DNA from: a virus
Length of the DNA stretch: 64,000 nucleotides
IMG/VR virus record: IMGVR_UViG_3300031758_000010
Coordinates: 62,001-126,000 of that record
Direction: 5' to 3' (one strand)
Shown: piece by piece, positions 1 to 64,000 of the stretch
How positions within the stretch are numbered: position 1 is the first letter of the stretch
How the letters are laid out: every line of letters begins with the position of its first letter
Program-made: the position numbers and the translations under genes
The notes under the pieces: model-generated
The model's database searches: none
What the model saw: the letters and a program-made list of their open reading frames with translations, nothing else
What the model was told of the DNA's origin: nothing

Positions 1-3000
1 TAAGATAAATTTAAAGTTATTAATGAAGTACAAGATATTATTGTGTTAGTAAAAGTGTTTATTCTATTATTATTTAAATCAAGTGTTTGGAGTAAAGTAT
101 TTGAGGTTAAGTTTATTGTGAATGATGATAAACCAAATAGTAATGGGTTACCTGTATCTCTATTTTGAACCATACTAATGGTCTTAACACTAGCGGGGAA
201 GTTATAAGTCCATCCGGTTAATCTGTTTCTATCAAAATTCACATTCTCTAAGGTTGTACAACTTAATAAACCATTTGGAGCATCAAAAAACTTTAAATTA
301 TTTTGACCTGAAGAGTTATAAACCTGAAAATCTCTAAGACCTGGAGGAGGTATTAATGTGAAATTAACTAATTGAGTGTCCGCAAATAAAACGAAAAGTA
401 TATTAACACTAGTCCAAGATGATAAATTATGACTAAAGTCTGTAAAATTACTATTCCAAATTTGGAAATTATTAATTCTAATTCTACTAGATAAATTAAA
501 TGAATTTAACTCTAAATTTGGATTGTTGTGGTTAAAAAATCCTATTCTTGTGAATACACTATTTACAACATCAATACCTGATAAATTAGAGAAAGTACAA
601 AATTCAAATCTTAAATTAGATATTGATGACCAACTATCAAATGTGCCTGGGTTATCTATTACTTTTGATATTCTTCTAAAAGTTATTGCACCAATTGTTC
701 CTGATGTTTGAAAAATTCCGTTTAATTGATAATCGGCAAATGTTGCGGTATATAACGCCGAATTATAAGTTTTACTTGTTGTGTGAGTGGTAGTATTTGG
801 TAAATTAACACCAAAAGTTTGACCATCACCCAAATCAACATAAAACTTTTTAGTTCCACTTCCAAAATCTTGTCTAACCTCCATTGGATTTGAACCGACC
901 ACATTTTGAACTTGCCAAAATGGGCTTGAACCTGTGAAACTTCTACCAATACATTGTGGTGATTGTGAGGCTCCTTTAACTCCGGTTACACCTATATTAA
1001 AAGTTGTTGTTGCTGTATATGGTGGGTCTGAATTTACATTGAAAACATCACCAGTACTTTGGTCGATAAAGTAAAATTCATTATTTATTTGATAAATAGC
1101 ATTTGCGTCTGTAATATTTGGTGTTGGAGGGTTTGGGCAATTTGTGCATCCTATCTGTATCTCAGGGAAGTCTCTTAAATTAGTTATATAGTCATGTTGA
1201 GTAATATAGAAGAATGTAGGAGTACCTGGATTTGTTTGGGTAAATATAACTTTATTATTTGTGGTCAATAAAATATCACCAGTAACTGTATTTGGGGTGA
1301 GTAAACTTCCTGGTAAATTAAACATCGACACAAAACTTGAAGTATTATTAGGGAATGGGTTTAGAGTGATTTTAATAATTCTATTTGGATTAACCAAAGT
1401 TTCACTACCAATTAAAGTATTTGAATTAACCGCAACTAAACCTTTGCCTAAGAATGAAATACCAGGAGGGAAACTTATATCCCTGAAAGAACCAACCGTA
1501 AATGGCGTTAATGAAGTTATTATCCATTCTCTAATAAAAATATTACCAGAACCAGGGCCACCATATAGCCAAAGTTTACCTGTTTGAGAACCTGGGTCCC
1601 AGTAATGGGCAATATCCTCGGAATTGAAAAATCCTGGTATTATTATTTCAGATAGTGTATTACCAATTGGGTTAAAGTAATATATTTTTGTTGAGGTGTT
1701 GACCAAAATAAAACAATCATCTAAAATAACTGGTGGTTGATATGGGTTAGTTGGAGTTGGGGTTGGAGTCGACGTATTTGTAGGGGTTTGAGTTTTAGTA
1801 GGGGTTTGACTTTGAGTTGGTGTTTGAGTTTGAGTTTTAGTAGGGGTTTGACTCTTAGTTGGAGTTGATGTTTGGGTCGGTGTTTGAGTTGATGTTTTTG
1901 TTGATGTTTGGGTTGATGTTTGGGTTTGGGTCGGTGTTTGTGTTGATGTATTTGTTGGAGTTTTAGTTTGCGTAGGGGTTTGAGTCTGTGTTGGAGTTGG
2001 GGTCGGAGTTGGAGTAGATACGGCAAAAACTTCAGTGACACAAGAATAAACACTTGCGGCGTCTGGTGGATTATACTGTAAAGGATTTGTGTAATATGTA
2101 TTTACATCTCCTAAATAAGATATATTTAAAGGATTTGAAGCTTCAACTTGTACGATTCTACCTGTATAAGAAATTACATAATAAAATCCGTTCTCGTAGA
2201 ATAAACCTTCGGCAGTTTCCATTATAGGATTAACACCCGATATTGGGAAAAAAGAAGTTATATCGACTAATGTTTCAATAACTCCTGTATAATAATCATA
2301 CTGAACTAAAACTCTTTTTTGTTCCTCAATTGGTTCCATAGTACTGCAACCTAAAACGGCAATGAATTTTCTTGGAGTAGTGTCTGTTACTATAAAGTCA
2401 TAAACAAAAATTCCTCTATTAGGGTTACAAGGATTATCTGAAGTACCATATGGATTATTATTATTTCCAAAACCGGCGGTATAACTAAATCTTAATACCG
2501 CGGAAGAAGTGGCGTCCCCTAAATTAGGAATTGAACTTGGAGTTATCTCAAATACTTGATTTGGGAAAAACGCATTGTTGCCAACAAGAACTAACCTACT
2601 TAAACCTCCTTCATCAAAAGATGCGAACCCTCTTTGGTGACCTATAGAACCATAATAAAATCTCTTACTAAATGTTGCAACAAATGGACAACGAGTATAA
2701 TTAATTTCATTTATTATTATTCTAGCTGGTAAAACATCCAAAACTCTTTGTATTACCCATATTTTATTACTAGACATTGCAATATCAAATGCTGGGTAAC
2801 CAAATTCATATGAGTTATCAGGTATTGGTAATTCTATTGTGGTTAACGAAGGTGCGTCAACGGCTATTATCCTAATAAAATAATTAGGGTCAGGTTGGAA
2901 TGTTGAATTCCAAATACCTGTTCTATAGATAGAAATACAATCACCAAGACAAAATGCCGTTGGAGTAGGTGTTTGAGTTTGTGTTGGAGTTTGAGTTCTA

Positions 3001-4145
3001 GTTTGTGTCCGTGTAGGAGTTTGGGTGTTAGTAGGGGTTTGACTCTTAGTTGGAGTTGATGTTTGGGTCGGTGTTTGAGTTGGTGTTTTAGTTTGAGTTG
3101 ATGTTTGTGTTGGTGTTTGTGTTTGGGTAGGGGTTGGGGTAGGAGTTGGTGTTGAACATACAATAGAGTTACTCAACAGACAGGTAGGACAATCTGTTTG
3201 TAGAGTAATTGTATCGGTTATACCGTAATTATAATTGTTTAATGCTGTACTAATTGATGTTGTAAATGTTGCACAACCAGTATAACTTGAATTGGTTATG
3301 TAATAAACGTTGTTATTTACCAAACCTGTAAATATTATATTTGGTAAATTAAATATTTGAAAAGAATTATTTGGAGGGCAACAATCTAAGAAAAATGCGT
3401 TCTCAGGCGGATAACTAGTAGGTGTGGGTGTTGGTGTTTTAGTTTGAGTTGGTGTTTTAGTTTGAGTCGATGTTTGTGTAGGTGTTTGAGTTGATGTTTG
3501 AGTTGATGTTTGTGTAGGTGTTTGTGTAGGTGTTTGTGTTGATGTATTTGTGGGAGTATTAGTTTTAGTTGGTGTTGATGTTTGGGTTGATGTTTGGGTC
3601 GGTGTATTAGTTGGTGTACTGGTTTTAGTTGGAGTTTGAGTTTGAGTTGGAGTAGGTGAATTATTAGGAGTTGGGGTTGGAGTTGATGTTTGTGTTTGTG
3701 TTGGGGTTTTAGTTTGAGTATTAGTTGGAGTTGATGTTTGTGTTTGGGTTTTAGTTTGGGTGTTAGTAGGTGTCTGTGTTTGTGTTGGGGTTTTAGTTTG
3801 AGTTTGTGTTTGAGTATTGGTTGGAGTTTGTGTTTTAGTTTGAGTATTAGTAGGGGTCTGTGTTTGTGTTTGTGTTGATGTTTTTGTGGGTGTTTGTGTT
3901 TTTGTTGGAGTGGGTGTTTGTGTTTTTGTTGGAGTGGGAGTTGGAGTCGGGGGAAGTAGAGTAAAGTTACAACCTAAACCATAACCTTCAAAATAAACTT
4001 CATATGTACCATAGATATAATCCGCAGTATAGTAATACGGTATTAACTGAGGTCCAATATTTACAGTGCCACCTGTATAAGGATAAAATATAATATCACC
4101 TATTTGACCATTAAAATTATTGGAACTTATTAAAACTGTTGGCAT
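1..4145 (-). CDS. Giant Thr/Pro-linker adhesin or tail-fibre-like protein, C-terminus beyond window
   Basis: Reading the minus strand from the ATG at 4145 I find no stop codon down to base 3, so at least 1381 codons are open and the protein runs off the window. It starts MPTVLISSNN, like the short protein at 11675-11890 (MPTVVTINDL). Globular, Cys-containing segments alternate with three linkers made almost only of Thr and Pro with Gln, Lys, Asn or Ser. No enzyme motif was recognised. It lies downstream of the protease and two similar proteins and has its own late-type box at 4161. Such modular, linker-rich proteins fit a distal fibre or host-surface adhesin; this is inference from composition and context. 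Confidence 0.75.
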   Translation of the reverse strand, partial: MPTVLISSNNFNGQIGDIIFYPYTGGTVNIGPQLIPYYYTADYIYGTYEVYFEGYGLGCNFTLLPPTPTPTPTKTQTPTPTKTQTPTKTSTQTQTQTPTNTQTKTQTPTNTQTQTQTKTPTQTQTPTNTQTKTQTQTSTPTNTQTKTPTQTQTSTPTPTPNNSPTPTQTQTPTKTSTPTNTPTQTSTQTSTPTKTNTPTNTSTQTPTQTPTQTSTQTSTQTPTQTSTQTKTPTQTKTPTPTPTSYPPENAFFLDCCPPNNSFQIFNLPNIIFTGLVNNNVYYITNSSYTGCATFTTSISTALNNYNYGITDTITLQTDCPTCLLSNSIVCSTPTPTPTPTQTQTPTQTSTQTKTPTQTPTQTSTPTKSQTPTNTQTPTRTQTRTQTPTQTQTPTPTAFCLGDCISIYRTGIWNSTFQPDPNYFIRIIAVDAPSLTTIELPIPDNSYEFGYPAFDIAMSSNKIWVIQRVLDVLPARIIINEINYTRCPFVATFSKRFYYGSIGHQRGFASFDEGGLSRLVLVGNNAFFPNQVFEITPSSIPNLGDATSSAVLRFSYTAGFGNNNNPYGTSDNPCNPNRGIFVYDFIVTDTTPRKFIAVLGCSTMEPIEEQKRVLVQYDYYTGVIETLVDITSFFPISGVNPIMETAEGLFYENGFYYVISYTGRIVQVEASNPLNISYLGDVNTYYTNPLQYNPPDAASVYSCVTEVFAVSTPTPTPTPTQTQTPTQTKTPTNTSTQTPTQTQTSTQTSTKTSTQTPTQTSTPTKSQTPTKTQTQTPTQSQTPTKTQTPTNTSTPTPTPTNPYQPPVILDDCFILVNTSTKIYYFNPIGNTLSEIIIPGFFNSEDIAHYWDPGSQTGKLWLYGGPGSGNIFIREWIITSLTPFTVGSFRDISFPPGISFLGKGLVAVNSNTLIGSETLVNPNRIIKITLNPFPNNTSSFVSMFNLPGSLLTPNTVTGDILLTTNNKVIFTQTNPGTPTFFYITQHDYITNLRDFPEIQIGCTNCPNPPTPNITDANAIYQINNEFYFIDQSTGDVFNVNSDPPYTATTTFNIGVTGVKGASQSPQCIGRSFTGSSPFWQVQNVVGSNPMEVRQDFGSGTKKFYVDLGDGQTFGVNLPNTTTHTTSKTYNSALYTATFADYQLNGIFQTSGTIGAITFRRISKVIDNPGTFDSWSSISNLRFEFCTFSNLSGIDVVNSVFTRIGFFNHNNPNLELNSFNLSSRIRINNFQIWNSNFTDFSHNLSSWTSVNILFVLFADTQLVNFTLIPPPGLRDFQVYNSSGQNNLKFFDAPNGLLSCTTLENVNFDRNRLTGWTYNFPASVKTISMVQNRDTGNPLLFGLSSFTINLTSNTLLQTLDLNNNRINTFTNTIISCTSLITLNLS
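1747..2019 (-). repeat. Thr-Pro linker tract, third in the truncated fibre gene
   Basis: Low-complexity coding repeat of TPTQ, TPTK and TSTQ units. The coding strand here is almost only A and C, so the plus strand is almost only G and T. Units of 6 or 12 bases keep the frame. Confidence 0.85.
2958..3153 (-). repeat. Thr-Pro linker tract, second in the truncated fibre gene
   Basis: Same A/C-only coding repeat as the other tracts. It separates two globular segments of the protein encoded from 4145. Confidence 0.85.
3418..3952 (-). repeat. Thr-Pro linker tract, first in the truncated fibre gene
   Basis: About 175 residues of alternating Thr-Pro and Thr-(Gln/Lys/Asn/Ser) pairs, beginning roughly 65 residues after the start codon. 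Confidence 0.85.
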
Positions 4146-4160
4146 CTATACGTTTTGTAT

Positions 4161-4168
4161 TATAAATA
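4161..4168 (-). promoter_or_regulatory. Late-type promoter box TATTTATA for the gene starting at 4145
   Basis: The minus strand reads TATTTATA 15 bases before the ATG at 4145. It differs by one base from the T4 late box TATAAATA and recurs before many genes in this window. Confidence 0.5.
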
Positions 4169-4178
4169 CTTTATTTTT

Positions 4179-5447
4179 CTAATTACACTGATTTGATGTT
4201 ATTGTAAGTCCCATTTGATAATAAGTTTGACCACTGCAATTCACCATATATGAATTAGTTGTACCTGTAACCGTTACAAATTGTATTGTTGTTGGGTCAA
4301 CTAAATTTTTTAATGAACCGTCCCAAGCTTGAATACCTAATTCACTAGCCACATGGTCAATTCTACAGGCAAAACCAAAATTTCCTCCACCCGCAAAATT
4401 TAAACCAACAATTTTCCAAATTCCACTAAAGTCGGCGATAAGAGCTGAACCTGAATCACCTCCAGCTATTGGGTTTAGACATAAAGATGATAAACTTGGG
4501 TCGTTTTCGGGTCTAACAAATGCTATTAAATCTGAAAAATAAGCCGTGACAATATTACCTTGCATTTTATACCCACTAATTGGTTGAGTGGTGCCCAAAG
4601 AATAAACTCTTAAAGGACACGTTGGAGCTTGTTTTACGCCGGTTGTTCTTCCACTACTATATAGTATTGGATTTGTACTTAATAATAAATCAATTTCTGC
4701 GGTACTGGCAAATGGGATTGGAGTTGTGTTTCCTGTTAGTCCGTATTGTTTATAAGATTCGGTTAAACTTAAAATTGGAGTCCCACTTAATGATATTAGA
4801 GCACCATCTACTTTATTATTTGTTGTGAACCCCAAGTAAATTGGTACGTATCTTACTACTTGACCTATAATGTTTTGAGGAGGGCCCAAAGGACTTTCAC
4901 CGGGTTGGTACGCTAAATCTACTTCTAATGAGCCGTTATCGTTTAAATTATATTCATTAAAAATAACTCCACCCAAATTTCTTTGTGTTGTGTAAAAAGC
5001 ATCTTTTATTACCACATGATTATTTGTAACCCCCACTAAACTCTGTGTTGCAATATCTACGGCAACAAATCCCAAAGTACCAACAAACCCTAATTTACTT
5101 TTAGACGTTAAAGAAATGCCACCCTGAACTGGCCTGATATATAATCTATTAGGAGGAGGATTAGTTATCCAAAGATTACATTGAGGATTACAAGCTAATA
5201 CCTCAATTTCACCAACTTCAACAACATCCATAAAGTAAGTTTTATTATCGATAGTAATTGGTTCATTTGGTAAAATTTCCTCAGGAAATAAATTAGATAA
5301 TTTTTTTTTCTCAGGTACAAAAAATATTATGGATTCTTTTCTAGTATCAATACCATTTGATATTTTGAATCCATAACCAACACCTACATTATTTGGGGTT
5401 TTTAGGTTAAACTCCTCTATAATTTTTTTTAAATTTTCTGTTAACAT
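4179..5447 (-). CDS. Trypsin-like (chymotrypsin-fold) serine protease in the fibre locus
   Basis: The 422-residue protein shows a serine protease triad pattern: His in TNNHVV (about residue 144), a candidate Asp in EVDLAYQ or KVDGALI, and the Ser motif GGDSGSALI (about residue 330). GDSGS is diagnostic for the S1/trypsin superfamily. There is no signal peptide; the first 100 residues are a separate N-terminal region. It sits in the fibre operon, 5 bases after the 1223-residue protein, so it is probably made late and virion-associated. Possible roles are processing of the neighbouring fibres or digestion of host surface protein; the sequence does not decide. Protease call firm, role unknown. 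Confidence 0.82.
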   Translation of the reverse strand: MLTENLKKIIEEFNLKTPNNVGVGYGFKISNGIDTRKESIIFFVPEKKKLSNLFPEEILPNEPITIDNKTYFMDVVEVGEIEVLACNPQCNLWITNPPPNRLYIRPVQGGISLTSKSKLGFVGTLGFVAVDIATQSLVGVTNNHVVIKDAFYTTQRNLGGVIFNEYNLNDNGSLEVDLAYQPGESPLGPPQNIIGQVVRYVPIYLGFTTNNKVDGALISLSGTPILSLTESYKQYGLTGNTTPIPFASTAEIDLLLSTNPILYSSGRTTGVKQAPTCPLRVYSLGTTQPISGYKMQGNIVTAYFSDLIAFVRPENDPSLSSLCLNPIAGGDSGSALIADFSGIWKIVGLNFAGGGNFGFACRIDHVASELGIQAWDGSLKNLVDPTTIQFVTVTGTTNSYMVNCSGQTYYQMGLTITSNQCN

Positions 5448-5452
5448 TTTTT

Positions 5453-8400
5453 CTAAAAAGGTTTTGAATTAAATTTAGTAAATATTGTGTTTATATTAGT
5501 TGGTATATTAGTAGGTGTTAAAGTTGGGGTAATTGTTGGAGTTGGTGAAGGAGGGTTTATGTTTACACAGTATAACCTAAAATTGTAATCTGCGGTTGAT
5601 GTGTAACCGGACCCCAAAATTGTTGATATTACTTTTACATATACTTCGGATGGGGAAGAAATGTTCTTCATAAAAGTTGAAAATCCTGTAGAACCTCCGG
5701 CAATTGGAGAACCATTTAAGTATTCTACCCATGGACCATATAATAGAGCGTTATCAGACCTAAAACCAGTATCTATAACTATTTGGTTATTCCAATATAC
5801 TATAAACCTATCAGGGTATGTATTAGCGCTAAATTCAAAGTAAACTTGACCTATTTGAGAGCCTAAATTGTATTTAAATAGGTTACTTCCCATGTTATTT
5901 GTAGGTGAAATTAGATTTCCGCAGTTAACCAAATAATCTTGATAACAATTTATTTTGGTCACGGCGTTTAACAATGGAACATTTACACCATTATTATAGT
6001 AGTATAAGTTTGACCACGAACTAATAGAAACCCCTATAGAATTCGGGGAGTTTGTATATGTTCCGGCCGATGAGAAGGCTGAAGTATATATATTACCATC
6101 ACAACCTAAATATTGTAAATAAACCCTACCATTCCAAACAGGTACTGAATTTCCAACTGCATTGTCTAACATTTGTTGTGTTATGGTTACTTGCCAATTA
6201 AAACAACCATTATTACAATTATTTGGTGTTAAAGTTGGAGTTGGTGTAACAGGTATCGGGTTAAAACTAGAACAAACAATTTCCATCGTAGAACCCCCAA
6301 GAGGGCTACCGTCTGAATAATTAAATGTTAAACTAGTATAAGGGTTTGGTGAGGAAATTTTATATTCACCACCACCAGTACCAGGTTCTGGTAATGTTGC
6401 AATAGTGTTACCTGAAATTTCTTGATAACACCATGGACCAACTAAAGTTATTGTAACCGGACCTGAATCACTCGTCACTACAAAAGTTTCTCTACTTGAC
6501 CAACCAATAAAGTCAGACATAGTTATTCTGAAAACTAAATTATTCATTGGTTCACTAAAATTCAGTGTGTATAATGTTGGAGTACATTCAATTGGACCAC
6601 CTGGAGGGTTCTCTCTACAACCTATCCATACAGTATCTGAGTTTTCGTATACACAACTAGTGTGAGTCCATAATTGTTCCGCATAACCACTACCAGTGGC
6701 TGTTATTAATATCCCGTAATAATTTACATAACCACCAATAACAGGTAATTTACCTACACAACCAACTGGGGTTTGTGTTGGTGTTGGAGTTGGGGCGATA
6801 TTATAACAATAGTTTTGACGTGTAAAGGCAGAATTTACATAAATTGTAAAATTATTTTGAGTATAATAAACTTGCGGAGTTCCACCTAAAGGGACACCTG
6901 ATAAATTAGGATAATTATTATAAACTCCTGAACTAGTATAATTTTGAATTTTTTGTAATCCATCACATCCTACCCATCTTACATAAATAAGTCCATTAAT
7001 AATTGGATTAGTATTACCAGATGCACTTAAAATATATTCCTCTAATATATTTACCGTCCAAGCAAAACAATTTTGACAATTATCTCCATTAGTAGGCGTT
7101 ATTGTTGGTGTTAATGTTGGTGTTGGTGTTAGAGTTGTATCTATAATCTCAACAACTAAAATATCACATTCAGGGTCCGGAGTCGGAGTCGGGGTTGGCG
7201 TAGGAGTTTCGGTTGGGGGAGGGCTCTTTTCTGGTGTTAATGAAGGTGTTTGTGTTTGTGTTGGTGTTTGTGTTTGTGTTGGTGTTTGGGTTGATGTAGG
7301 AGTTTGACTTTTTGTAGGAGTTTGACTGTTTGTTGGAGTTTGAGTCTGGGTATTTGTAGGTGTGTTAGTTGATGTTTTTGTTGGTGTTTGTGTTTTAGTT
7401 TGAGTTGGAGTGTTGGTTGGAGTCTGACTCTGAGTTGGGGTATTTGTCGGAGTTTGAGTTTGTGTGTTGGTTGGTGTCGGAGTTGGAGTTTCTGATACTT
7501 CAGGTGTTCGTGTAGGAGTTTTAGTTTGGGTTTGAGTTTGGGTTTGAGTTGGAGTATTGGTTGGTGTTTGTGTTGATGTTGGTGTTTGTGTTTGGGTATT
7601 AGTTGGTGTTTGAGTTGATGTTTTTGTTGGTGTCTTAGTTGGTGTTTGAGTCTTAGTTGGAGTTTGTGTTTGAGTAGATGTTTTTGTTTGAGTTGGGGTG
7701 GATGTTTTAGTCGGAGTATTACTCAGAGTTGGATTTGGAGTTGGTGTTTGCGTAGGTGTTTCAGTCGGTGTTTGAGTTGACGTAGGAGTTTGAGTTTTTG
7801 TTGGTGTAGGGGTTTTTGTTGATGTTTTTGTTGGGGTTGGAGTTGGTGTTTCTGTGGATGTATTAGTTGGCGTATTTGTTGGAGTTTTAGTTGATGTTCT
7901 TGTTGGTGTTGGGCTATCAGTTGGTTGTGGTGTTGGGGTTGGAGTACTTGTTGATGTTGGAGTTTCAGTTTTAGTTGGAGTTGGAGTTTTAGTATTAGTT
8001 GGAGTTTTTGTTGAAGTTTTTGTAGGGGTTACTGTTGGCGTCGAAGTTTTAGTTGGAGTTTTAGTTTGAGTTGGACTTATTGTGTTTGTTGGGGTATTAG
8101 TTTGAGTCGGAGTCTGAGTTTTAGTTGGAGTTTTAGTTTGAGTTCTGGTTTGAGTTTGTGTTTTAGTTTGTGTTGGGGTTTGAGTTACGTCAGGAGTCGG
8201 AGTTTGTGTTTGAGTCGATGTTTTAGTTGGAGTTTTGGTGGGTGTTTGTGTTCTAGTTTCAGTTCGTGTTTGTGTTTGTGTTATTGTATTTGTGGGAGTA
8301 TTTGTTGGGGTTTGAGTTGTTGTTGGGGTTTGAGTATTAGTTCTTGTTGGAGTTCTTGTTGGAGTTTTTGTAACACAAAATGTTTGAGTTGGAGTTGGTG

Positions 8401-9124
8401 TTGGTAAATCGTTATTGGTAGGTGTTTGAGTTTTAGTTGTGGTAACAGTTGGAGTTACGGTATTTTGAGGAGTTTTTGTTTGAGTTCTAGTCTTTGTAGG
8501 TGTTTGAGTCCTTGTTGTTGTATTTGTAGGAGTTTTCGTTGGAGTTGGAGTTTTTGTAGGAGTTTTTGTTTGAGTCTGAGTTTTTGTTGGAGTTTTTGTT
8601 TGAGTTTGAGTTATGGTCGGAGTTTGTGTTACGGCTCCTGGAGCTCCTCCTGGACAACAATAAGATGTTGTTGAACATTCTGCATTAGGCAATAAAAATT
8701 CCGTAAAATTTGTAGGGTAATCCTCGGTACTAAAAGAAATATCCTGAACTAAACCACAAAAAGTGTATTCAACTAAATTAATAGGGTCCAAACAATTTGA
8801 TAAACATATTGTAATACGCCATAAATCAAAAGGTTGTGTGTTGGTACCTAAGGTGACATATCTATTAATACCAGCACAACAATCGTATACCTCGAAAACG
8901 TCTTGAGGGATAAATGATTTAAAATTTTGACAATCGGAAGCAACTAATTTTACCCCTACTTCAGGAGAATTTTCATAAGGGTAGGGTACTGTGATATCTA
9001 TTGGTTTTGATGTGTAAGTAATAACTCTTGAAACAAATACACAATTTTCACCATTTGGTTCACAAACATAAATGTCATAAGGTGCCGTTAAACCTGATAT
9101 GTCTGTTATTTTAACTGTTGCCAT
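5453..9124 (-). CDS. 1223-residue Thr/Pro-linker fibre or adhesin-like protein
   Basis: Order of parts: an N-terminal domain (residues 1-75, [10 protein letters not shown]) homologous to the 71-residue protein at 11675; a second Cys-rich domain; a Thr-Pro linker of about 480 residues; then Cys-rich modules joined by short TPTPT spacers. Two modules are clear internal repeats, each with a CF.W.V pattern, a GN..P..NG motif and a GCDG motif (about 680-775 and 985-1080). No enzyme motif seen. The gene overlaps the stop of the upstream gene by one base (TAATG), so the two are probably translationally coupled. Surface adhesin or fibre role is inferred from modularity and context. Confidence 0.75.
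7180..8632 (-). repeat. 1.45 kb Thr-Pro linker repeat, coding strand almost only A and C
   Basis: Encodes about 480 residues of [12 protein letters not shown] and TNTP units inside the 1223-residue protein. The longest such tract here. Slippage or unequal recombination in 6-base units would change linker length without breaking the frame. Confidence 0.9.
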
Positions 9125-11673
9125 TAGTTACATAAAATTGTTGAATTACAAATATTATTTATAGTACCTTGACTGAATGATGACTGACAAGCCTCAATTA
9201 CTACCGCACCTGTGACAGGGGTATTAGATTGTCGACAGAAGCAAGCGGCTCCAGCAATCCCTGCTCCACCTGGTACGGTAATTTGTGCGGGATTTCCATC
9301 ACAATCAGTATAAAACGCAGTTCCTTGAAAACCTGATATAGTCCTAACTGCAGTACATTGACATGTTATGGATGATGGGTTTGGGCCTCCATCTGGAGTA
9401 TTGCCATTATTACCACCTGACCCGCCAGAACCACCGGTTCCATTAGGGTTTGATGGTGAAGTACCATTTTCAGGATTACACGGCCAAAGATTGACAATGA
9501 CACAATTTGAAAGCTCGACTATAGTGTATATATTAAGGATAAATGACCTAATATAATAAAAACCATCTCCATAACAATTACAATTTGCTTGGTTAAGATA
9601 CGCGTAACTTCCGACCTCTAATGATTCTAAATAAATCGGTTGACTAGAAACACCCCAACTATCAATAACATTATTACTTAAATCCTCAACTAAAGAATAT
9701 ATAATATCACAAATTTCAGTTTCAGATTGAGGCCAATTAATATTGGGTCCATTATTAAATTTATATGCGAATGAGAAAGGATAACTTGTTAAGTTTGATG
9801 GAGGGTTACATTCGGTTTCTGAAATACATTGAGCACAATTTGTGTATATTGTTGAAGAAACTTCAGTAAAGTAATTTCCTTGGTAAACTATGATGTCGTC
9901 TGTAGTATTTTGTGGTATTGTTGTTGAAGAACCGTTGTATTGCCAACAAGTATTAGTAGTTAAGTTAAATATTGTTTGAGTACCTATAGTTGTTAACGAA
10001 GGTTCGGTTTGATAAACTATTGTTTGAGGTCCATTAGTATCATTACAAAGTCTGTATTTGTAATACGTTGTTGGGGTAAATTCAAATGATACGTTATTAC
10101 AACTTATACTATTAGAAGCCCCGTAAATATTAATACTTGGTGATGTAATTACCGTTACTGTATACGGAGGAGATGTTTCAATATTATAAACTATAGCGTT
10201 ATTGTCTGTAACATATATTAAACCATTTTCTACAAAAATAGAAGTTGGCGTTAATATTGTTGGAGATATTAAAATTTCAACCTCAGGGTCTCCATCTGGA
10301 TAAGAATATTGTGATAAGTAAGTATTATCACCTTCTCTTGAAAGTATTAAAATTTTGTTATTAGTGGTTGCCAATAAATCCCCCGCAAACAGCCTTCCTG
10401 GTGGTAAACTAAATAATTCATTATAATTTAAATTACTTAATGAAGTTTGACCCGCTGAAGGTAAATATATTTCAAATACTGTTTGAGGTGATAAACCAAC
10501 TTGAACATTACATGTTAACAACTTGTTATTATTAATTGCAAAAAGTCCGGCACCAAATGTAACGTTAGATTCTGTGTCATTTAACTCCCTAACAAATGTT
10601 GCAGAGAATGGGTTTAAAACAATATCCCATTCTTTAATTTTATCTGTTGTTGATATGAATAATTTTGTTTGAGTATTTCCAATATCATTCCAATTTGATA
10701 AATTTGGAATAGTTAGTGATGTTGTGGTATTAGTATCTACAACATATGTATACACCCCTCCTTCTCCGATTATAAATGTAGGACATAAATTCAATATTGA
10801 CGGAGATGAAGGTGTCATTGTCATTGTAGGTGTTGGAGTTGGGGTAAGTTGAACTGCGCACAATGAACATTGACCTAAATTAGAATAACCAATTGGCCCA
10901 CTCGATAATGTAATGTTATTAGTACCAATATAAGTTGAATTATTACCTATGTATGTTATACATCTTTCGTTCCCATCCACAACTCCTAAGAAAATCATAA
11001 ATTGGGATAAATCACCACCTGAAGGGTTATTTACCACATTTGTGGTATAATACATAAATCCGTTATTACAATCTTGGAATTGTTTACTAACAGGACAATT
11101 TATAACAGAATCTATGGTGACAAAAGTAACGTCACCTGAAAAATTACACTGAATTTGATTACTCCTATTTCTATAAATCATTATTGTTGGAGTCATTGTT
11201 GGTGTCGGAGTCATAGTAGGGGTTATTCCTGTTATATAAGCATCGACATAAATATTGGGACAGAAATTTGATGACGTAGGGGTGTTTGTCATTGTTGGAG
11301 TGTAAGAAGGGGTATAAGACGGTGTTGGAGTTGGTGGAATATCAATTAGTGTTGCCTCAAAATTGAAGACATCACAATTAACAGTTGGTGTAGGAGTAGG
11401 GGTCAAACAAACTGACGAGTTTACATACTCAAAAGTTAAATCAGGGCATACTCCGTTATATGGGTATTTTCCCTGTAAAAAACAAGGACTACCACCTAAA
11501 GTCGTTGCTAAACACCAAAAACCACCAGAGTCGTAAAATATATAATATCCGTTAGTTGAACCAACATAATAATCTCTTAAATTGTATACACCTGATTGGG
11601 TATATACATCATCATAGGCCGGAAATCCAGTACCACTTACACAATAATCATCATTTGCACAATATACGGCCAT
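9124..11673 (-). CDS. 849-residue Cys-rich fibre-like protein with short TP spacers
   Basis: The start [10 protein letters not shown] follows the previous gene by one base. The protein has several Cys-containing domains separated by short TPTPTPT spacers, a middle region (about 300-520) with repeated NNKLL, NNKIL and NNAIV strands that could be a beta-propeller, and a Gly/Ser/Asn-rich hinge (about 755-785) before a final Cys-rich domain of about 85 residues. It shares its style with the neighbouring large proteins and is probably part of the same fibre or adhesin complex. No catalytic motif was recognised. The propeller suggestion is weak. Confidence 0.7.
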
Positions 11674-11674
11674 A

Positions 11675-11890
11675 TTATAACGTTAAATTTGTTGTAACTT
11701 CACAACCTATTGAGTCTACAATTTTTAGAGTAAATTCAGAAAAGTTTAACATTATTGTGGGAATCTCAAATGTATATGGTGCCGAGTCAGTTCTGTCTAT
11801 ATAAATGCATTGTGTTTGAGGGTTGTCACATATATAAATGTCATATGGTGTTGTTCCTGAAAGGTCGTTAATTGTAACTACAGTTGGCAT
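11675..11890 (-). CDS. 71-residue paralogue of the fibre N-terminal domain
   Basis: Closely resembles residues 1-75 of the 1223-residue protein: both have a V.I.D.SG...PYDIY(I/V)C core. It is the first gene of the minus-strand fibre operon and is followed after one base by the 849-residue protein. A stand-alone copy of this domain may be a small cap, adaptor or cement subunit; this is inference. Confidence 0.7.
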   Translation of the reverse strand: MPTVVTINDLSGTTPYDIYICDNPQTQCIYIDRTDSAPYTFEIPTIMLNFSEFTLKIVDSIGCEVTTNLTL

Positions 11891-11906
11891 TAGTAAATTT
11901 TATTTC

Positions 11907-11914
11907 AATAAATA
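11907..11914 (-). promoter_or_regulatory. Late-type promoter box TATTTATT heading the fibre operon
   Basis: Minus strand TATTTATT, 16 bases before the ATG at 11890. It is divergent from the primase gene and would drive 11890 down to 4179. Confidence 0.5.
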
Positions 11915-11974
11915 TAATACTGACCCAAAACTTGTGAAGTTGACATGAACTAATTTGTACCTTATTTTTACCTG

Positions 11975-12877
11975 ATGTCCGATGAAAAAGAAATATTGGT
12001 TGAGTTACTACGTGAAATTCTTGGTGATGAAAAGATGCACTACGAACACAGAGGACAAATCTCATTCAACTGTCCCCTCTGCGACGAGGACCGAAACAAG
12101 GGTAATTTAGAGGTCAACTACCTACAACACGTATACAAATGTTGGAGTTGTTCGGAAACAAACGGTATGCACGGACCTCTTGGTAAACTAATTGATAACT
12201 ACGGAAACAAAAAACATAAAAAGGTTTATAAACTTTTTCAACCTGAGGACATAAAACCAAAGGAAAAACCAAAACAAAAGTTAAGGCTACCTGAAAGTTT
12301 TGTTTTATTCAAAGATTCAAACCCAATCTATCCGGTATATAAACAAGCATACAACTACCTGAAAAACAGAGGGATAACCGATGAGATTATCGAAAGGTAT
12401 TCAATAGGATTTTGTGACAACGGAAGTCACGCTGGTAGAATTATTGTACCATCATATAATATTGAGGGGGAATTGAATTATTATATTGCAAGGAGTTGGG
12501 ACCCCAAGTCACGAGCCAAATATAAAAACCCTCAAGCCGAAAAGGATAAGATAATCTTTAACCAACACTTAATTGACTGGAAAAAGGATGTGTATCTTGT
12601 TGAGGGGGTATTTGACGGATTCTTTTTATCAAATAGTATTCCGATGCTTGGTAAACATATGTCAGAGTTGTTGTTTAATACCCTATACGATAAGGTTAAA
12701 AAGAATATCATTATTGCCCTCGATGGTGATGCTTGGGACAACGCTGTTAAATTATATCGTGAGTTAAATGGGGGTAAATTATACGGAAAAATAAAAATTA
12801 TTCATCTACCCAAAGATAAGGACGTATGTGATTTGAGGGGTCAGATAGATGAATACTATGTACAAATAAAGGATTAA
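11975..12877 (+). CDS. DnaG-like DNA primase (zinc finger plus Toprim)
   Basis: The 300-residue protein has an N-terminal zinc-binding region with CPLC (about residue 31) and CWSC (about 55), and a Toprim-like core with VYLVEGVFDG (about 205) supplying the conserved Glu and IIALDGDAWDNA (about 245) the Asp-x-Asp. It should synthesise RNA primers for lagging-strand replication. It is short compared with bacterial DnaG (about 600) and lacks a helicase-binding domain, as in T4 gp61-type primases. It heads the plus-strand replication and recombination block and is followed after one base by a RecB-like nuclease. Confidence 0.85.
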   Translation: MSDEKEILVELLREILGDEKMHYEHRGQISFNCPLCDEDRNKGNLEVNYLQHVYKCWSCSETNGMHGPLGKLIDNYGNKKHKKVYKLFQPEDIKPKEKPKQKLRLPESFVLFKDSNPIYPVYKQAYNYLKNRGITDEIIERYSIGFCDNGSHAGRIIVPSYNIEGELNYYIARSWDPKSRAKYKNPQAEKDKIIFNQHLIDWKKDVYLVEGVFDGFFLSNSIPMLGKHMSELLFNTLYDKVKKNIIIALDGDAWDNAVKLYRELNGGKLYGKIKIIHLPKDKDVCDLRGQIDEYYVQIKD

Positions 12878-12878
12878 T

Positions 12879-13733
12879 ATGGATTTAAACAAAATTAGAG
12901 ACGAAATTAACGGTATAATAAAAAAAAGACAGGAAGAAATTCAATTAACATTTGAGGAGGAGACCCACACTTACACTATGATGAATAATCAAGGGGTTCT
13001 TGTATCGAATTGGATATCAGTAAGTAAAGTCCTGAAAAAATTTTATGAAGAATTTCCGGCTGAAGAAATATCATTAAAAAAAGCGAAAGGAGATGTTGTA
13101 GAACAACAAAGATTACTTGCGGAGTGGAAAGCCGCGGGTGATTACTCGACAAATATGGGAAGTAGGGTTCACTATTTTTTGGAAAAAAAATCGCATGAAA
13201 TTTTTAACATTGTTAAGGAAGTGAGAAAACCTGAATTTGATTGTGACTTTACTCAAATTTTAAAGGGTGATAGTATGATAAACGCTGGAACAAACTTTCT
13301 TAAACTGATGAAAGATAGAGGGGCTATTTTACTTGACACTGAAATTGTTTTAGGTGACCCTGATTTATCATATGTTGGCCAACCCGATAAAGTTTGGGTT
13401 ATTGAGAGTAAAGACAAAAAAAGTGTTGGGTTAATAGTGACCGACTACAAAACCAATAAACCGAAGAACTTTGAGGAGAATCAATTTACTAAAAGAATGA
13501 AACCTCCATTTCAAAAACACCCTGACAATGCGTTAGGTCACTACTTTTTACAACTACCATTTTATGGGAAATTACTTAAGGAAATGTTAAAAGGGTCAAA
13601 ATATGAGGATATTAATTTTTTTGGTTGTATCATTGTGCTACTGAAAGAAAATTCCGATTTCGAGGAGTTTAGAGTACCAAAAGATGTTATTGATACGGTA
13701 TTTTCTATGAATATGAAACAATATTTATCTTAA
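12879..13733 (+). CDS. PD-(D/E)XK family nuclease (RecB/Cas4-like)
   Basis: The 284-residue protein carries the family core: E in LLDTEIVL, GQPDKVWV (the Asp), then IVTDYKTNK (D-x-K) at about residues 150-195, followed by LQLPFYGKLL, matching the Q-x-x-x-Y motif of RecB-type nucleases. Probable role is DNA end processing or recombination with the downstream gp46/47 pair. Only one base separates it from the primase, so they are co-transcribed. Confidence 0.8.
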   Translation: MDLNKIRDEINGIIKKRQEEIQLTFEEETHTYTMMNNQGVLVSNWISVSKVLKKFYEEFPAEEISLKKAKGDVVEQQRLLAEWKAAGDYSTNMGSRVHYFLEKKSHEIFNIVKEVRKPEFDCDFTQILKGDSMINAGTNFLKLMKDRGAILLDTEIVLGDPDLSYVGQPDKVWVIESKDKKSVGLIVTDYKTNKPKNFEENQFTKRMKPPFQKHPDNALGHYFLQLPFYGKLLKEMLKGSKYEDINFFGCIIVLLKENSDFEEFRVPKDVIDTVFSMNMKQYLS

Positions 13734-13751
13734 CACTAAAAAATAAATGCT

Positions 13752-14288
13752 ATGAAAAACTTATTAATTTTATTTTCACTCATTACAACAATTTTTATTT
13801 ATGCTCAAGTAACACATAAAAATCCTGATTGCCAACCTAAAACAAATGCGGAAAAAATGTATGAATCAATTTTAATTCATGCGGATTCGTTTAACATACC
13901 GCTTCATATTGCTTTTAATGTTGCCCGAATGGAAACAGGGTATTTAGGCCCAAACCATGAAAATTATAATCACAAACAAGTATCAAAAGCGGGTGCGGTT
14001 GGACCAATGCAAATTATGCCACAGTACGCCTCATTTTTTGCGGGATTTCCCGTAAATAAAAAAGAGCTAAAAGAGAATATCGATTTAAATGTTTATATAT
14101 CGATGAAATTGTTAGCCCAACATTTTAAAAAGTATGGTGATTGGAAAAAAGTATTAGGTGCTTATAACACAGGTAGACCAATTATTAATAAGTATGCTCA
14201 ACAAGGTGTCAAAAAGGATTATTTGAAATATTGGATACCGAATCCTATTGAAAGAGATACCATTGAGTTTTTAACAATCAAAGGATAG
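13752..14288 (+). CDS. Secreted lytic transglycosylase (SLT/lysozyme-like fold)
   Basis: A signal peptide is visible (MKNLLILFSLITTIFIYAQ). The mature part has the SLT motifs in order: ARMETGY with the catalytic Glu (about residue 61), GPMQIMP (about 88) and GAYNTG (about 138). It should cleave glycan strands of peptidoglycan between MurNAc and GlcNAc. Placed between DNA metabolism genes rather than in the lysis cassette at 20-23 kb, it could serve in lysis or in virion entry; the signal peptide favours export from the infected cell. Confidence 0.85.
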   Translation: MKNLLILFSLITTIFIYAQVTHKNPDCQPKTNAEKMYESILIHADSFNIPLHIAFNVARMETGYLGPNHENYNHKQVSKAGAVGPMQIMPQYASFFAGFPVNKKELKENIDLNVYISMKLLAQHFKKYGDWKKVLGAYNTGRPIINKYAQQGVKKDYLKYWIPNPIERDTIEFLTIKG

Positions 14289-14334
14289 GTACTTGATTGT
14301 TTGGTTTTTGTTTAGTATGTTTTCATAAAAAAAT

Positions 14335-14559
14335 ATGGAAGACTTATTACCAAAAATTGATTTAAAAGAACAACCTAGTGAGGTTTGTGAAAGCTGTGGA
14401 AGTGAATATTTTAAGGAAGTCGTTTTAATTAAAAGGGTGTCTAAACTCTACACAGGTAGTTCTGAAGACACCCTTGTTCCTTTTCCTACATACATGTGTG
14501 AAAAGTGTGGACACGTTAACAAAGATTTTGCTTTATTTGATAAAGGAACTCAACTATGA
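14335..14559 (+). CDS. Small zinc-ribbon protein
   Basis: 74 residues with two Cys pairs, CESCGSEYF and MCEKCGHVN, spaced about 34 residues as in a zinc ribbon. The last four bases overlap the start of the gp47-like gene (ATGA), implying coupling. Function unknown; nucleic-acid or protein binding is typical of such ribbons. Confidence 0.7.
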   Translation: MEDLLPKIDLKEQPSEVCESCGSEYFKEVVLIKRVSKLYTGSSEDTLVPFPTYMCEKCGHVNKDFALFDKGTQL

Positions 14560-15335
14560 TAAAAAAACTAGTACACTTTAGTGACCTACATGTTAGGTTG
14601 TTTAAGGACCATAACCTATACCGAAGTATATTGGAAGAAGCTTTTAGTCAATGGAGAAAAATTAATCCTGACCGAATAGTTTTTACAGGTGATTTAGTTC
14701 ATAGTAAAAACCAAATGACTCCTGAACTTGTTGAGTTCATAGCGTGGACATTAAACGAGTGTTCTAAAATTGCAAAGACTATTTTGATACCCGGAAACCA
14801 CGACTTCTTGGAAAATAATATGGAAAGACTAGACGCTCTTACTCCTGTAGTAGACTCACTTCAAAATGAAATGGTGGTTTATTATAAAAACAGAGGAGTT
14901 TATCAAGATGCAAATATTGACTGGTGTGTTTATTCACTTATGGACCACAATATCCCACCCGATATTACAAAAAATAATAGAAAGAAAATCGGATTGTTTC
15001 ATGGACCAGTTCAAGGGTTGACAACTGATGTTGGATACAAGTTTGATAGTGGATTTGAGTCAGATAAGTTTGATGGGTGTGACCTTGTTTTGTGTGGTGA
15101 TATTCATAAAAGACAAGTTTTTAACATACCTGGAGGCAAGAAGGCTTATATGATTGGCTCAACAATTCAACAAAACTTTGGTGAAACAATTGAAAAACAT
15201 GGATATGGTATATATGATGTGGAAAATGACAAATATGAGTTTGTTAATTTGGTAAACCCAAAACCTTTCCTATCATTCAAATTAAATTCTTATGACCAAA
15301 TAATTGATGGAACAGAAAAACTCCTTAACTATTGA
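14556..15335 (+). CDS. Mre11/SbcD-like nuclease subunit (T4 gp47-like)
   Basis: The 259-residue calcineurin-type phosphoesterase has the metal motifs in order: HFSDLHVR (Asp and His, about residue 8), VFTGDLVH (about 43), PGNHD (about 80), a GLFHGP His (about 148) and GDIHKR (about 180). Partner of the Rad50-like ATPase at 16365; together they process DNA ends for recombination-dependent replication in T4-like phages. The start overlaps the zinc-ribbon gene by four bases. Three small genes separate it from its partner. Confidence 0.88.
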   Translation: MIKKLVHFSDLHVRLFKDHNLYRSILEEAFSQWRKINPDRIVFTGDLVHSKNQMTPELVEFIAWTLNECSKIAKTILIPGNHDFLENNMERLDALTPVVDSLQNEMVVYYKNRGVYQDANIDWCVYSLMDHNIPPDITKNNRKKIGLFHGPVQGLTTDVGYKFDSGFESDKFDGCDLVLCGDIHKRQVFNIPGGKKAYMIGSTIQQNFGETIEKHGYGIYDVENDKYEFVNLVNPKPFLSFKLNSYDQIIDGTEKLLNY

Positions 15336-15801
15336 TTTAAGTATTCAAGACTATAAAGACTTAATGACTTTTTGTAACCTTAATGAAATTAAGTTAGTTG
15401 ACGATTTTGTAAGACTTTGTTTTAGAAAAGGGTATTACATAGAGAAATATGGTTTATTAAACCAAGGTCAATTACCTGAAGTTATTGACCGTGAATTAGA
15501 GAAAGAAGTTATTAAAGAAGTTATAGTTGAGAAAGAAATTTTCATCGAAAAACCTGTAGTTGATAATACAAAGATTGAAGAGTTACAAAACGAGATTTAT
15601 ATTTTAAAAGGTAAACTTGAAAATCAAAAAGAAGTTGAATGTGGTAAATTACAGGAAACTCTGATGAACTTAAACAGACAACTAGGTGAAAAGAATGAGG
15701 TTATAAAAGAATTAAGAAATAAGGTTGATGACCTTGAAAATCTCACAAAAACTTCTTATGCTTTCTACATGAAAAGTTCAAATTTAAAAGATAGATTATA
15801 A
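15307..15801 (+). CDS. Coiled-coil protein of unknown function
   Basis: About 164 residues. I chose the ATG at 15307, overlapping the end of the gp47-like gene. The first 60 residues form a small folded domain, followed by a Glu/Lys-rich stretch with VIKEVIVEKE-type repeats and a long predicted coiled coil (about 90-150). Position between gp47-like and gp46-like genes suggests a recombination accessory, but no family was recognised. Confidence 0.6.
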   Translation: MEQKNSLTIDLSIQDYKDLMTFCNLNEIKLVDDFVRLCFRKGYYIEKYGLLNQGQLPEVIDRELEKEVIKEVIVEKEIFIEKPVVDNTKIEELQNEIYILKGKLENQKEVECGKLQETLMNLNRQLGEKNEVIKELRNKVDDLENLTKTSYAFYMKSSNLKDRL

Positions 15802-15811
15802 AACAAATAAA

Positions 15812-16156
15812 ATGATGACAACTTTAATTGCGTGGTTCGTGTTGGCCTACGGGTTTTCCAACATTATGGTTTATGGTAGTATTTTCGAAGGATTTAGAAA
15901 TACCATAAGTTTATTGGGAATTAGATTCTCACTATTTAAATTCTTTTCTGACCTATTGTCATGTATGATGTGTACGTCTACATGGGTTGGATTTTTCTTG
16001 GGACTTGTCCTTATTTCCCCCTCTCACCATCTTTTCCTAACACCAAAATGGATATCTTGGTTCTTTGATGGACTTATGGCTTCAGGAGCGGTATGGGCGA
16101 TTAACTCCATCGTTGAATGGTTTGAAGAAAATAGACCAAAAACTAATCATTTATAA
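15812..16156 (+). CDS. Membrane protein with CxxC motif, possibly DUF1360-like
   Basis: 114 residues with three hydrophobic segments (about 2-22, 54-72 and 88-104) and a SCMMCTSTWVGF motif after the first loop. A CxxC followed by Trp before a transmembrane helix resembles small DUF1360-type phage and Bacillus membrane proteins, but I am not certain. Function unknown. The stop is 10 bases before the next gene. Confidence 0.6.
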   Translation: MMTTLIAWFVLAYGFSNIMVYGSIFEGFRNTISLLGIRFSLFKFFSDLLSCMMCTSTWVGFFLGLVLISPSHHLFLTPKWISWFFDGLMASGAVWAINSIVEWFEENRPKTNHL

Positions 16157-16166
16157 ATTTAATATT

Positions 16167-16361
16167 ATGCCAAAGTCAAGACAACGTAAAAATCACAAAC
16201 AAAAGGTTGAAAATCGTAACAACCTACTCAAGGGTGTTCGTCGTAAGATGGAAAAAGAATATACTGAAATGTTGGAAAAACAACTTCAGCAATATCAAGA
16301 ACAAATGTCAGCCATGACAGAAGAGAACAACTCAGAAGTAGTTGACGTTACCCCAATTTAA
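16167..16361 (+). CDS. Small basic, helical protein
   Basis: 64 residues from the ATG at 16167. A basic N-terminal half (PKSRQRKNHKQK) and a Gln/Glu-rich helical C-terminal half. A longer in-frame version would overlap the membrane gene and is unlikely. Spaced 3 bases from the gp46-like gene. Unknown; nucleic-acid binding is possible from composition only. Confidence 0.55.
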   Translation: MPKSRQRKNHKQKVENRNNLLKGVRRKMEKEYTEMLEKQLQQYQEQMSAMTEENNSEVVDVTPI

Positions 16362-16364
16362 TAT

Positions 16365-18737
16365 ATGGATTTGTTTAATCCACCGCCCAATTTTAATTAT
16401 AAAAATATGACTCACGATTTAGAAGTAGAAAATTTAGAAAACCCTTATATACAAGTCGTTTGGGAGGATTATGCGGAGAACTTCACTCAGGAAAAGATTA
16501 AAAGTGTTAGACAGTATTTCCAAAAAAAATACTTCTCAACTAATGTGAATGTTATAACCAAAACAATCATAACTGAAGAGACGACACATACTGTTGACAT
16601 ATCTTTTAATATTCTTGATAAGAACTATCAACATGAACTAATAAAGTCATATTTGAAATCCAAATCAAATGAGGAATTATTTGAAGAAGTTTATAAATTG
16701 GATTCAGTGGTGGATAACAAATTGGTGTTAGACCAGTCAGAAGCGTCCCCATTCAAAAGATGGTACATTAAAAACATTGAGTTCTCAAATTTTCTATCTT
16801 ATGGTGAAAACCAAAAGTTGGATTTTGAAAAGTGTAATGGTATTAGTGTAGTTGAGTCTAATCCGCCAAATTTTGGTGGTAAGACGGTTCTGACGGTTGA
16901 TTTACTTTTATTTCTTTTCTTTAATGAAACAACCAAAACAACAAAGGCTGAGGAAATCTTTAATAGATTTACCGATAAGAATAAAGTATCGGTTAAAGGT
17001 GAAATTGTTATTGATGGAGATGAATACATTATTGTTCGTAACATTGAAAGAAAGAAAGCGAAATCGGGGGAATGGAATGTTAAGACTGAATTAGATTTTT
17101 TTAAAAAGTTATCCGATGGTAGTTTACAGAACTTCACTGGTGAACAACGTAGAGAGACTGAGTCCTTTATCAAAACTTCTATAGGTTCTAAGGATGACTT
17201 TTTGATGACAATACTAACAACGGCAACAAACCTTGAGGAATTGATTGACTCTAAACCAACAGCAAGGGGTCAAGTATTGTCTCGTTTTATGGGATTAGAC
17301 TTTCTAAAGAGAAAGGAAGAAGCGGGTAAGGAGATTTATTCTGAGTTTTCTAAGTCAATGATATCAAATGTTTACAATAGTGAACAACTTAAGAATGACA
17401 TCGAGACTTATGAGGAGACTATTAAAACCAATGAGAAACTTATCACAACTGAACAAGGTAACTTGATTGATGTTCAAGGACGTATTATAAAAGGACAAGA
17501 GTATCGTGATGGATTGTTGAAGAACAAACACATGGATATTGATAAGGAGATTGGTTTATTACAACCTGATAAAGTTAAAGTTGAAATTTCAGGTTTTGAA
17601 ACTCAAAAATCCCAAGTTGAGAAACAATTATCCGAAGTTAAAGTTGTTGAACCTAGCGAATACTATCATGAAGACAAACATGATGAGGTCAAGGACGAAT
17701 ACAACACAGCGTTTAAGAAAAAGGTTGAAGTTGAAACCAATATTTCATCAATCGAAAAGTTAAAAAGTTCTGTTAGTGGTGGTATTAAATGTGAACACTG
17801 TGGTATTGAATTAATGAACGCGGCCATAACACAGTCAAGAATCTCAGAACTTGACGGATATCTCACGAATAAAAAGGAAATTGAGGACTTAATGAATGAT
17901 TTATCAAACAAAGAGAAGGGATTTGTTAACCTAAAGAAAGAGTTTGATGAGTATGAAAAAAATAAGTTAATCAAAGAGAAGTTGGAACTTAACATAGAAA
18001 GTTTCAATATGAAAATTGAAAAACTTAATGAAAAGCTTACAAAATACGAACAGGCTCAAGAAAAAATACAAGCAAACAATAAGATTGACGAATTGTTAAT
18101 AAAGGCCGACATTAGACTTGGTGAGTTGGAGAGAGAAAAGGACGATATCAACAAAAAGATAACAGGTTATCAATTTGAAATTGACAGTCTTAATGAAAAA
18201 ATTGACAAAAACAAAAAGTTAATTGAAAAAATTAAGGAAGAATCGTCAAAGGAACGGGTTTATAAGGTATATTTGGAAACATTTGGAAAAAATGGTATTT
18301 CCAAACTAATTATGAAAACAATGATGCCTTTAATTAATTCAGAATTACAAAGGTTGCTTGAAGATAGTTGTCATTTTAGATTGGAAATTAGAATCAATGA
18401 CAAAAACGAGGTTGAGTTTTTGATGATTGATAACAATACTCAAATTGAAAAGTTAATGTCATCGGGTTCGGGATATGAAAGAACTATCGCTTCCTTAGCT
18501 TTGAGAGCGGTATTGAGTAAAATATGTTCTTTACCAAAACCAAACATCATAGTTTTTGATGAAGTATTCGGAAAGATTTCAAATGAAAACTTAGATATGG
18601 TTTCAGAGTTCTTTAAGAAAATTAAAGAATATTTTGAAAAAATATTTGTAATAACACACAACCCTTTGGTTACAAATTGGTCAGATAATGTTGTTAGAAT
18701 AGAAAAAGTTGATAACATTAGTTTTGTGAATCAATAA
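16365..18737 (+). CDS. Rad50/SbcC-like ATPase (T4 gp46-like)
   Basis: The 790-residue SMC-type protein has an N-terminal domain of about 120 residues, then an ABC ATPase half with FSNFLSYGEN and a P-loop reading NPPNFGGKT (about residue 168). Two coiled-coil arms follow, a zinc hook CEHCGIEL (about 475), the signature region SSGSGYERTIASLALR (about 700) and Walker B NIIVFDEVFG (about 725). Works with the Mre11-like nuclease at 14556 in DNA end resection. The P-loop lacks the usual first Gly (Pro in its place). The N-terminal extension before the ATPase is also unusual for the family. Confidence 0.88.
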   Translation: MDLFNPPPNFNYKNMTHDLEVENLENPYIQVVWEDYAENFTQEKIKSVRQYFQKKYFSTNVNVITKTIITEETTHTVDISFNILDKNYQHELIKSYLKSKSNEELFEEVYKLDSVVDNKLVLDQSEASPFKRWYIKNIEFSNFLSYGENQKLDFEKCNGISVVESNPPNFGGKTVLTVDLLLFLFFNETTKTTKAEEIFNRFTDKNKVSVKGEIVIDGDEYIIVRNIERKKAKSGEWNVKTELDFFKKLSDGSLQNFTGEQRRETESFIKTSIGSKDDFLMTILTTATNLEELIDSKPTARGQVLSRFMGLDFLKRKEEAGKEIYSEFSKSMISNVYNSEQLKNDIETYEETIKTNEKLITTEQGNLIDVQGRIIKGQEYRDGLLKNKHMDIDKEIGLLQPDKVKVEISGFETQKSQVEKQLSEVKVVEPSEYYHEDKHDEVKDEYNTAFKKKVEVETNISSIEKLKSSVSGGIKCEHCGIELMNAAITQSRISELDGYLTNKKEIEDLMNDLSNKEKGFVNLKKEFDEYEKNKLIKEKLELNIESFNMKIEKLNEKLTKYEQAQEKIQANNKIDELLIKADIRLGELEREKDDINKKITGYQFEIDSLNEKIDKNKKLIEKIKEESSKERVYKVYLETFGKNGISKLIMKTMMPLINSELQRLLEDSCHFRLEIRINDKNEVEFLMIDNNTQIEKLMSSGSGYERTIASLALRAVLSKICSLPKPNIIVFDEVFGKISNENLDMVSEFFKKIKEYFEKIFVITHNPLVTNWSDNVVRIEKVDNISFVNQ

Positions 18738-18752
18738 TTTTGGTTATTTTTG
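18724..18752 (+). promoter_or_regulatory. Possible host-type promoter before the 18764 gene
   Basis: TTG at 18724, 18 bases, then TATTTTTG at 18745, close to the Bacteroidota pattern TTG-N19/20-TAnnTTTG. It could drive the gene at 18764 and the sigma factor. Confidence 0.35.
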
Positions 18753-18763
18753 TAAAAAATTAT

Positions 18764-19318
18764 ATGAAGTACATTATTTTTATATTCGGAGAGACAGATA
18801 ATCAAGACAAATTTGTTAATTTGTTATGTGACAATATTATTTTGAACATCAATGTTGATTATATAAAGTTTTTTTATGGAGATACCTCTTGTGTGTTTAC
18901 ATTTAAAAGTGAAACACAGTTCGAAGAGGTATCTAAAAAAGTTACTAAAATATTAGAAAAGATTGATATTTCTTATTTCTTGTTACCTTATAGTGATTTT
19001 GAAATTAACGCGAGAATTGATGATGCGACTCTTGAACATTTGTTTGGTAAAGAGTTAGACGAAGAAACACCCGATTCGGATGAGATGGATTTGGTTGAAC
19101 CACAAACTTTTTTCTCAAGACTTGATGAGGCACTGGCAAATATGAAAGATAATATAGAAGATTATGATGATGAGATTGATATTGACATATTACCAAGATT
19201 GAAGAAGAAGAAACCAATAAAAACTCTTGATGAAATTTTGGACCAGATTAACGAAAATGGATTAAATTCGCTCACAGAAGAAGACAAACAACTTTTAGAA
19301 AAATACTCAAACATATAA
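18764..19318 (+). CDS. Hypothetical acidic protein upstream of the sigma factor
   Basis: 184 residues from the ATG at 18764, which lies just downstream of the possible promoter. The first 80 residues look like an alpha/beta domain (MKYIIFIFGE). The C-terminal 30 residues (TLDEILDQI..GLNSLTEEDK) resemble the LDEILDKI-type tail of some Bacteroidota proteins of unknown function. One base separates it from the sigma factor gene, so they are co-transcribed. No function assigned. Confidence 0.6.
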   Translation: MKYIIFIFGETDNQDKFVNLLCDNIILNINVDYIKFFYGDTSCVFTFKSETQFEEVSKKVTKILEKIDISYFLLPYSDFEINARIDDATLEHLFGKELDEETPDSDEMDLVEPQTFFSRLDEALANMKDNIEDYDDEIDIDILPRLKKKKPIKTLDEILDQINENGLNSLTEEDKQLLEKYSNI

Positions 19319-19319
19319 T

Positions 19320-20120
19320 ATGAAAGAAAAAAACACCGGTATTCCAATTAATCAAGAAGAAATTCAACATTACCTAAAAGATATTCGTAAAATTAAGGTT
19401 ATGACCCCCGAGAGGGAACGTGAGTTGGCTAAGATGATTCAATCTGAAAATCTAACCAAACAACAACGAGATGAAATCAACCAAGAAATTTTGGAAGGTA
19501 ATCTCAGGTTTGTTATCACGGTGGCAAAACAATATCAAAATCAAGGTTTGGATTTTCCTGACTTGATTGCCGAGGGTAACTTAGGACTATTGAAAGCCAT
19601 TCAAAACTTTGATTGGAGTAAAAACTTGAGGTTTATATCATATGCGGTTTGGTGGGTTAAACAATCTATCTTACAGTCCCTCAACGACAACGCTCGTACT
19701 ATTCGACTTCCAGTAAATGTGGTTCAGGACCTACAACGAGCAAAGAAAGAGGTGGAATCTAAGGGTGGTAAATTGGATGAGAGATTTGAAATGTTACCGT
19801 CTATTATTGATTTGGATATGAACATCAATGAAGAAGGTGATACTTTGGTTGATGTTATTAAGAACGAAGACGCGGATATGCCTGATGCGGTGTTTAATAA
19901 CAAAGACGTTCTTAAGATGGAACTAGTTGGATTGTTAAACGTTTTGGATGAGAGAGAACGAATAATCATATTGGATTATTTCGGACTATCAGGTACACCA
20001 AGAACACTCGAAGACATAGGGTCTGACTTTAATTTGACGAAAGAGAGAGTACGACAAATTAAAGAAAAGGCTCTAAGAAAACTGAGGAACGAAAGTTCGG
20101 TTTTGTTCGACTACATGTAA
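19320..20120 (+). CDS. Sigma-70 family RNA polymerase sigma factor
   Basis: 266 residues. A region 1.2-like segment (IQHYLKDIRKIKVMTPERE) is followed by region 2 with NLRFVITVAKQYQNQG, DLIAEGNLGLLKAI and FISYAVWWVKQSIL, then a shortened region 3, and region 4 with RTLEDIGSDF and KERVRQIKEKALRKLR. It is closer to primary bacterial sigma factors than to the divergent T4 gp55. It should direct host RNA polymerase to phage promoters. The late-type TATTTAT boxes in this window are a candidate target, but that link is inference. A strong terminator follows. Confidence 0.92.
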   Translation: MKEKNTGIPINQEEIQHYLKDIRKIKVMTPERERELAKMIQSENLTKQQRDEINQEILEGNLRFVITVAKQYQNQGLDFPDLIAEGNLGLLKAIQNFDWSKNLRFISYAVWWVKQSILQSLNDNARTIRLPVNVVQDLQRAKKEVESKGGKLDERFEMLPSIIDLDMNINEEGDTLVDVIKNEDADMPDAVFNNKDVLKMELVGLLNVLDERERIIILDYFGLSGTPRTLEDIGSDFNLTKERVRQIKEKALRKLRNESSVLFDYM

Positions 20121-20127
20121 AAAACAG

Positions 20128-20164
20128 AAAACCTTCTATTTATTATGATAGAAGGTTTTTTATT
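20128..20164 (+). terminator. Rho-independent terminator after the sigma factor
   Basis: A perfect 12-base stem (AAAACCTTCTAT with ATAGAAGGTTTT), an 8-base loop, then a T run. It closes the replication/recombination block. Confidence 0.88.
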
Positions 20165-20185
20165 TTATTTAAAAACTAATTTGAT

Positions 20186-20479
20186 ATGAAAAATTTTTTA
20201 AACATTTTGGATGTGTGGGGAGTTAGATTAATGACCCTATTAATTCTTATTATTTTTATGAAAACTTGTTCTACAAACTCTCGAGTAGATAAGGTTAAAA
20301 CACAAGTACAATTAAACAATGCAAAAATAGATTCTTTGACCATTGAGTTGAGAAAAGAAATCAGAATCGAAGGTCTCGAAACTGAAAGAAGAATGATTCA
20401 ATCAACTGACAGAGACATCATGGATGTAAATAGACAGGGTAAAATTGGAGAGATAATCGACAGTTTAAGAGCCCAATGA
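20186..20479 (+). CDS. Membrane-anchored coiled-coil protein
   Basis: 97 residues: one N-terminal membrane segment (about 10-28, ending FMKTCSTN) and a helical, probably periplasmic remainder. It overlaps the next gene by four bases (ATGA). Position at the start of the amidase cassette and topology (N-terminal anchor plus helix) resemble inner-membrane spanin or holin accessory proteins, but no family match is evident. Confidence 0.6.
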   Translation: MKNFLNILDVWGVRLMTLLILIIFMKTCSTNSRVDKVKTQVQLNNAKIDSLTIELRKEIRIEGLETERRMIQSTDRDIMDVNRQGKIGEIIDSLRAQ

Positions 20480-21216
20480 TAAAGAAATCTTTACAGTGGA
20501 TTAAGGATAATCCAAACAGAACAATGTTCTTGGTCCCAATTATATTGGTAGCCGGAATATCAATCTCTCACGTAGTTGCATGGTACGATATCGCCAATCC
20601 AATTAATTGGGCAATTTATCTTTCAATCGCAATCGAGGTAGGTGCGATGACAGCTCTTGTTGCGGCAACAAATAAAATAAAGGGTGGAGTTTGGTTTATG
20701 TTTGGATTGGTCACCTTAATACAAATGATAGGTAATATTTTTTATTCGTATAAAGAAATCGATGCTAATAGTGAATTGTTCAAAGCATGGGTGGAGTTAA
20801 CCTCACCACTTTGGGAGGCTTTAGGGTCCGATACGAATGATGTTATCTCACTAAAAAGATGGTTGGCGTTTTTAGAAGGGGGGTTACTTCCGATAATTTC
20901 ATTAACATCATTACACTTCTTTACAAAATATGATAGTGGTAAAAAGTCTGAAGTAGTTGTTGAAGAAAAGTTTGTTGAGATAGAAAAAATAGTTGAAGTC
21001 GAAAAGATTGTAGAAGTACCGGTTGAGGTAGAAAAAATTGTTGAAAAAGTAATTGAAGTACCGGTTGAGGTTGAGAAAATTGTAGAGGTTCCTGTCGAAG
21101 TTGAAAAAATAGTTGAAAGAATAGTGGAAGTTCCGGTTGAAAATAAGTTAGATGAAGTGATTGAAGAACCAACAGAAACTGATTCACAGGTAAAAAGACT
21201 AACCTACAGAAAATAA
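20476..21216 (+). CDS. Multi-pass membrane protein with VEKIVEVPVE-repeat tail
   Basis: 246 residues. Four hydrophobic segments (about 17-36, 43-62, 68-88 and 135-152) are followed by a tail of repeated EKIVE(V/K) and VPVEVEKIVE units (about 165-225), then a short basic end. In the lysis-type cassette beside the amidase, so a holin-like or scaffold role is possible. The tail is charged, helical and repetitive and would probably be cytoplasmic. No family recognised. Confidence 0.65.
   Translation: MIKKSLQWIKDNPNRTMFLVPIILVAGISISHVVAWYDIANPINWAIYLSIAIEVGAMTALVAATNKIKGGVWFMFGLVTLIQMIGNIFYSYKEIDANSELFKAWVELTSPLWEALGSDTNDVISLKRWLAFLEGGLLPIISLTSLHFFTKYDSGKKSEVVVEEKFVEIEKIVEVEKIVEVPVEVEKIVEKVIEVPVEVEKIVEVPVEVEKIVERIVEVPVENKLDEVIEEPTETDSQVKRLTYRK
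20955..21142 (+). repeat. In-frame VEKIVEVPVE tandem repeat
   Basis: Imperfect direct repeats encoding 10-residue units such as VEVPVEVEKI, within the membrane protein gene. The DNA copies differ at synonymous sites, so the repeat is kept at protein level. Confidence 0.75.
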
Positions 21217-21236
21217 ATCACAAATTGTGATATATT

Positions 21237-21842
21237 ATGATAGAAGTTATCAAATACGGTGATTTCAAGCCGACAGGTAAACAGAAGAAAAAACAACAAA
21301 TTATATTACAACACACCTCAAGAAATATTGAGGAATATCTCCTTAGTTTGAAATATAGATTTAACGGTGGGTATAAAAAAATACCTAACTACGTTGTCAG
21401 TCGAGATGGAAAGATATTACAACTTTTAGAAAACGAATCTCACTCTAAAATATTTTCTGAAGAAAACATAAACAGAAATTCCATAATTATTTCATTGGAA
21501 AATTTGGGATGGTTAGAAAAAGAACCATTAAATAATCAATATGTTAACTGGATTGGAGATATTTATAAGGGTGACGCTTATGAAAAAAAATGGAGAGACT
21601 ATTTTTTTTGGCAACCTTATACCGAAACTCAAATAGAATACACTGCTAAATTGTGTAGAAAAATTTTAGATGAGACAGGAATACCAAGAGAGGTTGTGGA
21701 ACATAACACACGTATAAATGGAGTTGAGAAATTTAGAGGGGTAACCTCAAAAAGTAATTTCGATAGTGTTTTTACTGATTTGAGTCCGGCCTTTAATTTT
21801 GAAACATTTTTAAAATATTTGAATGATGAACAATTCACATGA
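21237..21842 (+). CDS. N-acetylmuramoyl-L-alanine amidase-like endolysin (PGRP fold)
   Basis: 201 residues without a signal peptide. IILQHTSRN (about residue 24) gives the first metal-binding His, YVVSRDGKILQLL is the typical next strand, and VEHNTRING (about 157) the second His. The C-terminal metal position is not obvious: the TDLSPAFNF segment aligns with the DPG(P)AF region but without Cys or His. It should cleave the MurNAc-L-Ala bond. No signal peptide means it needs a holin, consistent with membrane genes on both sides. Confidence 0.75.
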   Translation: MIEVIKYGDFKPTGKQKKKQQIILQHTSRNIEEYLLSLKYRFNGGYKKIPNYVVSRDGKILQLLENESHSKIFSEENINRNSIIISLENLGWLEKEPLNNQYVNWIGDIYKGDAYEKKWRDYFFWQPYTETQIEYTAKLCRKILDETGIPREVVEHNTRINGVEKFRGVTSKSNFDSVFTDLSPAFNFETFLKYLNDEQFT

Positions 21843-22431
21843 TGAAATTAAAAAATTATTAAAAGCTTCGAGGAGTATGCTCTCGAATAATACCATCAAC
21901 GAACAGATAAGTGAGATTAAGAATAGATATGGTATTATTACAGAACAGGGTTCGGACTTAGCGTCAGATAACATCACTAAAAAAATGAATATTGCTAAGT
22001 CTGTTGAGGATAAAATCGAAGACGATACTGAACCCGACAGAGATAAAAGTCAGGGTTATAGAATATCAGGGGGAATAATGGTTTTACACGGAAAAGATTC
22101 CTCAGATTTAGAATTGACAACCGACGATAAAATCGCGTTCCAAGAAACAATGGATGAGTTTGTTAATGAGGTATCAGACTTGGTAGATTTTAATAAATTA
22201 AACGTATATCCAAACAATGTTGAATGGTCAGGAAAAATTATCGATTTTGATATTGAATTTTTCTTTTCAATAGGTGAAGACGGAGGAATGTACATTAATG
22301 GAGATATGATTAAGGCTGATGAAAATTTTGTGGAGATGATTAATAAGTTAAAAACTTATTATGATAAGTTCAAGTCAAAATGGGCTAAAGTTTTGGCTTC
22401 ACGTAAAAAAACAAATAAGGTAGAAAAATGA
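21823..22431 (+). CDS. Hypothetical protein, possible internal-virion tag
   Basis: About 202 residues (ATG at 21823 or 21826), overlapping the end of the amidase gene. The N-terminus is an amphipathic leader ending SNNTINE-Q, and an IITE-Q follows about 15 residues later; both fit the (I/L)xE pattern seen in many proteins here. The rest is acidic alpha/beta with no recognised family. It overlaps the next gene by four bases (ATGA). Confidence 0.6.
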   Translation: MMNNSHDEIKKLLKASRSMLSNNTINEQISEIKNRYGIITEQGSDLASDNITKKMNIAKSVEDKIEDDTEPDRDKSQGYRISGGIMVLHGKDSSDLELTTDDKIAFQETMDEFVNEVSDLVDFNKLNVYPNNVEWSGKIIDFDIEFFFSIGEDGGMYINGDMIKADENFVEMINKLKTYYDKFKSKWAKVLASRKKTNKVEK

Positions 22432-22775
22432 ACGAAATTTTAAAAACAGTATTGTTATTTGTTATAGTAGCTTTGGTGGGATATTCAGTTTTCTTGACTA
22501 ATGGTATAAAAACTGATGTTCAATCGCACTATGATAAGATTGATAGTTTACAAATATCTATAGATTCCGCAACGGCTGTAAACTCAATGATAGACGAAAA
22601 ATTACTAAAATTAGATGCCGACATAAACAATGTGACTAACGAAATTTTGGCGGTAGACCAAACAATAAACGATATTAAAATTCAAACAAATGGTAAGGTT
22701 ATTAATGTTGATAAGTATACTCATACTGAGCTTAAAAAGTTTTTCTCAAAAAGATACAACTCAGCTGGAAATTAG
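22428..22775 (+). CDS. N-anchored coiled-coil protein, i-spanin-like
   Basis: 115 residues: an N-terminal membrane segment (ILKTVLLFVIVALVGYSVFL) followed by a coiled-coil, and a C-terminal YTHTELKKFFSKRY patch. This is the topology of an inner-membrane spanin. Its last 86 bases also encode the signal peptide of the next gene in another frame, recalling nested Rz/Rz1 genes. No lipobox is visible in the partner, so the spanin reading is tentative. Confidence 0.6.
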   Translation: MNEILKTVLLFVIVALVGYSVFLTNGIKTDVQSHYDKIDSLQISIDSATAVNSMIDEKLLKLDADINNVTNEILAVDQTINDIKIQTNGKVINVDKYTHTELKKFFSKRYNSAGN

Positions 22776-23094
22776 TACTCAGACTGCACGACTGATTATA
22801 AAAGATTTAATTAAGTATGATGGATGTAAAGACGAGTTGACTCAAGCTTATATAAAAATTGGAAAGCTTGAAGAAAGAGAATCTCTTAAAGACACCATGA
22901 TAACTTATTTGGAAAAGAAAGATTCAACATACCAATTTATTATTCAACAAAAAGATGGTCAAATAGTTGAGTACGGTAAAGTAAATACAAAACTCCAAAG
23001 TGAATTGGACTCTAAGAATAAACAATTCAAATGGTATAAACGAGGTACTATCGCAGGAGGAGTATTTCTTATACTATTACTATTAGCAATTTAA
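22690..23094 (+). CDS. Secreted or membrane coiled-coil protein nested in the previous gene
   Basis: 134 residues. The N-terminal hydrophobic segment (MLISILILSLKSFSQ) looks like a signal peptide, followed by coiled coil and a C-terminal membrane helix (GTIAGGVFLILLLLAI). The start lies inside the upstream gene in another frame (86-base overlap). With the upstream gene it forms a spanin-like or tail-lysin accessory pair. Such two-ended membrane/coiled-coil proteins are common beside phage lysis genes in Bacteroidota phages. Confidence 0.65.
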   Translation: MVRLLMLISILILSLKSFSQKDTTQLEISTQTARLIIKDLIKYDGCKDELTQAYIKIGKLEERESLKDTMITYLEKKDSTYQFIIQQKDGQIVEYGKVNTKLQSELDSKNKQFKWYKRGTIAGGVFLILLLLAI

Positions 23095-23096
23095 CT

Positions 23097-23342
23097 ATGG
23101 CACTTTCAGATTCAGATAAAAAACAAATAGAAGTTATGATTCGAAAGGAAATTAAGGATTTCATCGGAAGTAACACTATGAGACAGTATGAGGATAAGAT
23201 TTTAGAATTAGTGTCTAAAGAAATCCGTAGAGGTAAACTTGAAAGTGACACTAAAGAAATAGTAATAAAAGTCTTCAGAGAGTTCTACAATTTTATGTGG
23301 TCTCAACGAGGATATTGGGAACCAAGATTAAAAAATGCGTAA
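23097..23342 (+). CDS. Small helical protein
   Basis: 81 residues, mostly charged helix (KKQIEVMIRKEIKDFI, KEIVIKVFREFYNFMW), ending RGYWEPRLKNA. Small proteins of this type occur near virion genes in large phages, but I cannot name a function. It overlaps the next gene by eight bases. Confidence 0.6.
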   Translation: MALSDSDKKQIEVMIRKEIKDFIGSNTMRQYEDKILELVSKEIRRGKLESDTKEIVIKVFREFYNFMWSQRGYWEPRLKNA

Positions 23343-24270
23343 AATTAAATTAACCGAGAATATTCTCAAGCAACTTTCTTCAAAAATTTCAGACAATATT
23401 TTGTCTAATTCTAATATTATGTCAACAAATCCTATCGAAGGAATGAAAGACATTAATGTTTTACAAAAAAAGATAGAGAGTAATGAGGAAATTGAAGAAA
23501 AATGGTCTGAAAAATACAAAAAAAGTATAGATTGTAACAATCCCAAAGGATTTAGCCAAAAAGCCCATTGCCAAGGAAGAAAAAAGAAAGTAAAGGAAGA
23601 GATTGAAGAATCTGAAGTTAAAGACATAAAACTGTATGACTTGGCAAAACAACATTCTAAAAGTGATTCTACTGAAAAAATTTCCAAAATATATAATATT
23701 CTCAAGAGACAACTTAAAAAAGGGATGAAAGTTGAAATGGAACATGAGATGGGTCTTAAAAAGGCTAAGAAAATTGCAATGGACCACCTTAAGGAAGACC
23801 CAAAATATTATGATAAACTAGAGAAGATAGAGAATAAGGAAGCGACTGGTGCAGGGGTGGCCGGAGGTTTTGTTGGACCTGTAGGATTTAATCCTGATAG
23901 TGATTTTGTTAAGAAAAGCTTTAAAGAGACTCCTAAAAAAATTGAATCAAATGAAGCCACGGGCGCTTCCTCAGCTGGCGCATATGACGCTCCTGGATTT
24001 GAAGATGTTAATATGAAAGGTAATCATGAACGTGGTTCAGGTAAGTCGTTCAAAAAAACACAGATACCCCAAGGAAAGTTCGTTCAAGTAAAAAAGAAAT
24101 GTAAAAAGTTTCCTTATTGTAATCAAGGAGATATTAAAGCTTTAAACATATTTGAAAATAACACTCTCAACAAGGTTATTAAAGATGTTAGTAAAAAGTA
24201 TAACATCAGTGAACAGGTCGTTAAAAATATTATAGAGTACGAATATAATTTGATAAAAGATAAACTATAA
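23335..24270 (+). CDS. Probable internal virion protein with N-terminal KLTE tag
   Basis: 311 residues starting MRKIKLTE-NILKQL, a short (I/L)xE tag. Later a DCNNPKGFSQKAHCQGRKK segment (about 65) and an EMEHEMGLKKAKKIAMDHLKE-type segment (about 135), which I recall from conserved phage and giant-virus proteins (DUF5661/DUF5872 style). Two Gly/Ala-rich EATGA(S/G) segments follow, and a basic C-terminal region. The mix of tag, basic and low-complexity segments fits a DNA-associated capsid-internal protein. Function inferred. Confidence 0.6.
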   Translation: MRKIKLTENILKQLSSKISDNILSNSNIMSTNPIEGMKDINVLQKKIESNEEIEEKWSEKYKKSIDCNNPKGFSQKAHCQGRKKKVKEEIEESEVKDIKLYDLAKQHSKSDSTEKISKIYNILKRQLKKGMKVEMEHEMGLKKAKKIAMDHLKEDPKYYDKLEKIENKEATGAGVAGGFVGPVGFNPDSDFVKKSFKETPKKIESNEATGASSAGAYDAPGFEDVNMKGNHERGSGKSFKKTQIPQGKFVQVKKKCKKFPYCNQGDIKALNIFENNTLNKVIKDVSKKYNISEQVVKNIIEYEYNLIKDKL

Positions 24271-24283
24271 CGTAAAAATTAGA

Positions 24284-24291
24284 TATTTATA
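24284..24291 (+). promoter_or_regulatory. Late-type promoter box TATTTATA before 24306
   Basis: TATTTATA 14 bases before the ATG at 24306. Confidence 0.55.
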
Positions 24292-24305
24292 AATAAAAAA
24301 ATCGC

Positions 24306-25523
24306 ATGAAAAAGTCTTTAAACAACTATATTAATTCGTTAGTAAATAAAATTATTAACGAAACTATTGAAGAAAGAGCTGACGAATTAGTTACAAAATT
24401 AACCGAAGGTGATAAAATGGTTTGTGAACAATGTGGTGGAGAAACGAGAGAGGGAATTTGTGAACAGTGTTCATCTGGTTCTATGAATGAAACTGATAAT
24501 TTTGACTATGTTGCTGAAGAAGAGGAATTTGGTTCAGACCCGGCAGGTATGATTGATAAATTCTGTGATACAAGTAGTGATGAATATAATAAAGCTGCTT
24601 GTAAATATCATGAAGAAAGATTTATGGGTGGTGAAGTAAGTGAAAAATTACACGGTGGGCAGAAAAAAATTGATGTTGCAGAACCTAAAGGTAAAATTAC
24701 AGGTGCTGACTTCAAAAAATTAAGAAGCATGAAAAAAGAAACTGATGAAGAAGTTGAAGAAGGTAATGCTTTTACAGGCGCTTTGGCTAATGCTAAAGAA
24801 GAAGGATATGAAACTTTTGAAGTTGATGGTAAAAAGTATAATGTTAAAGAATCTATTAGAATGACAGAAAGTGAAATGATTGATTTCATTGAAAAAATTG
24901 TTTTGCAGGAGGAGGAAAAATTAAAGTCTATGGGTAAAACTAAAGGTCTTAATGTTTATCAAAAGGCCCACACCGCTTCAGGAAAGGAAAATAAAGAATA
25001 CTTACAATCTGTCGTTAAAAAAATGAAGGATTATTTGAAAGATGGTTCTAAAGGAGAATATGATATGAATCCTGAAATATTTCCAAAGGGAAACGGAGAG
25101 TTAGCTAAGATGGATAAAAAGGCTTACACACCTTCAGATGCGGTTAAAGATTATACAGATAATTTTATAGCTGCGGGATTAGAAAATCTTGATTATGATG
25201 AAATTCATCCTAATGAGGATTGGGTTGATGACAATGTTGAGGGTTCTTCAAGAACTGGAAACAATCCTGAATGGGTAAATACAGGTAAATCTGATGTTAA
25301 CAAAAAAAGAAATAAAATTAGAAAAGACAACATGTTAGCGAAGGTTAAAAGAAAAGCTTACAATAAGTCACCACAACCAGTCGTTCAAGACACTCAAGAT
25401 GGAGAAAAGGCTAATAAGATTTTGATGAAATTGGAGTCAGTTGATGAAAAAACCACAAAACAAATAAATGAAGAGTTTGAAAGAATGAAAAATTTAATTG
25501 GTTATAATCAAAAGACTCAATAA
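24306..25523 (+). CDS. Probable internal virion protein with zinc-ribbon and two tag-like motifs
   Basis: 405 residues. N-terminal amphipathic leader MKKSLNNYINSLVNKIINE-T ends in IxE. A Cys4 ribbon follows (CEQCGGE and CEQCSSG, about 39-58). At about 178 there is an internal IRMTESEMIDFIEKIV, resembling the tag of other proteins. The rest is Lys/Glu-rich and probably flexible. It has its own late-type box. Likely a late-made virion protein; the internal motif may be a second cleavage site. No enzyme motif. Confidence 0.6.
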   Translation: MKKSLNNYINSLVNKIINETIEERADELVTKLTEGDKMVCEQCGGETREGICEQCSSGSMNETDNFDYVAEEEEFGSDPAGMIDKFCDTSSDEYNKAACKYHEERFMGGEVSEKLHGGQKKIDVAEPKGKITGADFKKLRSMKKETDEEVEEGNAFTGALANAKEEGYETFEVDGKKYNVKESIRMTESEMIDFIEKIVLQEEEKLKSMGKTKGLNVYQKAHTASGKENKEYLQSVVKKMKDYLKDGSKGEYDMNPEIFPKGNGELAKMDKKAYTPSDAVKDYTDNFIAAGLENLDYDEIHPNEDWVDDNVEGSSRTGNNPEWVNTGKSDVNKKRNKIRKDNMLAKVKRKAYNKSPQPVVQDTQDGEKANKILMKLESVDEKTTKQINEEFERMKNLIGYNQKTQ

Positions 25524-25551
25524 TATACATTAAAAATATCTTAACTATATT

Positions 25552-25578
25552 TTATCCATAAGAGTTTCTTATGGATAA
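25552..25578 (+). promoter_or_regulatory. Hairpin enclosing the start codon of the 25571 gene
   Basis: A perfect 11-base stem (TTATCCATAAG with CTTATGGATAA), 5-base loop, then a run of T. The ATG at 25571 is inside the right arm. It could act as a translation control or as a weak terminator (only three G-C pairs). Confidence 0.6.
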
Positions 25579-26038
25579 TTTTTTTAATTACGTTACAAAA
25601 CAGGTTAGCCCTGAAGAAGTTGATTTATGGTTCAAAAGTAACAACATAATTCCTGAAAAATTGGAATTGTTCTCTGATTTTTGTAGGTCATTAAATGAGT
25701 TAATAATCGAGACTTATTTAGGAGAAACGGATTCACCGAATGAAACAAAAGTTAATATGTCTGAAGAGGATAAGATTAATCACTTTATTTGGTGCTGGAA
25801 TAAAGTCATAGATAACTTTTTAAAAGAAAACATCAAGTTCAGCAAAAAAGGAGAACACTTCGATTACATGGTTTCATTTTTCGAAGAAATATTCTACAAA
25901 CAAGAAAATAAAAAAGTAAGAGATTCAGTTACTGATTTTTTTGAAGACCTTTTTGATTTGAAAACACCGTTCACCAAATCTGATTTGGACATGATAAGTA
26001 CTGTCTATAAAAGTCTCGATAAAAATATGAATAAATAA
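25571..26038 (+). CDS. Conserved-type phage protein of unknown function
   Basis: 155 residues, acidic and helical, starting MDNFFNYVTKQVSPEEVDLW. No signal peptide or membrane segment. The start codon lies in a perfect hairpin, suggesting control of translation. Located among probable virion genes. Function unknown. Confidence 0.6.
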   Translation: MDNFFNYVTKQVSPEEVDLWFKSNNIIPEKLELFSDFCRSLNELIIETYLGETDSPNETKVNMSEEDKINHFIWCWNKVIDNFLKENIKFSKKGEHFDYMVSFFEEIFYKQENKKVRDSVTDFFEDLFDLKTPFTKSDLDMISTVYKSLDKNMNK

Positions 26039-26116
26039 AAAAATTGTTTTTCTCTTTACTACTATCAAGGAAAAATTAATATTAATTATTATAATAAATT
26101 TGTAAAAATAATTACG

Positions 26117-26299
26117 ATGGAAACTTTAGAAAAAATCAAATCACTGACAGAAGAACTGTCAATGGATGCGACCAAATTCTTCAAAGGTAATAAAAGTGCT
26201 GGGACAAGAGCTAGAAAATCTGCTCAAGAACTTAAGGCTTTGTTACAAACCTTGAGAGGTGAAATTTTGGAAGAAAGAAAAAAAACTGATAATGCTTAA
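26117..26299 (+). CDS. Histone H1-like DNA-binding protein (Hc1 type)
   Basis: 60 residues matching the small Bacteroidota histone H1-like proteins: METLEKIKSL start, DATKFFKGNKSAGTRARKSA core (about 17-36), then QELKALLQTLR. The family binds DNA non-specifically and condenses the nucleoid. In a phage it could compact its own genome or displace host nucleoid proteins. An AT-rich leader precedes it with TAAATTTG at about 26095, a possible -7 element without a clear -33. It overlaps the next gene by 8 bases. Confidence 0.8.
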   Translation: METLEKIKSLTEELSMDATKFFKGNKSAGTRARKSAQELKALLQTLRGEILEERKKTDNA

Positions 26300-26477
26300 T
26301 ATAGATAATTTATTTTTTTTCATTTTCATTTTTTCAGTTTTAGTTGTTTTAAGAACAACAGTTAGGTTAATAGGCGCCCTGTCACAAAACTCTGAAACAA
26401 GAGTTATTAAAAGTGATAGGGAGCTTGTTATCCTCGGATTAACAATATCATACATCATAACTTACTTATTTCGATAA
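26292..26477 (+). CDS. Small two-helix membrane protein
   Basis: 61 residues from the ATG at 26292: two hydrophobic segments (about 7-24 and 45-60) separated by a polar loop. It overlaps the histone-like gene by 8 bases. Unknown function. Confidence 0.6.
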   Translation: MLNIDNLFFFIFIFSVLVVLRTTVRLIGALSQNSETRVIKSDRELVILGLTISYIITYLFR

Positions 26478-26481
26478 TCAT

Positions 26482-26913
26482 ATGAGTCTATATAAAGAAT
26501 TTTCAAGTTTATTTCCTTATTTACAATCGGTTAGGAAGTTAAAAAACTATTTAAGTTTTGATGTAAGTTTTCCTGAATCATGGAAGTTACCCAAAAAGTA
26601 TGTTGAAGAGGATAAAATCCTACAACAAGAATCACAAACACCGGGTGAAAAACTATTCTCATTTGTTTCTGAGTTTAATGAAGAAGAAGTAGAGAGAGTA
26701 TCCGGAAATGTTAAAAATATTATCAATTATAATTTGGAAAGAGAAGAAAAAGAAAGATTATTCCAATCCAAAGTTGACGAGTTAAAAAATGTATTTGAAA
26801 AACAAAGTCTAACAAATTTAAAAAATCTCAAATTTGATATTAAGTCAACACAAACTTTAGAATTAGAAGACAATGAAGACGAGCTCAAAACAACTGCAGT
26901 GGCTACAAAGTGA
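26482..26913 (+). CDS. Hypothetical helical protein
   Basis: 143 residues, MSLYKEFSSLFPYLQSVRKL start with a Pro-rich PESWKLPKKY segment, then Glu/Lys-rich coiled coil. It overlaps the next small gene by 41 bases. Possibly a structural or assembly protein, by position only. Confidence 0.6.
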   Translation: MSLYKEFSSLFPYLQSVRKLKNYLSFDVSFPESWKLPKKYVEEDKILQQESQTPGEKLFSFVSEFNEEEVERVSGNVKNIINYNLEREEKERLFQSKVDELKNVFEKQSLTNLKNLKFDIKSTQTLELEDNEDELKTTAVATK

Positions 26914-27049
26914 AATTGAGAAGGATAAACGAGACATTGAAAATGAAAAACTTAAGTTTATCCAACAAATTAAAAAAATAAAAAAAGAGGATGTAGTTCC
27001 TAAAAAACTGAGTCTATGGAAAAGAATCCTGAGATTATTTATGGGATGA
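26873..27049 (+). CDS. Small coiled-coil protein, overlapping both neighbours
   Basis: 58 residues, MKTSSKQLQWLQSEIEKDKR start, a charged coiled coil ending in a basic amphipathic patch (KLSLWKRILRLFMG). It bridges the preceding and following genes with overlaps of 41 and 34 bases. No family recognised. The tight overlap chain and good coding character support it. Confidence 0.55.
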   Translation: MKTSSKQLQWLQSEIEKDKRDIENEKLKFIQQIKKIKKEDVVPKKLSLWKRILRLFMG

Positions 27050-27282
27050 TAGAAAGAATGGCGTTAATTTCTGACGCTATTGATAACTTATTTATTAACG
27101 GTAGAAAAGTTATTGTTATTGAGCTTAATAAGATTGATTTTGAGGAAACCAAAAAACAATTTAAGAATGTAAGTCCTGATTTAAACCAGTTCAAAATTGA
27201 TATATCAGGAGTTGAATTTATCTTTATTTTGGATGAGTTGTTGAATGTCTCTGAAGATAAGTCCGAGGAAACCCTTGGGTAA
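27016..27282 (+). CDS. Hypothetical protein
   Basis: 88 residues, MEKNPEIIYGMIERMALISD start. Alpha/beta character with alternating hydrophobics (KVIVIELNKIDF and VEFIFILDELL). Its 3-prime end overlaps the convergent gene by 59 bases. Unknown. Confidence 0.55.
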   Translation: MEKNPEIIYGMIERMALISDAIDNLFINGRKVIVIELNKIDFEETKKQFKNVSPDLNQFKIDISGVEFIFILDELLNVSEDKSEETLG

Positions 27283-27865
27283 CCAAAATATCATATAAGT
27301 ATTTCCTATGGATTGTTGAGTAATCTTTTACTAATATACAATCGTTTTTGTTTGTTTTTCTTAAGTATTGACCTAAATCGTCCAAAAACCTATCAGCATC
27401 TGAGTTATTCTTAAAAGTGAATAAATTGTAACTCTCATCTATTTGAACCACAATCTTATTATTTAATTTAGATATCATCTTGATACCGACCACCGAAAGA
27501 TATTTTCTAACAAAATCTTTAGAGTTTATTTTCTTTTTAGTTTGATAGTCTAAAAATTCTTCCTCAATTTCAAATGAAATTATTTTACTGATAGTAAATT
27601 CATCATCATCTAAATCAACTTTGATTTGCCTGCCGAGCTCATCTTTGATGAATATTTTATCATTCTTTGAACTTTTTCTTTCTAATATTGCAAGTTCATA
27701 AAATGAGGGATTACCGTTTTCATATTTAACTGGGAAAATAACATTATTAGATTCATCAATAAGACTTTTGAACTTAGTATTTGTTTTTTTATAAGTTTTA
27801 AACTTATTGATTATTTTCTTTTTTACTTTATTTTTGAATAAAACAATTTGGAAATTATAGTCCAT
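27224..27865 (-). CDS. Conserved-type hypothetical protein, convergent
   Basis: 213 residues, MDYNFQIVLFKNKVKKKIIN start, basic N-terminal half and a C-terminal part with FTFKNNSDADRFLDDLGQYL. The pattern (F.Y.TKK.I.SK.F then a SDA.RFLD helix) recalls conserved proteins in Bacteroidota phages; function unknown. It is the only minus-strand gene of its size in this region and is divergent from dnaJ. Confidence 0.6.
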   Translation of the reverse strand: MDYNFQIVLFKNKVKKKIINKFKTYKKTNTKFKSLIDESNNVIFPVKYENGNPSFYELAILERKSSKNDKIFIKDELGRQIKVDLDDDEFTISKIISFEIEEEFLDYQTKKKINSKDFVRKYLSVVGIKMISKLNNKIVVQIDESYNLFTFKNNSDADRFLDDLGQYLRKTNKNDCILVKDYSTIHRKYLYDILVTQGFPRTYLQRHSTTHPK

Positions 27866-27906
27866 ACTAAATAATAAGAATCATTAAATAATATTAAATA
27901 TTGATT

Positions 27907-28833
27907 ATGAGTACTGAAAGTTATTATGACATTTTAGGTGTTTCAGAAACCGCAACACAAGATGAAATTAAAAAGGCGTATAGAAAGAAGGCGGTAGAAC
28001 ATCACCCTGACAAAGGTGGGGATGAACAAGTATTTAAAAAAATATCAGAGGCGTATGATACGGTAGGTGATGAGAATAAACGCAGACAGTATGACGCTCA
28101 GAAAAATAATCCGTTTGGAGGAGGGTTCAATCCTTTTGAAGACTTTTTCTCTCAATTTGGAGGAAGACAACAACGTCAACAAAGACCTCAAGTACCTGAT
28201 AAGGTTGTAAATCTTGATGTTACGGTTATTGAATCTTATTTGGGTGTTGATAAAACTATTAATTATAGTCGTAAACACGCTTGTAATACTTGTAGCGGTA
28301 GTGGGGGTGATAGGAATACCTGTAGTAAATGTAATGGACAAGGTTTCGTTACAGTTAGAATGGGTAATGGAATGTTCATTCAAATGATGCAACAGATGTG
28401 TGATTTATGTGGAGGACAAGGTTCTGTATTGACAAGGAGATGCGGTACTTGTAACGGACAAGGTACAAGGTCTGAAATGGAAAGTGTGACATTCAAATTA
28501 CCGCACGGCTCAGACAACGGTCAATTCTATAGAATGAATGACTTAGGTGATTATCACAATGGTTTTTACGGAAACTTAGTTATTAAAGTCAACTTGGTTA
28601 ATTCCGATAACTTTGAAAAAATGGGTAATGATTTAATTTATAACTCTTACCTCAATTTAGATGATTTAAATAAAAATTCTGTTGGTGTTCCTCATCCTGA
28701 CGGTGAAATGAGAGTTAACTTTCCTTTAGAGTTTGATACATCAAAACCCCTTAGAGTAAAATCTAAAGGGTTCAAAAATGGAGGTCAAGGAGACCTTTAT
28801 GTAAAATTGTTCGTTAAGTTTAAAAGAGGTTGA
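27907..28833 (+). CDS. dnaJ: DnaJ (Hsp40) co-chaperone, type I
   Basis: 308 residues from the ATG at 27907. A J domain with the essential HPD motif (VEHHPDKGG, about residue 33), a short Gly/Phe region (FGGGFNPFED), four CxxCxGxG zinc motifs (CNTCSGSG, CSKCNGQG, CDLCGGQG, CGTCNGQG; about 124-190) and a C-terminal substrate domain. It stimulates DnaK ATPase and delivers clients. No DnaK is in the window, so it must use the host DnaK or a partner elsewhere. Slightly shorter than bacterial DnaJ (about 370). A terminator follows. Confidence 0.93.
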   Translation: MSTESYYDILGVSETATQDEIKKAYRKKAVEHHPDKGGDEQVFKKISEAYDTVGDENKRRQYDAQKNNPFGGGFNPFEDFFSQFGGRQQRQQRPQVPDKVVNLDVTVIESYLGVDKTINYSRKHACNTCSGSGGDRNTCSKCNGQGFVTVRMGNGMFIQMMQQMCDLCGGQGSVLTRRCGTCNGQGTRSEMESVTFKLPHGSDNGQFYRMNDLGDYHNGFYGNLVIKVNLVNSDNFEKMGNDLIYNSYLNLDDLNKNSVGVPHPDGEMRVNFPLEFDTSKPLRVKSKGFKNGGQGDLYVKLFVKFKRG

Positions 28834-28993
28834 TTATATTCTCGATAATTTTAACGGTCCCATAAACTGCGGATATTAAAAAATAAACTGTAAAAACAAT
28901 CAAAGAAGTTGGAAGAGTCTCCAACTTTTTTTGTGCGCTACACTTACTACATGATTTTTTTTCAGGGGTGACATCTATTATATTGTTTGACAT
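28820..28993 (-). CDS. Small membrane protein with CxxC, opposite strand
   Basis: 57 residues read from the ATG at 28993: SCSKCSAQKK (CxxC at residues 15-18), then a single membrane segment (LIVFTVYFLISAVYG). It overlaps the dnaJ 3-prime end by 14 bases. The dnaJ terminator lies inside it, which lowers confidence. Confidence 0.5.
   Translation of the reverse strand: MSNNIIDVTPEKKSCSKCSAQKKLETLPTSLIVFTVYFLISAVYGTVKIIENIINLF
28906..28932 (+). terminator. Rho-independent terminator after dnaJ
   Basis: An 8-base stem (AAGTTGGA with TCCAACTT), 6-base loop, followed by a T run. Confidence 0.75.
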
Positions 28994-29083
28994 ATTATTA
29001 ATTTTAAATAAAATATAAGGGTTATTTTCAAATCTATAAATATTTTATTTGCCTTTTTAAAATTTATTGTTTATTATTAACTC

Positions 29084-29926
29084 ATGTTAAGCTATATAGG
29101 AGGAAAATCAAAAATAGGTAAGTGGATAGTTCCATATTACCCAACTGACATGGAAACATACGTGGAAACATTCGGAGGAATGTTTTGGTGTTTCTTTAAT
29201 ATGGATTTGAAACAATATCCCAACCTAAAAAGGGTTGTTTATAATGACTTCAATCCGCTAAATTACAATCTGTTTATGTGTTTACAGAACCCAACAGTCT
29301 TGTTAAACGCAATAAATAATATACCTTGCCAACAACAAGGAGTTGAGGAGACACCGTCAATCTATCGAGAACAGTTTAACACATTCCAAAAAGAAATATT
29401 TGGAGATGGATTTACAATAAACTATCCAGATTATGATGTCGCCGCTAAGTATGCGTATGTTCTTACACAAGTGTTCAGTGGGTCAAAACCTGAAACAAGT
29501 TCGTTTATTGATTTGAAGGGTAAGTATAAATCAAAGTATCTTACGTTCAGAGACAAGTTATCAAAGCCTGATTGGGTGGAACACTTTAACAGGATAAGTC
29601 ATTTTAGATTGGGGGATTTTGAGAATGTCATTAAGGAGTTCGATAGCCCAACAACTTATTTCTATTTGGACCCCCCGTATTGGAAGACCGAGAATTATTA
29701 TTCAAATCACGACTTTGACCGTGACGACCACGAGAGACTGGCAAATGTGTTGAAAACTATTGAAGGAAAGTTTTCGTTATCTTACTATGATTTCGTACTT
29801 TTGCACGAGTGGTTTCCTGAAGACCAATATAGATGGGAAAAGAAAGAATTTGCTAAGGCCGCGGCCGCCAAAAAAGGACAGACCCAAAATATGGGAGAGG
29901 AACTACTTATTATGAATTATTTTTAA
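29084..29926 (+). CDS. DNA adenine N6-methyltransferase, Dam/D12 class
   Basis: 280 residues. The N-terminal LSYIGGKSKIGKWI (SAM-binding motif I in D12 enzymes) and YLDPPYW (about residue 196, the DPPY catalytic motif) identify the class. It transfers a methyl group from SAM to adenine N6. No restriction nuclease is adjacent, so protection from host nucleases is the likely role. The target site cannot be read from sequence. Confidence 0.88.
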   Translation: MLSYIGGKSKIGKWIVPYYPTDMETYVETFGGMFWCFFNMDLKQYPNLKRVVYNDFNPLNYNLFMCLQNPTVLLNAINNIPCQQQGVEETPSIYREQFNTFQKEIFGDGFTINYPDYDVAAKYAYVLTQVFSGSKPETSSFIDLKGKYKSKYLTFRDKLSKPDWVEHFNRISHFRLGDFENVIKEFDSPTTYFYLDPPYWKTENYYSNHDFDRDDHERLANVLKTIEGKFSLSYYDFVLLHEWFPEDQYRWEKKEFAKAAAAKKGQTQNMGEELLIMNYF

Positions 29927-29935
29927 TTTATTTGA

Positions 29936-29943
29936 TATTTATT
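29936..29943 (+). promoter_or_regulatory. Late-type promoter box TATTTATT before 29960
   Basis: TATTTATT 16 bases before the ATG at 29960. Confidence 0.5.
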
Positions 29944-29959
29944 AAGTAAAAACATTCAA

Positions 29960-31351
29960 ATGAGATTTACACAACTTCTAACAAATTTGATTTTGGAACA
30001 ATCACGTTTCCAAGTTCTGTATGACAAAATGGTTAAACCCGCAAAAGGTTCTGACGAGGAGGGTAAAAAGGCAAAAGGATTGATGCCCTTTGAAGTATTA
30101 AAACATATTATTTTTGCTGACCCAACCACAGTAGGCCCAAGATTTACAGATAATGAAAGTCGCTTGGAGTTTATATTAACTGCCACAGAGGAAGAAATGG
30201 AGAAAGTTAAAGTTGGTAAGTATACTCAATGGTTGTTGAAGAATTTTGTGGCTCCTACGTTTGATGACATAGATGAGAGAGCTAATATAGAAAAAGGTAC
30301 TACCGAGTATAAAAGAATGATGAAAGATTATCAAAGTTTGTTCTTGGAAGACTTACACAAAATTACCGAAGACCTTAAAAAGTACGAGAGATTTAAGAAT
30401 CAGTTACCTCAAGATAAAAGAGATATCAATAAAATCTCCGCTAGTGAACTTTATGATTTGGTTAAAGATTTTAAATTAGAAAAGACCAAAGCATCCAAAG
30501 AGGAAAAAGAACAAGCTAAAACATCATACCAATATCCTGGTAGTGAAATCATGTACAGAGGTTCTGATTGGACTTTGATTAAGATTGAAGATAAAGGTGA
30601 GATTGGAAAAAATGCCGCAATATTTTTCGGAGGTTACCAAGATGGAGATAATGGTGAATCAAGATGGTGTACATCCGCACCTGGATTAAGTTACTTTAAT
30701 ACATACATTAAAGATGGACCTTTGTATGTTGTTTTACCAAACGATGATAAAGGACAAGTTGGTAAAAGAACAGGACTTCCAGTTGAAAGATATCAGTTTC
30801 ACTTCCCATCTAATCAATTTATGGATAGACACGATAGAACTGTAAGTTTAGTTGAATTGTTAAATGGAAAAATGTCTGAACTTAAAGAGTTCTTTAAACC
30901 TGAATTTGCAAAAGGTTTGGTAAGTAAAGGTGGAAATAAAGTTGAAGTTAATTATCCTGATAGTTCGGCGGGTAAGTTTATTGCTCTATACGGATTTGAA
31001 GAATTATTTGAAAGTTTACCTGATACAATTGAACATCTTATTGTTACAAACAAATCAAAAGAAAATATTGCTTTGGATGTTCCAGAAAGTATCACAAGAT
31101 TTAAGAACCTTGATGCGTTACTAATGTCAAATATTGTTAGAACATTACCTGAAAATTTGGGTGACCTGAAAAATTTGAAGTTTTTGAATTTGGCAAATAA
31201 CAAAGATTTAGTATCTTTGCCAGAATCAATCAAGGACATACCTAATTTGGCCCTACTCAACCTTAAAGGAGCAAATCCAAATGTTGAGATACCACCGGCA
31301 CTTAAAGAGGTATTGTCTGACGAAGGAGAAGGATTTTACTATCTTACTTAA
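29960..31351 (+). CDS. Tagged protein with WCTS module and leucine-rich repeats
   Basis: 463 residues. Leader MRFTQLLTNLILE-Q ends in ILE, fitting the (I/L)xE tag. The middle carries SRWCTSAPGLSYFNTY followed by GPLYVVLP (about 232-260), a motif I recall from several large-phage proteins of unknown function. The C-terminal 110 residues form leucine-rich repeats (LPENLGDLKNLKFLNLANN and LPESIKDIPNLALLNL). The combination suggests a virion-packaged protein that binds host protein; inference only. Confidence 0.6.
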   Translation: MRFTQLLTNLILEQSRFQVLYDKMVKPAKGSDEEGKKAKGLMPFEVLKHIIFADPTTVGPRFTDNESRLEFILTATEEEMEKVKVGKYTQWLLKNFVAPTFDDIDERANIEKGTTEYKRMMKDYQSLFLEDLHKITEDLKKYERFKNQLPQDKRDINKISASELYDLVKDFKLEKTKASKEEKEQAKTSYQYPGSEIMYRGSDWTLIKIEDKGEIGKNAAIFFGGYQDGDNGESRWCTSAPGLSYFNTYIKDGPLYVVLPNDDKGQVGKRTGLPVERYQFHFPSNQFMDRHDRTVSLVELLNGKMSELKEFFKPEFAKGLVSKGGNKVEVNYPDSSAGKFIALYGFEELFESLPDTIEHLIVTNKSKENIALDVPESITRFKNLDALLMSNIVRTLPENLGDLKNLKFLNLANNKDLVSLPESIKDIPNLALLNLKGANPNVEIPPALKEVLSDEGEGFYYLT

Positions 31352-31363
31352 AAAATATTTTGT

Positions 31364-31654
31364 ATGAAGAACATTGATGTTGAAATTTACCTAAACCAAC
31401 TTATCTCATTTTTTGAGAAAAACCCAAACGATTTGACCGAACTTATTGGAACTTCAATGAAAGAGACCTTTTTTGATAAAGTAAGGGAAGCCTGTACTGA
31501 AAATGTTGAAAATGGAGACGAAGTAACTCTAACAAATCAACAATTAATTAATATTGTATTGGATATCAAAGGTGTTAAAGGTACCAAAGAAGAATTGGAA
31601 GTTATTAACAAAATATTTGTTAAAAACAAGTTCGGAACTTTTTGTTTAAATTAA
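31364..31654 (+). CDS. Hypothetical protein
   Basis: 96 residues, MKNIDVEIYLNQLISFFEKN start, helical and acidic. It follows the LRR protein by 12 bases and is probably in the same transcript. No family recognised. Confidence 0.6.
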   Translation: MKNIDVEIYLNQLISFFEKNPNDLTELIGTSMKETFFDKVREACTENVENGDEVTLTNQQLINIVLDIKGVKGTKEELEVINKIFVKNKFGTFCLN

Positions 31655-31655
31655 T

Positions 31656-31686
31656 TTGGTGGGATAGAGTTTCCGCCATATATTTG
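31656..31686 (+). promoter_or_regulatory. Bacteroidota-type promoter for the DUF932 gene
   Basis: TTG at 31656-31658, 20 bases, then TATATTTG at 31679-31686. This matches the Bacteroidota -33/-7 pattern and lies 24 bases before the ATG. Confidence 0.7.
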
Positions 31687-31710
31687 TACCACAATTAAAA
31701 ACAATAACCC

Positions 31711-32460
31711 ATGATGACAATCCAAGAACTTCAATCAGTAGCACCATCAGTATTCACCACAGAAAAATCCCCAAAACTATCTGACCGTTATATGATGGTC
31801 CCAACCATTGATGTCGTAAATAAATTTATTGACGCAGGTTGGGAAATATCAAAAGCTAATCAAGTAGGTTCGGGTCCGTTTGGACGACACTCAGTTCGTA
31901 TGAGGAACTCAGTCCTACCAAAAGTCGGTGATTCTTTGGTTGAGGCTATTATTACCAACTCACACAATGGTACATCTAAACTCGAAATCGGAGCAGGACT
32001 ATTCCGACTCGTATGTTCCAACGGGCTTGTTATTTCACAACAAGAATTGATTTCACTCAATCAACGTCACATGAAAATCTCAATGGACGAGGTTGAGATG
32101 ATTACTGAGACATTCATCAAGTCAACTCCTGTGATAGAACGTTCTGTTAACCGTATGACTGAGGTTAAGATGGATACAGACAAACAGGTTGACTTTGCAA
32201 CCAAGGCGATGGGAATCCGATGGAAGAATACCGAGGATATCTCAACAATGACCATCGATAGTATTCTTAATCCAATCCGTCGTGATGACATGGACCCGAC
32301 ACTTTGGAACACATTCAATGTAGTTCAAGAGAAACTAATTCGTGGTGGTTTTGTTAAACAACAGAGTAACAAAACACGTCAGGTGAAACCAATCACATCC
32401 CTGACTATGGACACCATGATTAACCAAAAATTGTGGGAACTCGCTGAGTCCTACATCTAA
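31711..32460 (+). CDS. DUF932 family phage/plasmid protein
   Basis: 249 residues. GRHSVRMRN, EAIITNSHNGTSKLEIGAGLFRLVCSNGLVI (about 60-110) is the family core. Members are widespread in phages and plasmids, function unknown, often near replication genes. It has its own host-type promoter and a terminator, so it is a single-gene early-type unit. Codon use looks more G/C-rich than its neighbours. Confidence 0.82.
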   Translation: MMTIQELQSVAPSVFTTEKSPKLSDRYMMVPTIDVVNKFIDAGWEISKANQVGSGPFGRHSVRMRNSVLPKVGDSLVEAIITNSHNGTSKLEIGAGLFRLVCSNGLVISQQELISLNQRHMKISMDEVEMITETFIKSTPVIERSVNRMTEVKMDTDKQVDFATKAMGIRWKNTEDISTMTIDSILNPIRRDDMDPTLWNTFNVVQEKLIRGGFVKQQSNKTRQVKPITSLTMDTMINQKLWELAESYI

Positions 32461-32468
32461 TTAAACAT

Positions 32469-32495
32469 GGGGGAGGAAACTCCCCCACTTTTAAC
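32469..32495 (+). terminator. Terminator after the DUF932 gene
   Basis: GGGGGAG stem, GAAA tetraloop, CTCCCCC, then a T-rich tail. A very stable 7-base stem. Confidence 0.85.
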
Positions 32496-32503
32496 TTTAT
32501 TTT

Positions 32504-34228
32504 ATGGAAGAAGTATTTGGTAAAAAATTTGAAACTCATAAGGTCATAGAATATTATGACTTCAATCCCCTTAAGGAACCAGTCCCTGAGGGAGAAATCG
32601 ATGTTTTCGGTTTGTATCCTTTTCTTTATAACCCACCTGTAACGGTATGGAATGAAAAAAGGAGGTCTGAAAGTAATGAAGATTTTGAGGTAAATAAAAC
32701 CAATACTTTATGTAGGTTGGAACACAAGAGACTTAGCGTGTTTGTGGTTAAAAATGAGAACAAAATCACCCTCAAATGGTTTTTGTATGCAAGAATAAAA
32801 GCAGTTGGTAAAAAGTATTACAAAATTACAACTAATTGTTCTTATATTTCTTATAACATTAAAAAGAACTGTTTGTACGTAGGTTCAATTAATAACTTCC
32901 ATAAGAAAAGAAAAACCTCAAAGTCAGTAAGGATTTTTACTTTCACAACTGACATAGTTAGAGATAAAATTAGTAGTATTAATTTACTGTTTAATCACAT
33001 ATTTGAGGACCATCCCGGTAAAAAAGTAAACGTAACAATTGGTCACGATGCATTCAGAGAGTTTTTATCCCACATACCAAAAATAAGATATGAGGAAAAC
33101 AAAATCTCTACACAGACTTTGTATGGCACCATTCTAAATAACAAAGGTATAAAACTTTGTAACAATTGGGGAGTCTTTGGTAACATGTGGCCTCAACCAA
33201 AAACTATAGATTACAAAAAGAATGGACCAAAGTATTTGGACTCTATTATGAAACTTAACGGTTTAAGTGGGGATAAAATTAAACGGGTACTACACAGAGT
33301 TAGACATTTTAATGCGGACTTTTTTAAAACCGCCGTAAATTTATTCGGGAATGATTTTATTTTGGGTCAAAGTGATGACGTGGTTCAAATTTTATTTGAA
33401 TGTACAGTTAATTCTGAACCACGTATGGATTTCTCAGTTATAACATCTAAAAAGGAACGTAATAATATTTTTGAGATATTCAAATTGGTTGCCAAAAATG
33501 AGGTGGACCTCCACACATTTTCCGACCACATAACCTTCATTAAAAACATTCGACGATTTGAGGATGTTAGATGGAACTCAACAACTTATGATGAGTTTAG
33601 GGAAGAACATTTGAATTTAACTGAACTTAATCAATATTATACCAAAGGAACCTTCCGTAGAATTTACGGAGATAGATTTGAGGATTATCTAACTCAACCG
33701 ATTAAGGATGGGGATAACACATATTACCCTGTAATACTTAAAACCTCCAAAGAGTATAACACAGAGTCCTTCATTCAATCTAATTGTGTGAAAGGTTATA
33801 TTCAAAGAGCTGAGGCCTTAATTATTTCCTTCAGAAAGAATGACCCTGAATCAAAGGAAAGAGCCACGGTTGAATACAAAATCCTCAAAGAAAAAGAAAT
33901 TGAAATCCAAAGGGTACAAACCAGAGGAAGGTTTAATAAAGATTTAGAGGAGAGTTGGGAAATACCACTTCAAATATTAGATAAGAGAATGTTTGAATCC
34001 ACCGAATACAATTTATTTGAGTTACCTAAGATTGTTTGTAAAGTTGGAAACAAAGAATTTATTTCTGGCTCAATATTCGAAAAACCACAAAGTTATAGTG
34101 GTTTAAGATATCAAATGTATGTATTAAATGCGACTGACATCTTAGTTTGGGAGGATAAAAAGGTTTTAAATATTGATTATAGTGGTAATGATTTAGTTAC
34201 TATTTTAGATGATGATTTAAATTTCTAA
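32504..34228 (+). CDS. PcfJ-like protein
   Basis: 574 residues. The C-terminal third shows the PcfJ-like pattern: TESFIQSNCVKGYIQRAEAL, then LIISFRK, ATVEYKI and IQRVQTRGRFNKDL (about 415-490), that is, a conserved Cys region, an S/T.E strand and a final Q..G..N motif. PcfJ was named from conjugative plasmid pCF10; similar proteins occur in phages; biochemical role unknown. The N-terminal part has no recognised domain. Follows DUF932 after a terminator. Confidence 0.6.
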   Translation: MEEVFGKKFETHKVIEYYDFNPLKEPVPEGEIDVFGLYPFLYNPPVTVWNEKRRSESNEDFEVNKTNTLCRLEHKRLSVFVVKNENKITLKWFLYARIKAVGKKYYKITTNCSYISYNIKKNCLYVGSINNFHKKRKTSKSVRIFTFTTDIVRDKISSINLLFNHIFEDHPGKKVNVTIGHDAFREFLSHIPKIRYEENKISTQTLYGTILNNKGIKLCNNWGVFGNMWPQPKTIDYKKNGPKYLDSIMKLNGLSGDKIKRVLHRVRHFNADFFKTAVNLFGNDFILGQSDDVVQILFECTVNSEPRMDFSVITSKKERNNIFEIFKLVAKNEVDLHTFSDHITFIKNIRRFEDVRWNSTTYDEFREEHLNLTELNQYYTKGTFRRIYGDRFEDYLTQPIKDGDNTYYPVILKTSKEYNTESFIQSNCVKGYIQRAEALIISFRKNDPESKERATVEYKILKEKEIEIQRVQTRGRFNKDLEESWEIPLQILDKRMFESTEYNLFELPKIVCKVGNKEFISGSIFEKPQSYSGLRYQMYVLNATDILVWEDKKVLNIDYSGNDLVTILDDDLNF

Positions 34229-34229
34229 T

Positions 34230-34547
34230 ATGATTGAAATACCTAAATTTTGTGTTGACAAATTTAAAACCACATTTGGTTATGAACCGTCATTTATTCA
34301 AATAAAGATGGATAACGATGAACGTATTGAAAAACTAACTTCTAAATCAAGAACAATATGGTTTTCATCCGTTTTTAGATATAACGGTGTGTTTATAAAA
34401 GAGAAATTAGTTGAATATGATGCGATGGGTATCTATATTTATATTTTAAGAGATGACGAATCTCCTATAACCGATGTGACATTCATGACCACTATTGATA
34501 GACAAAGTGTTTCAGAATTCACAATACACAATCTAAATAAAAAATAA
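34230..34547 (+). CDS. Hypothetical protein
   Basis: 105 residues, MIEIPKFCVDKFKTTFGYEP start, alpha/beta character. One base after the PcfJ-like gene, so co-transcribed. Unknown. Confidence 0.55.
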   Translation: MIEIPKFCVDKFKTTFGYEPSFIQIKMDNDERIEKLTSKSRTIWFSSVFRYNGVFIKEKLVEYDAMGIYIYILRDDESPITDVTFMTTIDRQSVSEFTIHNLNKK

Positions 34548-34566
34548 AATTTAGGCACAATGGTGA

Positions 34567-34574
34567 TATTTATA
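34567..34574 (+). promoter_or_regulatory. Late-type promoter box TATTTATA, decides the start at 34587
   Basis: TATTTATA 12 bases before the ATG at 34587. An upstream in-frame ATG at 34560 precedes the box and is therefore less likely. Confidence 0.45.
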
Positions 34575-34586
34575 CAAAAGACACCA

Positions 34587-35246
34587 ATGAGCACAGAAAA
34601 AGGAAAAATATACAAAATAACAAACTTAGTTAATGGTTTGATTTATATTGGGTGTACTGTGAATCCAATCAAACACAGATTCGAAGAACATTTGTATAGA
34701 TGTCTCAAAACTGATTATAAGTCAAAGTTATACAATTCAATAAAAAAATACGGTAAAGAAAATTTTACTATAGAATTGATTGAAGAATGTGACTTGAATA
34801 TTATTTACGAAACCGAAAAAAAATATATTGAAAAATATGATACTTTTAAAAATGGTTTAAATTCAACATTAGGAGGAGAAGGTTGTTTAGGATATGTTCA
34901 TTCTGATGATATAAGAAAAAAAATATCGGAAAATACTAAAAAAGGAAATTCTCATAAAGGAAAGACTTATGAACAATTATATGGTGATAGAGCCGAAGAG
35001 GAAAAATTAAAAAGGAGAGAAAATTCGGAATGGAAAGAAATGACCGAAGAAGAAAGAAAAAAAAGAGTAGAAAATATTAAAATTGGAAATAGAAAAAAAT
35101 CAAAGTACAGTTTTGAATTAGTAAAAGAAATTAAACAAAAAATAAATGAAGGGTTCAAAATAAAAGAACTTAAAAAATTATATCCCCAAGTCTACGAAAA
35201 TTTTTTCTATGATTTGAAAAATAATAGAAGATGGTCGGATATATAA
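34587..35246 (+). CDS. GIY-YIG homing endonuclease
   Basis: 219 residues. N-terminal GIY-YIG domain: KIYKITNLVNGLIYIG with the two Tyr, then the Arg of HRFEEHL, and a Glu at YETEKKYIE (about 78). NUMOD3-like repeats follow (DIRKKISENTKKGNSHKGKT, about 113-132), then a basic C-terminal helix-turn-helix region. It should make a site-specific DNA break to copy itself, as in T4 Seg proteins. It is free-standing between unrelated genes and very A-rich, typical of a recent insertion. Confidence 0.85.
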   Translation: MSTEKGKIYKITNLVNGLIYIGCTVNPIKHRFEEHLYRCLKTDYKSKLYNSIKKYGKENFTIELIEECDLNIIYETEKKYIEKYDTFKNGLNSTLGGEGCLGYVHSDDIRKKISENTKKGNSHKGKTYEQLYGDRAEEEKLKRRENSEWKEMTEEERKKRVENIKIGNRKKSKYSFELVKEIKQKINEGFKIKELKKLYPQVYENFFYDLKNNRRWSDI

Positions 35247-35259
35247 AAAAACAAAAAAT

Positions 35260-35583
35260 ATGGAAATAGGAACGCAAGAACTAAAGGAAAAAATTCAAAA
35301 AGGGGAAAAATTAATTGTCGACTTTTATGGAAGTTGGTGTGGTCCCTGTAAAATCTTAAAACCAATTTATGAAAAAGTTGCTAAAGATTTGGAAAATCAA
35401 AAATCTGAAGTAAAACTTTACACTATGGATGTCGATAAAAATAGAGAAATGGCGGCGTCATTAGGTATTAGAAGTGTGCCAACCGTAAAAAGTTTTGCGA
35501 ATGGTAAAGAAATGAACACTAAAGTGGGATTGTTACAGGAAAATATGATATTAGATTTAGCAAAAAATTTATTAAATGGATAA
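35260..35583 (+). CDS. Thioredoxin
   Basis: 107 residues of a normal thioredoxin fold with active site SWCGPCK (about residues 26-32) and the cis-Pro loop VPTV (about 71). Reduces disulfides; phage thioredoxins usually support ribonucleotide reductase or polymerase. Overlaps the glutaredoxin-like gene by eight bases. Confidence 0.9.
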   Translation: MEIGTQELKEKIQKGEKLIVDFYGSWCGPCKILKPIYEKVAKDLENQKSEVKLYTMDVDKNREMAASLGIRSVPTVKSFANGKEMNTKVGLLQENMILDLAKNLLNG

Positions 35584-35857
35584 GATTGTAGTTGTGTTCA
35601 CAATGAAAACATGTGGATTCTGTGAACAATTTAAAACAAAATTGACTGAGAATAACATTGGGTTCGTAAATAGAGATATTAACGAAAACAAAGAGGAATA
35701 TGACGCTTTCGTGAAAGCCACGGGAAATGATTTTGTTCCTTCTTTTATGGTTATAGAATCTCCGAATGAAAATCCAAAGTCGTATTTGTACGCACCTGGA
35801 AAAGATTTCGAAGATTTGGACAAAGCTTTAGGTATTATCAAAGAACACTTAGGTTAG
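35576..35857 (+). CDS. Glutaredoxin-like protein
   Basis: 93 residues, VVVFTMKTCGFCEQFK (CxxC at about 13-16) and VPSFMVIE (cis-Pro). The CGFC active site differs from CPYC glutaredoxins and resembles glutaredoxin-like NrdH/thioredoxin variants. Translationally coupled to the thioredoxin gene, so the two act as a redox pair, perhaps for nucleotide reduction. Confidence 0.8.
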   Translation: MDKIVVVFTMKTCGFCEQFKTKLTENNIGFVNRDINENKEEYDAFVKATGNDFVPSFMVIESPNENPKSYLYAPGKDFEDLDKALGIIKEHLG

Positions 35858-35859
35858 TT

Positions 35860-36384
35860 ATGAACCTTTCTTTTAGAAAAAAAGGAGTATTACACGTACC
35901 TGTCAACTCATGGGAGTTGGATGATGGTAATACCGTTGTTATATATCAGGGTTCGCGTGGTGCGAATCCTGATTTAGATTTTATTGTCAAATATAAAGCT
36001 CCGAATAAAAGATTGAGAGCACCATCCCATACTCATTGGATTGTTGATTTAATTATCAAATCTAAGTTTGCTCCCGATGAACTATGTTTATTTGTAAATG
36101 AATGGATTGAACTCTATGATGTTATTGAACCGTTCAAAACGGTTGAAGAGAGGGGTAACTACCAATTGATATATAAAGACTACTTCAATGAAAAACATTT
36201 TACGTTAGATAATTTGGGAGAATTTTCACTCGAGTTTGTTTCTACACTTATTGAGTTATTTATACGTTGTGAAAAACAAACGCCAAACGCGTTCATGTTC
36301 AAAAATCTACTCCAACTCATGAGTGATTATTGTCAAAATAAAAAAGATTTCTATCAAGTCGTATCTTACTCAAAAAGAGTTTAG
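35860..36384 (+). CDS. Conserved-type hypothetical protein
   Basis: 174 residues, MNLSFRKKGVLHVPVNSW start, with APSHTHWIVDLIIKSKF (about 48-64) and QTPNAFMFKNLLQLMSDY near the end. I recall this HTHWI/PDAYMF pattern from conserved proteins of unknown function. Starts 2 bases after the glutaredoxin-like gene. Overlaps the convergent gene by four bases. Confidence 0.6.
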   Translation: MNLSFRKKGVLHVPVNSWELDDGNTVVIYQGSRGANPDLDFIVKYKAPNKRLRAPSHTHWIVDLIIKSKFAPDELCLFVNEWIELYDVIEPFKTVEERGNYQLIYKDYFNEKHFTLDNLGEFSLEFVSTLIELFIRCEKQTPNAFMFKNLLQLMSDYCQNKKDFYQVVSYSKRV

Positions 36385-37205
36385 ATAATATACAACTCTG
36401 AAATTCTATCTTTAATCAGCCAAGGTTTGGTTTCTAATTGACTATCAATTTCTTTGGACAAGTCGTACTTCTTAAGTGTTGTATTTCTGAATCTTTGTAT
36501 ATTGAAGTCAAATACATCTAAAACCATTGAACGAACTTGTTCAGTTAAGTATGGAGATGAGGAGATAATCTGAATATCTAAATCACTGTTATCGTCTTTA
36601 ATATCACTGATTTTAAATGTAATCTTATCTGTCTTGATTGATGAGAATAATTGGTTACAAATATATTCAGAATAATACATATGGGCTCTCCCAGTATCTA
36701 AACCATAACCATATGGGAATTCTGATGTAACACATATGAAATTTTCAGTGAAAAAAGAATTGGGTTCAGGTAAATCGTTGTATTCCAAATCAAACGTTAA
36801 TTCTTTTTTAAAGTCTAAACTGTTGAAGGTTAATTCTTTGTGATTATATACATAATTCAGTACTCTATCATGAAACATCGGACGAGGAGTACTGTGAAAT
36901 TCAAAATAGTATTCGTAAGTTTCTTTCCAATAACTCTCATCATATTTTATCAAATCAATGGTATTGAGTCTTTCATAATTTAAATCCACCATAGTTTGTT
37001 TATTCTCCTCGTAAAATCTTTCTTTGAGTTCAGTTAAATCGATTACGTTTTTTGATTCAGTTTTACCCGCAACAATCAAAAAATTTTTGAAATCAGAAAC
37101 TTCAATTATCGTTTTATATTTTTTTTCTTTCTGAATCTCACAAAGAATAAAATCCGCAAACTTATTCACAATACCTCTTCTCGATTTTGGATTAATGTAC
37201 CTCAT
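36381..37205 (-). CDS. Hypothetical protein
   Basis: 274 residues, MRYINPKSRRGIVNKFADFI start. Alpha/beta, with a FPYGYGLDTGRAHMYYSEY segment (about 163-181) that is distinctive but not assigned by me. No signal peptide or membrane segment. Convergent with the preceding gene. A terminator lies just upstream of its start. Confidence 0.6.
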   Translation of the reverse strand: MRYINPKSRRGIVNKFADFILCEIQKEKKYKTIIEVSDFKNFLIVAGKTESKNVIDLTELKERFYEENKQTMVDLNYERLNTIDLIKYDESYWKETYEYYFEFHSTPRPMFHDRVLNYVYNHKELTFNSLDFKKELTFDLEYNDLPEPNSFFTENFICVTSEFPYGYGLDTGRAHMYYSEYICNQLFSSIKTDKITFKISDIKDDNSDLDIQIISSSPYLTEQVRSMVLDVFDFNIQRFRNTTLKKYDLSKEIDSQLETKPWLIKDRISELYII

Positions 37206-37262
37206 ATAAAATGTTTTTGAAATAGATAAACAAAAAAATTCAAATCCTAAATACTTTAAATT

Positions 37263-37290
37263 AAAAAAGGGGTCAAAACCCCTTTTTTAA
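37263..37290 (-). terminator. Terminator between two minus-strand genes
   Basis: AAAAAAGGGG-TCAAAA-CCCCTTTTTT hairpin. It ends the 53-residue gene transcript; symmetrical, so it may work both ways. Confidence 0.8.
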
Positions 37291-37302
37291 TTTTTCGAAA
37301 AA

Positions 37303-37464
37303 TTACTTTTTGTAGTATTTCTCCACTGTCTTCCTAATAGACTCCTGAATATTTTGATTGTTACTCGGTGGTGGAGCCTGTTGAGGTTGAGGTTGTGGAG
37401 GAACCTGTTGACCCAACGGTTGAGGTTGAGCCTGATTACCTTTGTTTTTACATCCGCATCCCAT
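37303..37464 (-). CDS. Small Cys- and Pro/Gln-rich protein
   Basis: 53 residues, MGCGCKNKGN start, then a QPQPLGQQVPPQPQPQQ tract and a helical end NIQESIRKTVEKYYKK. Small GCGCK-type proteins occur in phages; function unknown. A late-type box TATTTATG lies 28 bases upstream (37493) and a terminator just downstream. Confidence 0.6.
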   Translation of the reverse strand: MGCGCKNKGNQAQPQPLGQQVPPQPQPQQAPPPSNNQNIQESIRKTVEKYYKK

Positions 37465-37492
37465 ATCTTTTTATTTTTAAACGTTTATATAT

Positions 37493-37553
37493 CATAAATA
37501 TCTAAATTTGGTATATATTGTAAATATTTTATTTGAATTAACAAATATTTATG
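37493..37553. promoter_or_regulatory. Divergent late-type boxes at 37493 (minus) and 37546 (plus)
   Basis: Minus TATTTATG at 37493-37500 faces the 53-residue gene. Plus TATTTATG at 37546-37553 is followed by ATT and then the ATG at 37557, a 3-base gap. Confidence 0.45.
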
Positions 37554-37556
37554 ATT

Positions 37557-38951
37557 ATGACAAAAAGTCTTAGTTTTAAAAATACCGTAAAAAATATATT
37601 GATAGAACAGAATGAAGAAGAGTTCTACAAAATTTCACCTGAAGAGTTTACAGAACTAATGAAGTTTGGAAGTTATAATGGTAAAGGTGTGAGTAAACTT
37701 AAAATGTTCGGAGGTAAACCAATATGGATTACTGGTAATTTAGATTTGTCAAATACACCAACAGACTCGTTGGGTAATGTTAAATATGTTGAGGGTAGAT
37801 TAGATATCAGTAGAACAAATATTAGTGATTTGTCAGGTGTTAAGGTTAAAGGGTATATTTGGGATGGAGGTTCACCTATTGAAAAAAAGAGACTTGCGGC
37901 CATTTTAAAGGAAAAGATGAGAGAGGCCGATGAAAGAAGACAAAGAGATGAATGGAGTATAGATGGAGGAGACGAAATAGGTTTAAGAGCCCAAGCGTTA
38001 TATAAAAATTTGATAAATGATGAAAAAATTTTCGCCCCAACAGGAGAATACGTAGGAGAAATAGAAGGTTTAAAGGCCGACTTGGAGGAATTAACTATTA
38101 GGTATAATGAAACTGAAGGGGAAGACGATGAATTATATAATAAGATAAGTGATATAGAAGAGAGAATTAACGAACTCCAACAAGGAGTGGTGGATGTATA
38201 TAACATAGTACCAATGAATTATAACTATTATGGTTTACCTCAGTTTGAAGTTATTGGTGTTGATGATTTAGTAGGGGAAGAATATGCGGTTGGTGATGAA
38301 AGTGAAATGGATGCCGCGGCACTTCAATACGCTAAAAATTATCTTGATGAAGCCGGTGTTGAAGGTTTAAGAGATTATTTTATTGAGGACAATTTAGATA
38401 CCGATGCGATTGAACAATATTTCAGAGATTTTTATGATGATGATGTTAGGAATAATCTTGAGGTTTATTTTGACGAAAGTGAACTACCTAACACAGAAGA
38501 ACAAGAAGAAAGGAAACAGGAATTAGAGGAATACATTGACAAAGCAGAAGGAGTAGTTAAAAAATTTGAACAAAAACAAGAAGACCTTAAAAATAAAATT
38601 GAAGACCCCGATGAATATACTAAACAGTATAACGAGATTCAATCAAAAATAGATATCATTCAAAATCATATTGATAACTCACAAGAGGAAATTGATAATA
38701 TAGAATCCACAGGACAGATAACTGAGGAGATGATTGAAGAAAAGATTGAGGATATGGTATCAGATAAAATGAGTGACCCGAGGGGTTCTTTATCTGAATT
38801 TGGTATGGATATTAGTGAATATGTTGATATGGATTCACTGGCTGAAGCGCTTGCTGAAAGTGATGGATATGAAGTATTAGCATCTTATGATGGAAGTTAT
38901 GATGGTGAATACATTGACAACAAGTTTTACTACGTAATCAGAGTTAACTAA
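37557..38951 (+). CDS. Acidic coiled-coil protein with long (I/L)xE tag
   Basis: 464 residues. I prefer the ATG at 37557 because the box at 37546 overlaps the alternative start at 37551. Leader MTKSLSFKNTVKNILIE-Q ends in LIE. The next 80 residues contain short leucine-repeat strands (LDLSNTPTDSLGNVKYVEG). The rest is very acidic with a coiled coil (about 310-390). Probably a late virion or internal protein; no enzyme motif. Confidence 0.6.
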   Translation: MTKSLSFKNTVKNILIEQNEEEFYKISPEEFTELMKFGSYNGKGVSKLKMFGGKPIWITGNLDLSNTPTDSLGNVKYVEGRLDISRTNISDLSGVKVKGYIWDGGSPIEKKRLAAILKEKMREADERRQRDEWSIDGGDEIGLRAQALYKNLINDEKIFAPTGEYVGEIEGLKADLEELTIRYNETEGEDDELYNKISDIEERINELQQGVVDVYNIVPMNYNYYGLPQFEVIGVDDLVGEEYAVGDESEMDAAALQYAKNYLDEAGVEGLRDYFIEDNLDTDAIEQYFRDFYDDDVRNNLEVYFDESELPNTEEQEERKQELEEYIDKAEGVVKKFEQKQEDLKNKIEDPDEYTKQYNEIQSKIDIIQNHIDNSQEEIDNIESTGQITEEMIEEKIEDMVSDKMSDPRGSLSEFGMDISEYVDMDSLAEALAESDGYEVLASYDGSYDGEYIDNKFYYVIRVN

Positions 38952-38978
38952 ATCTTTTTTTTATCACTAATATCAACT

Positions 38979-38986
38979 ATATTTGT
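38979..38986 (+). promoter_or_regulatory. Possible host-type -7 element TATATTTG before 38993
   Basis: TATATTTG 6 bases before the ATG at 38993. No TTG at the usual -33 distance. If used, the transcript would be nearly leaderless. Confidence 0.4.
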
Positions 38987-38992
38987 GATAAC

Positions 38993-39784
38993 ATGTCTAA
39001 AAAAACCAAAAATAATAATTCGTTTGTAATGGATACCGATTGGCTCTTCAATGGGACAATCGACGCCGAACAAAAAGAATATGTACTTTTAGGTTATTTC
39101 CAAAAAATGAATAAAAATTTGGAGGAGATGAGAATTTACCCTATGTTTACCGAACTTTCAATACATTTGGGTAATATTCAAACATTGTTAACTCAAAACA
39201 AAATATTATATACTGACAAAAAGTTAACTACAGATAATGATGAAATCTTCATTAAAGATTTGAAGGTTAAAGATATACCTGATTTAACTGATGAGGAATT
39301 TGCCGAGTATCAAAAAATAATCAAAGTAAGTCAACCAATGTTATTTGATTATTTTAATATTGCCAAATCATTGTGGTCTTTAGCTTATGACTCAGTAACT
39401 GTAAATGCTAAAAGAAATAAAAAGAATTTAACAAGTAAGACAGGATTTTATTACACAATTTATAAAGATAATCTTTATGTTTGGAGATATACGATGAAAA
39501 AAATAAGGGGTTTTAACAACCAAATTAGAACCGATGCTAAGTTGATGTTTAGTGGAAGTCCTGATTCAACTGTTATTAAGATTATTTCACAAACATCACC
39601 AACATATCGAAAAAACAACGAAAGTAAGTTACCTGTGATGGAAGTTGTTTGTCATGAAATGTTTCCATTAAATGAAACATTGGTACCAATAATGAAAAGA
39701 AAAGTAGTATCTTTGATACACCAAAGTATGAAAGTTGAAAAGTTATTAGAAGAAAATAAAACTGTTGAAAATGGGGTTCAATAA
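38993..39784 (+). CDS. Hypothetical protein
   Basis: 263 residues, helical, MSKKTKNNNSFVMDTDWLFN start, with MKKIRGFNNQIRTDAKLMFSG in the middle. No membrane segment and no family recognised. Starts a run of overlapping small genes ending in a DNA methyltransferase, suggesting a DNA metabolism context. Confidence 0.6.
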   Translation: MSKKTKNNNSFVMDTDWLFNGTIDAEQKEYVLLGYFQKMNKNLEEMRIYPMFTELSIHLGNIQTLLTQNKILYTDKKLTTDNDEIFIKDLKVKDIPDLTDEEFAEYQKIIKVSQPMLFDYFNIAKSLWSLAYDSVTVNAKRNKKNLTSKTGFYYTIYKDNLYVWRYTMKKIRGFNNQIRTDAKLMFSGSPDSTVIKIISQTSPTYRKNNESKLPVMEVVCHEMFPLNETLVPIMKRKVVSLIHQSMKVEKLLEENKTVENGVQ

Positions 39785-39944
39785 AATAGTAGTCGGAAAA
39801 AATAAAATAAACGAAATTGAGTCGGATTTAAATTTGATTGAAATTTATAAAAAGTACGACGCCATGATATTTGAATCTAATGAAATAAGAAATAAATTTA
39901 AATTTTTTGAAAATGAATACAATCAAAAAAAAGTTATTGGATAA
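39771..39944 (+). CDS. Small hypothetical protein
   Basis: 57 residues, MGFNKIVVGKNKINEIESDL start, helical. Starts 14 bases before the end of the previous gene and overlaps the next by 32 bases. Supported by the overlap chain and phage-like packing only. Confidence 0.45.
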   Translation: MGFNKIVVGKNKINEIESDLNLIEIYKKYDAMIFESNEIRNKFKFFENEYNQKKVIG

Positions 39945-40098
39945 GTTAAGAAGACCCGTCCACATTACGTTTATTTCTAAACACATTTTAAAACTTTCTA
40001 TGGAAGAAACTGAAAAAGTTATAAATGAAATGGTGGATGAAGGGTTGGTAGAAGAAAGTAAGTATGGTAAAGGTTATTATGTTGTAAAAAGTATATAA
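39913..40098 (+). CDS. Small winged-helix DNA-binding protein
   Basis: 61 residues from the ATG at 39913. HITFISKHILKLSMEETEKVINEMVDEGLVEE followed by a YGKGYYVV wing is typical of a winged helix-turn-helix. Probably a regulator of neighbouring genes. It could also be a DNA-binding subunit without regulatory role. Confidence 0.6.
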   Translation: MNTIKKKLLDKLRRPVHITFISKHILKLSMEETEKVINEMVDEGLVEESKYGKGYYVVKSI

Positions 40099-40102
40099 AA
40101 TT

Positions 40103-40327
40103 ATGAAAGAAATGGTGAATCATCCTGACCATTACGGTGGTGAGGAAAACACATATGAAGTAGTAAAAGTATGTGAGGCTTGGGGACTTGACATGGATGC
40201 TTATCTATTCAATGTGGTTAAATACGTGGCAAGAGCGGGCAAGAAAGATTCAGATAAGGAACTCCAAGACCTAAAGAAGGCCCTTTGGTATTTAGATAGA
40301 AAAATTCAAAATCTTGAAAAAAAATGA
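40103..40327 (+). CDS. DUF3310 protein
   Basis: 74 residues: VNHPDHYGG at the start and LDMDAYLFNVVKYVARAGKK (about 32-51), then LQDLKKALWYLDRKI, the full DUF3310 signature. Common in phages; linked to nucleotide metabolism in some annotations, but no proven reaction. Overlaps the next gene by four bases. Confidence 0.88.
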   Translation: MKEMVNHPDHYGGEENTYEVVKVCEAWGLDMDAYLFNVVKYVARAGKKDSDKELQDLKKALWYLDRKIQNLEKK

Positions 40328-40473
40328 ATTTGATTTGGTGGGTGTTTGTTTTTTCAATATTTTTTTATCCATTGTTTATATTTGTGGTAATTTATACTAA
40401 CAAATATCCAAACAATAGATTTTCGAAGTGGTGGAAAAAACACATTATAGATAAAAATGAAAATTATGATTGA
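40324..40473 (+). CDS. Small single-helix membrane protein
   Basis: 49 residues: a membrane helix (LIWWVFVFSIFFYPLFIFVVIY) and a basic, aromatic tail (FSKWWKKHIIDK). ATGA overlap with DUF3310 and overlap with the methyltransferase start. Unknown function. Confidence 0.6.
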   Translation: MNLIWWVFVFSIFFYPLFIFVVIYTNKYPNNRFSKWWKKHIIDKNENYD

Positions 40474-41323
40474 AAACTATATAAATAAAGTAATTAACGG
40501 AGATTGCATCAAAGTTATGGGTGAAATGCCCGAAGGTTCTATTGACTTGATTGTTACTAGTCCACCCTATGGAGTGAACATTGCATATGACACCCATGAT
40601 GATGATATGGAAATTAATGAGTATCTTGAGTTCAGTAAGAACTGGCTAACCGAGGCTTATAAAGTTTTGAAAGACGATGGAAGAATTGCCTTGAATATCC
40701 CCTACGAGATTAACCGTCAAGAAAAGGGTGGTCGTATATTTTTTGTATCCGAGGTTTATCAGATTATGAAACAAATTGGATTTAAATTCTTTGGAATTGT
40801 TGACCTTGAAGAGGATAGTCCCCACAGAAGTAAGACAACGGCTTGGGGTAGTTGGATGAGTCCGTCAAGTCCATATATCTATAACCCAAAAGAGTGTGTA
40901 ATACTTGCATATAAGAAAAACCACATTAAGAAAGTTAAGGGTCAACCACAATGGAAGGGCGAACCAATAACAACCGAGGAAGGTAAGACAAAGATGTTGT
41001 ACACCGAACAGGACAAAAAGGAATTTATGGAATTGGTGTTCGGGCAATGGAAGTATCTTAATGACTCAAGACCACTAACCAAGGCAACTTTCTCAATGGA
41101 CATCCCAACCAAGGCAATTAAGATATTGTCATATAAGAATGACATAATATTAGACCCCTTCAATGGTAGTGGAACAAGTTGTGTGGCTGCAGAAATTTTA
41201 GATAGAAGGTGGATTGGTATTGAACTTTCTGAAAATTATACTAAAATTGCTACAGAAAGGATACAATCTTTCGTTGACCAAAAAAGGCAACAAGTTTTAG
41301 AGTTTGAAAATGGGGGTGAATAA
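40457..41323 (+). CDS. DNA methyltransferase (N4-C or beta-class N6-A)
   Basis: 288 residues (ATG at 40457 or 40466). NGDCIKVMGEMPEGSIDLIVTSPPYG holds the TSPPY catalytic motif (about residue 36), and DPFNGSGTSCVAAE with RRWIGIELSENY (about 235-260) is the SAM-binding motif I. The order, catalytic before SAM motif, is the beta class. No cognate restriction enzyme is adjacent. With the Dam-type enzyme at 29084 this gives two modification specificities. Confidence 0.9.
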   Translation: MKIMIENYINKVINGDCIKVMGEMPEGSIDLIVTSPPYGVNIAYDTHDDDMEINEYLEFSKNWLTEAYKVLKDDGRIALNIPYEINRQEKGGRIFFVSEVYQIMKQIGFKFFGIVDLEEDSPHRSKTTAWGSWMSPSSPYIYNPKECVILAYKKNHIKKVKGQPQWKGEPITTEEGKTKMLYTEQDKKEFMELVFGQWKYLNDSRPLTKATFSMDIPTKAIKILSYKNDIILDPFNGSGTSCVAAEILDRRWIGIELSENYTKIATERIQSFVDQKRQQVLEFENGGE

Positions 41324-41340
41324 CCTCCATTTTTGTTTTT
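41307..41340 (+). terminator. Terminator overlapping the methyltransferase stop
   Basis: AAAATGGGGG and CCTCCATTTT arms (9 of 10 pairs); the stop codon is in the loop; a T run follows. Confidence 0.7.
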
Positions 41341-41345
41341 GTGAA

Positions 41346-41353
41346 TATTTATA
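41346..41353 (+). promoter_or_regulatory. Late-type promoter box TATTTATA before 41366
   Basis: TATTTATA 12 bases before the ATG at 41366, just after a terminator. Confidence 0.55.
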
Positions 41354-41365
41354 TAAAAAAAATCT

Positions 41366-41551
41366 ATGAGAGGTAAAATTCTATCTGAAGAACAATTTAA
41401 AGATAAGTTAATCCAAATTTATAATGAGGAGAAACATTCTTTGGTCAAAGAAAAAATTCAAATGTATGTTGAAAAAAGAAAGTCTTCCGTTAACGAAGAG
41501 GTTCAAGATTCATTAATAACATTGAAGAATATTTTTGGAGGTAAAAAGTAA
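41366..41551 (+). CDS. Small tagged helical protein
   Basis: 61 residues, MRGKILSE-EQFKDKLIQI: short tag ending LSE, then a charged helix. Its last base overlaps the start of the DHH gene (TAATG), so the two are coupled. It may be a small internal protein or a partner of the phosphoesterase. Confidence 0.6.
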   Translation: MRGKILSEEQFKDKLIQIYNEEKHSLVKEKIQMYVEKRKSSVNEEVQDSLITLKNIFGGKK

Positions 41552-42951
41552 TGAAAAAAATACTCTCAGAAAGTGGTATAAGAGATATCAAAGCTTTATC
41601 TCAAAGATATCCAAAGGCTGAAATATATTTTCACCAAGACCTTGATGGGGTCACTACGGCCATAGCCATGAAATCATATCTTGAACAACATGGTATTGAG
41701 GTAATTGACGCTCACGTAATTCAATATGGTGACAAAGAGTTTTCAATAAAGAAAAACGACGCAACAGGTGATGTGATGCCGGTTCTTGTTGATTTTGCCC
41801 ACGGTAAACCAATGTTCGTTATTCATACTGACCACCACGATAGACAAGCTGGCGCCGAAGATACCAAATCAACATCTTTCAGACAATCTCGTTCAAATGT
41901 AGAGACAATATCACAGATTGTTTCACCTAAAGAAATATTTCCAGAAAAAGATATTTTATTAATTTCAACAGTTGATTCTGCCAACTTCGCAAAATATGAT
42001 ATTACTCCTGAACAAGTAATGAATTATTTGTTTAAGTTTGATAAAGACTCGTCATTATTAAAGAATAAAATGGCGATGGGTATGGTTGCTAATAAATTAT
42101 TATTGGCGTTTAAGAACAAACCTGGATTCTTAGAAAGATTAGTTATGGAATCAACTCCATCTTTAACTAATATTCTTGTTAATATAAGACAAATTATGAA
42201 GGAAAAGGGATATGCTGATATTCCCGAACTTGAAAAACATAAGGAGGATTATGTTCAAAAAATGAAGAGTTATCCTGAAGTATCTAATAATATAATAGTT
42301 CAATACGGTGGTGGTAGTATGATGAAACCAGGTTCATATGATAGATATACACCATTTAGAAATAACCCTGAGGCGGACTTTTTAGTTATTGCCTGGCCAA
42401 TGGGACTGTTACAGGCTTCTTGTAATCCATTTAAAAAAGATAGAGAATTGAAAGGTGTTAACTTAGGTGATATTGCCCAAGAGGTATTATCTAAATGGGA
42501 AGGACAATTAAAGGACAGACAAATACCACTATCAACTATCAAATGGATATCTGAAGACGTTAAAGGTTTTGGACCTGAGTCAGTTGGATTTACCTTCAAA
42601 GATTTTGTGGCTTTATATGGTAAGAACTATAAGTCAATGCAAAATGGAAAAGAAGAGTTGATTAACATAGGTAATTTGATGGAAAAACCATTTGAACAGT
42701 TGACCGATGAAGAGAGACAAATATTAGATGATGTTACGGTTAGTGCTTGGGATGTCATTCAATCCAATTCAGGGGGGCACAAATGTATTACAAACATTTC
42801 AGGTTTAATGTATATGGGAAGGTCCAATAGACCACCACAAGGAAAATACAAGTATGACCCCGAGAGAGAGGATTCCCCATACGTTAAATTTCTTAAGATG
42901 TTACAAAGAGAATTTGTTAGAGTATTACAGGAAAAGATTGGTCAGTCTTAA
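41551..42951 (+). CDS. DHH-superfamily phosphoesterase with N-terminal (I/L)xE tag
   Basis: 466 residues beginning MKKILSE-SGIRDIK. DHH-type motifs: FHQDLDGVTTA (about residue 29, the D-x-D-G motif), VLVDFAHG (about 79) and HTDHHDRQ (about 91). A C-terminal SGGHKCITN (about 409) matches the GGH motif of DHHA1-type domains. Such enzymes are Mn-dependent nucleases or oligonucleotide/cyclic-dinucleotide hydrolases; the substrate is not evident. The tag and the late box upstream suggest an enzyme packaged in the capsid, which is inference. Confidence 0.75.
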   Translation: MKKILSESGIRDIKALSQRYPKAEIYFHQDLDGVTTAIAMKSYLEQHGIEVIDAHVIQYGDKEFSIKKNDATGDVMPVLVDFAHGKPMFVIHTDHHDRQAGAEDTKSTSFRQSRSNVETISQIVSPKEIFPEKDILLISTVDSANFAKYDITPEQVMNYLFKFDKDSSLLKNKMAMGMVANKLLLAFKNKPGFLERLVMESTPSLTNILVNIRQIMKEKGYADIPELEKHKEDYVQKMKSYPEVSNNIIVQYGGGSMMKPGSYDRYTPFRNNPEADFLVIAWPMGLLQASCNPFKKDRELKGVNLGDIAQEVLSKWEGQLKDRQIPLSTIKWISEDVKGFGPESVGFTFKDFVALYGKNYKSMQNGKEELINIGNLMEKPFEQLTDEERQILDDVTVSAWDVIQSNSGGHKCITNISGLMYMGRSNRPPQGKYKYDPEREDSPYVKFLKMLQREFVRVLQEKIGQS

Positions 42952-43289
42952 TAGACTAATTCATCACCCTCTAATATACCTTTTTGTTTACAGGTTCCAC
43001 CCTTTACTTCTAAAACCATATCACCTTCACCACAATAATTCCTACATTCATCGTCTTTACATGGAAGACAATTGTGATGTATTTTTGTTATGATGTCATC
43101 TTTAATAAAAATGATATCCAAATTTATAATACAGTTATTCATCCAAAAACAATGTTCATCACTACCCATCATGAATAACATACCGTTAAAGTCTTTGTCG
43201 AATTTTTTACCCATCATACCTTTTTGGGTTTCTTTTTCCGACACTAAAACTTTAACTTTGAATTTAGTGTTATTTATACTTAACATCAT
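42948..43289 (-). CDS. DUF192 family protein with a Cys-rich insertion
   Basis: 113 residues. KVLVSEKETQKGMMGKK, GMLFMM, FWMNNCIINLDIIFI and GDMVLEVKGG are the DUF192 landmarks. An extra Cys-rich loop (NCLPCKDDECRNYC, about 75-88) may bind metal. DUF192 proteins are small and mostly secreted or membrane-linked in bacteria; this one has no signal peptide. Function unknown. Confidence 0.78.
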   Translation of the reverse strand: MMLSINNTKFKVKVLVSEKETQKGMMGKKFDKDFNGMLFMMGSDEHCFWMNNCIINLDIIFIKDDIITKIHHNCLPCKDDECRNYCGEGDMVLEVKGGTCKQKGILEGDELVY

Positions 43290-43292
43290 AAT

Positions 43293-43300
43293 GATAAATA
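43293..43300 (-). promoter_or_regulatory. Late-type promoter box TATTTATC before 43289
   Basis: Minus TATTTATC only 3 bases before the ATG at 43289. Confidence 0.45.
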
Positions 43301-43433
43301 CTTTATGATATGAAAATGATTTATTTTATAAAATAATTAAGTTTTTTTGTTTAAAATTTAACTTTTTAATAATTTATACATATTTATACGAAAAATAAGC
43401 CCAACACCCCTTTCTAAATAGTTGGTTAAAACT

Positions 43434-43479
43434 AAACCCTAAAATTCCCCCAAAGATTTTTAGGGTTTTTGTTTTTTTC
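43434..43479 (+). terminator. Hairpin terminator upstream of smpB
   Basis: AAACCCTAAAA and TTTTAGGGTTT arms with a 13-base loop and a T run. It insulates the smpB promoter from upstream reading. Confidence 0.7.
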
Positions 43480-43480
43480 G

Positions 43481-43488
43481 TATATTTG
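43481..43488 (+). promoter_or_regulatory. Host-type -7 element TATATTTG before smpB
   Basis: TATATTTG 8 bases before the ATG. No good TTG at the -33 position. The leader would be only a few bases. Confidence 0.45.
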
Positions 43489-43496
43489 TACCCATT

Positions 43497-43928
43497 ATGA
43501 AAAATAAACTATCCATAGTTAATAAGAAAGCTCGTTATGAATATGAGTTTATTTCTACGTTCACTGCAGGTATCCAATTGATTGGAAGTGAGGTAAAGAC
43601 AATAAAAAAGGGTAAACTTTCAATAAATGACGCCTTCTGTATTTTTAAAGAAAATGAACTTTTTATTAAAAATATGGTTTTGACTGAGAAAGTTAATGAG
43701 TTTTCACCTGATGTTAAACGAGATAAAAAATTGTTGTTAAAAAAGTCCGAACTAAATGGATTGAAAAGAGATATGATTAAAGGACTAACAATAATTGTTA
43801 ATAAAGTGTTTGAAAATGATAAAGGGTTGATAAAAGTTGAAATTTCTCTTGCAAAAGGTAAAAAACTGTACGATAAACGTAATACAATTAAGGAAAGAGA
43901 ACTAAATAGGGACAAAAAATTTGTATGA
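43497..43928 (+). CDS. smpB: SmpB, tmRNA-binding protein
   Basis: 143 residues with the SmpB core throughout: NKKARYEYEF, FTAGIQLIGSEVKTIKKGKL (about 21-40), ELFIKNMVL, KRDKKLLLKKSEL and LAKGKKLYDKRNTIKERE (about 119-136). SmpB carries tmRNA to stalled ribosomes. It is a little shorter than host SmpB (about 150-160): the loop before DVKRDKKLL is compact and the C-terminal tail that folds in the ribosome is only a few residues after the RELNRD segment. No tmRNA gene was found nearby. It could commandeer host trans-translation or interfere with it; not decided by sequence. Confidence 0.9.
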   Translation: MKNKLSIVNKKARYEYEFISTFTAGIQLIGSEVKTIKKGKLSINDAFCIFKENELFIKNMVLTEKVNEFSPDVKRDKKLLLKKSELNGLKRDMIKGLTIIVNKVFENDKGLIKVEISLAKGKKLYDKRNTIKERELNRDKKFV

Positions 43929-43950
43929 TTGTAAATTATTCGTATATTTG
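43921..43950 (+). promoter_or_regulatory. Bacteroidota-type promoter before 43966
   Basis: TTG at 43921-43923, 19 bases, then TATATTTG at 43943-43950; ATG 15 bases later. It overlaps the end of smpB. Confidence 0.7.
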
Positions 43951-43965
43951 TAAAAATTATAACTC

Positions 43966-44241
43966 ATGACCACAATTACCCACACAATCAAAATAGAAAA
44001 CGAAAAGTTCGGAGTTATCCTTAATGAGACTTTTATTGACCCTATCCAGTTTAAGTTGTTTCTTAAAATGATACAAGCTTGTATTGAACTTAAGAATGAC
44101 CTATCATTCTTCAACGGGGTTGAATTTTTAGTTCACGTACCGCATCGGTTCCTCTCTGATTCTATTATTACTACATCTCTTAGTTCAATCGAGATGTCAG
44201 AAATTGTAAAAAGTAAAATCGAAGCACTAGTAACAAAATGA
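43966..44241 (+). CDS. Hypothetical protein
   Basis: 91 residues, MTTITHTIKIENEKFGVILN start, beta-strand then helix character. It has its own host-type promoter and overlaps the next gene by four bases. Unknown; an early regulator is possible from promoter type only. Confidence 0.6.
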   Translation: MTTITHTIKIENEKFGVILNETFIDPIQFKLFLKMIQACIELKNDLSFFNGVEFLVHVPHRFLSDSIITTSLSSIEMSEIVKSKIEALVTK

Positions 44242-44594
44242 TTATAGATTCAAATACATTCGGTTGGTTATTGTCAGCGGCTATTGCCGTGTTGATATTA
44301 GTAAAGTTTTGGAAACGAACCATCAAATTTATTTTGATTGCGGTTGCTGCTTTATTTGTATTAATGGTTGTTCAAATTAAGTCATTTTACGATTCTGTCA
44401 TTCTTCCCGATAAAGTAAATAAAACTGAAAAGGTTGATATTAAAATTGAGGATGACACCAAAGTTAAGATTCCAAAAAAAGATACTGTAAAAACAAAATC
44501 ATCAGAAAAACAATCAAAGGTTATGGTTCATGCCAAGTATGATACCTTAACCAAAAAGATTGAAATTGAGGATATTGAGGTTCTGAATGAGTGA
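44238..44594 (+). CDS. Two-helix membrane protein with basic tail
   Basis: 118 residues: hydrophobic segments at about 8-24 and 30-47, then a Lys-rich, mostly beta-predicted tail. It overlaps the previous gene (ATGA). Unknown; possible holin-like or superinfection-exclusion protein, without evidence for either. Confidence 0.6.
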   Translation: MIIDSNTFGWLLSAAIAVLILVKFWKRTIKFILIAVAALFVLMVVQIKSFYDSVILPDKVNKTEKVDIKIEDDTKVKIPKKDTVKTKSSEKQSKVMVHAKYDTLTKKIEIEDIEVLNE

Positions 44595-44643
44595 TTTTCT
44601 TGGTATATTAAAACCAAGTGGTGGACCGGTAAAACGGGCTCAA

Positions 44644-44671
44644 AAAAGGAGAGAAATCTCCTTTTTTTTGT
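44644..44671 (+). terminator. Terminator before the 44699 gene
   Basis: AAAAGGAGA and TCTCCTTTT arms followed by a T run. Confidence 0.8.
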
Positions 44672-44678
44672 TTTTTGA

Positions 44679-44686
44679 TATTTATA
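44679..44686 (+). promoter_or_regulatory. Late-type promoter box TATTTATA before 44699
   Basis: TATTTATA 12 bases before the ATG at 44699, directly after a terminator. Confidence 0.55.
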
Positions 44687-44698
44687 ATAAAAGACCAT

Positions 44699-45013
44699 AT
44701 GAAAAACATTCTTATATCTGAAAAACAACTTGCCGACTTGGTCGGTAAAGTTAAAAATAATGTTAGTGAGTCTAATGAACCTGGTTCATACATGGCAAAA
44801 CAACAACTTTTTATGTTGGCGACCATGGCTTATACCATGTGGGAAAAAATGGAAGACGGAGAACAACTTGAGGATTGGATGGAGAGTAAAATTGCTCAAT
44901 CCGAACAAAGTATTTTGTCAGTTGTTAAAGCTTACATGTATGATGAATTCGTAGAAGACGAGAATTCAGGTATGGGTAAATTAAATTTTGACGAATTAGT
45001 TATAGGTAAATAA
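44699..45013 (+). CDS. Small tagged protein
   Basis: 104 residues from the ATG at 44699, which follows a late box; MKNILISE-KQLADLVGKV is a short tag ending ISE. The body is helical and acidic (MWEKMEDGEQLEDWMESKI). No family recognised. Candidate internal virion protein. Confidence 0.6.
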   Translation: MKNILISEKQLADLVGKVKNNVSESNEPGSYMAKQQLFMLATMAYTMWEKMEDGEQLEDWMESKIAQSEQSILSVVKAYMYDEFVEDENSGMGKLNFDELVIGK

Positions 45014-45033
45014 CCTTTAAAAAAAAAATTGAA

Positions 45034-45474
45034 ATGAACCTCTCTGAACTAAAATTAGTTAAGTTTCAATATTTACTTAATCCTGATGAAGTTGATGACT
45101 TTTTGGCTACTAATATGACCAAGAAACAGAGAGAATGGGCTCAGAAAGTTTCTGAAACTGTACCAAGCGATAGTTCAAGTGAGGATTCTGGAAAGGCATG
45201 GGATGTGTTCTTGGCTGACGAAGACATGTTAAAACAAATCGAAAAATTTATAAAAGAGATTGGATTGTCGTTTCATAAGATAGATTTATCCGAAGAATAC
45301 TGTAAAAACGAAGGTATTGCTGATTCCATCCTTCAAAATAAAATTAGACGTTTTTTAGAGACCAATTATTCCATAGATTATATATTAGATAGAATTAATG
45401 AAGTTGGAATAAAAAACTTAAATGTTTTTGAAAATTTTTATTTGGAAAAATATGGTGGTAAACAAGAGGAATAA
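45034..45474 (+). CDS. Hypothetical protein
   Basis: 146 residues, MNLSELKLVKFQYLLNPDEV start, helical and acidic, with a Ser-rich DSSSEDSG loop (about 46-53). Follows the tagged gene by 20 bases. Unknown. Confidence 0.55.
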   Translation: MNLSELKLVKFQYLLNPDEVDDFLATNMTKKQREWAQKVSETVPSDSSSEDSGKAWDVFLADEDMLKQIEKFIKEIGLSFHKIDLSEEYCKNEGIADSILQNKIRRFLETNYSIDYILDRINEVGIKNLNVFENFYLEKYGGKQEE

Positions 45475-45486
45475 ATAAAAAATTTA

Positions 45487-45494
45487 TATTTATA
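45487..45494 (+). promoter_or_regulatory. Late-type promoter box TATTTATA before 45503
   Basis: TATTTATA 8 bases before the ATG at 45503. Confidence 0.55.
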
Positions 45495-45502
45495 AATAAA
45501 AA

Positions 45503-45952
45503 ATGGACAACAAATTTAAAAACAAACTCTTTGAAGAAGTTAAAAAAAGAGGATTGTTATCGGAACAAGAAGAAACCGAAAAAAAATCAGGAAGTCTAAC
45601 AGAAATGTTATCAATACTACTTCATTCAAGAAATCAAATTCATGTATTTCACTTACAAACTGAATCATACGCCGAACATAAGGCTTTGGGTGATTTCTAT
45701 GAAGGGATTGGTGATTTAATTGATGGTATTGTTGAAAGTCACCAAGGTAAACACGGAATTATTAAAGGATATGGTACTGGTAAAATTGAAGACTACAAAA
45801 GTGGAGAACAAGTTATAACATATCTTGAAAAAATTGATTCAGTTATTGAAAAAAATAGAAAGTCAGTTAAAGAATCATACATACAAAACCAAATTGATGA
45901 GGTTCAAACCTTACTCTATTCGACTTTATATAAAATGAAGTTTTTAAAATAA
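45503..45952 (+). CDS. Dps/ferritin-like protein (DUF5856 type) with (I/L)xE leader
   Basis: 149 residues. Leader MDNKFKNKLFEEVKKRGLLSE-Q ends in LSE. The body has LLHSRNQIHVFHLQTESYAEHKAL (about 38-61) and DFYEGIGDLIDGIVESHQG, the helix pairs of a Dps-like four-helix bundle as in phage DUF5856 proteins. The conserved His, Glu and Asp could bind iron or DNA. A packaged Dps-like protein might protect DNA on entry. Family call from memory of the motif, not a search. Confidence 0.65.
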   Translation: MDNKFKNKLFEEVKKRGLLSEQEETEKKSGSLTEMLSILLHSRNQIHVFHLQTESYAEHKALGDFYEGIGDLIDGIVESHQGKHGIIKGYGTGKIEDYKSGEQVITYLEKIDSVIEKNRKSVKESYIQNQIDEVQTLLYSTLYKMKFLK

Positions 45953-45971
45953 CTTAAATTGTCTTATCTTT

Positions 45972-45999
45972 GAACCCTCACCAATGGTGGGGGTTTTTA
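45972..45999 (+). terminator. Terminator after the Dps-like gene
   Basis: AACCCTCACC and GGTGGGGGTT arms with a 3-base loop, then T run; one mismatch or wobble. Confidence 0.75.
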
Positions 46000-46009
46000 A
46001 ATTTAAAGA

Positions 46010-46017
46010 TATTTATA
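46010..46017 (+). promoter_or_regulatory. Late-type promoter box TATTTATA before 46022
   Basis: TATTTATA 4 bases before the ATG at 46022, directly after a terminator. Near-leaderless class. Confidence 0.55.
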
Positions 46018-46021
46018 CAAT

Positions 46022-46597
46022 ATGACAAAGTTCGATAAAACATTAATATCTTATATCAGTACAACTACTGATTTTGCAGATATTGATATAAGTGTGGAGG
46101 AACATCACGGTAGTAAGTATTTGATTGCTCGAGTTGATGTTGAAAAGATTGACGAAAATAGTCCAAAGTATGACCAATCTTATGCGGAAAAATTAATCAG
46201 AAAAAGAAGACCAAATCAACCGGCTTTCATCACCCCTATGAATGCTTTGGAAAAAAGATTAGTAGAAGCGGGAAAATTTTTTGGTGAATTAGAATATAAG
46301 ACGGCTTTTTTACCAAAAAATCATGAATTTTTAGATGATATTGAGAAAAAAGTTCAAGAAGCGGTTAAAGAAATAAGTCCTGAGTTTGACGCTGGAATTT
46401 CGTGGGACTCCGATTACCCAAAACCTGTATTAACAATATATCTTGGTGGTCATAAAAACTACAATCAATTTTATAGAGCAAAATATGGTCTTGGCGGTGA
46501 AAATTTCTTAGAGGACATAGAAAAAAAAGTAGGTGATAATATATCACTCAGACATTATCAATGGAGAATTTCAAGTAGTAAGAAAACCGCTGATTAG
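46022..46597 (+). CDS. Hypothetical protein
   Basis: 191 residues, MTKFDKTLISYISTTTDFAD start, without an (I/L)xE tag but with a near-leaderless late box. A segment with KRRPNQPAFITPMNALEKRL (about 61-80) and two similar LDDIEKKV/LEDIEKKV helices. Its end overlaps the convergent acidic gene by four bases. Unknown. Confidence 0.6.
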   Translation: MTKFDKTLISYISTTTDFADIDISVEEHHGSKYLIARVDVEKIDENSPKYDQSYAEKLIRKRRPNQPAFITPMNALEKRLVEAGKFFGELEYKTAFLPKNHEFLDDIEKKVQEAVKEISPEFDAGISWDSDYPKPVLTIYLGGHKNYNQFYRAKYGLGGENFLEDIEKKVGDNISLRHYQWRISSSKKTAD

Positions 46598-47286
46598 AAT
46601 TCTACATAACCAACAGTACCGTCACCTTCATCTTCCTCAATGTTTTGTTCAAATTGAAGTTCTATCAATTTTCTTGATGGGTAAATATAAAACGAACCCT
46701 GAGACCCTTCATTAATCTCCCAACCACCAAAATGATATTGTAACATATCGTAACACCATTCTTCAATAAATGATGGTATGTCCATTGATTGACCGCTAGA
46801 TAATTCAATATTGTCATGTATTTGACCTGAGTCACCACTACCATCAAAACTTAGTTTACCGGGCTCGTCACCCATTTGTTCAAAGAATCTATCAAAATCC
46901 TCTTTTAAATCACCAAAATCATCATCCTCACTATTCCATTCTTTATAAGAATCATCGGTTGAATATTCTCTATGATAACCTTCAATATTCATTTTGCGCT
47001 CTTTAACATCAATTTCAAAGTGTAATGTACCGGAGCCATCGTAGTCATAATAATTCAATAATTCGGTTTCCCTTAAAATATAATCAATTAATTCATTAAT
47101 TTTATCATAAGTATCAATTAGTGTATTTGTTTCAGAATACCAATAACTATCTACCCAATCTATACTACCACCTTCATTAAGATATACTGTTAATGTTGCC
47201 GTTTTAGCACCATAACTACCGCAGTAGTATGAAAACAATTTTAAAGTTTTTAATTGTTCTTCTGATAATTTAAGATTTTTTGTCAT
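46594..47286 (-). CDS. Acidic tagged protein
   Basis: 230 residues, MTKNLKLSE-EQLKTLKLFS: tag ending LSE. The body is strongly acidic (DDDFGDLKEDFD and a GSGDSGQIHD loop). No enzyme motif seen. It has a late-type box 3 bases before the ATG. Candidate internal protein or DNA mimic by charge; both are guesses. Confidence 0.6.
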   Translation of the reverse strand: MTKNLKLSEEQLKTLKLFSYYCGSYGAKTATLTVYLNEGGSIDWVDSYWYSETNTLIDTYDKINELIDYILRETELLNYYDYDGSGTLHFEIDVKERKMNIEGYHREYSTDDSYKEWNSEDDDFGDLKEDFDRFFEQMGDEPGKLSFDGSGDSGQIHDNIELSSGQSMDIPSFIEEWCYDMLQYHFGGWEINEGSQGSFYIYPSRKLIELQFEQNIEEDEGDGTVGYVEF

Positions 47287-47289
47287 ACC

Positions 47290-47297
47290 AATAAATA
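47290..47297 (-). promoter_or_regulatory. Late-type promoter box TATTTATT before 47286
   Basis: Minus TATTTATT 3 bases before the ATG at 47286. Confidence 0.5.
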
Positions 47298-47299
47298 TT

Positions 47300-47650
47300 C
47301 TAATCTAGATTTAAGTCCAAAGTCCTAATCATCCACATTGGTTTTTCTTTGGACTCAATGGCTTGTATCCATTCACGAGCCGATGGTATATAATTGTAAC
47401 AATCCTCCTTGACATGTTGTTCTCCTACATAACGAGTATAGACAGTTTTACCATCACTATTTTCAAATGACATACCGAACTTCTTCTCACATTCAAAAAT
47501 ACCCTCAGAGTGATGTCTCATCATTCTGTGATAAGAACTACCAATCCATGACTTGGTTTCATCAAACCAATTGTGAATCTCAATATAATCTTCAACTTTA
47601 CCACCCCACTTTTTAACGGATGATTTTGAATGTTGTAAAGGATGAGCCAT
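47300..47650 (-). CDS. DUF6915-type protein
   Basis: 116 residues from the ATG at 47650 (MAHPLQHSKSSVKKWGG). IHNWFDETKSWIGSSYHRMMRHHSEGIF (about 26-53) is the core I associate with DUF6915, a family with conserved His, Asp and Arg residues often in phages and mobile elements. Function unknown. Divergent from the gene at 47686. Confidence 0.7.
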   Translation of the reverse strand: MAHPLQHSKSSVKKWGGKVEDYIEIHNWFDETKSWIGSSYHRMMRHHSEGIFECEKKFGMSFENSDGKTVYTRYVGEQHVKEDCYNYIPSAREWIQAIESKEKPMWMIRTLDLNLD

Positions 47651-47674
47651 ACTCAAAAATAGTAATTTTGATTA

Positions 47675-47682
47675 TATTTATC
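47675..47682 (+). promoter_or_regulatory. Late-type promoter box TATTTATC before 47686
   Basis: TATTTATC followed by AAT and the ATG at 47686, a 3-base gap. Confidence 0.5.
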
Positions 47683-47685
47683 AAT

Positions 47686-48237
47686 ATGAAGTTTATTATC
47701 TCTGAACATCAACAAGAAAGATTGAGTGTTTATGACAAGGCTCAAAGAATGTTTTTTAAATTTTGGGACAAAAACGGGCCAAAGGCTGATGACTTGTTCT
47801 TCAAACTTTTTGGATTTACTAATATTGGTTTAGAGTTCGGAGGATTTATGATAAGTAGAAACGACGTTTATAGAATGTTAAGAAAGTGGTATGGTGGTGA
47901 TAACGCAAAATCTAAGGCAATTGACTTATTGAAACAAAAAAACTATACGGTTAATTCTTGTGGAGGATATAACTTTGATTTTGAAGTTGTTCATTATAAA
48001 ATTGATAATGATATTGGTGAAATATATGTTATAGTAAAACCTGATGTAGAAAATGGAACAGTTACTTTATTAATGATTGGAGGTGAGGAAGAAAATTTGG
48101 GTGATGCAATAAACAATCCTGATTATGGGTTTGAAATAGAAGGAGAAATAGCCGATTGCATCTATGAATTATTGATTAAAAAAATCACAGAAACAACCGG
48201 CTTTTTAATTAGTATCGATAGATTAATTTTAGATTAA
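47686..48237 (+). CDS. Tagged hypothetical protein
   Basis: 183 residues from the ATG at 47686, chosen because it follows the late box and gives the tag MKFIISE-HQQERL. The body has an alpha/beta domain and no recognised family. It overlaps the convergent transpeptidase-like gene by four bases. Confidence 0.6.
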   Translation: MKFIISEHQQERLSVYDKAQRMFFKFWDKNGPKADDLFFKLFGFTNIGLEFGGFMISRNDVYRMLRKWYGGDNAKSKAIDLLKQKNYTVNSCGGYNFDFEVVHYKIDNDIGEIYVIVKPDVENGTVTLLMIGGEEENLGDAINNPDYGFEIEGEIADCIYELLIKKITETTGFLISIDRLILD

Positions 48238-48842
48238 ACAATATCCGTAGATTCAACCAAAGTATAAGAAAACTTATTACCATGAATTTTGGCGGCTTTC
48301 TTACATATTGACATAAATACGTCAAAATCTTTAACTCTTTTAAATACCTGACATCCCTCGCTCCAATTTTCCACCCATTGAGAATCTTGACCGGCTTTGT
48401 GAATATTGATACCAAAGATACCAGTATCTGTTACTTTTTCTTCAAAAATTAAATCTTTGTTAGCATCTCTCCAAACAGTAACGTTACCTAATCTCTGACA
48501 CAAAGCGTCGTATTTACCCTGATGTTTGTCAATTTTCCAAACACCTCTGTATTGGTTTGGTACCAATCTAGCAACGCCCTTTTTATTGTGAAATTCCATA
48601 ACACCTTTTTTACCTGGGTCTGTTGTGGCGCTCCAGCAGTGGAACTTCCAATTTCCTGTTTCATCCTTATAGGTGATAGTAAGACAATCATCAAAAAGAT
48701 TTGTAACTTTGTCTGCAATTGATGGGTGATTGTTTCTCACACCAACAATGTTAACATCGTAAGTTTTATTACTTGCATCCTCAAACCAAGTGTAACCTTT
48801 TGATTTGACTGTTTTTTCAATTTGTTCTCTTGTGTAGCACAT
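48234..48842 (-). CDS. L,D-transpeptidase-like (YkuD-type) protein
   Basis: 202 residues. GINIHKAG (about residue 145) followed by WSEGCQVFKRV (about 159-169) matches the His and S-x-G-C catalytic pattern of L,D-transpeptidase-like domains. Such domains act on peptidoglycan peptides. No signal peptide is present, so access to the wall would need a holin or virion packaging. Phage members are poorly characterised. Call rests on the catalytic motif only. Confidence 0.6.
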   Translation of the reverse strand: MCYTREQIEKTVKSKGYTWFEDASNKTYDVNIVGVRNNHPSIADKVTNLFDDCLTITYKDETGNWKFHCWSATTDPGKKGVMEFHNKKGVARLVPNQYRGVWKIDKHQGKYDALCQRLGNVTVWRDANKDLIFEEKVTDTGIFGINIHKAGQDSQWVENWSEGCQVFKRVKDFDVFMSICKKAAKIHGNKFSYTLVESTDIV

Positions 48843-48868
48843 AACTTATTTTTTTTGTTTTATTTAAT

Positions 48869-48882
48869 CATAAATATTTATT
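48869..48882. promoter_or_regulatory. Overlapping divergent late-type boxes
   Basis: The palindrome-like ATAAATATTTAT gives TATTTATG on minus (48869-48876, 26 bases from the 48842 start) and TATTTATT on plus (48875-48882, 15 bases from the 48898 start). Confidence 0.45.
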
Positions 48883-48897
48883 ATCATATAAAATGTT

Positions 48898-49305
48898 ATG
48901 TCTAAAATTAAAGAAACATTAAGAGATAGGATTGGTAAAATTTTGGTTGAGACAGCAACCGAAAAATACTTAGAGATTATCAAACACACATTAAAGGGTG
49001 ATAGGGAATTTAAAGGTAAATACCTCATGCCTTATACTGATAAGGATGACTATGTTGATTTTATAATTAATTACCATGTAACCAAAGTTAGTCTTTGGAA
49101 ATCAAATGGAAAACATTGTCAGTACGAAGGTGTCGTTTATGTTAAAATAGATAAAATAATGGTTGGGTTTGAAGGTACAAATGATTGGGAAGAAGTTAGA
49201 AGAATACAATATTTACCTTCTTGGGTTGAAGATGAGTTTAAAGATTTGATTCAAAACGAATTAAGTGTATTTGATAATATCTGTATGGACGTTGATTACG
49301 AATAG
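48898..49305 (+). CDS. Tagged hypothetical protein
   Basis: 135 residues. Leader MSKIKETLRDRIGKILVE-T is amphipathic and ends LVE. The body has a YVDFIINYHVTKVSLW strand pair and is acidic towards the end. No family recognised. Own late box. Candidate internal virion protein. Confidence 0.6.
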   Translation: MSKIKETLRDRIGKILVETATEKYLEIIKHTLKGDREFKGKYLMPYTDKDDYVDFIINYHVTKVSLWKSNGKHCQYEGVVYVKIDKIMVGFEGTNDWEEVRRIQYLPSWVEDEFKDLIQNELSVFDNICMDVDYE

Positions 49306-49317
49306 TCTAATTTTTGA

Positions 49318-49710
49318 TTATCTAACCGTTTTAACTTTATAGGGGAATTTACTTTCAAACCAAGTTTTTATACCACTGTGCCATATCTTTTTCCCGAACA
49401 TCTCATCCAATAAATTTTCTATTGGCACTTCTACCGATAACATTGGGGAATTTGACCTCCTTATATCCCCTGTTGGATTATTACTTGTCCAATAACCTAC
49501 ACCATACCAATAAAATAAAACGTCATCCTCATCGTACTTACCCATGTAGAATATAACTTTATTTGGGTCTAGACCCTCAAAATGATTACCTTCTTCATCT
49601 ACAAAATAGTCATAGGGATGAAAATAATTTATTTCTTCATTTTTAAAGTAGTTCTCTAAGAACTTTATAACTACTTCATCTAATCTATTTTGATTAATTT
49701 CATATTCCAT
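49318..49710 (-). CDS. Outlying member of the tandem paralogue family
   Basis: 130 residues, MEYEINQ-NRLDEVVIKFLE then an ENYF..EEINYF region, ending in IKTWFESKFPYKVKTV. The N-terminal helix and the final W(F/V)E-K-V motif match the 57-60 kb family, but the tag has Gln in place of Glu (INQ). Late-type box 3 bases upstream. Confidence 0.55.
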   Translation of the reverse strand: MEYEINQNRLDEVVIKFLENYFKNEEINYFHPYDYFVDEEGNHFEGLDPNKVIFYMGKYDEDDVLFYWYGVGYWTSNNPTGDIRRSNSPMLSVEVPIENLLDEMFGKKIWHSGIKTWFESKFPYKVKTVR

Positions 49711-49713
49711 GTT

Positions 49714-49721
49714 AATAAATA
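49714..49721 (-). promoter_or_regulatory. Late-type promoter box TATTTATT before 49710
   Basis: Minus TATTTATT 3 bases before the ATG at 49710. Confidence 0.5.
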
Positions 49722-49731
49722 GTTTTAAAAT

Positions 49732-49760
49732 AAAAAAACCCCTCTTTATTGGAGGGGTTT
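49732..49760 (-). terminator. Terminator after the DoxX-like gene
   Basis: AAACCCCTC and GAGGGGTTT arms, 7-base loop, T run in the minus direction. Confidence 0.82.
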
Positions 49761-49778
49761 AACTTACTGATTATCAGT

Positions 49779-50138
49779 TTAAGGCTTAACAGTGTAAGTT
49801 CTTAGACAGTGAGCTGACCATGCCAAACTACCAAGTAGGATTGGCATAAAGATACCAACTCCACCTAATATTGCAAAGTGAACTGCAACAGCTCCTGACA
49901 TAGCAGATGATACTCCGAGAGCTCCCAATACTGAAGTTCTTGGATAAACCAACAGTGCTAATGAAGCTAGTTCAAAAACACCAATCCATGTCATTTGAGG
50001 AAGCATTCCGAAGAATGTAAAATTCTGAACCATTTCCTCTGAATGAGTAACTTTTGAAATTGCTCCCATTCCTAGCATAAACACCACAACTGCGGTGATA
50101 AGCCATCCTAAATTTTTAAGTGTAAGATATTTTTTCAT
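49779..50138 (-). CDS. DoxX-like membrane protein
   Basis: 119 residues from the ATG at 50138 with four hydrophobic segments (about 10-28, 45-62, 68-88 and 94-112). The spacing and the G(A/I)SK...F..G segment after helix 1 fit the DoxX/DoxD small-membrane family, linked in bacteria to redox or thiol stress. It is a single-gene unit with a consensus sigma-70-like promoter and a terminator, so probably a host-derived accessory gene. Confidence 0.72.
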   Translation of the reverse strand: MKKYLTLKNLGWLITAVVVFMLGMGAISKVTHSEEMVQNFTFFGMLPQMTWIGVFELASLALLVYPRTSVLGALGVSSAMSGAVAVHFAILGGVGIFMPILLGSLAWSAHCLRTYTVKP

Positions 50139-50144
50139 AAATGA

Positions 50145-50173
50145 ATTATACACAACAATATCAATATTGTCAA
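50145..50173 (-). promoter_or_regulatory. Perfect TTGACA-N17-TATAAT promoter for the DoxX-like gene
   Basis: Minus strand TTGACA at 50173-50168, a 17-base spacer and TATAAT at 50150-50145. The predicted transcription start falls on the A of the ATG at 50138, so the mRNA would be leaderless. This is the proteobacterial consensus, not the Bacteroidota one. Three CAATAT repeats lie in the spacer region. Confidence 0.6.
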
Positions 50174-50181
50174 TATTTATG
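50174..50181 (+). promoter_or_regulatory. Late-type promoter box TATTTATG before 50185
   Basis: TATTTATG followed by AAT and the ATG at 50185, a 3-base gap; it abuts the divergent -35 hexamer of the DoxX promoter. Confidence 0.5.
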
Positions 50182-50184
50182 AAT

Positions 50185-51294
50185 ATGAGTTTGAAAATGA
50201 ACATTCAAGAGGAACCAAAAAAATCATCAAGGGATGAGACTATATTGGATTTAGTTGATAAATTTAATAACAACGAAATAGATTTAGAGTTTTTGGAATC
50301 ATTTGTTGGAGGTTTGGATAGTTTCATTAATATTTTATCAAAAAAAGGTTGGTTACATTTAATTAATCCATTTGCTGACGGGGCAAAAGATTTACAAAAT
50401 TCTTTATTTTATTCATTCTATAAAAATGACAAGAACTTTGTTTGGAAAATAGTTGATAATTATTTATCAGATGTTACCAAAATTGGTAATGATTATTATT
50501 ATGATACAAATTCAGAGGAATTAAGTGAATATTTTTACGAAGGTAGAGGGGGTGTAAGTAATAATATCATCAGAACAATTTTGAATTTTGATTATGACGG
50601 TAGTTGGTATGGTGATTTAACAGATGATGAATATGGTGATGTGTATTCTGTTTTAACTCCTGAAAATAAAGAACTTGTTGACCAAGAAATCATTAAAGAA
50701 TTAAAAAGTATGACCCAAATCAATAATGGGTATAAGTCACCCAAAGTAATCAATACTTTGGCTAATGAGCAAGGACACGAAGAATACGTTGAGCTCGATG
50801 ATGAAATTATTACACAGTTAATTCAGGATAAAGATTCTTTAAAGTATCTTATTAACCAAGAACTAGATGATGTTAGGGGTAATCTTTATAACATATATAG
50901 TATGTGTTATAACGATACTTTGACTGATGATTGGTATGATGATATTATGAATGGACTCGTTGGATTTGTTATTGATGACACAAAAACAGAAGAATACAAA
51001 TATCAAAAATCAGGTTGGGATAAAGAGGGTAACAGGGTTAGTAGAACTTTGTATGGTAAAAGATACAAAGCAACAAGAGCTATTTATAATAATATGGTTA
51101 TATGGTTAGAAAATAATCATAATCATAATAATAGTTATGACGACACGATTGAAAGTTTAGGTTCGTTTTATTATCTCATGAAGGATTTAATAAATGACGG
51201 AGACGTTGAGGAAATAAGAATCAGTTTGAGTGAATATCCTGATTATAGAAAAATTTATAACTGTATAAATGACAACGTAACAAGTTATTTTTAA
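50185..51294 (+). CDS. Acidic hypothetical protein
   Basis: 369 residues from the ATG at 50185, which sits 3 bases after the late box. MSLKMNIQE-EPKK contains IQE, a weak match to the (I/L)xE tag. The body is acidic, Asp/Tyr/Asn-rich with repeated YDD and DDWYDD motifs. No enzyme motif. Overlaps the convergent gene by four bases. Confidence 0.6.
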   Translation: MSLKMNIQEEPKKSSRDETILDLVDKFNNNEIDLEFLESFVGGLDSFINILSKKGWLHLINPFADGAKDLQNSLFYSFYKNDKNFVWKIVDNYLSDVTKIGNDYYYDTNSEELSEYFYEGRGGVSNNIIRTILNFDYDGSWYGDLTDDEYGDVYSVLTPENKELVDQEIIKELKSMTQINNGYKSPKVINTLANEQGHEEYVELDDEIITQLIQDKDSLKYLINQELDDVRGNLYNIYSMCYNDTLTDDWYDDIMNGLVGFVIDDTKTEEYKYQKSGWDKEGNRVSRTLYGKRYKATRAIYNNMVIWLENNHNHNNSYDDTIESLGSFYYLMKDLINDGDVEEIRISLSEYPDYRKIYNCINDNVTSYF

Positions 51295-51674
51295 TTTTCT
51301 AATTCATACATCCAAGATTCATTTTTTGAATTGACCATCAAATATTTTCTATCAAAGTCATCCTCTGTAAAAAGATACACTTTCAATTTTTCATTTTTTG
51401 TATTGTGAACGTCAAGAACCATTGCTTCCCCTGACTTCAAATTATCATTGATTTTATCAACGTAATAAATCTGTTTAGTTAAAGAATTGATGATAATACT
51501 ATCGGAAGATATATGTATCGATATTGGTTCGATTCTCACCCATTCATTCCACTCAAATTTACCCGTATTAATATTCTTTGTACCAAACTTAAATTGTTCG
51601 GTTATCCCGTTAAATTGTGAAAATAGACATGTTGCGTTAAGTAAAAAGATTACTGAGATAATTAAGGTTTTCAT
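51291..51674 (-). CDS. Secreted hypothetical protein
   Basis: 127 residues with a clear signal peptide (MKTLIISVIFLLNATCLFSQ) and a beta-rich mature part (KQIYYVDKINDNL). No lipobox. Exported into the periplasm or outer layer. Unknown; could alter the host surface or act in superinfection exclusion, without direct evidence. Confidence 0.65.
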   Translation of the reverse strand: MKTLIISVIFLLNATCLFSQFNGITEQFKFGTKNINTGKFEWNEWVRIEPISIHISSDSIIINSLTKQIYYVDKINDNLKSGEAMVLDVHNTKNEKLKVYLFTEDDFDRKYLMVNSKNESWMYELEN

Positions 51675-51690
51675 AAGATATTTTTTACAA

Positions 51691-52368
51691 TTATACTACA
51701 TTAATATAAGTTGACCAAACCATCCAATCGGGGTCATAAAATGATTGCAGCGAAGATAGGGTATTTCTTGAACAACGCCAAATTGGGTCCTCAAATCTTT
51801 CGCTGTAATCCCATTTAATATAGTTAATTATATTCTCCATTTCATTATCGGGAATGCTTTTTATAACATTGTACCTATCTTCACCCACAACGTCAATTTT
51901 AATTGGCTTAAAGTCCACCCACCATATAAGGCCATCACTTTCATGTTCAAACCAATAATTACCAGTGAATTGCCCCTCAACCGTATAATTCGCATTTGTT
52001 GTATAAATAACTTTATTAAAATTTACTGATTGCAAACACGCTGAAAGTTCTTTTCTAATTCTTTCGGGTATGTAGATATCCAATACAGAGTCATCAAATT
52101 GAATTAGATTTTTTACACCTATAAAGTCGGCAGAAACAAATTGGCTGAATTTAGTTACTTCGTCTAATAAAAACTCTAAAATGGCTTCTTTTGTATACGG
52201 TAAATCTTGTGGATTATCTATGGTAAAAACAGGTACCTCAAATCTTTCACCTGTAACACGATAAACGGTTTCTAAATACTCATCTTCATGAGTTTTAATA
52301 ATAATCCCGTTTACATCAATATTCTTAACAAAATCGGGTAATAATTTGAAAAATTTACTTATTTTCAT
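51691..52368 (-). CDS. Hypothetical protein
   Basis: 225 residues from the ATG at 52368, chosen because a late box lies 4 bases upstream. MKISKFFKLLPDFVKNID start, then a beta-rich body (YTVEGQFTGNYWFEHESDGL). No tag of the (I/L)xE type and no family recognised. Confidence 0.6.
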   Translation of the reverse strand: MKISKFFKLLPDFVKNIDVNGIIIKTHEDEYLETVYRVTGERFEVPVFTIDNPQDLPYTKEAILEFLLDEVTKFSQFVSADFIGVKNLIQFDDSVLDIYIPERIRKELSACLQSVNFNKVIYTTNANYTVEGQFTGNYWFEHESDGLIWWVDFKPIKIDVVGEDRYNVIKSIPDNEMENIINYIKWDYSERFEDPIWRCSRNTLSSLQSFYDPDWMVWSTYINVV

Positions 52369-52372
52369 TACT

Positions 52373-52398
52373 AATAAATATAAAAAGTTATATATTTG
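52373..52398. promoter_or_regulatory. Divergent promoter region: late box (minus) and TATATTTG (plus)
   Basis: Minus TATTTATT at 52373-52380, 4 bases from the 52368 ATG. Plus TATATTTG at 52391-52398, 4 bases from the 52403 ATG, without a clear -33. Confidence 0.45.
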
Positions 52399-52402
52399 TC
52401 TA

Positions 52403-52765
52403 ATGAATAGTTTAGAAAGGTTCAAAAAATATGTTGTTGGAAAAGAGTTTAACTTTCAAACAATGATATTCAAGGGTAAATTTACGTTAGTTAGAGTGAA
52501 AGAACGTAAATTAAACTATTTTGTACATACAGCTTACGGTGAATATGATACCGAATATGATTTAACCGTTAATTTAAACAAATGTCAGTGGTGGGCATTG
52601 GCGGGTTATTGGTTCGAACCTGTAAAAGGATTTAGGAGAGGTAAAAAAACCGCTAATGCGGGGTTAAGAGTTATTATCGATGAAGAAATAAGAAGTATGA
52701 TGAAATTGATTGGTGATGATAATGGAATTGGTAAAATAACCATTAAATGGTTACATGAGCATTAA
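52403..52765 (+). CDS. Hypothetical protein
   Basis: 120 residues from the ATG at 52403. Aromatic and basic, with KCQWWALAGYWFEPVKGFRR in the middle and an EEIRSMMKLIGDDNG helix near the end. No tag. Possibly early, from the host-type -7 element. Overlaps the convergent gene by four bases. Confidence 0.6.
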   Translation: MNSLERFKKYVVGKEFNFQTMIFKGKFTLVRVKERKLNYFVHTAYGEYDTEYDLTVNLNKCQWWALAGYWFEPVKGFRRGKKTANAGLRVIIDEEIRSMMKLIGDDNGIGKITIKWLHEH

Positions 52766-53214
52766 GATTTATAAATGAAGTTGTCTGCAGATATACTTGG
52801 CTTATTTTCAGACCTTAAACTACCTGTACCAAAACTATAAAAAATACTCATATCATCTGGAATAAATTGGTAGGCCTTTGACAAAGTATCATTAATTTTT
52901 AGCCTCAAATTATGAGATATGTCTGAAATTTTCTCCCAATTATCAGTACCATAATCACCCCAATCAAACGGAGTTAGTAAAGCTCCAGTTACAAACTTTT
53001 CACCACTTTTAATACTTTCTAACCAATATTCTCTAACTTCCATATTCAAAAATTTACCAAGCTCAATAAAATCAATATAAAGATTGACGTAAATCACAGT
53101 GGAATATTTTTCCCAATCAGGTGTAAATTCCCAACCTTTAACAAAAGGAAATACCTTTTTAGTTGCTCTAACCGATAAATCAATACCTTTAATTTGTTTT
53201 TCTGAAATTGCCAT
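52762..53214 (-). CDS. Hypothetical protein
   Basis: 150 residues, MAISEKQIKGIDLSVRATKK start. The first residues AISE-KQ resemble the (I/L)xE tag in miniature (ISE). The body has SFGTGSLRSENKP at the end. No family recognised. Late-type box 7 bases upstream. Confidence 0.55.
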   Translation of the reverse strand: MAISEKQIKGIDLSVRATKKVFPFVKGWEFTPDWEKYSTVIYVNLYIDFIELGKFLNMEVREYWLESIKSGEKFVTGALLTPFDWGDYGTDNWEKISDISHNLRLKINDTLSKAYQFIPDDMSIFYSFGTGSLRSENKPSISADNFIYKS

Positions 53215-53221
53215 TGTATTG

Positions 53222-53229
53222 AATAAATA
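53222..53229 (-). promoter_or_regulatory. Late-type promoter box TATTTATT before 53214
   Basis: Minus TATTTATT 7 bases before the ATG at 53214. Confidence 0.5.
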
Positions 53230-53239
53230 TACAATAAAC

Positions 53240-53270
53240 TAAAAGGGGTTACTTGACCCCCTTTTTTAAC
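53240..53270 (-). terminator. Terminator at the end of the CYTH gene
   Basis: AAAAGGGG and CCCCCTTTTT arms; the hairpin overlaps the CYTH stop codon and the T run follows in the minus direction. Confidence 0.7.
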
Positions 53271-53710
53271 TTACCACCTACAACCCTATTCTTCTTTGCT
53301 ATATTCAAGTTTGACCAATCCTTATTACCCGTGATTTCTTCACCACAATAATCAGGAATATTAACAAGATTAATCTCATATTCTATTTCTGCCGATGTTT
53401 TACCATCAGGGTATACATCTATATCAACTTTGTTACCTTCAAACGTTGTTTTATATCTTGTTTTTTCAAGTTTAATATCGGTAGATTGATACAGGTGATT
53501 TGCATCCTGTATAGGAATTTCATATTCATACTCAGACTTTGTCGTCTTATCAATCTTAACTTTGTAGGCAACCCATGCTTCCTTATCATCAATGATTCTA
53601 ACCCTGAATTGTTTCTTCTTATCAAACATAAGATAGGCTTGTTTGATATGAATCGGGGTTAGACCTTCAGGTAGATACTTGAGTTTGAATTTACGTTCCC
53701 TTTCTATCAT
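53249..53710 (-). CDS. CYTH-domain phosphatase-like protein
   Basis: 153 residues beginning MIERERKFKLKYLP, the E-x-E-R-K motif of CYTH (triphosphate tunnel) proteins. FRVRIID, AYKVKIDK and TSAEIEYEI supply the alternating Arg/Lys and Glu strands of the tunnel. Members hydrolyse triphosphates (thiamine triphosphate, polyphosphate) or cyclise ATP; the substrate here is unknown. Overlaps the upstream gene by four bases. Confidence 0.85.
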   Translation of the reverse strand: MIERERKFKLKYLPEGLTPIHIKQAYLMFDKKKQFRVRIIDDKEAWVAYKVKIDKTTKSEYEYEIPIQDANHLYQSTDIKLEKTRYKTTFEGNKVDIDVYPDGKTSAEIEYEINLVNIPDYCGEEITGNKDWSNLNIAKKNRVVGGKLKKGVK

Positions 53711-53976
53711 CGGTATTTGTTATAAAGGTTTTCTAAAACCTCAATTTCCTCAGTTGTCATCTGATAATATTTGTCAGATAACAATAGCATTTTATCACTG
53801 AACTCAATTTCATTTGCGGTCATTTTTGTGTCATCCTTAACTTTGTGACGACTCAAATGACCCACTTCTCCAAGATAGTTAATTAATAGTTGAATTTCTC
53901 TGTCAGTACAAGAATCAACAAATTCATCAATTTCAATGTCAACATCAACGTCGACTGTAGTGTAAATGGTTCCCAT
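53707..53976 (-). CDS. Small acidic protein upstream of CYTH
   Basis: 89 residues, MGTIYTTVDVDVDIEIDEFV start, with a Cys/Asp helix and an EEIEVLENLYNKYR end. Translationally coupled to the CYTH gene. The start with alternating Val and Asp is reminiscent of phage early proteins. Unknown. Confidence 0.6.
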   Translation of the reverse strand: MGTIYTTVDVDVDIEIDEFVDSCTDREIQLLINYLGEVGHLSRHKVKDDTKMTANEIEFSDKMLLLSDKYYQMTTEEIEVLENLYNKYR

Positions 53977-53977
53977 G

Positions 53978-54067
53978 TTATTTATCTTTTTCGGTTTTAA
54001 TTGTTATTACACAAATTAAGAACAAGTATACGTAAAACGATATAATTGCTAATATTACTCCTACCAC
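53978..54067 (-). CDS. Possible 29-residue membrane peptide
   Basis: GTG start at 54067, stop TAA one base before the next ATG. It encodes a single hydrophobic segment (VILAIISFYVYLFLICVI) with a basic tail, and lies in the leader behind a host-type promoter. Supported only by composition and position. Confidence 0.35.
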   Translation of the reverse strand: MVGVILAIISFYVYLFLICVITIKTEKDK

Positions 54068-54082
54068 TTGTTTAATTTTCTA

Positions 54083-54113
54083 CAAATGTAAGAACAAAAA
54101 CCTAAACAGACAA
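54083..54113 (-). promoter_or_regulatory. Bacteroidota-type promoter for the CYTH operon
   Basis: Minus TTG at 54113-54111, 20 bases, then TACATTTG at 54090-54083. Confidence 0.6.
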
Positions 54114-54115
54114 AT

Positions 54116-54448
54116 TTAATTTGGTGTGATATCTGAACAAATATCTAACAAAGATTCAAGACTGATTTTGATATTCTCAGATTCCAACTTGTTAAGGATT
54201 CTTTTTAGACTTAAACCAATAATAAAGTGGTCAATACCACCAACAGTTATTGTTCCAATAAAGGCAAAAGCCCAATAAGTAATTGGCCATGGAGACCAAA
54301 TTAAAGCCATTGATAATACGGCAACAAACGTTAATGCAAAAAATGGTTTAAGCCAATTCTTCATTCTGTTTAACCATCTGTAGATTCCTAAATCGAAATA
54401 GTTATCGTGGAATACTTTTTTGATTCTGTTAATTTCTAATTGTGTCAT
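54116..54448 (-). CDS. Two-helix membrane protein
   Basis: 110 residues with membrane segments at about 30-48 and 52-75 (SPWPITYWAFAFIGTITVGG), flanked by basic and polar regions. Starts 5 bases after the gene at 54453. Unknown. Confidence 0.6.
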   Translation of the reverse strand: MTQLEINRIKKVFHDNYFDLGIYRWLNRMKNWLKPFFALTFVAVLSMALIWSPWPITYWAFAFIGTITVGGIDHFIIGLSLKRILNKLESENIKISLESLLDICSDITPN

Positions 54449-54452
54449 AGTA

Positions 54453-54965
54453 TTAATCTCTTATATAGTTATCTGGTATAACCTCTAAAACTTCTCTATC
54501 ACTTACTCCACCCCCCAATAATTGAAATATCTGACCATTTATTTGGTCTACGTGAATCCAAATTTCTTTCATATTTAATTTACTGTCATTAAAACTTCCA
54601 ACCTCAGACCCCATATCAGTAAGATAATCAAATAACCAAGACAATAAAATTTGTTTTTCTCTACTCTCTGTTAATTCAGGTATTATAACATTAACAGTTG
54701 CATCATAATGGTCTGGCATTTCTTCATCAAGTACTTGAAGTTCAGTTATAATAAATGGTAATTCAAACGGAATCATAATTTCATCCTCATCTGCCGCTGA
54801 ACAATAAAGATAACCACCAAGTTTGGACTGTACCATTGCTTGTAGGTAAGGATATTTTTTGGTAATATCTAATAATTCATCTATACCACCAAAATATTTT
54901 GCAATGTCAAAAATATCTTGACCTTTATCCATCATTGATATTATGGTTTCAGAAACTCTACTCAT
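54453..54965 (-). CDS. Hypothetical acidic protein
   Basis: 170 residues, MSRVSETIISMMDKGQDIFD start, with VSE near the N-terminus that is not preceded by a tag helix. A beta-rich acidic middle (CSAADEDEIMIPFELPFIIT) and a GGGVSD loop near the end. No family recognised. Late-type box 4 bases upstream. Confidence 0.55.
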   Translation of the reverse strand: MSRVSETIISMMDKGQDIFDIAKYFGGIDELLDITKKYPYLQAMVQSKLGGYLYCSAADEDEIMIPFELPFIITELQVLDEEMPDHYDATVNVIIPELTESREKQILLSWLFDYLTDMGSEVGSFNDSKLNMKEIWIHVDQINGQIFQLLGGGVSDREVLEVIPDNYIRD

Positions 54966-54969
54966 AATC

Positions 54970-54999
54970 TATAAATATAAATATTATGAGATATTTATA
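54970..54999. promoter_or_regulatory. Divergent late-type boxes between 54965 and 55014
   Basis: Minus TATTTATA at 54970-54977, 4 bases from the 54965 ATG. Plus TATTTATA at 54992-54999, 14 bases from the 55014 ATG. Confidence 0.55.
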
Positions 55000-55013
55000 A
55001 TAAACTTAAAGTC

Positions 55014-55289
55014 ATGGATTGGATATTATTTTTAACAGTCATTTGGAAGACATGGAAATATCATATGGGAATGTGTTTATTGATATTAACTGGGTATTTT
55101 ATGAATGAGTTTGGTTTTTGGGAAGATGAATACAGTTTATTTTACACATATGGTTTTGTTAGTTTGATTATCCCTGCTTTGGTTGTTATACCAATGATAC
55201 TTATGGTTAGGGATTCGTATAAACATTATTTAGGTGTTAAAAAATACTATCCAAACGGATACATTAATAGAGATAAAACCAATAAATAA
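55014..55289 (+). CDS. Membrane protein
   Basis: 91 residues with two hydrophobic segments (about 13-28 and 44-66) and a basic tail ending GYINRDKTNK. It begins a five-gene plus-strand operon; its stop overlaps the next start (TAATG). Unknown. Confidence 0.6.
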   Translation: MDWILFLTVIWKTWKYHMGMCLLILTGYFMNEFGFWEDEYSLFYTYGFVSLIIPALVVIPMILMVRDSYKHYLGVKKYYPNGYINRDKTNK

Positions 55290-55690
55290 TGTTACTTAAC
55301 GCTTTTATTTTTTTAGTTTTTGCAGGTATAACCAAAGGATTTTTGGATTATTATGCCGACTCAGGAATTAAAGAGAAGGAATGGAGAAACAAATATAAGA
55401 TATCCGAACACGGTGATTTGATTAAGACTGAGGATATAAAACATTGGTGGTATTTAGGTTTATATAAACCAAGATTCGCAGAAAGATTTCCATTTAGTAC
55501 GACAATATTGGTGGCTTTCACAGATAGATGGCACTTGGCTCAGTTAATTATGTTAAGATTCTTCTATTTGGCGGTAGCTGTAGGTGTGAGTAATAGTATA
55601 TGGTGGGAATTATTATTATCATTCGTTGTATTTCCTATGGTAATAGGGGTGTTCTTTGATTTCACCTATTGTAAACTCAAAAAGAGATGA
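55289..55690 (+). CDS. Membrane protein
   Basis: 133 residues: an N-terminal hydrophobic segment (LNAFIFLVFAGITKGFL), an aromatic middle region (HWWYLGLYKP) and a C-terminal membrane pair (about 85-125). Shares its operon with the previous membrane gene, so the two may form a complex. Unknown. Confidence 0.6.
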   Translation: MLLNAFIFLVFAGITKGFLDYYADSGIKEKEWRNKYKISEHGDLIKTEDIKHWWYLGLYKPRFAERFPFSTTILVAFTDRWHLAQLIMLRFFYLAVAVGVSNSIWWELLLSFVVFPMVIGVFFDFTYCKLKKR

Positions 55691-56109
55691 AATTTATAAT
55701 CAAAGAAAGTAAGTTTAAAGAAACTATTATTGATAACATAGACAAGAATGGTCTATTAGATACACTTACTGTTACAAATATGAGTTTTACCAAATTGTTC
55801 TCAATGATTGGTATGGATTTTCTAACCAACAAAGTAATGATTAATTTTATTAGAGATTTTATAAAAGATTATGGAGTTTTTTCAGTTCACGATATAGGTG
55901 AAGACCCAATTCCATATAATAAAACGGGTGATGAATATAGAGAAATATCATATTTTTCAAAACAATATGTATATGTTGATGTTTATAGTGGAAATAACAA
56001 TTTGGGTAATTTCAAAGTACATTATGAAAATTTATCTGATGATATACTGACGGAAGTCTTTGATTTAGTTATGGAAGCATATGAGGATGGAAAATTTAAC
56101 AACATATGA
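55687..56109 (+). CDS. Tagged hypothetical protein
   Basis: 140 residues, MKFIIKE-SKFKETIIDN: short tag ending IKE. The body is acidic with no recognised motif. Four-base overlaps with both neighbours. Candidate internal virion protein inside an otherwise membrane-protein operon. Confidence 0.6.
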   Translation: MKFIIKESKFKETIIDNIDKNGLLDTLTVTNMSFTKLFSMIGMDFLTNKVMINFIRDFIKDYGVFSVHDIGEDPIPYNKTGDEYREISYFSKQYVYVDVYSGNNNLGNFKVHYENLSDDILTEVFDLVMEAYEDGKFNNI

Positions 56110-56435
56110 TTCTCAACAATAAAATATTAAATAAACTTATTAACTCGGATTATATCAAAAAGATATATCCGATGATTGACCGTATTGACACAAGAGTTGT
56201 TTGGGATGGGGATGAAGAATTTCCATTTTACAATATCGAATTGAATATACATTTAAATGACCCTGATATAACAACTTTCAATATGTTTGAAAAAGGGTTT
56301 GACCCACATTATTTGATTAATGAACATATGATTTTCATACTTAAAATGGCGGGAATTAACAGAAACACCGCAACAATAGAACAAGTTTATATTAATGTAT
56401 TAAGTCCTAACGGAGAAAATATATATAGGTATTAA
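56106..56435 (+). CDS. Hypothetical protein
   Basis: 109 residues, MILNNKILNKLINSDYIKKI start. Alpha/beta, with FPFYNIELNIHLNDPDI in the middle. No (I/L)xE tag. Overlaps the upstream tagged gene by four bases. Confidence 0.55.
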   Translation: MILNNKILNKLINSDYIKKIYPMIDRIDTRVVWDGDEEFPFYNIELNIHLNDPDITTFNMFEKGFDPHYLINEHMIFILKMAGINRNTATIEQVYINVLSPNGENIYRY

Positions 56436-56446
56436 AATTAAATAAA

Positions 56447-56938
56447 ATGAATAATAATTTAAAAGAAGAATTACAAAGGATTAAAGAAATAATGGAGGTT
56501 TTAAATGAACAACTTCCATCAGTTCCTCAGTTATCTGATATAGGACTATCTTTACCCACGCCAGCAAGTACCTTTAGTGAACCAAGTTGTAAAGAAGAAT
56601 ATACGAAAGAAGAACTAGTTAAGGGTCTTGTGAAATGGTGTAAAAGTAAACCAAATTTTAATAAAGATGCCGGTAACAGAGCAGGTGTAATACACAACGA
56701 TTTAATTAATGTGTCAACTTCAATGATTACTACAGGTGAACTTAAAAATACCAAAACAACAGAGTCTTTTTGTGGTGTAATTAATAATTATTATTCAAAA
56801 GGATGGGACTTTATAAAGGACATTGATAATAAAACTCTTCTTAGTTGGGATAATGTCTATGAATCAATTCCTCAAAGTATTAAAACTGACTCAAAACAAC
56901 AAAAATGTAAAATAAGACGTACTAGTTTTGATGCCTGA
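56447..56938 (+). CDS. Tagged hypothetical protein with Cys residues
   Basis: 163 residues. Leader MNNNLKEELQRIKEIMEVLNE-Q ends LNE. A Pro/Ser linker follows (LPSVPQLSDIGLSLPTPAST), then a helical domain with conserved-looking Cys and Trp (LVKGLVKWCKSKPNFNKDAG). The linker after the tag fits a cleaved leader. Unknown function. Confidence 0.6.
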   Translation: MNNNLKEELQRIKEIMEVLNEQLPSVPQLSDIGLSLPTPASTFSEPSCKEEYTKEELVKGLVKWCKSKPNFNKDAGNRAGVIHNDLINVSTSMITTGELKNTKTTESFCGVINNYYSKGWDFIKDIDNKTLLSWDNVYESIPQSIKTDSKQQKCKIRRTSFDA

Positions 56939-56957
56939 TTAAGTATAACAAAAAAGA

Positions 56958-57356
56958 TTAATATACTGGTGTGTTTCTTCTGTGAGGGTAGATTGATACT
57001 TCATCAATATCAACATCAAACTTCTCACTAAACCAATCGGCAACAACATCCATAACCTTTGTTTCTCTAATTGATACCATGAGACGGATTGTCTCTACAA
57101 TATCAGGATGGATGTGTAAGTTACCAATACCATAATGTTTGCGTGCCTCCATACCAAAGTACGCGTCATCAAATTCGCCTGAACCAAAAAAGTAATATGT
57201 GATTCCCCCATTCCCTGTATTAGGGAGTAATGCAATTCTATATGCGTCACGATTATGAGGATTTACAATTTTTTTGCCATCTGATTCTGAAAATTTCTCA
57301 TCCAAATATTTGTAGATGATACTATGAAGTTGAGTTTGTGTTATTATATATCTCAT
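56958..57356 (-). CDS. Paralogue family member with degenerate tag (ITQ)
   Basis: 132 residues, MRYIITQ-TQLHSIIYKYLD start. It has the YLD helix and a WFSEKFDVDIDEV ending of the family, with a longer middle that contains a NTGNGGITYYFFGSGE insertion. Gln replaces Glu in the tag, so cleavage by an (I/L)xE protease is not expected. One base after the upstream gene. Confidence 0.6.
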   Translation of the reverse strand: MRYIITQTQLHSIIYKYLDEKFSESDGKKIVNPHNRDAYRIALLPNTGNGGITYYFFGSGEFDDAYFGMEARKHYGIGNLHIHPDIVETIRLMVSIRETKVMDVVADWFSEKFDVDIDEVSIYPHRRNTPVY

Positions 57357-57357
57357 A

Positions 57358-57663
57358 TTAGGATAACGAATTTATTTTTAAATCATATTCTTTTTCTAAG
57401 TAAAGTGCCATCATGTCTATGAACGTGATAATTTTTATACTAAACATATCCCACTCATTACTAAAATATCCTCCATTAAAATAATAATTATGGAGCTCAC
57501 CTTCTGAGGGAGAGCCAACTAATAACTCTCCATCAGGACCCCATAATACTTTCCATTTTTCACCGTCATAATTTCTTATCTCCAATTTTGAATTCTTAAA
57601 TCTTGAATCAAAAAACGGTTTCATTAGTTTGTAAAGTTGTTCTTGGTTTAAAAGGTATTCCAT
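57358..57663 (-). CDS. Paralogue family member with degenerate tag (LNQ)
   Basis: 101 residues, MEYLLNQ-EQLYKLMKPFFD start. The C-terminal helix resembles the family (FIDMMALYLEKEYDLKINS), though the central VNSENDEYAQI motif is replaced by DGELLVGSPSEGE. Gln in the tag position. Late-type box 4 bases upstream. Confidence 0.55.
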   Translation of the reverse strand: MEYLLNQEQLYKLMKPFFDSRFKNSKLEIRNYDGEKWKVLWGPDGELLVGSPSEGELHNYYFNGGYFSNEWDMFSIKIITFIDMMALYLEKEYDLKINSLS

Positions 57664-57667
57664 AACG

Positions 57668-57675
57668 TATAAATA
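57668..57675 (-). promoter_or_regulatory. Late-type promoter box TATTTATA before 57663
   Basis: Minus TATTTATA 4 bases before the ATG at 57663. Confidence 0.55.
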
Positions 57676-57993
57676 TTAACCAGCACCGTAATCTGAGTAG
57701 GGGTATTTAATTTCAATACCAATTTTACCCTCAACCCATTTTGCAATTATCATTAAAGAACGAGTCAAGTTCAAAGAAAAGAATTCTGCAACTTCGGTTA
57801 GAATATCTGAACTTATATAACAATCATCACTCATGTAATAATATGCAATTTTTGCATATTGATTGTCTTTATAACTACGTTCAGATTCAAAGAAATAATG
57901 ACCTCCACCATCTTCACGATGATAAAAGTCCTGAGTATTAAGATACTTAAATACTATACTATCAATTTGAGATTCGGTTATTAGATATTTCAT
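57676..57993 (-). CDS. Tandem paralogue, tag MKYLITE
   Basis: 105 residues, MKYLITE-SQIDSIVFKYLN, then a YFFESERSYKDNQYAKIAYY strand pair, and EVAEFFSLNLTRSLMIIAKWVEGKI. Full family layout. No late box immediately upstream; 1 base after the gene before it, so cotranscribed. Confidence 0.65.
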   Translation of the reverse strand: MKYLITESQIDSIVFKYLNTQDFYHREDGGGHYFFESERSYKDNQYAKIAYYYMSDDCYISSDILTEVAEFFSLNLTRSLMIIAKWVEGKIGIEIKYPYSDYGAG

Positions 57994-57994
57994 A

Positions 57995-58378
57995 TTAAGA
58001 GATATTAGCGTTTCTCACATCAAATACTTTATATTCGGGGAACACAACATTAAAGGCGTCTGACATTAAATATTTACCGTGAACATACCAAAAAGGATGT
58101 GGAAGTATCTTTTCAAACAAGTCACCAAATTCTCTACTATAATATAATTCACCTGTCATACCATCCTCATATATAACAAAAACACATATTGTTTCACCAT
58201 TAGAATTGGATATGAAAATTCTATTAGTTCCATCATCATATGAATCAAATTGGTCAACAATGTAAGGAATAATTTTATCCTTTATCTTATTGTATTGTTC
58301 CTCATATTGAAAATCCCTCCAATCCCTTTCAAGTTCGGAGATAAGTTTAAGTTGTGATTCTGTGATTATATATTTCAT
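57995..58378 (-). CDS. Tagged protein with a body unlike the paralogues
   Basis: 127 residues, MKYIITE-SQLKLISELERD. It shares only the first 11 residues with its neighbours. The rest (NRIFISNSNGETICVFVIYE and HPFWYVHGKYLMSDAF) is a different fold. This swap of body behind an identical tag is strong internal evidence that the tag is a separate module. Confidence 0.65.
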   Translation of the reverse strand: MKYIITESQLKLISELERDWRDFQYEEQYNKIKDKIIPYIVDQFDSYDDGTNRIFISNSNGETICVFVIYEDGMTGELYYSREFGDLFEKILPHPFWYVHGKYLMSDAFNVVFPEYKVFDVRNANIS

Positions 58379-58381
58379 GTT

Positions 58382-58693
58382 TTAAAAATAATATACAACG
58401 ATATCTGATTGAACATCAACCGCACTATAATGTGTGCCAGTTTTACTTTCAACCCACTTAGAAATTGCGGAAATAGCATCGATATTACTCAAAGAAAAGA
58501 AAGAAACGATTTCATCCATTAATTTTCTATCAATCGTACACCAATAACTATTGAATCTAATTTGAGCGTATTCATCTTTCTCTGAATTAAGGAAATAACC
58601 GTTTATTCCATACTCCATATAAACAAAGTCCTGATTATCCAAATACTTAAAGATTAGGTTTTCAATTTGAGATTCGGTGATTAGGTATTTCAT
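58382..58693 (-). CDS. Tandem paralogue, tag MKYLITE
   Basis: 103 residues from the ATG at 58693, the start supported by a late box 5 bases upstream. MKYLITE-SQIENLIFKYLD, then FLNSEKDEYAQIRFNSYWC and EIVSFFSLSNIDAISAISKWVE. An in-frame upstream extension exists but would precede the box. Confidence 0.65.
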   Translation of the reverse strand: MKYLITESQIENLIFKYLDNQDFVYMEYGINGYFLNSEKDEYAQIRFNSYWCTIDRKLMDEIVSFFSLSNIDAISAISKWVESKTGTHYSAVDVQSDIVVYYF

Positions 58694-58698
58694 ATGAT

Positions 58699-58706
58699 TA
58701 TAAATA
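58699..58706 (-). promoter_or_regulatory. Late-type promoter box TATTTATA before 58693
   Basis: Minus TATTTATA 5 bases before the ATG at 58693. Confidence 0.55.
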
Positions 58707-58718
58707 TAACGTATTACT

Positions 58719-59036
58719 CTATCTAACGTGTACTTCCCTAACATTCGTATCCAATTTATTTTCAACCCATCTACCGATAATATATTTAGAATCATTAAAG
58801 TCCAATGAAAAGAATGTGGTAATCTCATCAATCAATTCATGATTTATCCAACAATCACCATCTCGATAGAAATTAATTAATGAATCAGTATATAAATCTT
58901 CACTTGAATTAAGAAAGTGAATTATATTGCTAAACCCAAAAGACGTTTTAGGTGATTTTTTTATAATAAAGTCCTGATTATCGAGGTACTTAAAAACAAC
59001 ATTATCAAGCTTAGATTCGGTGATAAGATATTTCAT
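58719..59036 (-). CDS. Tandem paralogue, tag MKYLITE
   Basis: 105 residues, MKYLITE-SKLDNVVFKYLD, then NSSEDLYTDSLINFYRDGDC and EITTFFSLDFNDSKYIIGRWVENKL. The W-V-E ending and FFS motif are conserved across the family. Confidence 0.65.
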   Translation of the reverse strand: MKYLITESKLDNVVFKYLDNQDFIIKKSPKTSFGFSNIIHFLNSSEDLYTDSLINFYRDGDCWINHELIDEITTFFSLDFNDSKYIIGRWVENKLDTNVREVHVR

Positions 59037-59040
59037 ATGA

Positions 59041-59048
59041 TATAAATA
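59041..59048 (-). promoter_or_regulatory. Late-type promoter box TATTTATA before 59036
   Basis: Minus TATTTATA 4 bases before the ATG at 59036. Confidence 0.55.
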
Positions 59049-59378
59049 TTAGTTAGGAGTTCTTAAAGAAGAAACCATATCTTCAGTGACAAAGAATATG
59101 TTGGTAACCTTCATTTTTAAATTATTTTCAACCCACTTACCAATAACTTTTTTAGAATTAGATTCTCGCAGAGAAAAGAAGGAAGAAATTTCGTTAACCA
59201 ATTTATAAGATATAAAACACCACTCATCATTTTCATCATATCTAATCTGAGCATATTCATCATTTTCGGAATTAACAAAAAATAAACTAACACTATCGCC
59301 GACAACAATAAAGTCCTGATTATTCAAGTACTTAAAGATTACATTATCAATTTGTGATTCGGTGATAATATATTTCAT
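59049..59378 (-). CDS. Tandem paralogue, tag MKYIITE
   Basis: 109 residues, MKYIITE-SQIDNVIFKYLN, then FVNSENDEYAQIRYDENDEW and EISSFFSLRESNSKKVIGKWVE. Closest in the middle region to the member at 59719. Confidence 0.65.
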   Translation of the reverse strand: MKYIITESQIDNVIFKYLNNQDFIVVGDSVSLFFVNSENDEYAQIRYDENDEWCFISYKLVNEISSFFSLRESNSKKVIGKWVENNLKMKVTNIFFVTEDMVSSLRTPN

Positions 59379-59382
59379 ATGA

Positions 59383-59390
59383 TATAAATA
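59383..59390 (-). promoter_or_regulatory. Late-type promoter box TATTTATA before 59378
   Basis: Minus TATTTATA 4 bases before the ATG at 59378. Confidence 0.55.
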
Positions 59391-59400
59391 CTAGTTATAT

Positions 59401-59706
59401 CTATCTAATTATAATTTCTTTAACTCTTCTACCCAAAGTATTTTCAACCCATCTGGCAATAACATATTTAGAACCATCAAATTCCATAGAGAAGAATTCT
59501 GCAATTTCATTAATTAACTCAAAACTCATGACACACTCACCACCACTTCTATAGTATTGGATTAATCCGCCCGAAAATTCATCATTTTCTGAATTAACGA
59601 AGTAAGTTATATTATCACTATTCATTTTCTTAATAATAAAGTCCTGATTATCCAAATACATGAATATAAGGTTATCAATCTGTGATTCGGTGATAAGATA
59701 TTTCAT
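59401..59706 (-). CDS. Tandem paralogue, tag MKYLITE
   Basis: 101 residues, MKYLITE-SQIDNLIFMYLD, then FVNSENDEFSGGLIQYYRSGG and EIAEFFSMEFDGSKYVIARWVE. Resembles the member at 58719 in its middle strands, so two subtypes alternate along the array. Confidence 0.65.
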   Translation of the reverse strand: MKYLITESQIDNLIFMYLDNQDFIIKKMNSDNITYFVNSENDEFSGGLIQYYRSGGECVMSFELINEIAEFFSMEFDGSKYVIARWVENTLGRRVKEIIIR

Positions 59707-59710
59707 ATGG

Positions 59711-59718
59711 TATAAATA
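59711..59718 (-). promoter_or_regulatory. Late-type promoter box TATTTATA before 59706
   Basis: Minus TATTTATA 4 bases before the ATG at 59706. Confidence 0.55.
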
Positions 59719-60054
59719 TTAATTATAATAGGGTATTCTCAACGCAAACCACTTCGTGTTGTTGCGCCATTCGGTGTTTGTGACCTTCATTTGTAGTCTA
59801 TTTTCAACCCATCTACCAATAACTGGTTCAGAATCATAATGTGACATAGAAAAGAAGGTGGAAATTTCTTCAATTAATTTATAATGTACATAACACCAAT
59901 TATCATTTTTATCATATTTAATTTGAGCGTATACATCATTCACTGAGTTCACGAAGTATATTTTTTCATCAAAGTTAATCTGAATAAAATCTTGGTTATC
60001 CAAATACTTAAAGATTACTTTATCAATTTGTGATTCGGTGATTAGGTATTTCAT
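59719..60054 (-). CDS. Tandem paralogue, tag MKYLITE
   Basis: 111 residues, MKYLITE-SQIDKVIFKYLD, then FVNSVNDVYAQIKYDKNDNW and EISTFFSMSHYDSEPVIGRWVENRL. Overlaps the upstream gene by four bases (ATGA), so it is coupled rather than having its own box. Confidence 0.65.
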   Translation of the reverse strand: MKYLITESQIDKVIFKYLDNQDFIQINFDEKIYFVNSVNDVYAQIKYDKNDNWCYVHYKLIEEISTFFSMSHYDSEPVIGRWVENRLQMKVTNTEWRNNTKWFALRIPYYN

Positions 60055-60362
60055 TTGATTAATATTACGTCTATTGTTATACCATAAACTTCATACGGGG
60101 GAAAACCTGTATTGGGGCTATAACCACTTGTTTTAATATCCAAATAAGTCAATATTGTTCTCCTAATCTCACGTTCAAAATTTCGTTCTTTTAATTCGTC
60201 AGGGTTATAATGGTTAGGGTTGGTTATGTATGAATCATCAATATCATAAAAATAAACATCAATTAATATCTCATCATCATATTCACTCTTTCTAACTTTA
60301 ATCTTTTCAGGTGAGTATAACGATTCAATCAACTTAACAATGGCTTTAATTTTACTGTTCAT
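60051..60362 (-). CDS. Different protein inside the paralogue array
   Basis: 103 residues from the ATG at 60362, where a variant late box lies 4 bases upstream. MNSKIKAIVKLIE-SLYSPE contains LIE but no MKYLITE. The body (VDVYFYDIDDSYITNPNHY, ending YEVYGITIDVILIK) is unlike the paralogues. Unknown. Confidence 0.6.
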   Translation of the reverse strand: MNSKIKAIVKLIESLYSPEKIKVRKSEYDDEILIDVYFYDIDDSYITNPNHYNPDELKERNFEREIRRTILTYLDIKTSGYSPNTGFPPYEVYGITIDVILIK

Positions 60363-60366
60363 ATGA

Positions 60367-60374
60367 TATAAATT
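60367..60374 (-). promoter_or_regulatory. Variant late-type box AATTTATA before 60362
   Basis: Minus AATTTATA 4 bases before the ATG at 60362; the sequence TATCAT that follows equals that of the other array members. Confidence 0.4.
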
Positions 60375-60702
60375 ACGACCATATACCACCGACGCGTTTC
60401 TGAGCCGCGGAGAGAGGTTTAATGTGAGACACCTCTACCTCTAAAGTTTTTTCAACCCATCTAGCGATAACTACTTTAGAATCAGATTTATCCATAGAAA
60501 AGAAGTCGGAAATTTGATTAATTACTTTGTCACTAAGCATACAAACTCCACTTTCTTTATTGTATACAATTATAGAGGTGACATCTCCCTCAGATTTTTT
60601 AAAGTATATTTTATTATCCTTTTTAACTTGAACTAATCCTTGACTATCCAAATACATGAATATAAAGTTATCCATTTGTGATTCTGTTATAATGTATTTC
60701 AT
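60373..60702 (-). CDS. Tandem paralogue, tag MKYIITE, first of the array
   Basis: 109 residues, MKYIITE-SQMDNFIFMYLD, then YFKKSEGDVTSIIVYNKESG and QISDFFSMDKSDSKVVIARWVE. The C-terminal tail is extended with HIKPLSAAQKR. Divergent from the nitroreductase. Confidence 0.65.
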   Translation of the reverse strand: MKYIITESQMDNFIFMYLDSQGLVQVKKDNKIYFKKSEGDVTSIIVYNKESGVCMLSDKVINQISDFFSMDKSDSKVVIARWVEKTLEVEVSHIKPLSAAQKRVGGIWS

Positions 60703-60706
60703 ATGA

Positions 60707-60714
60707 TATAAATA
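60707..60714 (-). promoter_or_regulatory. Late-type promoter box TATTTATA before 60702
   Basis: Minus TATTTATA 4 bases before the ATG at 60702. Confidence 0.55.
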
Positions 60715-60786
60715 TAATGACGCAACAAAATAACCACCTTTACTTAACGGGGGGAATTTACTATAATTAAAATAAAAAATATAGAT

Positions 60787-61416
60787 ATGAATATAATCGA
60801 ATCGTTGCAGTGGAGATACGCCACAAAGAAAATGAATGGGGAGAAAATCCCACAGGATAAATTAGATAGAATATTAGAGGCAACACGACTGGCCCCGAGT
60901 TCATATGGACTAACACCATATAATGTAATCGTGGTGGAGAACCAAGAACTAAAGGAACAACTTGTTTCAGCATGTTATGGTCAGACACAACTGGCAGATT
61001 CATCAGCGGTATTAGTATTTGCCACATGGGACACAATCAATGAAGAATCGGTGGACAAGTATATGAATGAAATTGCCACCCAAAGAGGAATCGGTGTAGA
61101 TATGTTAGCTGACTTTAATGGTATGGTTAAAGGAACACTCTCATATATGAATGAAGAACAGAAAACAACATGGGCTCAGAAACAAACATATATAGGATTA
61201 GGTTTCGCATTAGTAACAGCGGCATTAGAAGAAGTAGATTCAACTCCAATGGAGGGATTCGTTCCAGCACAAGTAGATGAAATATTAGGTCTTAAAGAGT
61301 TAGGTCTAAAGTCATCAGTACTTCTTACATTAGGATATAGAGATTCAGACAATGATTACCTATCAGCACTTAAGAAAGTAAGATGGGATAATGAGATGTT
61401 CTTTATTAGAAAATAA
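60787..61416 (+). CDS. Nitroreductase-family NAD(P)H-dependent flavin oxidoreductase
   Basis: 209 residues. LQWRYATKKMNG at the start, LDRILEATRLAPSSYGLTPYNVIVVE (FMN binding, about 28-53), QTYIGLGFALVTAALEEVDSTPMEGF (about 138-163) and LLTLGYRD near the end are all typical of NfsB-like enzymes. They reduce quinones or nitro compounds with FMN. A metabolic accessory gene in a phage, probably acquired from a host, with its own terminator. Single-gene plus-strand unit. Confidence 0.88.
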   Translation: MNIIESLQWRYATKKMNGEKIPQDKLDRILEATRLAPSSYGLTPYNVIVVENQELKEQLVSACYGQTQLADSSAVLVFATWDTINEESVDKYMNEIATQRGIGVDMLADFNGMVKGTLSYMNEEQKTTWAQKQTYIGLGFALVTAALEEVDSTPMEGFVPAQVDEILGLKELGLKSSVLLTLGYRDSDNDYLSALKKVRWDNEMFFIRK

Positions 61417-61440
61417 TATAATATACTCACTCACTACAAT

Positions 61441-61467
61441 GGGGACTCCTAAAGGGTCCCCTTTTTC
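61441..61467 (+). terminator. Terminator after the nitroreductase
   Basis: GGGGAC and GTCCCC arms with a short loop, then a T run. Confidence 0.85.
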
Positions 61468-61503
61468 GTTCATTCGTACATTATATTATTATACCCGATT
61501 AGT

Positions 61504-61533
61504 TTGATATTTAATATAATATACGTATATTTG
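61504..61533 (+). promoter_or_regulatory. Bacteroidota-type promoter before 61563
   Basis: TTG at 61504-61506, 19 bases, TATATTTG at 61526-61533. A second AT box (TATTTATAA) follows, 30 bases before the ATG. Confidence 0.7.
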
Positions 61534-61562
61534 TATATATTTATAATGTAAAGGGTATAATT

Positions 61563-62111
61563 ATGGAACAAATGATGATTTACGGACTATATTGTCCGAA
61601 TACAAATAAGCCAGTATATGTTGGGCAATCAAAGGTGGGGTTATATAGACCCTTTGCACATATAAATGAGAAGTCACATAGTGATAAAGTAAACGAGTGG
61701 GTTAAGTTTCTAAAGAAGGATGGACAAAGTCCCGTATTAGTTATATTAGAACAAAACTTCCCAAACAAATATACAAATGATAAGGAGTTGTTTTGGATTA
61801 ATAAGTTCATCAATGACGGGAATGTATTACTAAATCAGGCGGGAATCAAACCATACTATTTCTATCACACGCAACTAAAGAACGAGAATGAGGATGATTA
61901 CCTATTAGAACTCAGGAACTTTGTGAAGACGAGGAGAAAGATGTTAAAGTTAAGTCAGAAAGAACTTGCTGAAAAGTCAGGTCTCGGACTACGATTCATT
62001 AGAGAATTCGAACAGGGGACAAAGACAAACTTCCAAACTGATTCAATATATCAACTGTGTAGAATGTTCGGACGTAATAAGATGTCAATTACATTTGTGG
62101 TAGATAATTAA
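61563..62111 (+). CDS. GIY-YIG nuclease domain fused to a HipB-type HTH
   Basis: 182 residues. N-terminal GIY-YIG-like part: MIYGLYCPNTNKPVYVGQSK with the paired Y-x-G motif, then an R in YRPFAHI and a Glu at NDKELFWINKF (about 76). C-terminal XRE-type HTH: RRKMLKLSQKELAEKSGLGL (about 123-142) then RFIREFEQG, like HipB. This could be a self-regulating nuclease or a regulator that uses the GIY-YIG fold for DNA contact. Host-type promoter upstream. The inverted repeat downstream begins inside its stop codon. Confidence 0.7.
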   Translation: MEQMMIYGLYCPNTNKPVYVGQSKVGLYRPFAHINEKSHSDKVNEWVKFLKKDGQSPVLVILEQNFPNKYTNDKELFWINKFINDGNVLLNQAGIKPYYFYHTQLKNENEDDYLLELRNFVKTRRKMLKLSQKELAEKSGLGLRFIREFEQGTKTNFQTDSIYQLCRMFGRNKMSITFVVDN

Positions 62112-62208
62112 TAAGATAATCTCATTCCCCCCATTTTACTACGTAATCGTTCCACTCCACTATCGTTACGTTCCACTAATGGGTTCATTCGTTTATCTTA
62201 TTAATTAT
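62104..62208. repeat. 16-base inverted repeat flanking 73 bases
   Basis: ATAATTAATAAGATAA at 62104-62119 and its complement at 62193-62208, enclosing two copies of CGTTCCACT. It could form a cruciform, bind a regulator, or mark an element end. No target-site duplication is evident. Confidence 0.6.
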
Positions 62209-62794
62209 TCCCCCATATATGAGGGACACAATGTATAGGACATATAGTAACCCATAGTGAAATAATGTGTGAGATGTATAAGATTATACTATATGGTATT
62301 ATACTAATGGGTATAATTTTGGTGTGTGATTATGGTGGGAGATTACAGGTCATTAATGACAATGATTTCTCCCACAATTTACCACACATATTATTGTCCA
62401 TATGTAAGGTGTCTATGTTTAAGGGGAAGTATAATGTCCCACTAAAGTGGTTTCGTTGAAGGTCTATCCTAACACACTACGTGTTCCCCCGCTGTATGGG
62501 GATTAATAGACATTTTTTGCTGGGTTTTATATATAGTAAAAAAAATAGTGTTCCTGACTACTACAGAGGGGGAAAATCCCCTTTCTTATACCCTACGTGA
62601 CCATTAGTGGTGGTAAATTGTGGTAAGACATGGTGGTAAAAGGTGGGAGAAATACGTCAAAAGGGATTATCCCCATCTTAACGTTCACCTGACATTTTGA
62701 CAAAATCAAGTTTTTTAACACATTTAACAATAAAAAAATGGACCTGACACTATGACAGAATTGACTTCCCCCTATTATATCTTATCATTATAAC
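62112..62794. other. Gene-poor 0.7 kb region with repeats and hairpins
   Basis: No convincing gene. It holds half of the inverted repeat at 62193, a CCCC-GGGG hairpin near 62490, a GGGGA-AAA-TCCCC hairpin near 62567, three GTGGTAA direct repeats at 62610-62639 and several G/T-rich stretches. A 64-residue hydrophobic reading frame at 62265-62459 is possible but weak. Origin or regulatory region is a guess. Confidence 0.5.
62610..62639 (+). repeat. Three GTGGTAA direct repeats
   Basis: GTGGTAA at 62610, 62620 and 62633, spaced 10 and 13 bases, iteron-like. Downstream gene starts 155 bases later. Confidence 0.55.
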
Positions 62795-63100
62795 ATGTAC
62801 TTAAACAAGTTTTCAACAAGTGTGGAAAAAAAGGGTGAGGACTTTATTGTGAATTATGAAGACAACACTCACTACGGACATTGTATATACAGGACAATGG
62901 AACTTACGGGAAATAAGAAACCCATCCGTCAGTCAGTACTCTTAATGACTCACTGTCAGATGGGGGGAATTATTGATTCAATAAATAATCAAACTCCACT
63001 TACAGAAAAGGACCACGAAGGTCTATCCAAAGAGATTAGGGAACACTCACTACAGACTCTGACTACTTGGCTCTCAGGTCAGAAAGAAGATAACGATTAA
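62795..63100 (+). CDS. Hypothetical protein
   Basis: 101 residues, MYLNKFSTSVEKKGEDFIVN start, with His/Cys residues (THYGHCIYR, MTHCQMGG) and a helical end. No family recognised. Its 3-prime end overlaps the convergent peptidase gene by 38 bases. Confidence 0.5.
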   Translation: MYLNKFSTSVEKKGEDFIVNYEDNTHYGHCIYRTMELTGNKKPIRQSVLLMTHCQMGGIIDSINNQTPLTEKDHEGLSKEIREHSLQTLTTWLSGQKEDND

Positions 63101-63458
63101 ACTTCTTCTCAACAAACCTAGCCTCAACCTCAAAGGGGTTGTCCCAATAACCATGTGTAATAAGAGCGGGGATATACTTGGTACGAACAGGTTGTAAGTA
63201 GTGAGTATATTCATGAATGAATGTGGAGGTTAAACGACCAACAGTCTTACACTCGGTAAGAGATACATGGATATGATTATTGACGGGACAATAAAAACCA
63301 TAGAACCCATCATCATCTTTTCCAAAGGAGTATGTGAGACCAGAGCGTTTTCTATTGTTAACCCCCATGTTCTCATAACACCACTCAGCGCAGAACTGAA
63401 GAACTTTCTTGATTTGTTTCTTGGTTAAGGTTTCTATTGGTGTTTTGCTGTATATCAT
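63063..63458 (-). CDS. HExxH metallopeptidase-like protein
   Basis: 131 residues from the ATG at 63458. TFIHEYTHYLQ (about residue 80) is an HExxH zinc motif, and NPFEVEARF about 25 residues later offers a third ligand Glu, as in ImmA/SprT-type minimal peptidases. A longer start at 63509 would overlap the upstream gene by 125 bases. Could cleave a phage or host regulator; inference. Confidence 0.65.
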   Translation of the reverse strand: MIYSKTPIETLTKKQIKKVLQFCAEWCYENMGVNNRKRSGLTYSFGKDDDGFYGFYCPVNNHIHVSLTECKTVGRLTSTFIHEYTHYLQPVRTKYIPALITHGYWDNPFEVEARFVEKKFNRYLLSDLRAK

Positions 63459-63816
63459 TCTTTTTCTTTTTATAGGTGAACTTATGAACTCGTGAACTTT
63501 GGATACCATAGAACATCAGCATGGTATGTAGAAGATTATTGGGGAAAAAATAGTACATATTATTATTCCTTCTTCGGGTAATGGCCGTCTTGCTATACCA
63601 ACCATTCTCTGCCATTCTTTGGTACCTTGGATTATCCTCGGTGATATCCACTTCAACATTGATTCTTGCCCAAGCAATCTCCCCATCATTATGAGGGTAT
63701 GACATCTCATGAATGGAGATAAACCTAAGGGTCCCTTTCATGCCATCACAGTCAAAGGGGAATAACTTCTTTCCCATTGTCTCTCTAATAATCTTGGTGA
63801 GTCGTTTGTTATCCAT
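63385..63816 (-). CDS. Hypothetical basic protein
   Basis: 143 residues from the ATG at 63816; the start is decided by the promoter, whose -7 element lies between this ATG and an upstream in-frame ATG at 63843. MDNKRLTKIIRETMGKKLFP start, a beta-rich middle and a basic, Asn/Gln-rich end. Overlaps the peptidase start by 74 bases. Unknown. Confidence 0.6.
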   Translation of the reverse strand: MDNKRLTKIIRETMGKKLFPFDCDGMKGTLRFISIHEMSYPHNDGEIAWARINVEVDITEDNPRYQRMAENGWYSKTAITRRRNNNMYYFFPNNLLHTMLMFYGIQSSRVHKFTYKKKKNDIQQNTNRNLNQETNQESSSVLR

Positions 63817-63820
63817 GACA

Positions 63821-63850
63821 CAAATATACGGCGACTTCCCCATTGTACAA
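63821..63850 (-). promoter_or_regulatory. Bacteroidota-type promoter before 63816
   Basis: Minus TTG at 63850-63848, 19 bases, TATATTTG at 63828-63821; ATG 4 bases later, so the mRNA would be nearly leaderless. Confidence 0.75.
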
Positions 63851-64000
63851 ATCTACTTATCAACAATATTATTTGTTAAATCTCTTGGAGGATATTAATC
63901 TGTGCCGTACCTTTGGTTGATGCCTTTCTGTGTGGGGGAAACAATAAAGCATCATGCTAAGTTACGACCCCCAAGGTTAACTACCAAACAATTTAACACT

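Follow-up and report, generated by a model that had tools for sequence, protein, structure and literature searches.

A phage-encoded SmpB predicted to work with host tmRNA, and a conserved candidate RNA element upstream of its gene

Phages carry pieces of the translation apparatus, and the locus described here raises the question of what a phage might do with SmpB when no tmRNA can be seen to accompany it. The window, by which we mean the whole 64-kb stretch of DNA analysed, runs from base 62001 to base 126000 of a viral record of 126,766 bp (G000). A first-pass annotation had read it as encoding an SmpB with a short C-terminal tail, under early or separate control, that could either recruit host tmRNA or act as a dominant inhibitor of host trans-translation. 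The features of the locus, in window positions, are as follows.

41551-42951, plus strand: syntenic neighbour with weak DHH-domain similarity (below cut-off)
42948-43289, minus strand: divergent neighbour, a DUF192 (COG1430) gene by Pfam PF02643 (78.9 bits) and synteny
43381-43387, plus strand: TATTTAT, a promoter-like box ahead of the candidate RNA, found in every carrier examined
43398-43478, plus strand: candidate small RNA gene with two hairpins (81.5 bits in the window with our covariance model R1)
43437-43478, plus strand: intrinsic terminator, which is hairpin 2 of the candidate RNA (stem CCCTAAAA/TTTTTAGGG at 43437-43465, then a T-run)
43481-43488, plus strand: TATATTTG, taken to be the Bacteroidota-type -7 box of smpB, with the ATG 8 nt downstream
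43497-43928, plus strand: smpB, from the ATG start to the stop at 43926-43928, 143 aa
43966-44241, plus strand: syntenic gene 3′ of smpB, function not assigned, with its own TATATTTG box at 43943-43950

The ORF at 43497-43928 is a true SmpB, and the coordinates originally given for it are correct. Specifically, i) the PF01668 SmpB profile matches it at 138.5 bits against a cut-off of 27 (E 2e-40), the alignment covering residues 3-137 of 143 and the full barrel; ii) SmpBs in the PDB match it in sequence, with E values down to 2e-30 for Thermotoga SmpB; and iii) an AlphaFold model (pLDDT 79.7) matches 21 PDB structures at E<=0.001, every one of them an SmpB or tmRNA-SmpB entry, the best match to an SmpB structure having an E value of 4e-13.

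The gene also appears to have been kept for a long time by phages. Comparison with five relatives gives dN/dS values of 0.014-0.083, indicating strong purifying selection, and a tree of 98 SmpBs places the window protein in an all-viral clade of 22 rows (SH-aLRT 97), which sits near the SmpBs of Bacteroidota and in which tmRNA-bearing and tmRNA-less records are intermixed. Because of these dN/dS values and the phage-only clade, smpB is not a recent host-derived remnant, and dN/dS likewise rules out a degenerate pseudogene. Nor does smpB lie beside ssrA in host DNA flanking an integrated prophage: in the 215-kb record described below its surroundings are replication, tail sheath, and baseplate genes, with no tmRNA among them; a host flank may, however, explain some of the weaker relatives in the viral collection. 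The kinship of the protein and the promoter box together suggest that the host is probably a member of the Bacteroidota.

The G000 record matches, at 100% identity, part of a longer record of 215,250 bp (G002), which encodes a DNA polymerase, DnaB-like helicase, primase, UvsX-like recombinase, tail sheath, and baseplate, and therefore represents a contractile-tailed jumbo phage. This record has no exact end repeat and carries repetitive sequence at its terminus, and so may be incomplete, in which case a tmRNA could sit in the missing DNA. Two regions of the window (3400-8700 and 58500-60100) are long and internally repetitive, and share 64-71% DNA identity both with one another and with further stretches of the 215 kb.

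The earlier observation that no tmRNA is visible holds within the window, which contains neither tRNA nor tmRNA, and a search for ssrA in the rest of the 215-kb record came up equally empty: ARAGORN found no tmRNA or tRNA in the 215 kb of this possibly incomplete record; an Rfam tmRNA search of the same sequence at permissive thresholds returned a single 13-nt, 10.6-bit match (G000:58360), which lies inside a long ORF and can be dismissed as noise; and a custom descriptor (acceptor stem plus T-arm) that recovered 15 of the 18 distinct control loci for phage tmRNA gave zero matches in G002. With its threshold at 75%, ARAGORN called dozens of false tmRNAs. The program missed 3 of 10 tmRNA loci that pass the Rfam cut-off, and the phage tmRNAs it did report at L084, L089, L090, and L091 encode varied short tags (EDALAFVDGEFALAA, ATSEVAVA, DDTTTYRMAA). 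Elsewhere, a tmRNA over the Rfam cut-off accompanies SmpB in 16 of 47 related viral records, where tRNA-like matches are common among the tmRNA bearers, and in Lak-A2 and Lak-B2, both deposited as complete genomes; none was found in three other SmpB-bearing huge phages (735, 634, and 642 kb). Among related Bacteroidota/Chlorobiota genomes, 7 of the 10 searched have a full-length tmRNA over the same cut-off.

How might smpB be expressed? The terminator noted in front of it is real, with a stem (CCCTAAAA..TTTTTAGGG) that covaries among relatives and a T-run, and the host-type -7 element reported there is likewise present at 43481-43488. We take TATATTTG to be a Bacteroidota-type (host-type) element by its consensus; the box is conserved before smpB in relatives as TAnnTTTG, and TATATTTG shows mild enrichment ahead of the phage's gene starts (5 seen, 0.55 expected). 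With its own promoter box after a terminator, smpB fits the separate control that had been suggested. TATTTAT, by contrast, is found 53 times in the 30 nt that precede ORF starts across the 215-kb record, where 2.5 would be expected, and is likely to be a phage promoter element; the small RNA therefore seems to be phage-type-promoted and smpB host-type-promoted. A scan for the sigma-70 consensus was uninformative (55 found, 49 expected).

The candidate RNA consists of two simple hairpins, the first a CCAAC/GUUGG stem with a near-invariant ACCCCUUUC loop and the second the terminator. It contains no ORF (43398-43478) and no tRNA-like domain (acceptor stem plus T-arm), as the custom descriptor does not match it; the window has no Rfam match at gathering score, and the site of the element none at E<=5. 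Model R1 scores carriers of the element at 57-90 bits and other sequence at no more than about 27 (26.6), with a single strong match per record. Among 22 distinct sequences, both-sided changes occur at 5 of the 9 pairs of the terminator helix, and hairpin 1 with its loop is nearly invariable; the structure as a whole shows 24 cells with both-sided changes where shuffles give 10.5, and it collapses in slid versions. Covariation is expected of any terminator; what is unusual here is that hairpin 1 is near-invariant and the position exclusive. Because the gene preceding it in the window lies on the opposite strand, the element is more than the trailing part of an upstream operon. Conservation between the window and L007 is indecisive by itself because two other spacers in that pair are 90-96% identical, and a separate spacer comparison is noisy owing to free end gaps; the case rests instead on distant relatives, the same arrangement preceding smpB in phages whose SmpBs are only about 50% identical. 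Copies of CCCCTTTCT elsewhere in the 215 kb (205952, 209110) form hairpins unrelated to the element.

Motif scans of IMG/VR made without SmpB as a query returned 18 and 8 contigs, and all 26 proved to be smpB contigs; the loci with the element are L007, L012-L022, L029, L250-L259, L301-L310, L312-L314, and L328-L333. No tmRNA was found in any of the 26 carriers (958 kb in total), but the p of about 5e-5 from a simple Fisher test overstates the case. All carriers compared share the gene order around smpB and form one family, so that neither their linkage to smpB nor their lack of a tmRNA counts as an independent observation. A covariance search of 396 Bacteroidota genomes was weak, scoring only 12 candidates per genome, and a pattern search was therefore used, which found the motif in 0 of the 396. 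The element is missing from L315-L327, which include the 318-kb record IMGVR_UViG_3300042465_005589 (L325), and in L311 only the 3′ half of its terminator is left upstream of smpB, an apparent loss; these relatives nonetheless keep smpB, which consequently does not need the element. We regard the element, about 75 nt long, undescribed, and absent from Rfam, as a candidate new RNA family, probably a base-pairing or protein-binding regulator.

The ACCCCUUUC loop resembles the 3′ tail of Bacteroidota 16S rRNA (AACACCUCCUUUCU), a similarity noticed post hoc that is only a lead; the tail sequence GGAACACCTCCTTTCT occurs in 16S context in L271. In Bacteroidota ribosomes the 16S 3′ tail is held by bS21, bS18, and bS6, and rpsU there carries an extended Shine-Dalgarno (PMC9976891). 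The exposed loop could mimic the 16S tail, or pair with G-rich sites, for instance the extended Shine-Dalgarno of rpsU in the host. The complement of the loop was not found in seven host tmRNAs.

Counted from the conserved GKK, the C-terminal tail of the window protein has 23 residues, as does that of Thermus SmpB (144 aa, by alignment with 1j1h); the 74 nearest bacterial SmpBs, nearly all from Bacteroidota, have a mode of 25 and a range of 21-30, and other phage SmpBs mostly have 24-25. The description of the tail as short does not survive this comparison, and as a sign of altered function it fares no better, since the decoding-centre residues are kept. The tail motifs read G121, K122, K123, L124, Y125, D126, K127, and R128, with Tyr125 at the position of E. 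coli His136 and followed by DKR. In E. coli SmpB, DKR is needed for accommodation and His136Tyr has only a minor effect (PMC4151336). A GGA-to-TGA change has cost the window protein two residues (GL), and sister phages without the change have an SmpB that ends two residues later with the same core; judged from these sequences, the loss in the window strain is recent. The gene product is most likely a functional SmpB, for which we predict both tmRNA binding and tagging.

These observations allow the alternatives to be weighed. A dominant inhibitor, occupying tmRNA or ribosomes without supporting tagging, has a model in E. coli tail mutants that retain tmRNA and ribosome binding but do not support tagging (PMC4151336), and the window protein does end about 6 residues before E. 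coli SmpB in an alignment made by eye; but a tail of the length found in Thermus and within the range of related bacteria, with Tyr and DKR kept, is neither missing nor mutated in the manner of a tail-deleted dominant negative, the sisters with their two additional residues have the same core, and relatives pair SmpB with tmRNA. Tail length and motifs thus give this first-pass proposal no ground in the sequence, and we consider it highly improbable. It is also unlikely, if less remote, that the phage has a tmRNA of its own in sequence absent from the 215-kb record, and hence an ordinary SmpB/tmRNA pair: the missing end repeats leave room for one, and the 16 related records and two Lak genomes with both partners show that such pairs exist, but none of the 26 carriers (the compared loci being one syntenic family) has a tmRNA, and the 215 kb lacks any tRNA whereas many tmRNA-bearing records show tRNA-like matches.

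The small RNA invites a further reading, in which it forms a functional unit with SmpB, regulating smpB or binding SmpB or the ribosome, and replaces a phage tmRNA. The recovery of smpB on every contig found by motif alone, the near-invariant loop and covarying terminator, and the tmRNA-free carriers would all fit; but linkage within a single syntenic family may be no more than inherited gene order, L311 and L315-L327 keep smpB with the RNA lost or absent, and the RNA has no tRNA-like domain, so we consider it unlikely. That the new RNA and SmpB together make up a jumbo-phage cassette for manipulating ribosome rescue in the host, with no phage tmRNA involved, seems to us similarly unlikely.

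We favor instead, with a probability of roughly 0.62, a long-kept, working SmpB that uses host tmRNA and has its own promoter, with a separate upstream small RNA as a companion. Since no phage tmRNA is detectable, SmpB most likely works with that of the bacterium, and recruitment of host tmRNA, one of the functions initially envisaged, is the best remaining reading, full-length tmRNAs being present in most of the related bacterial genomes searched; relatives that carry both SmpB and tmRNA point to trans-translation as the function of the phage protein. During infection, the host-type promoter of smpB would give rise to an mRNA with almost no leader; phage SmpB would bind host tmRNA, replacing or supplementing host SmpB; trans-translation would continue on ribosomes stalled at broken or decaying mRNAs; and the rescued ribosomes would go back to phage protein synthesis. 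The small RNA (75-80 nt, ended by the terminator) would be transcribed separately just upstream of smpB, as a conserved companion in this phage family that probably regulates by base pairing or protein binding. Against this reading, hosts already possess SmpB; the phage copy would presumably bring some advantage nonetheless.

Al-Shayeb et al. described both SmpB and tmRNA from huge phages in 2020 (PMC7162821), so that phage SmpB as such is known; SmpB alone is little new, and the new part is the linked, conserved RNA element. Like the SmpBs of huge phages and Lak phages, that of the window belongs to a very large phage and is related in sequence (45-54% identity to the SmpBs of LR756501 and the Lak phages); but a tmRNA over the Rfam cut-off is present in both Lak genomes tested and was not found in the 215 kb of the window phage, which has the RNA element upstream of smpB whereas the Lak phages have no such element near theirs. 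With bacterial tmRNA/SmpB trans-translation the window protein shares the fold, the tmRNA-binding core, and the decoding-centre tail motifs, and differs in being phage-encoded and in having its RNA partner missing from the record. Ribosomal protein bS21, encoded by large Bacteroidota phages (PMC9723584), is like window SmpB a phage version of a host translation protein, but a different protein acting at a different step; none of 11 SmpB/RNA-element records tested has bS21. Phage bS21 genes are present in several tmRNA-bearing SmpB phages (G004, G011, G021, G045). Mycobacteriophages, phage G, and the OM43 phage Melnitz encode tmRNA (PMC4131195, PMC9004378), and so, like the window phage, supply part of the trans-translation pair; they supply the RNA, whereas the window phage supplies the protein. 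Separating SmpB from tmRNA as it does, this phage family can reveal whether a phage gains by supplying host tmRNA with SmpB alone, and its smpB-linked RNA element is a concrete candidate, open to testing, for a hitherto undescribed family of phage RNAs that may act in translation.
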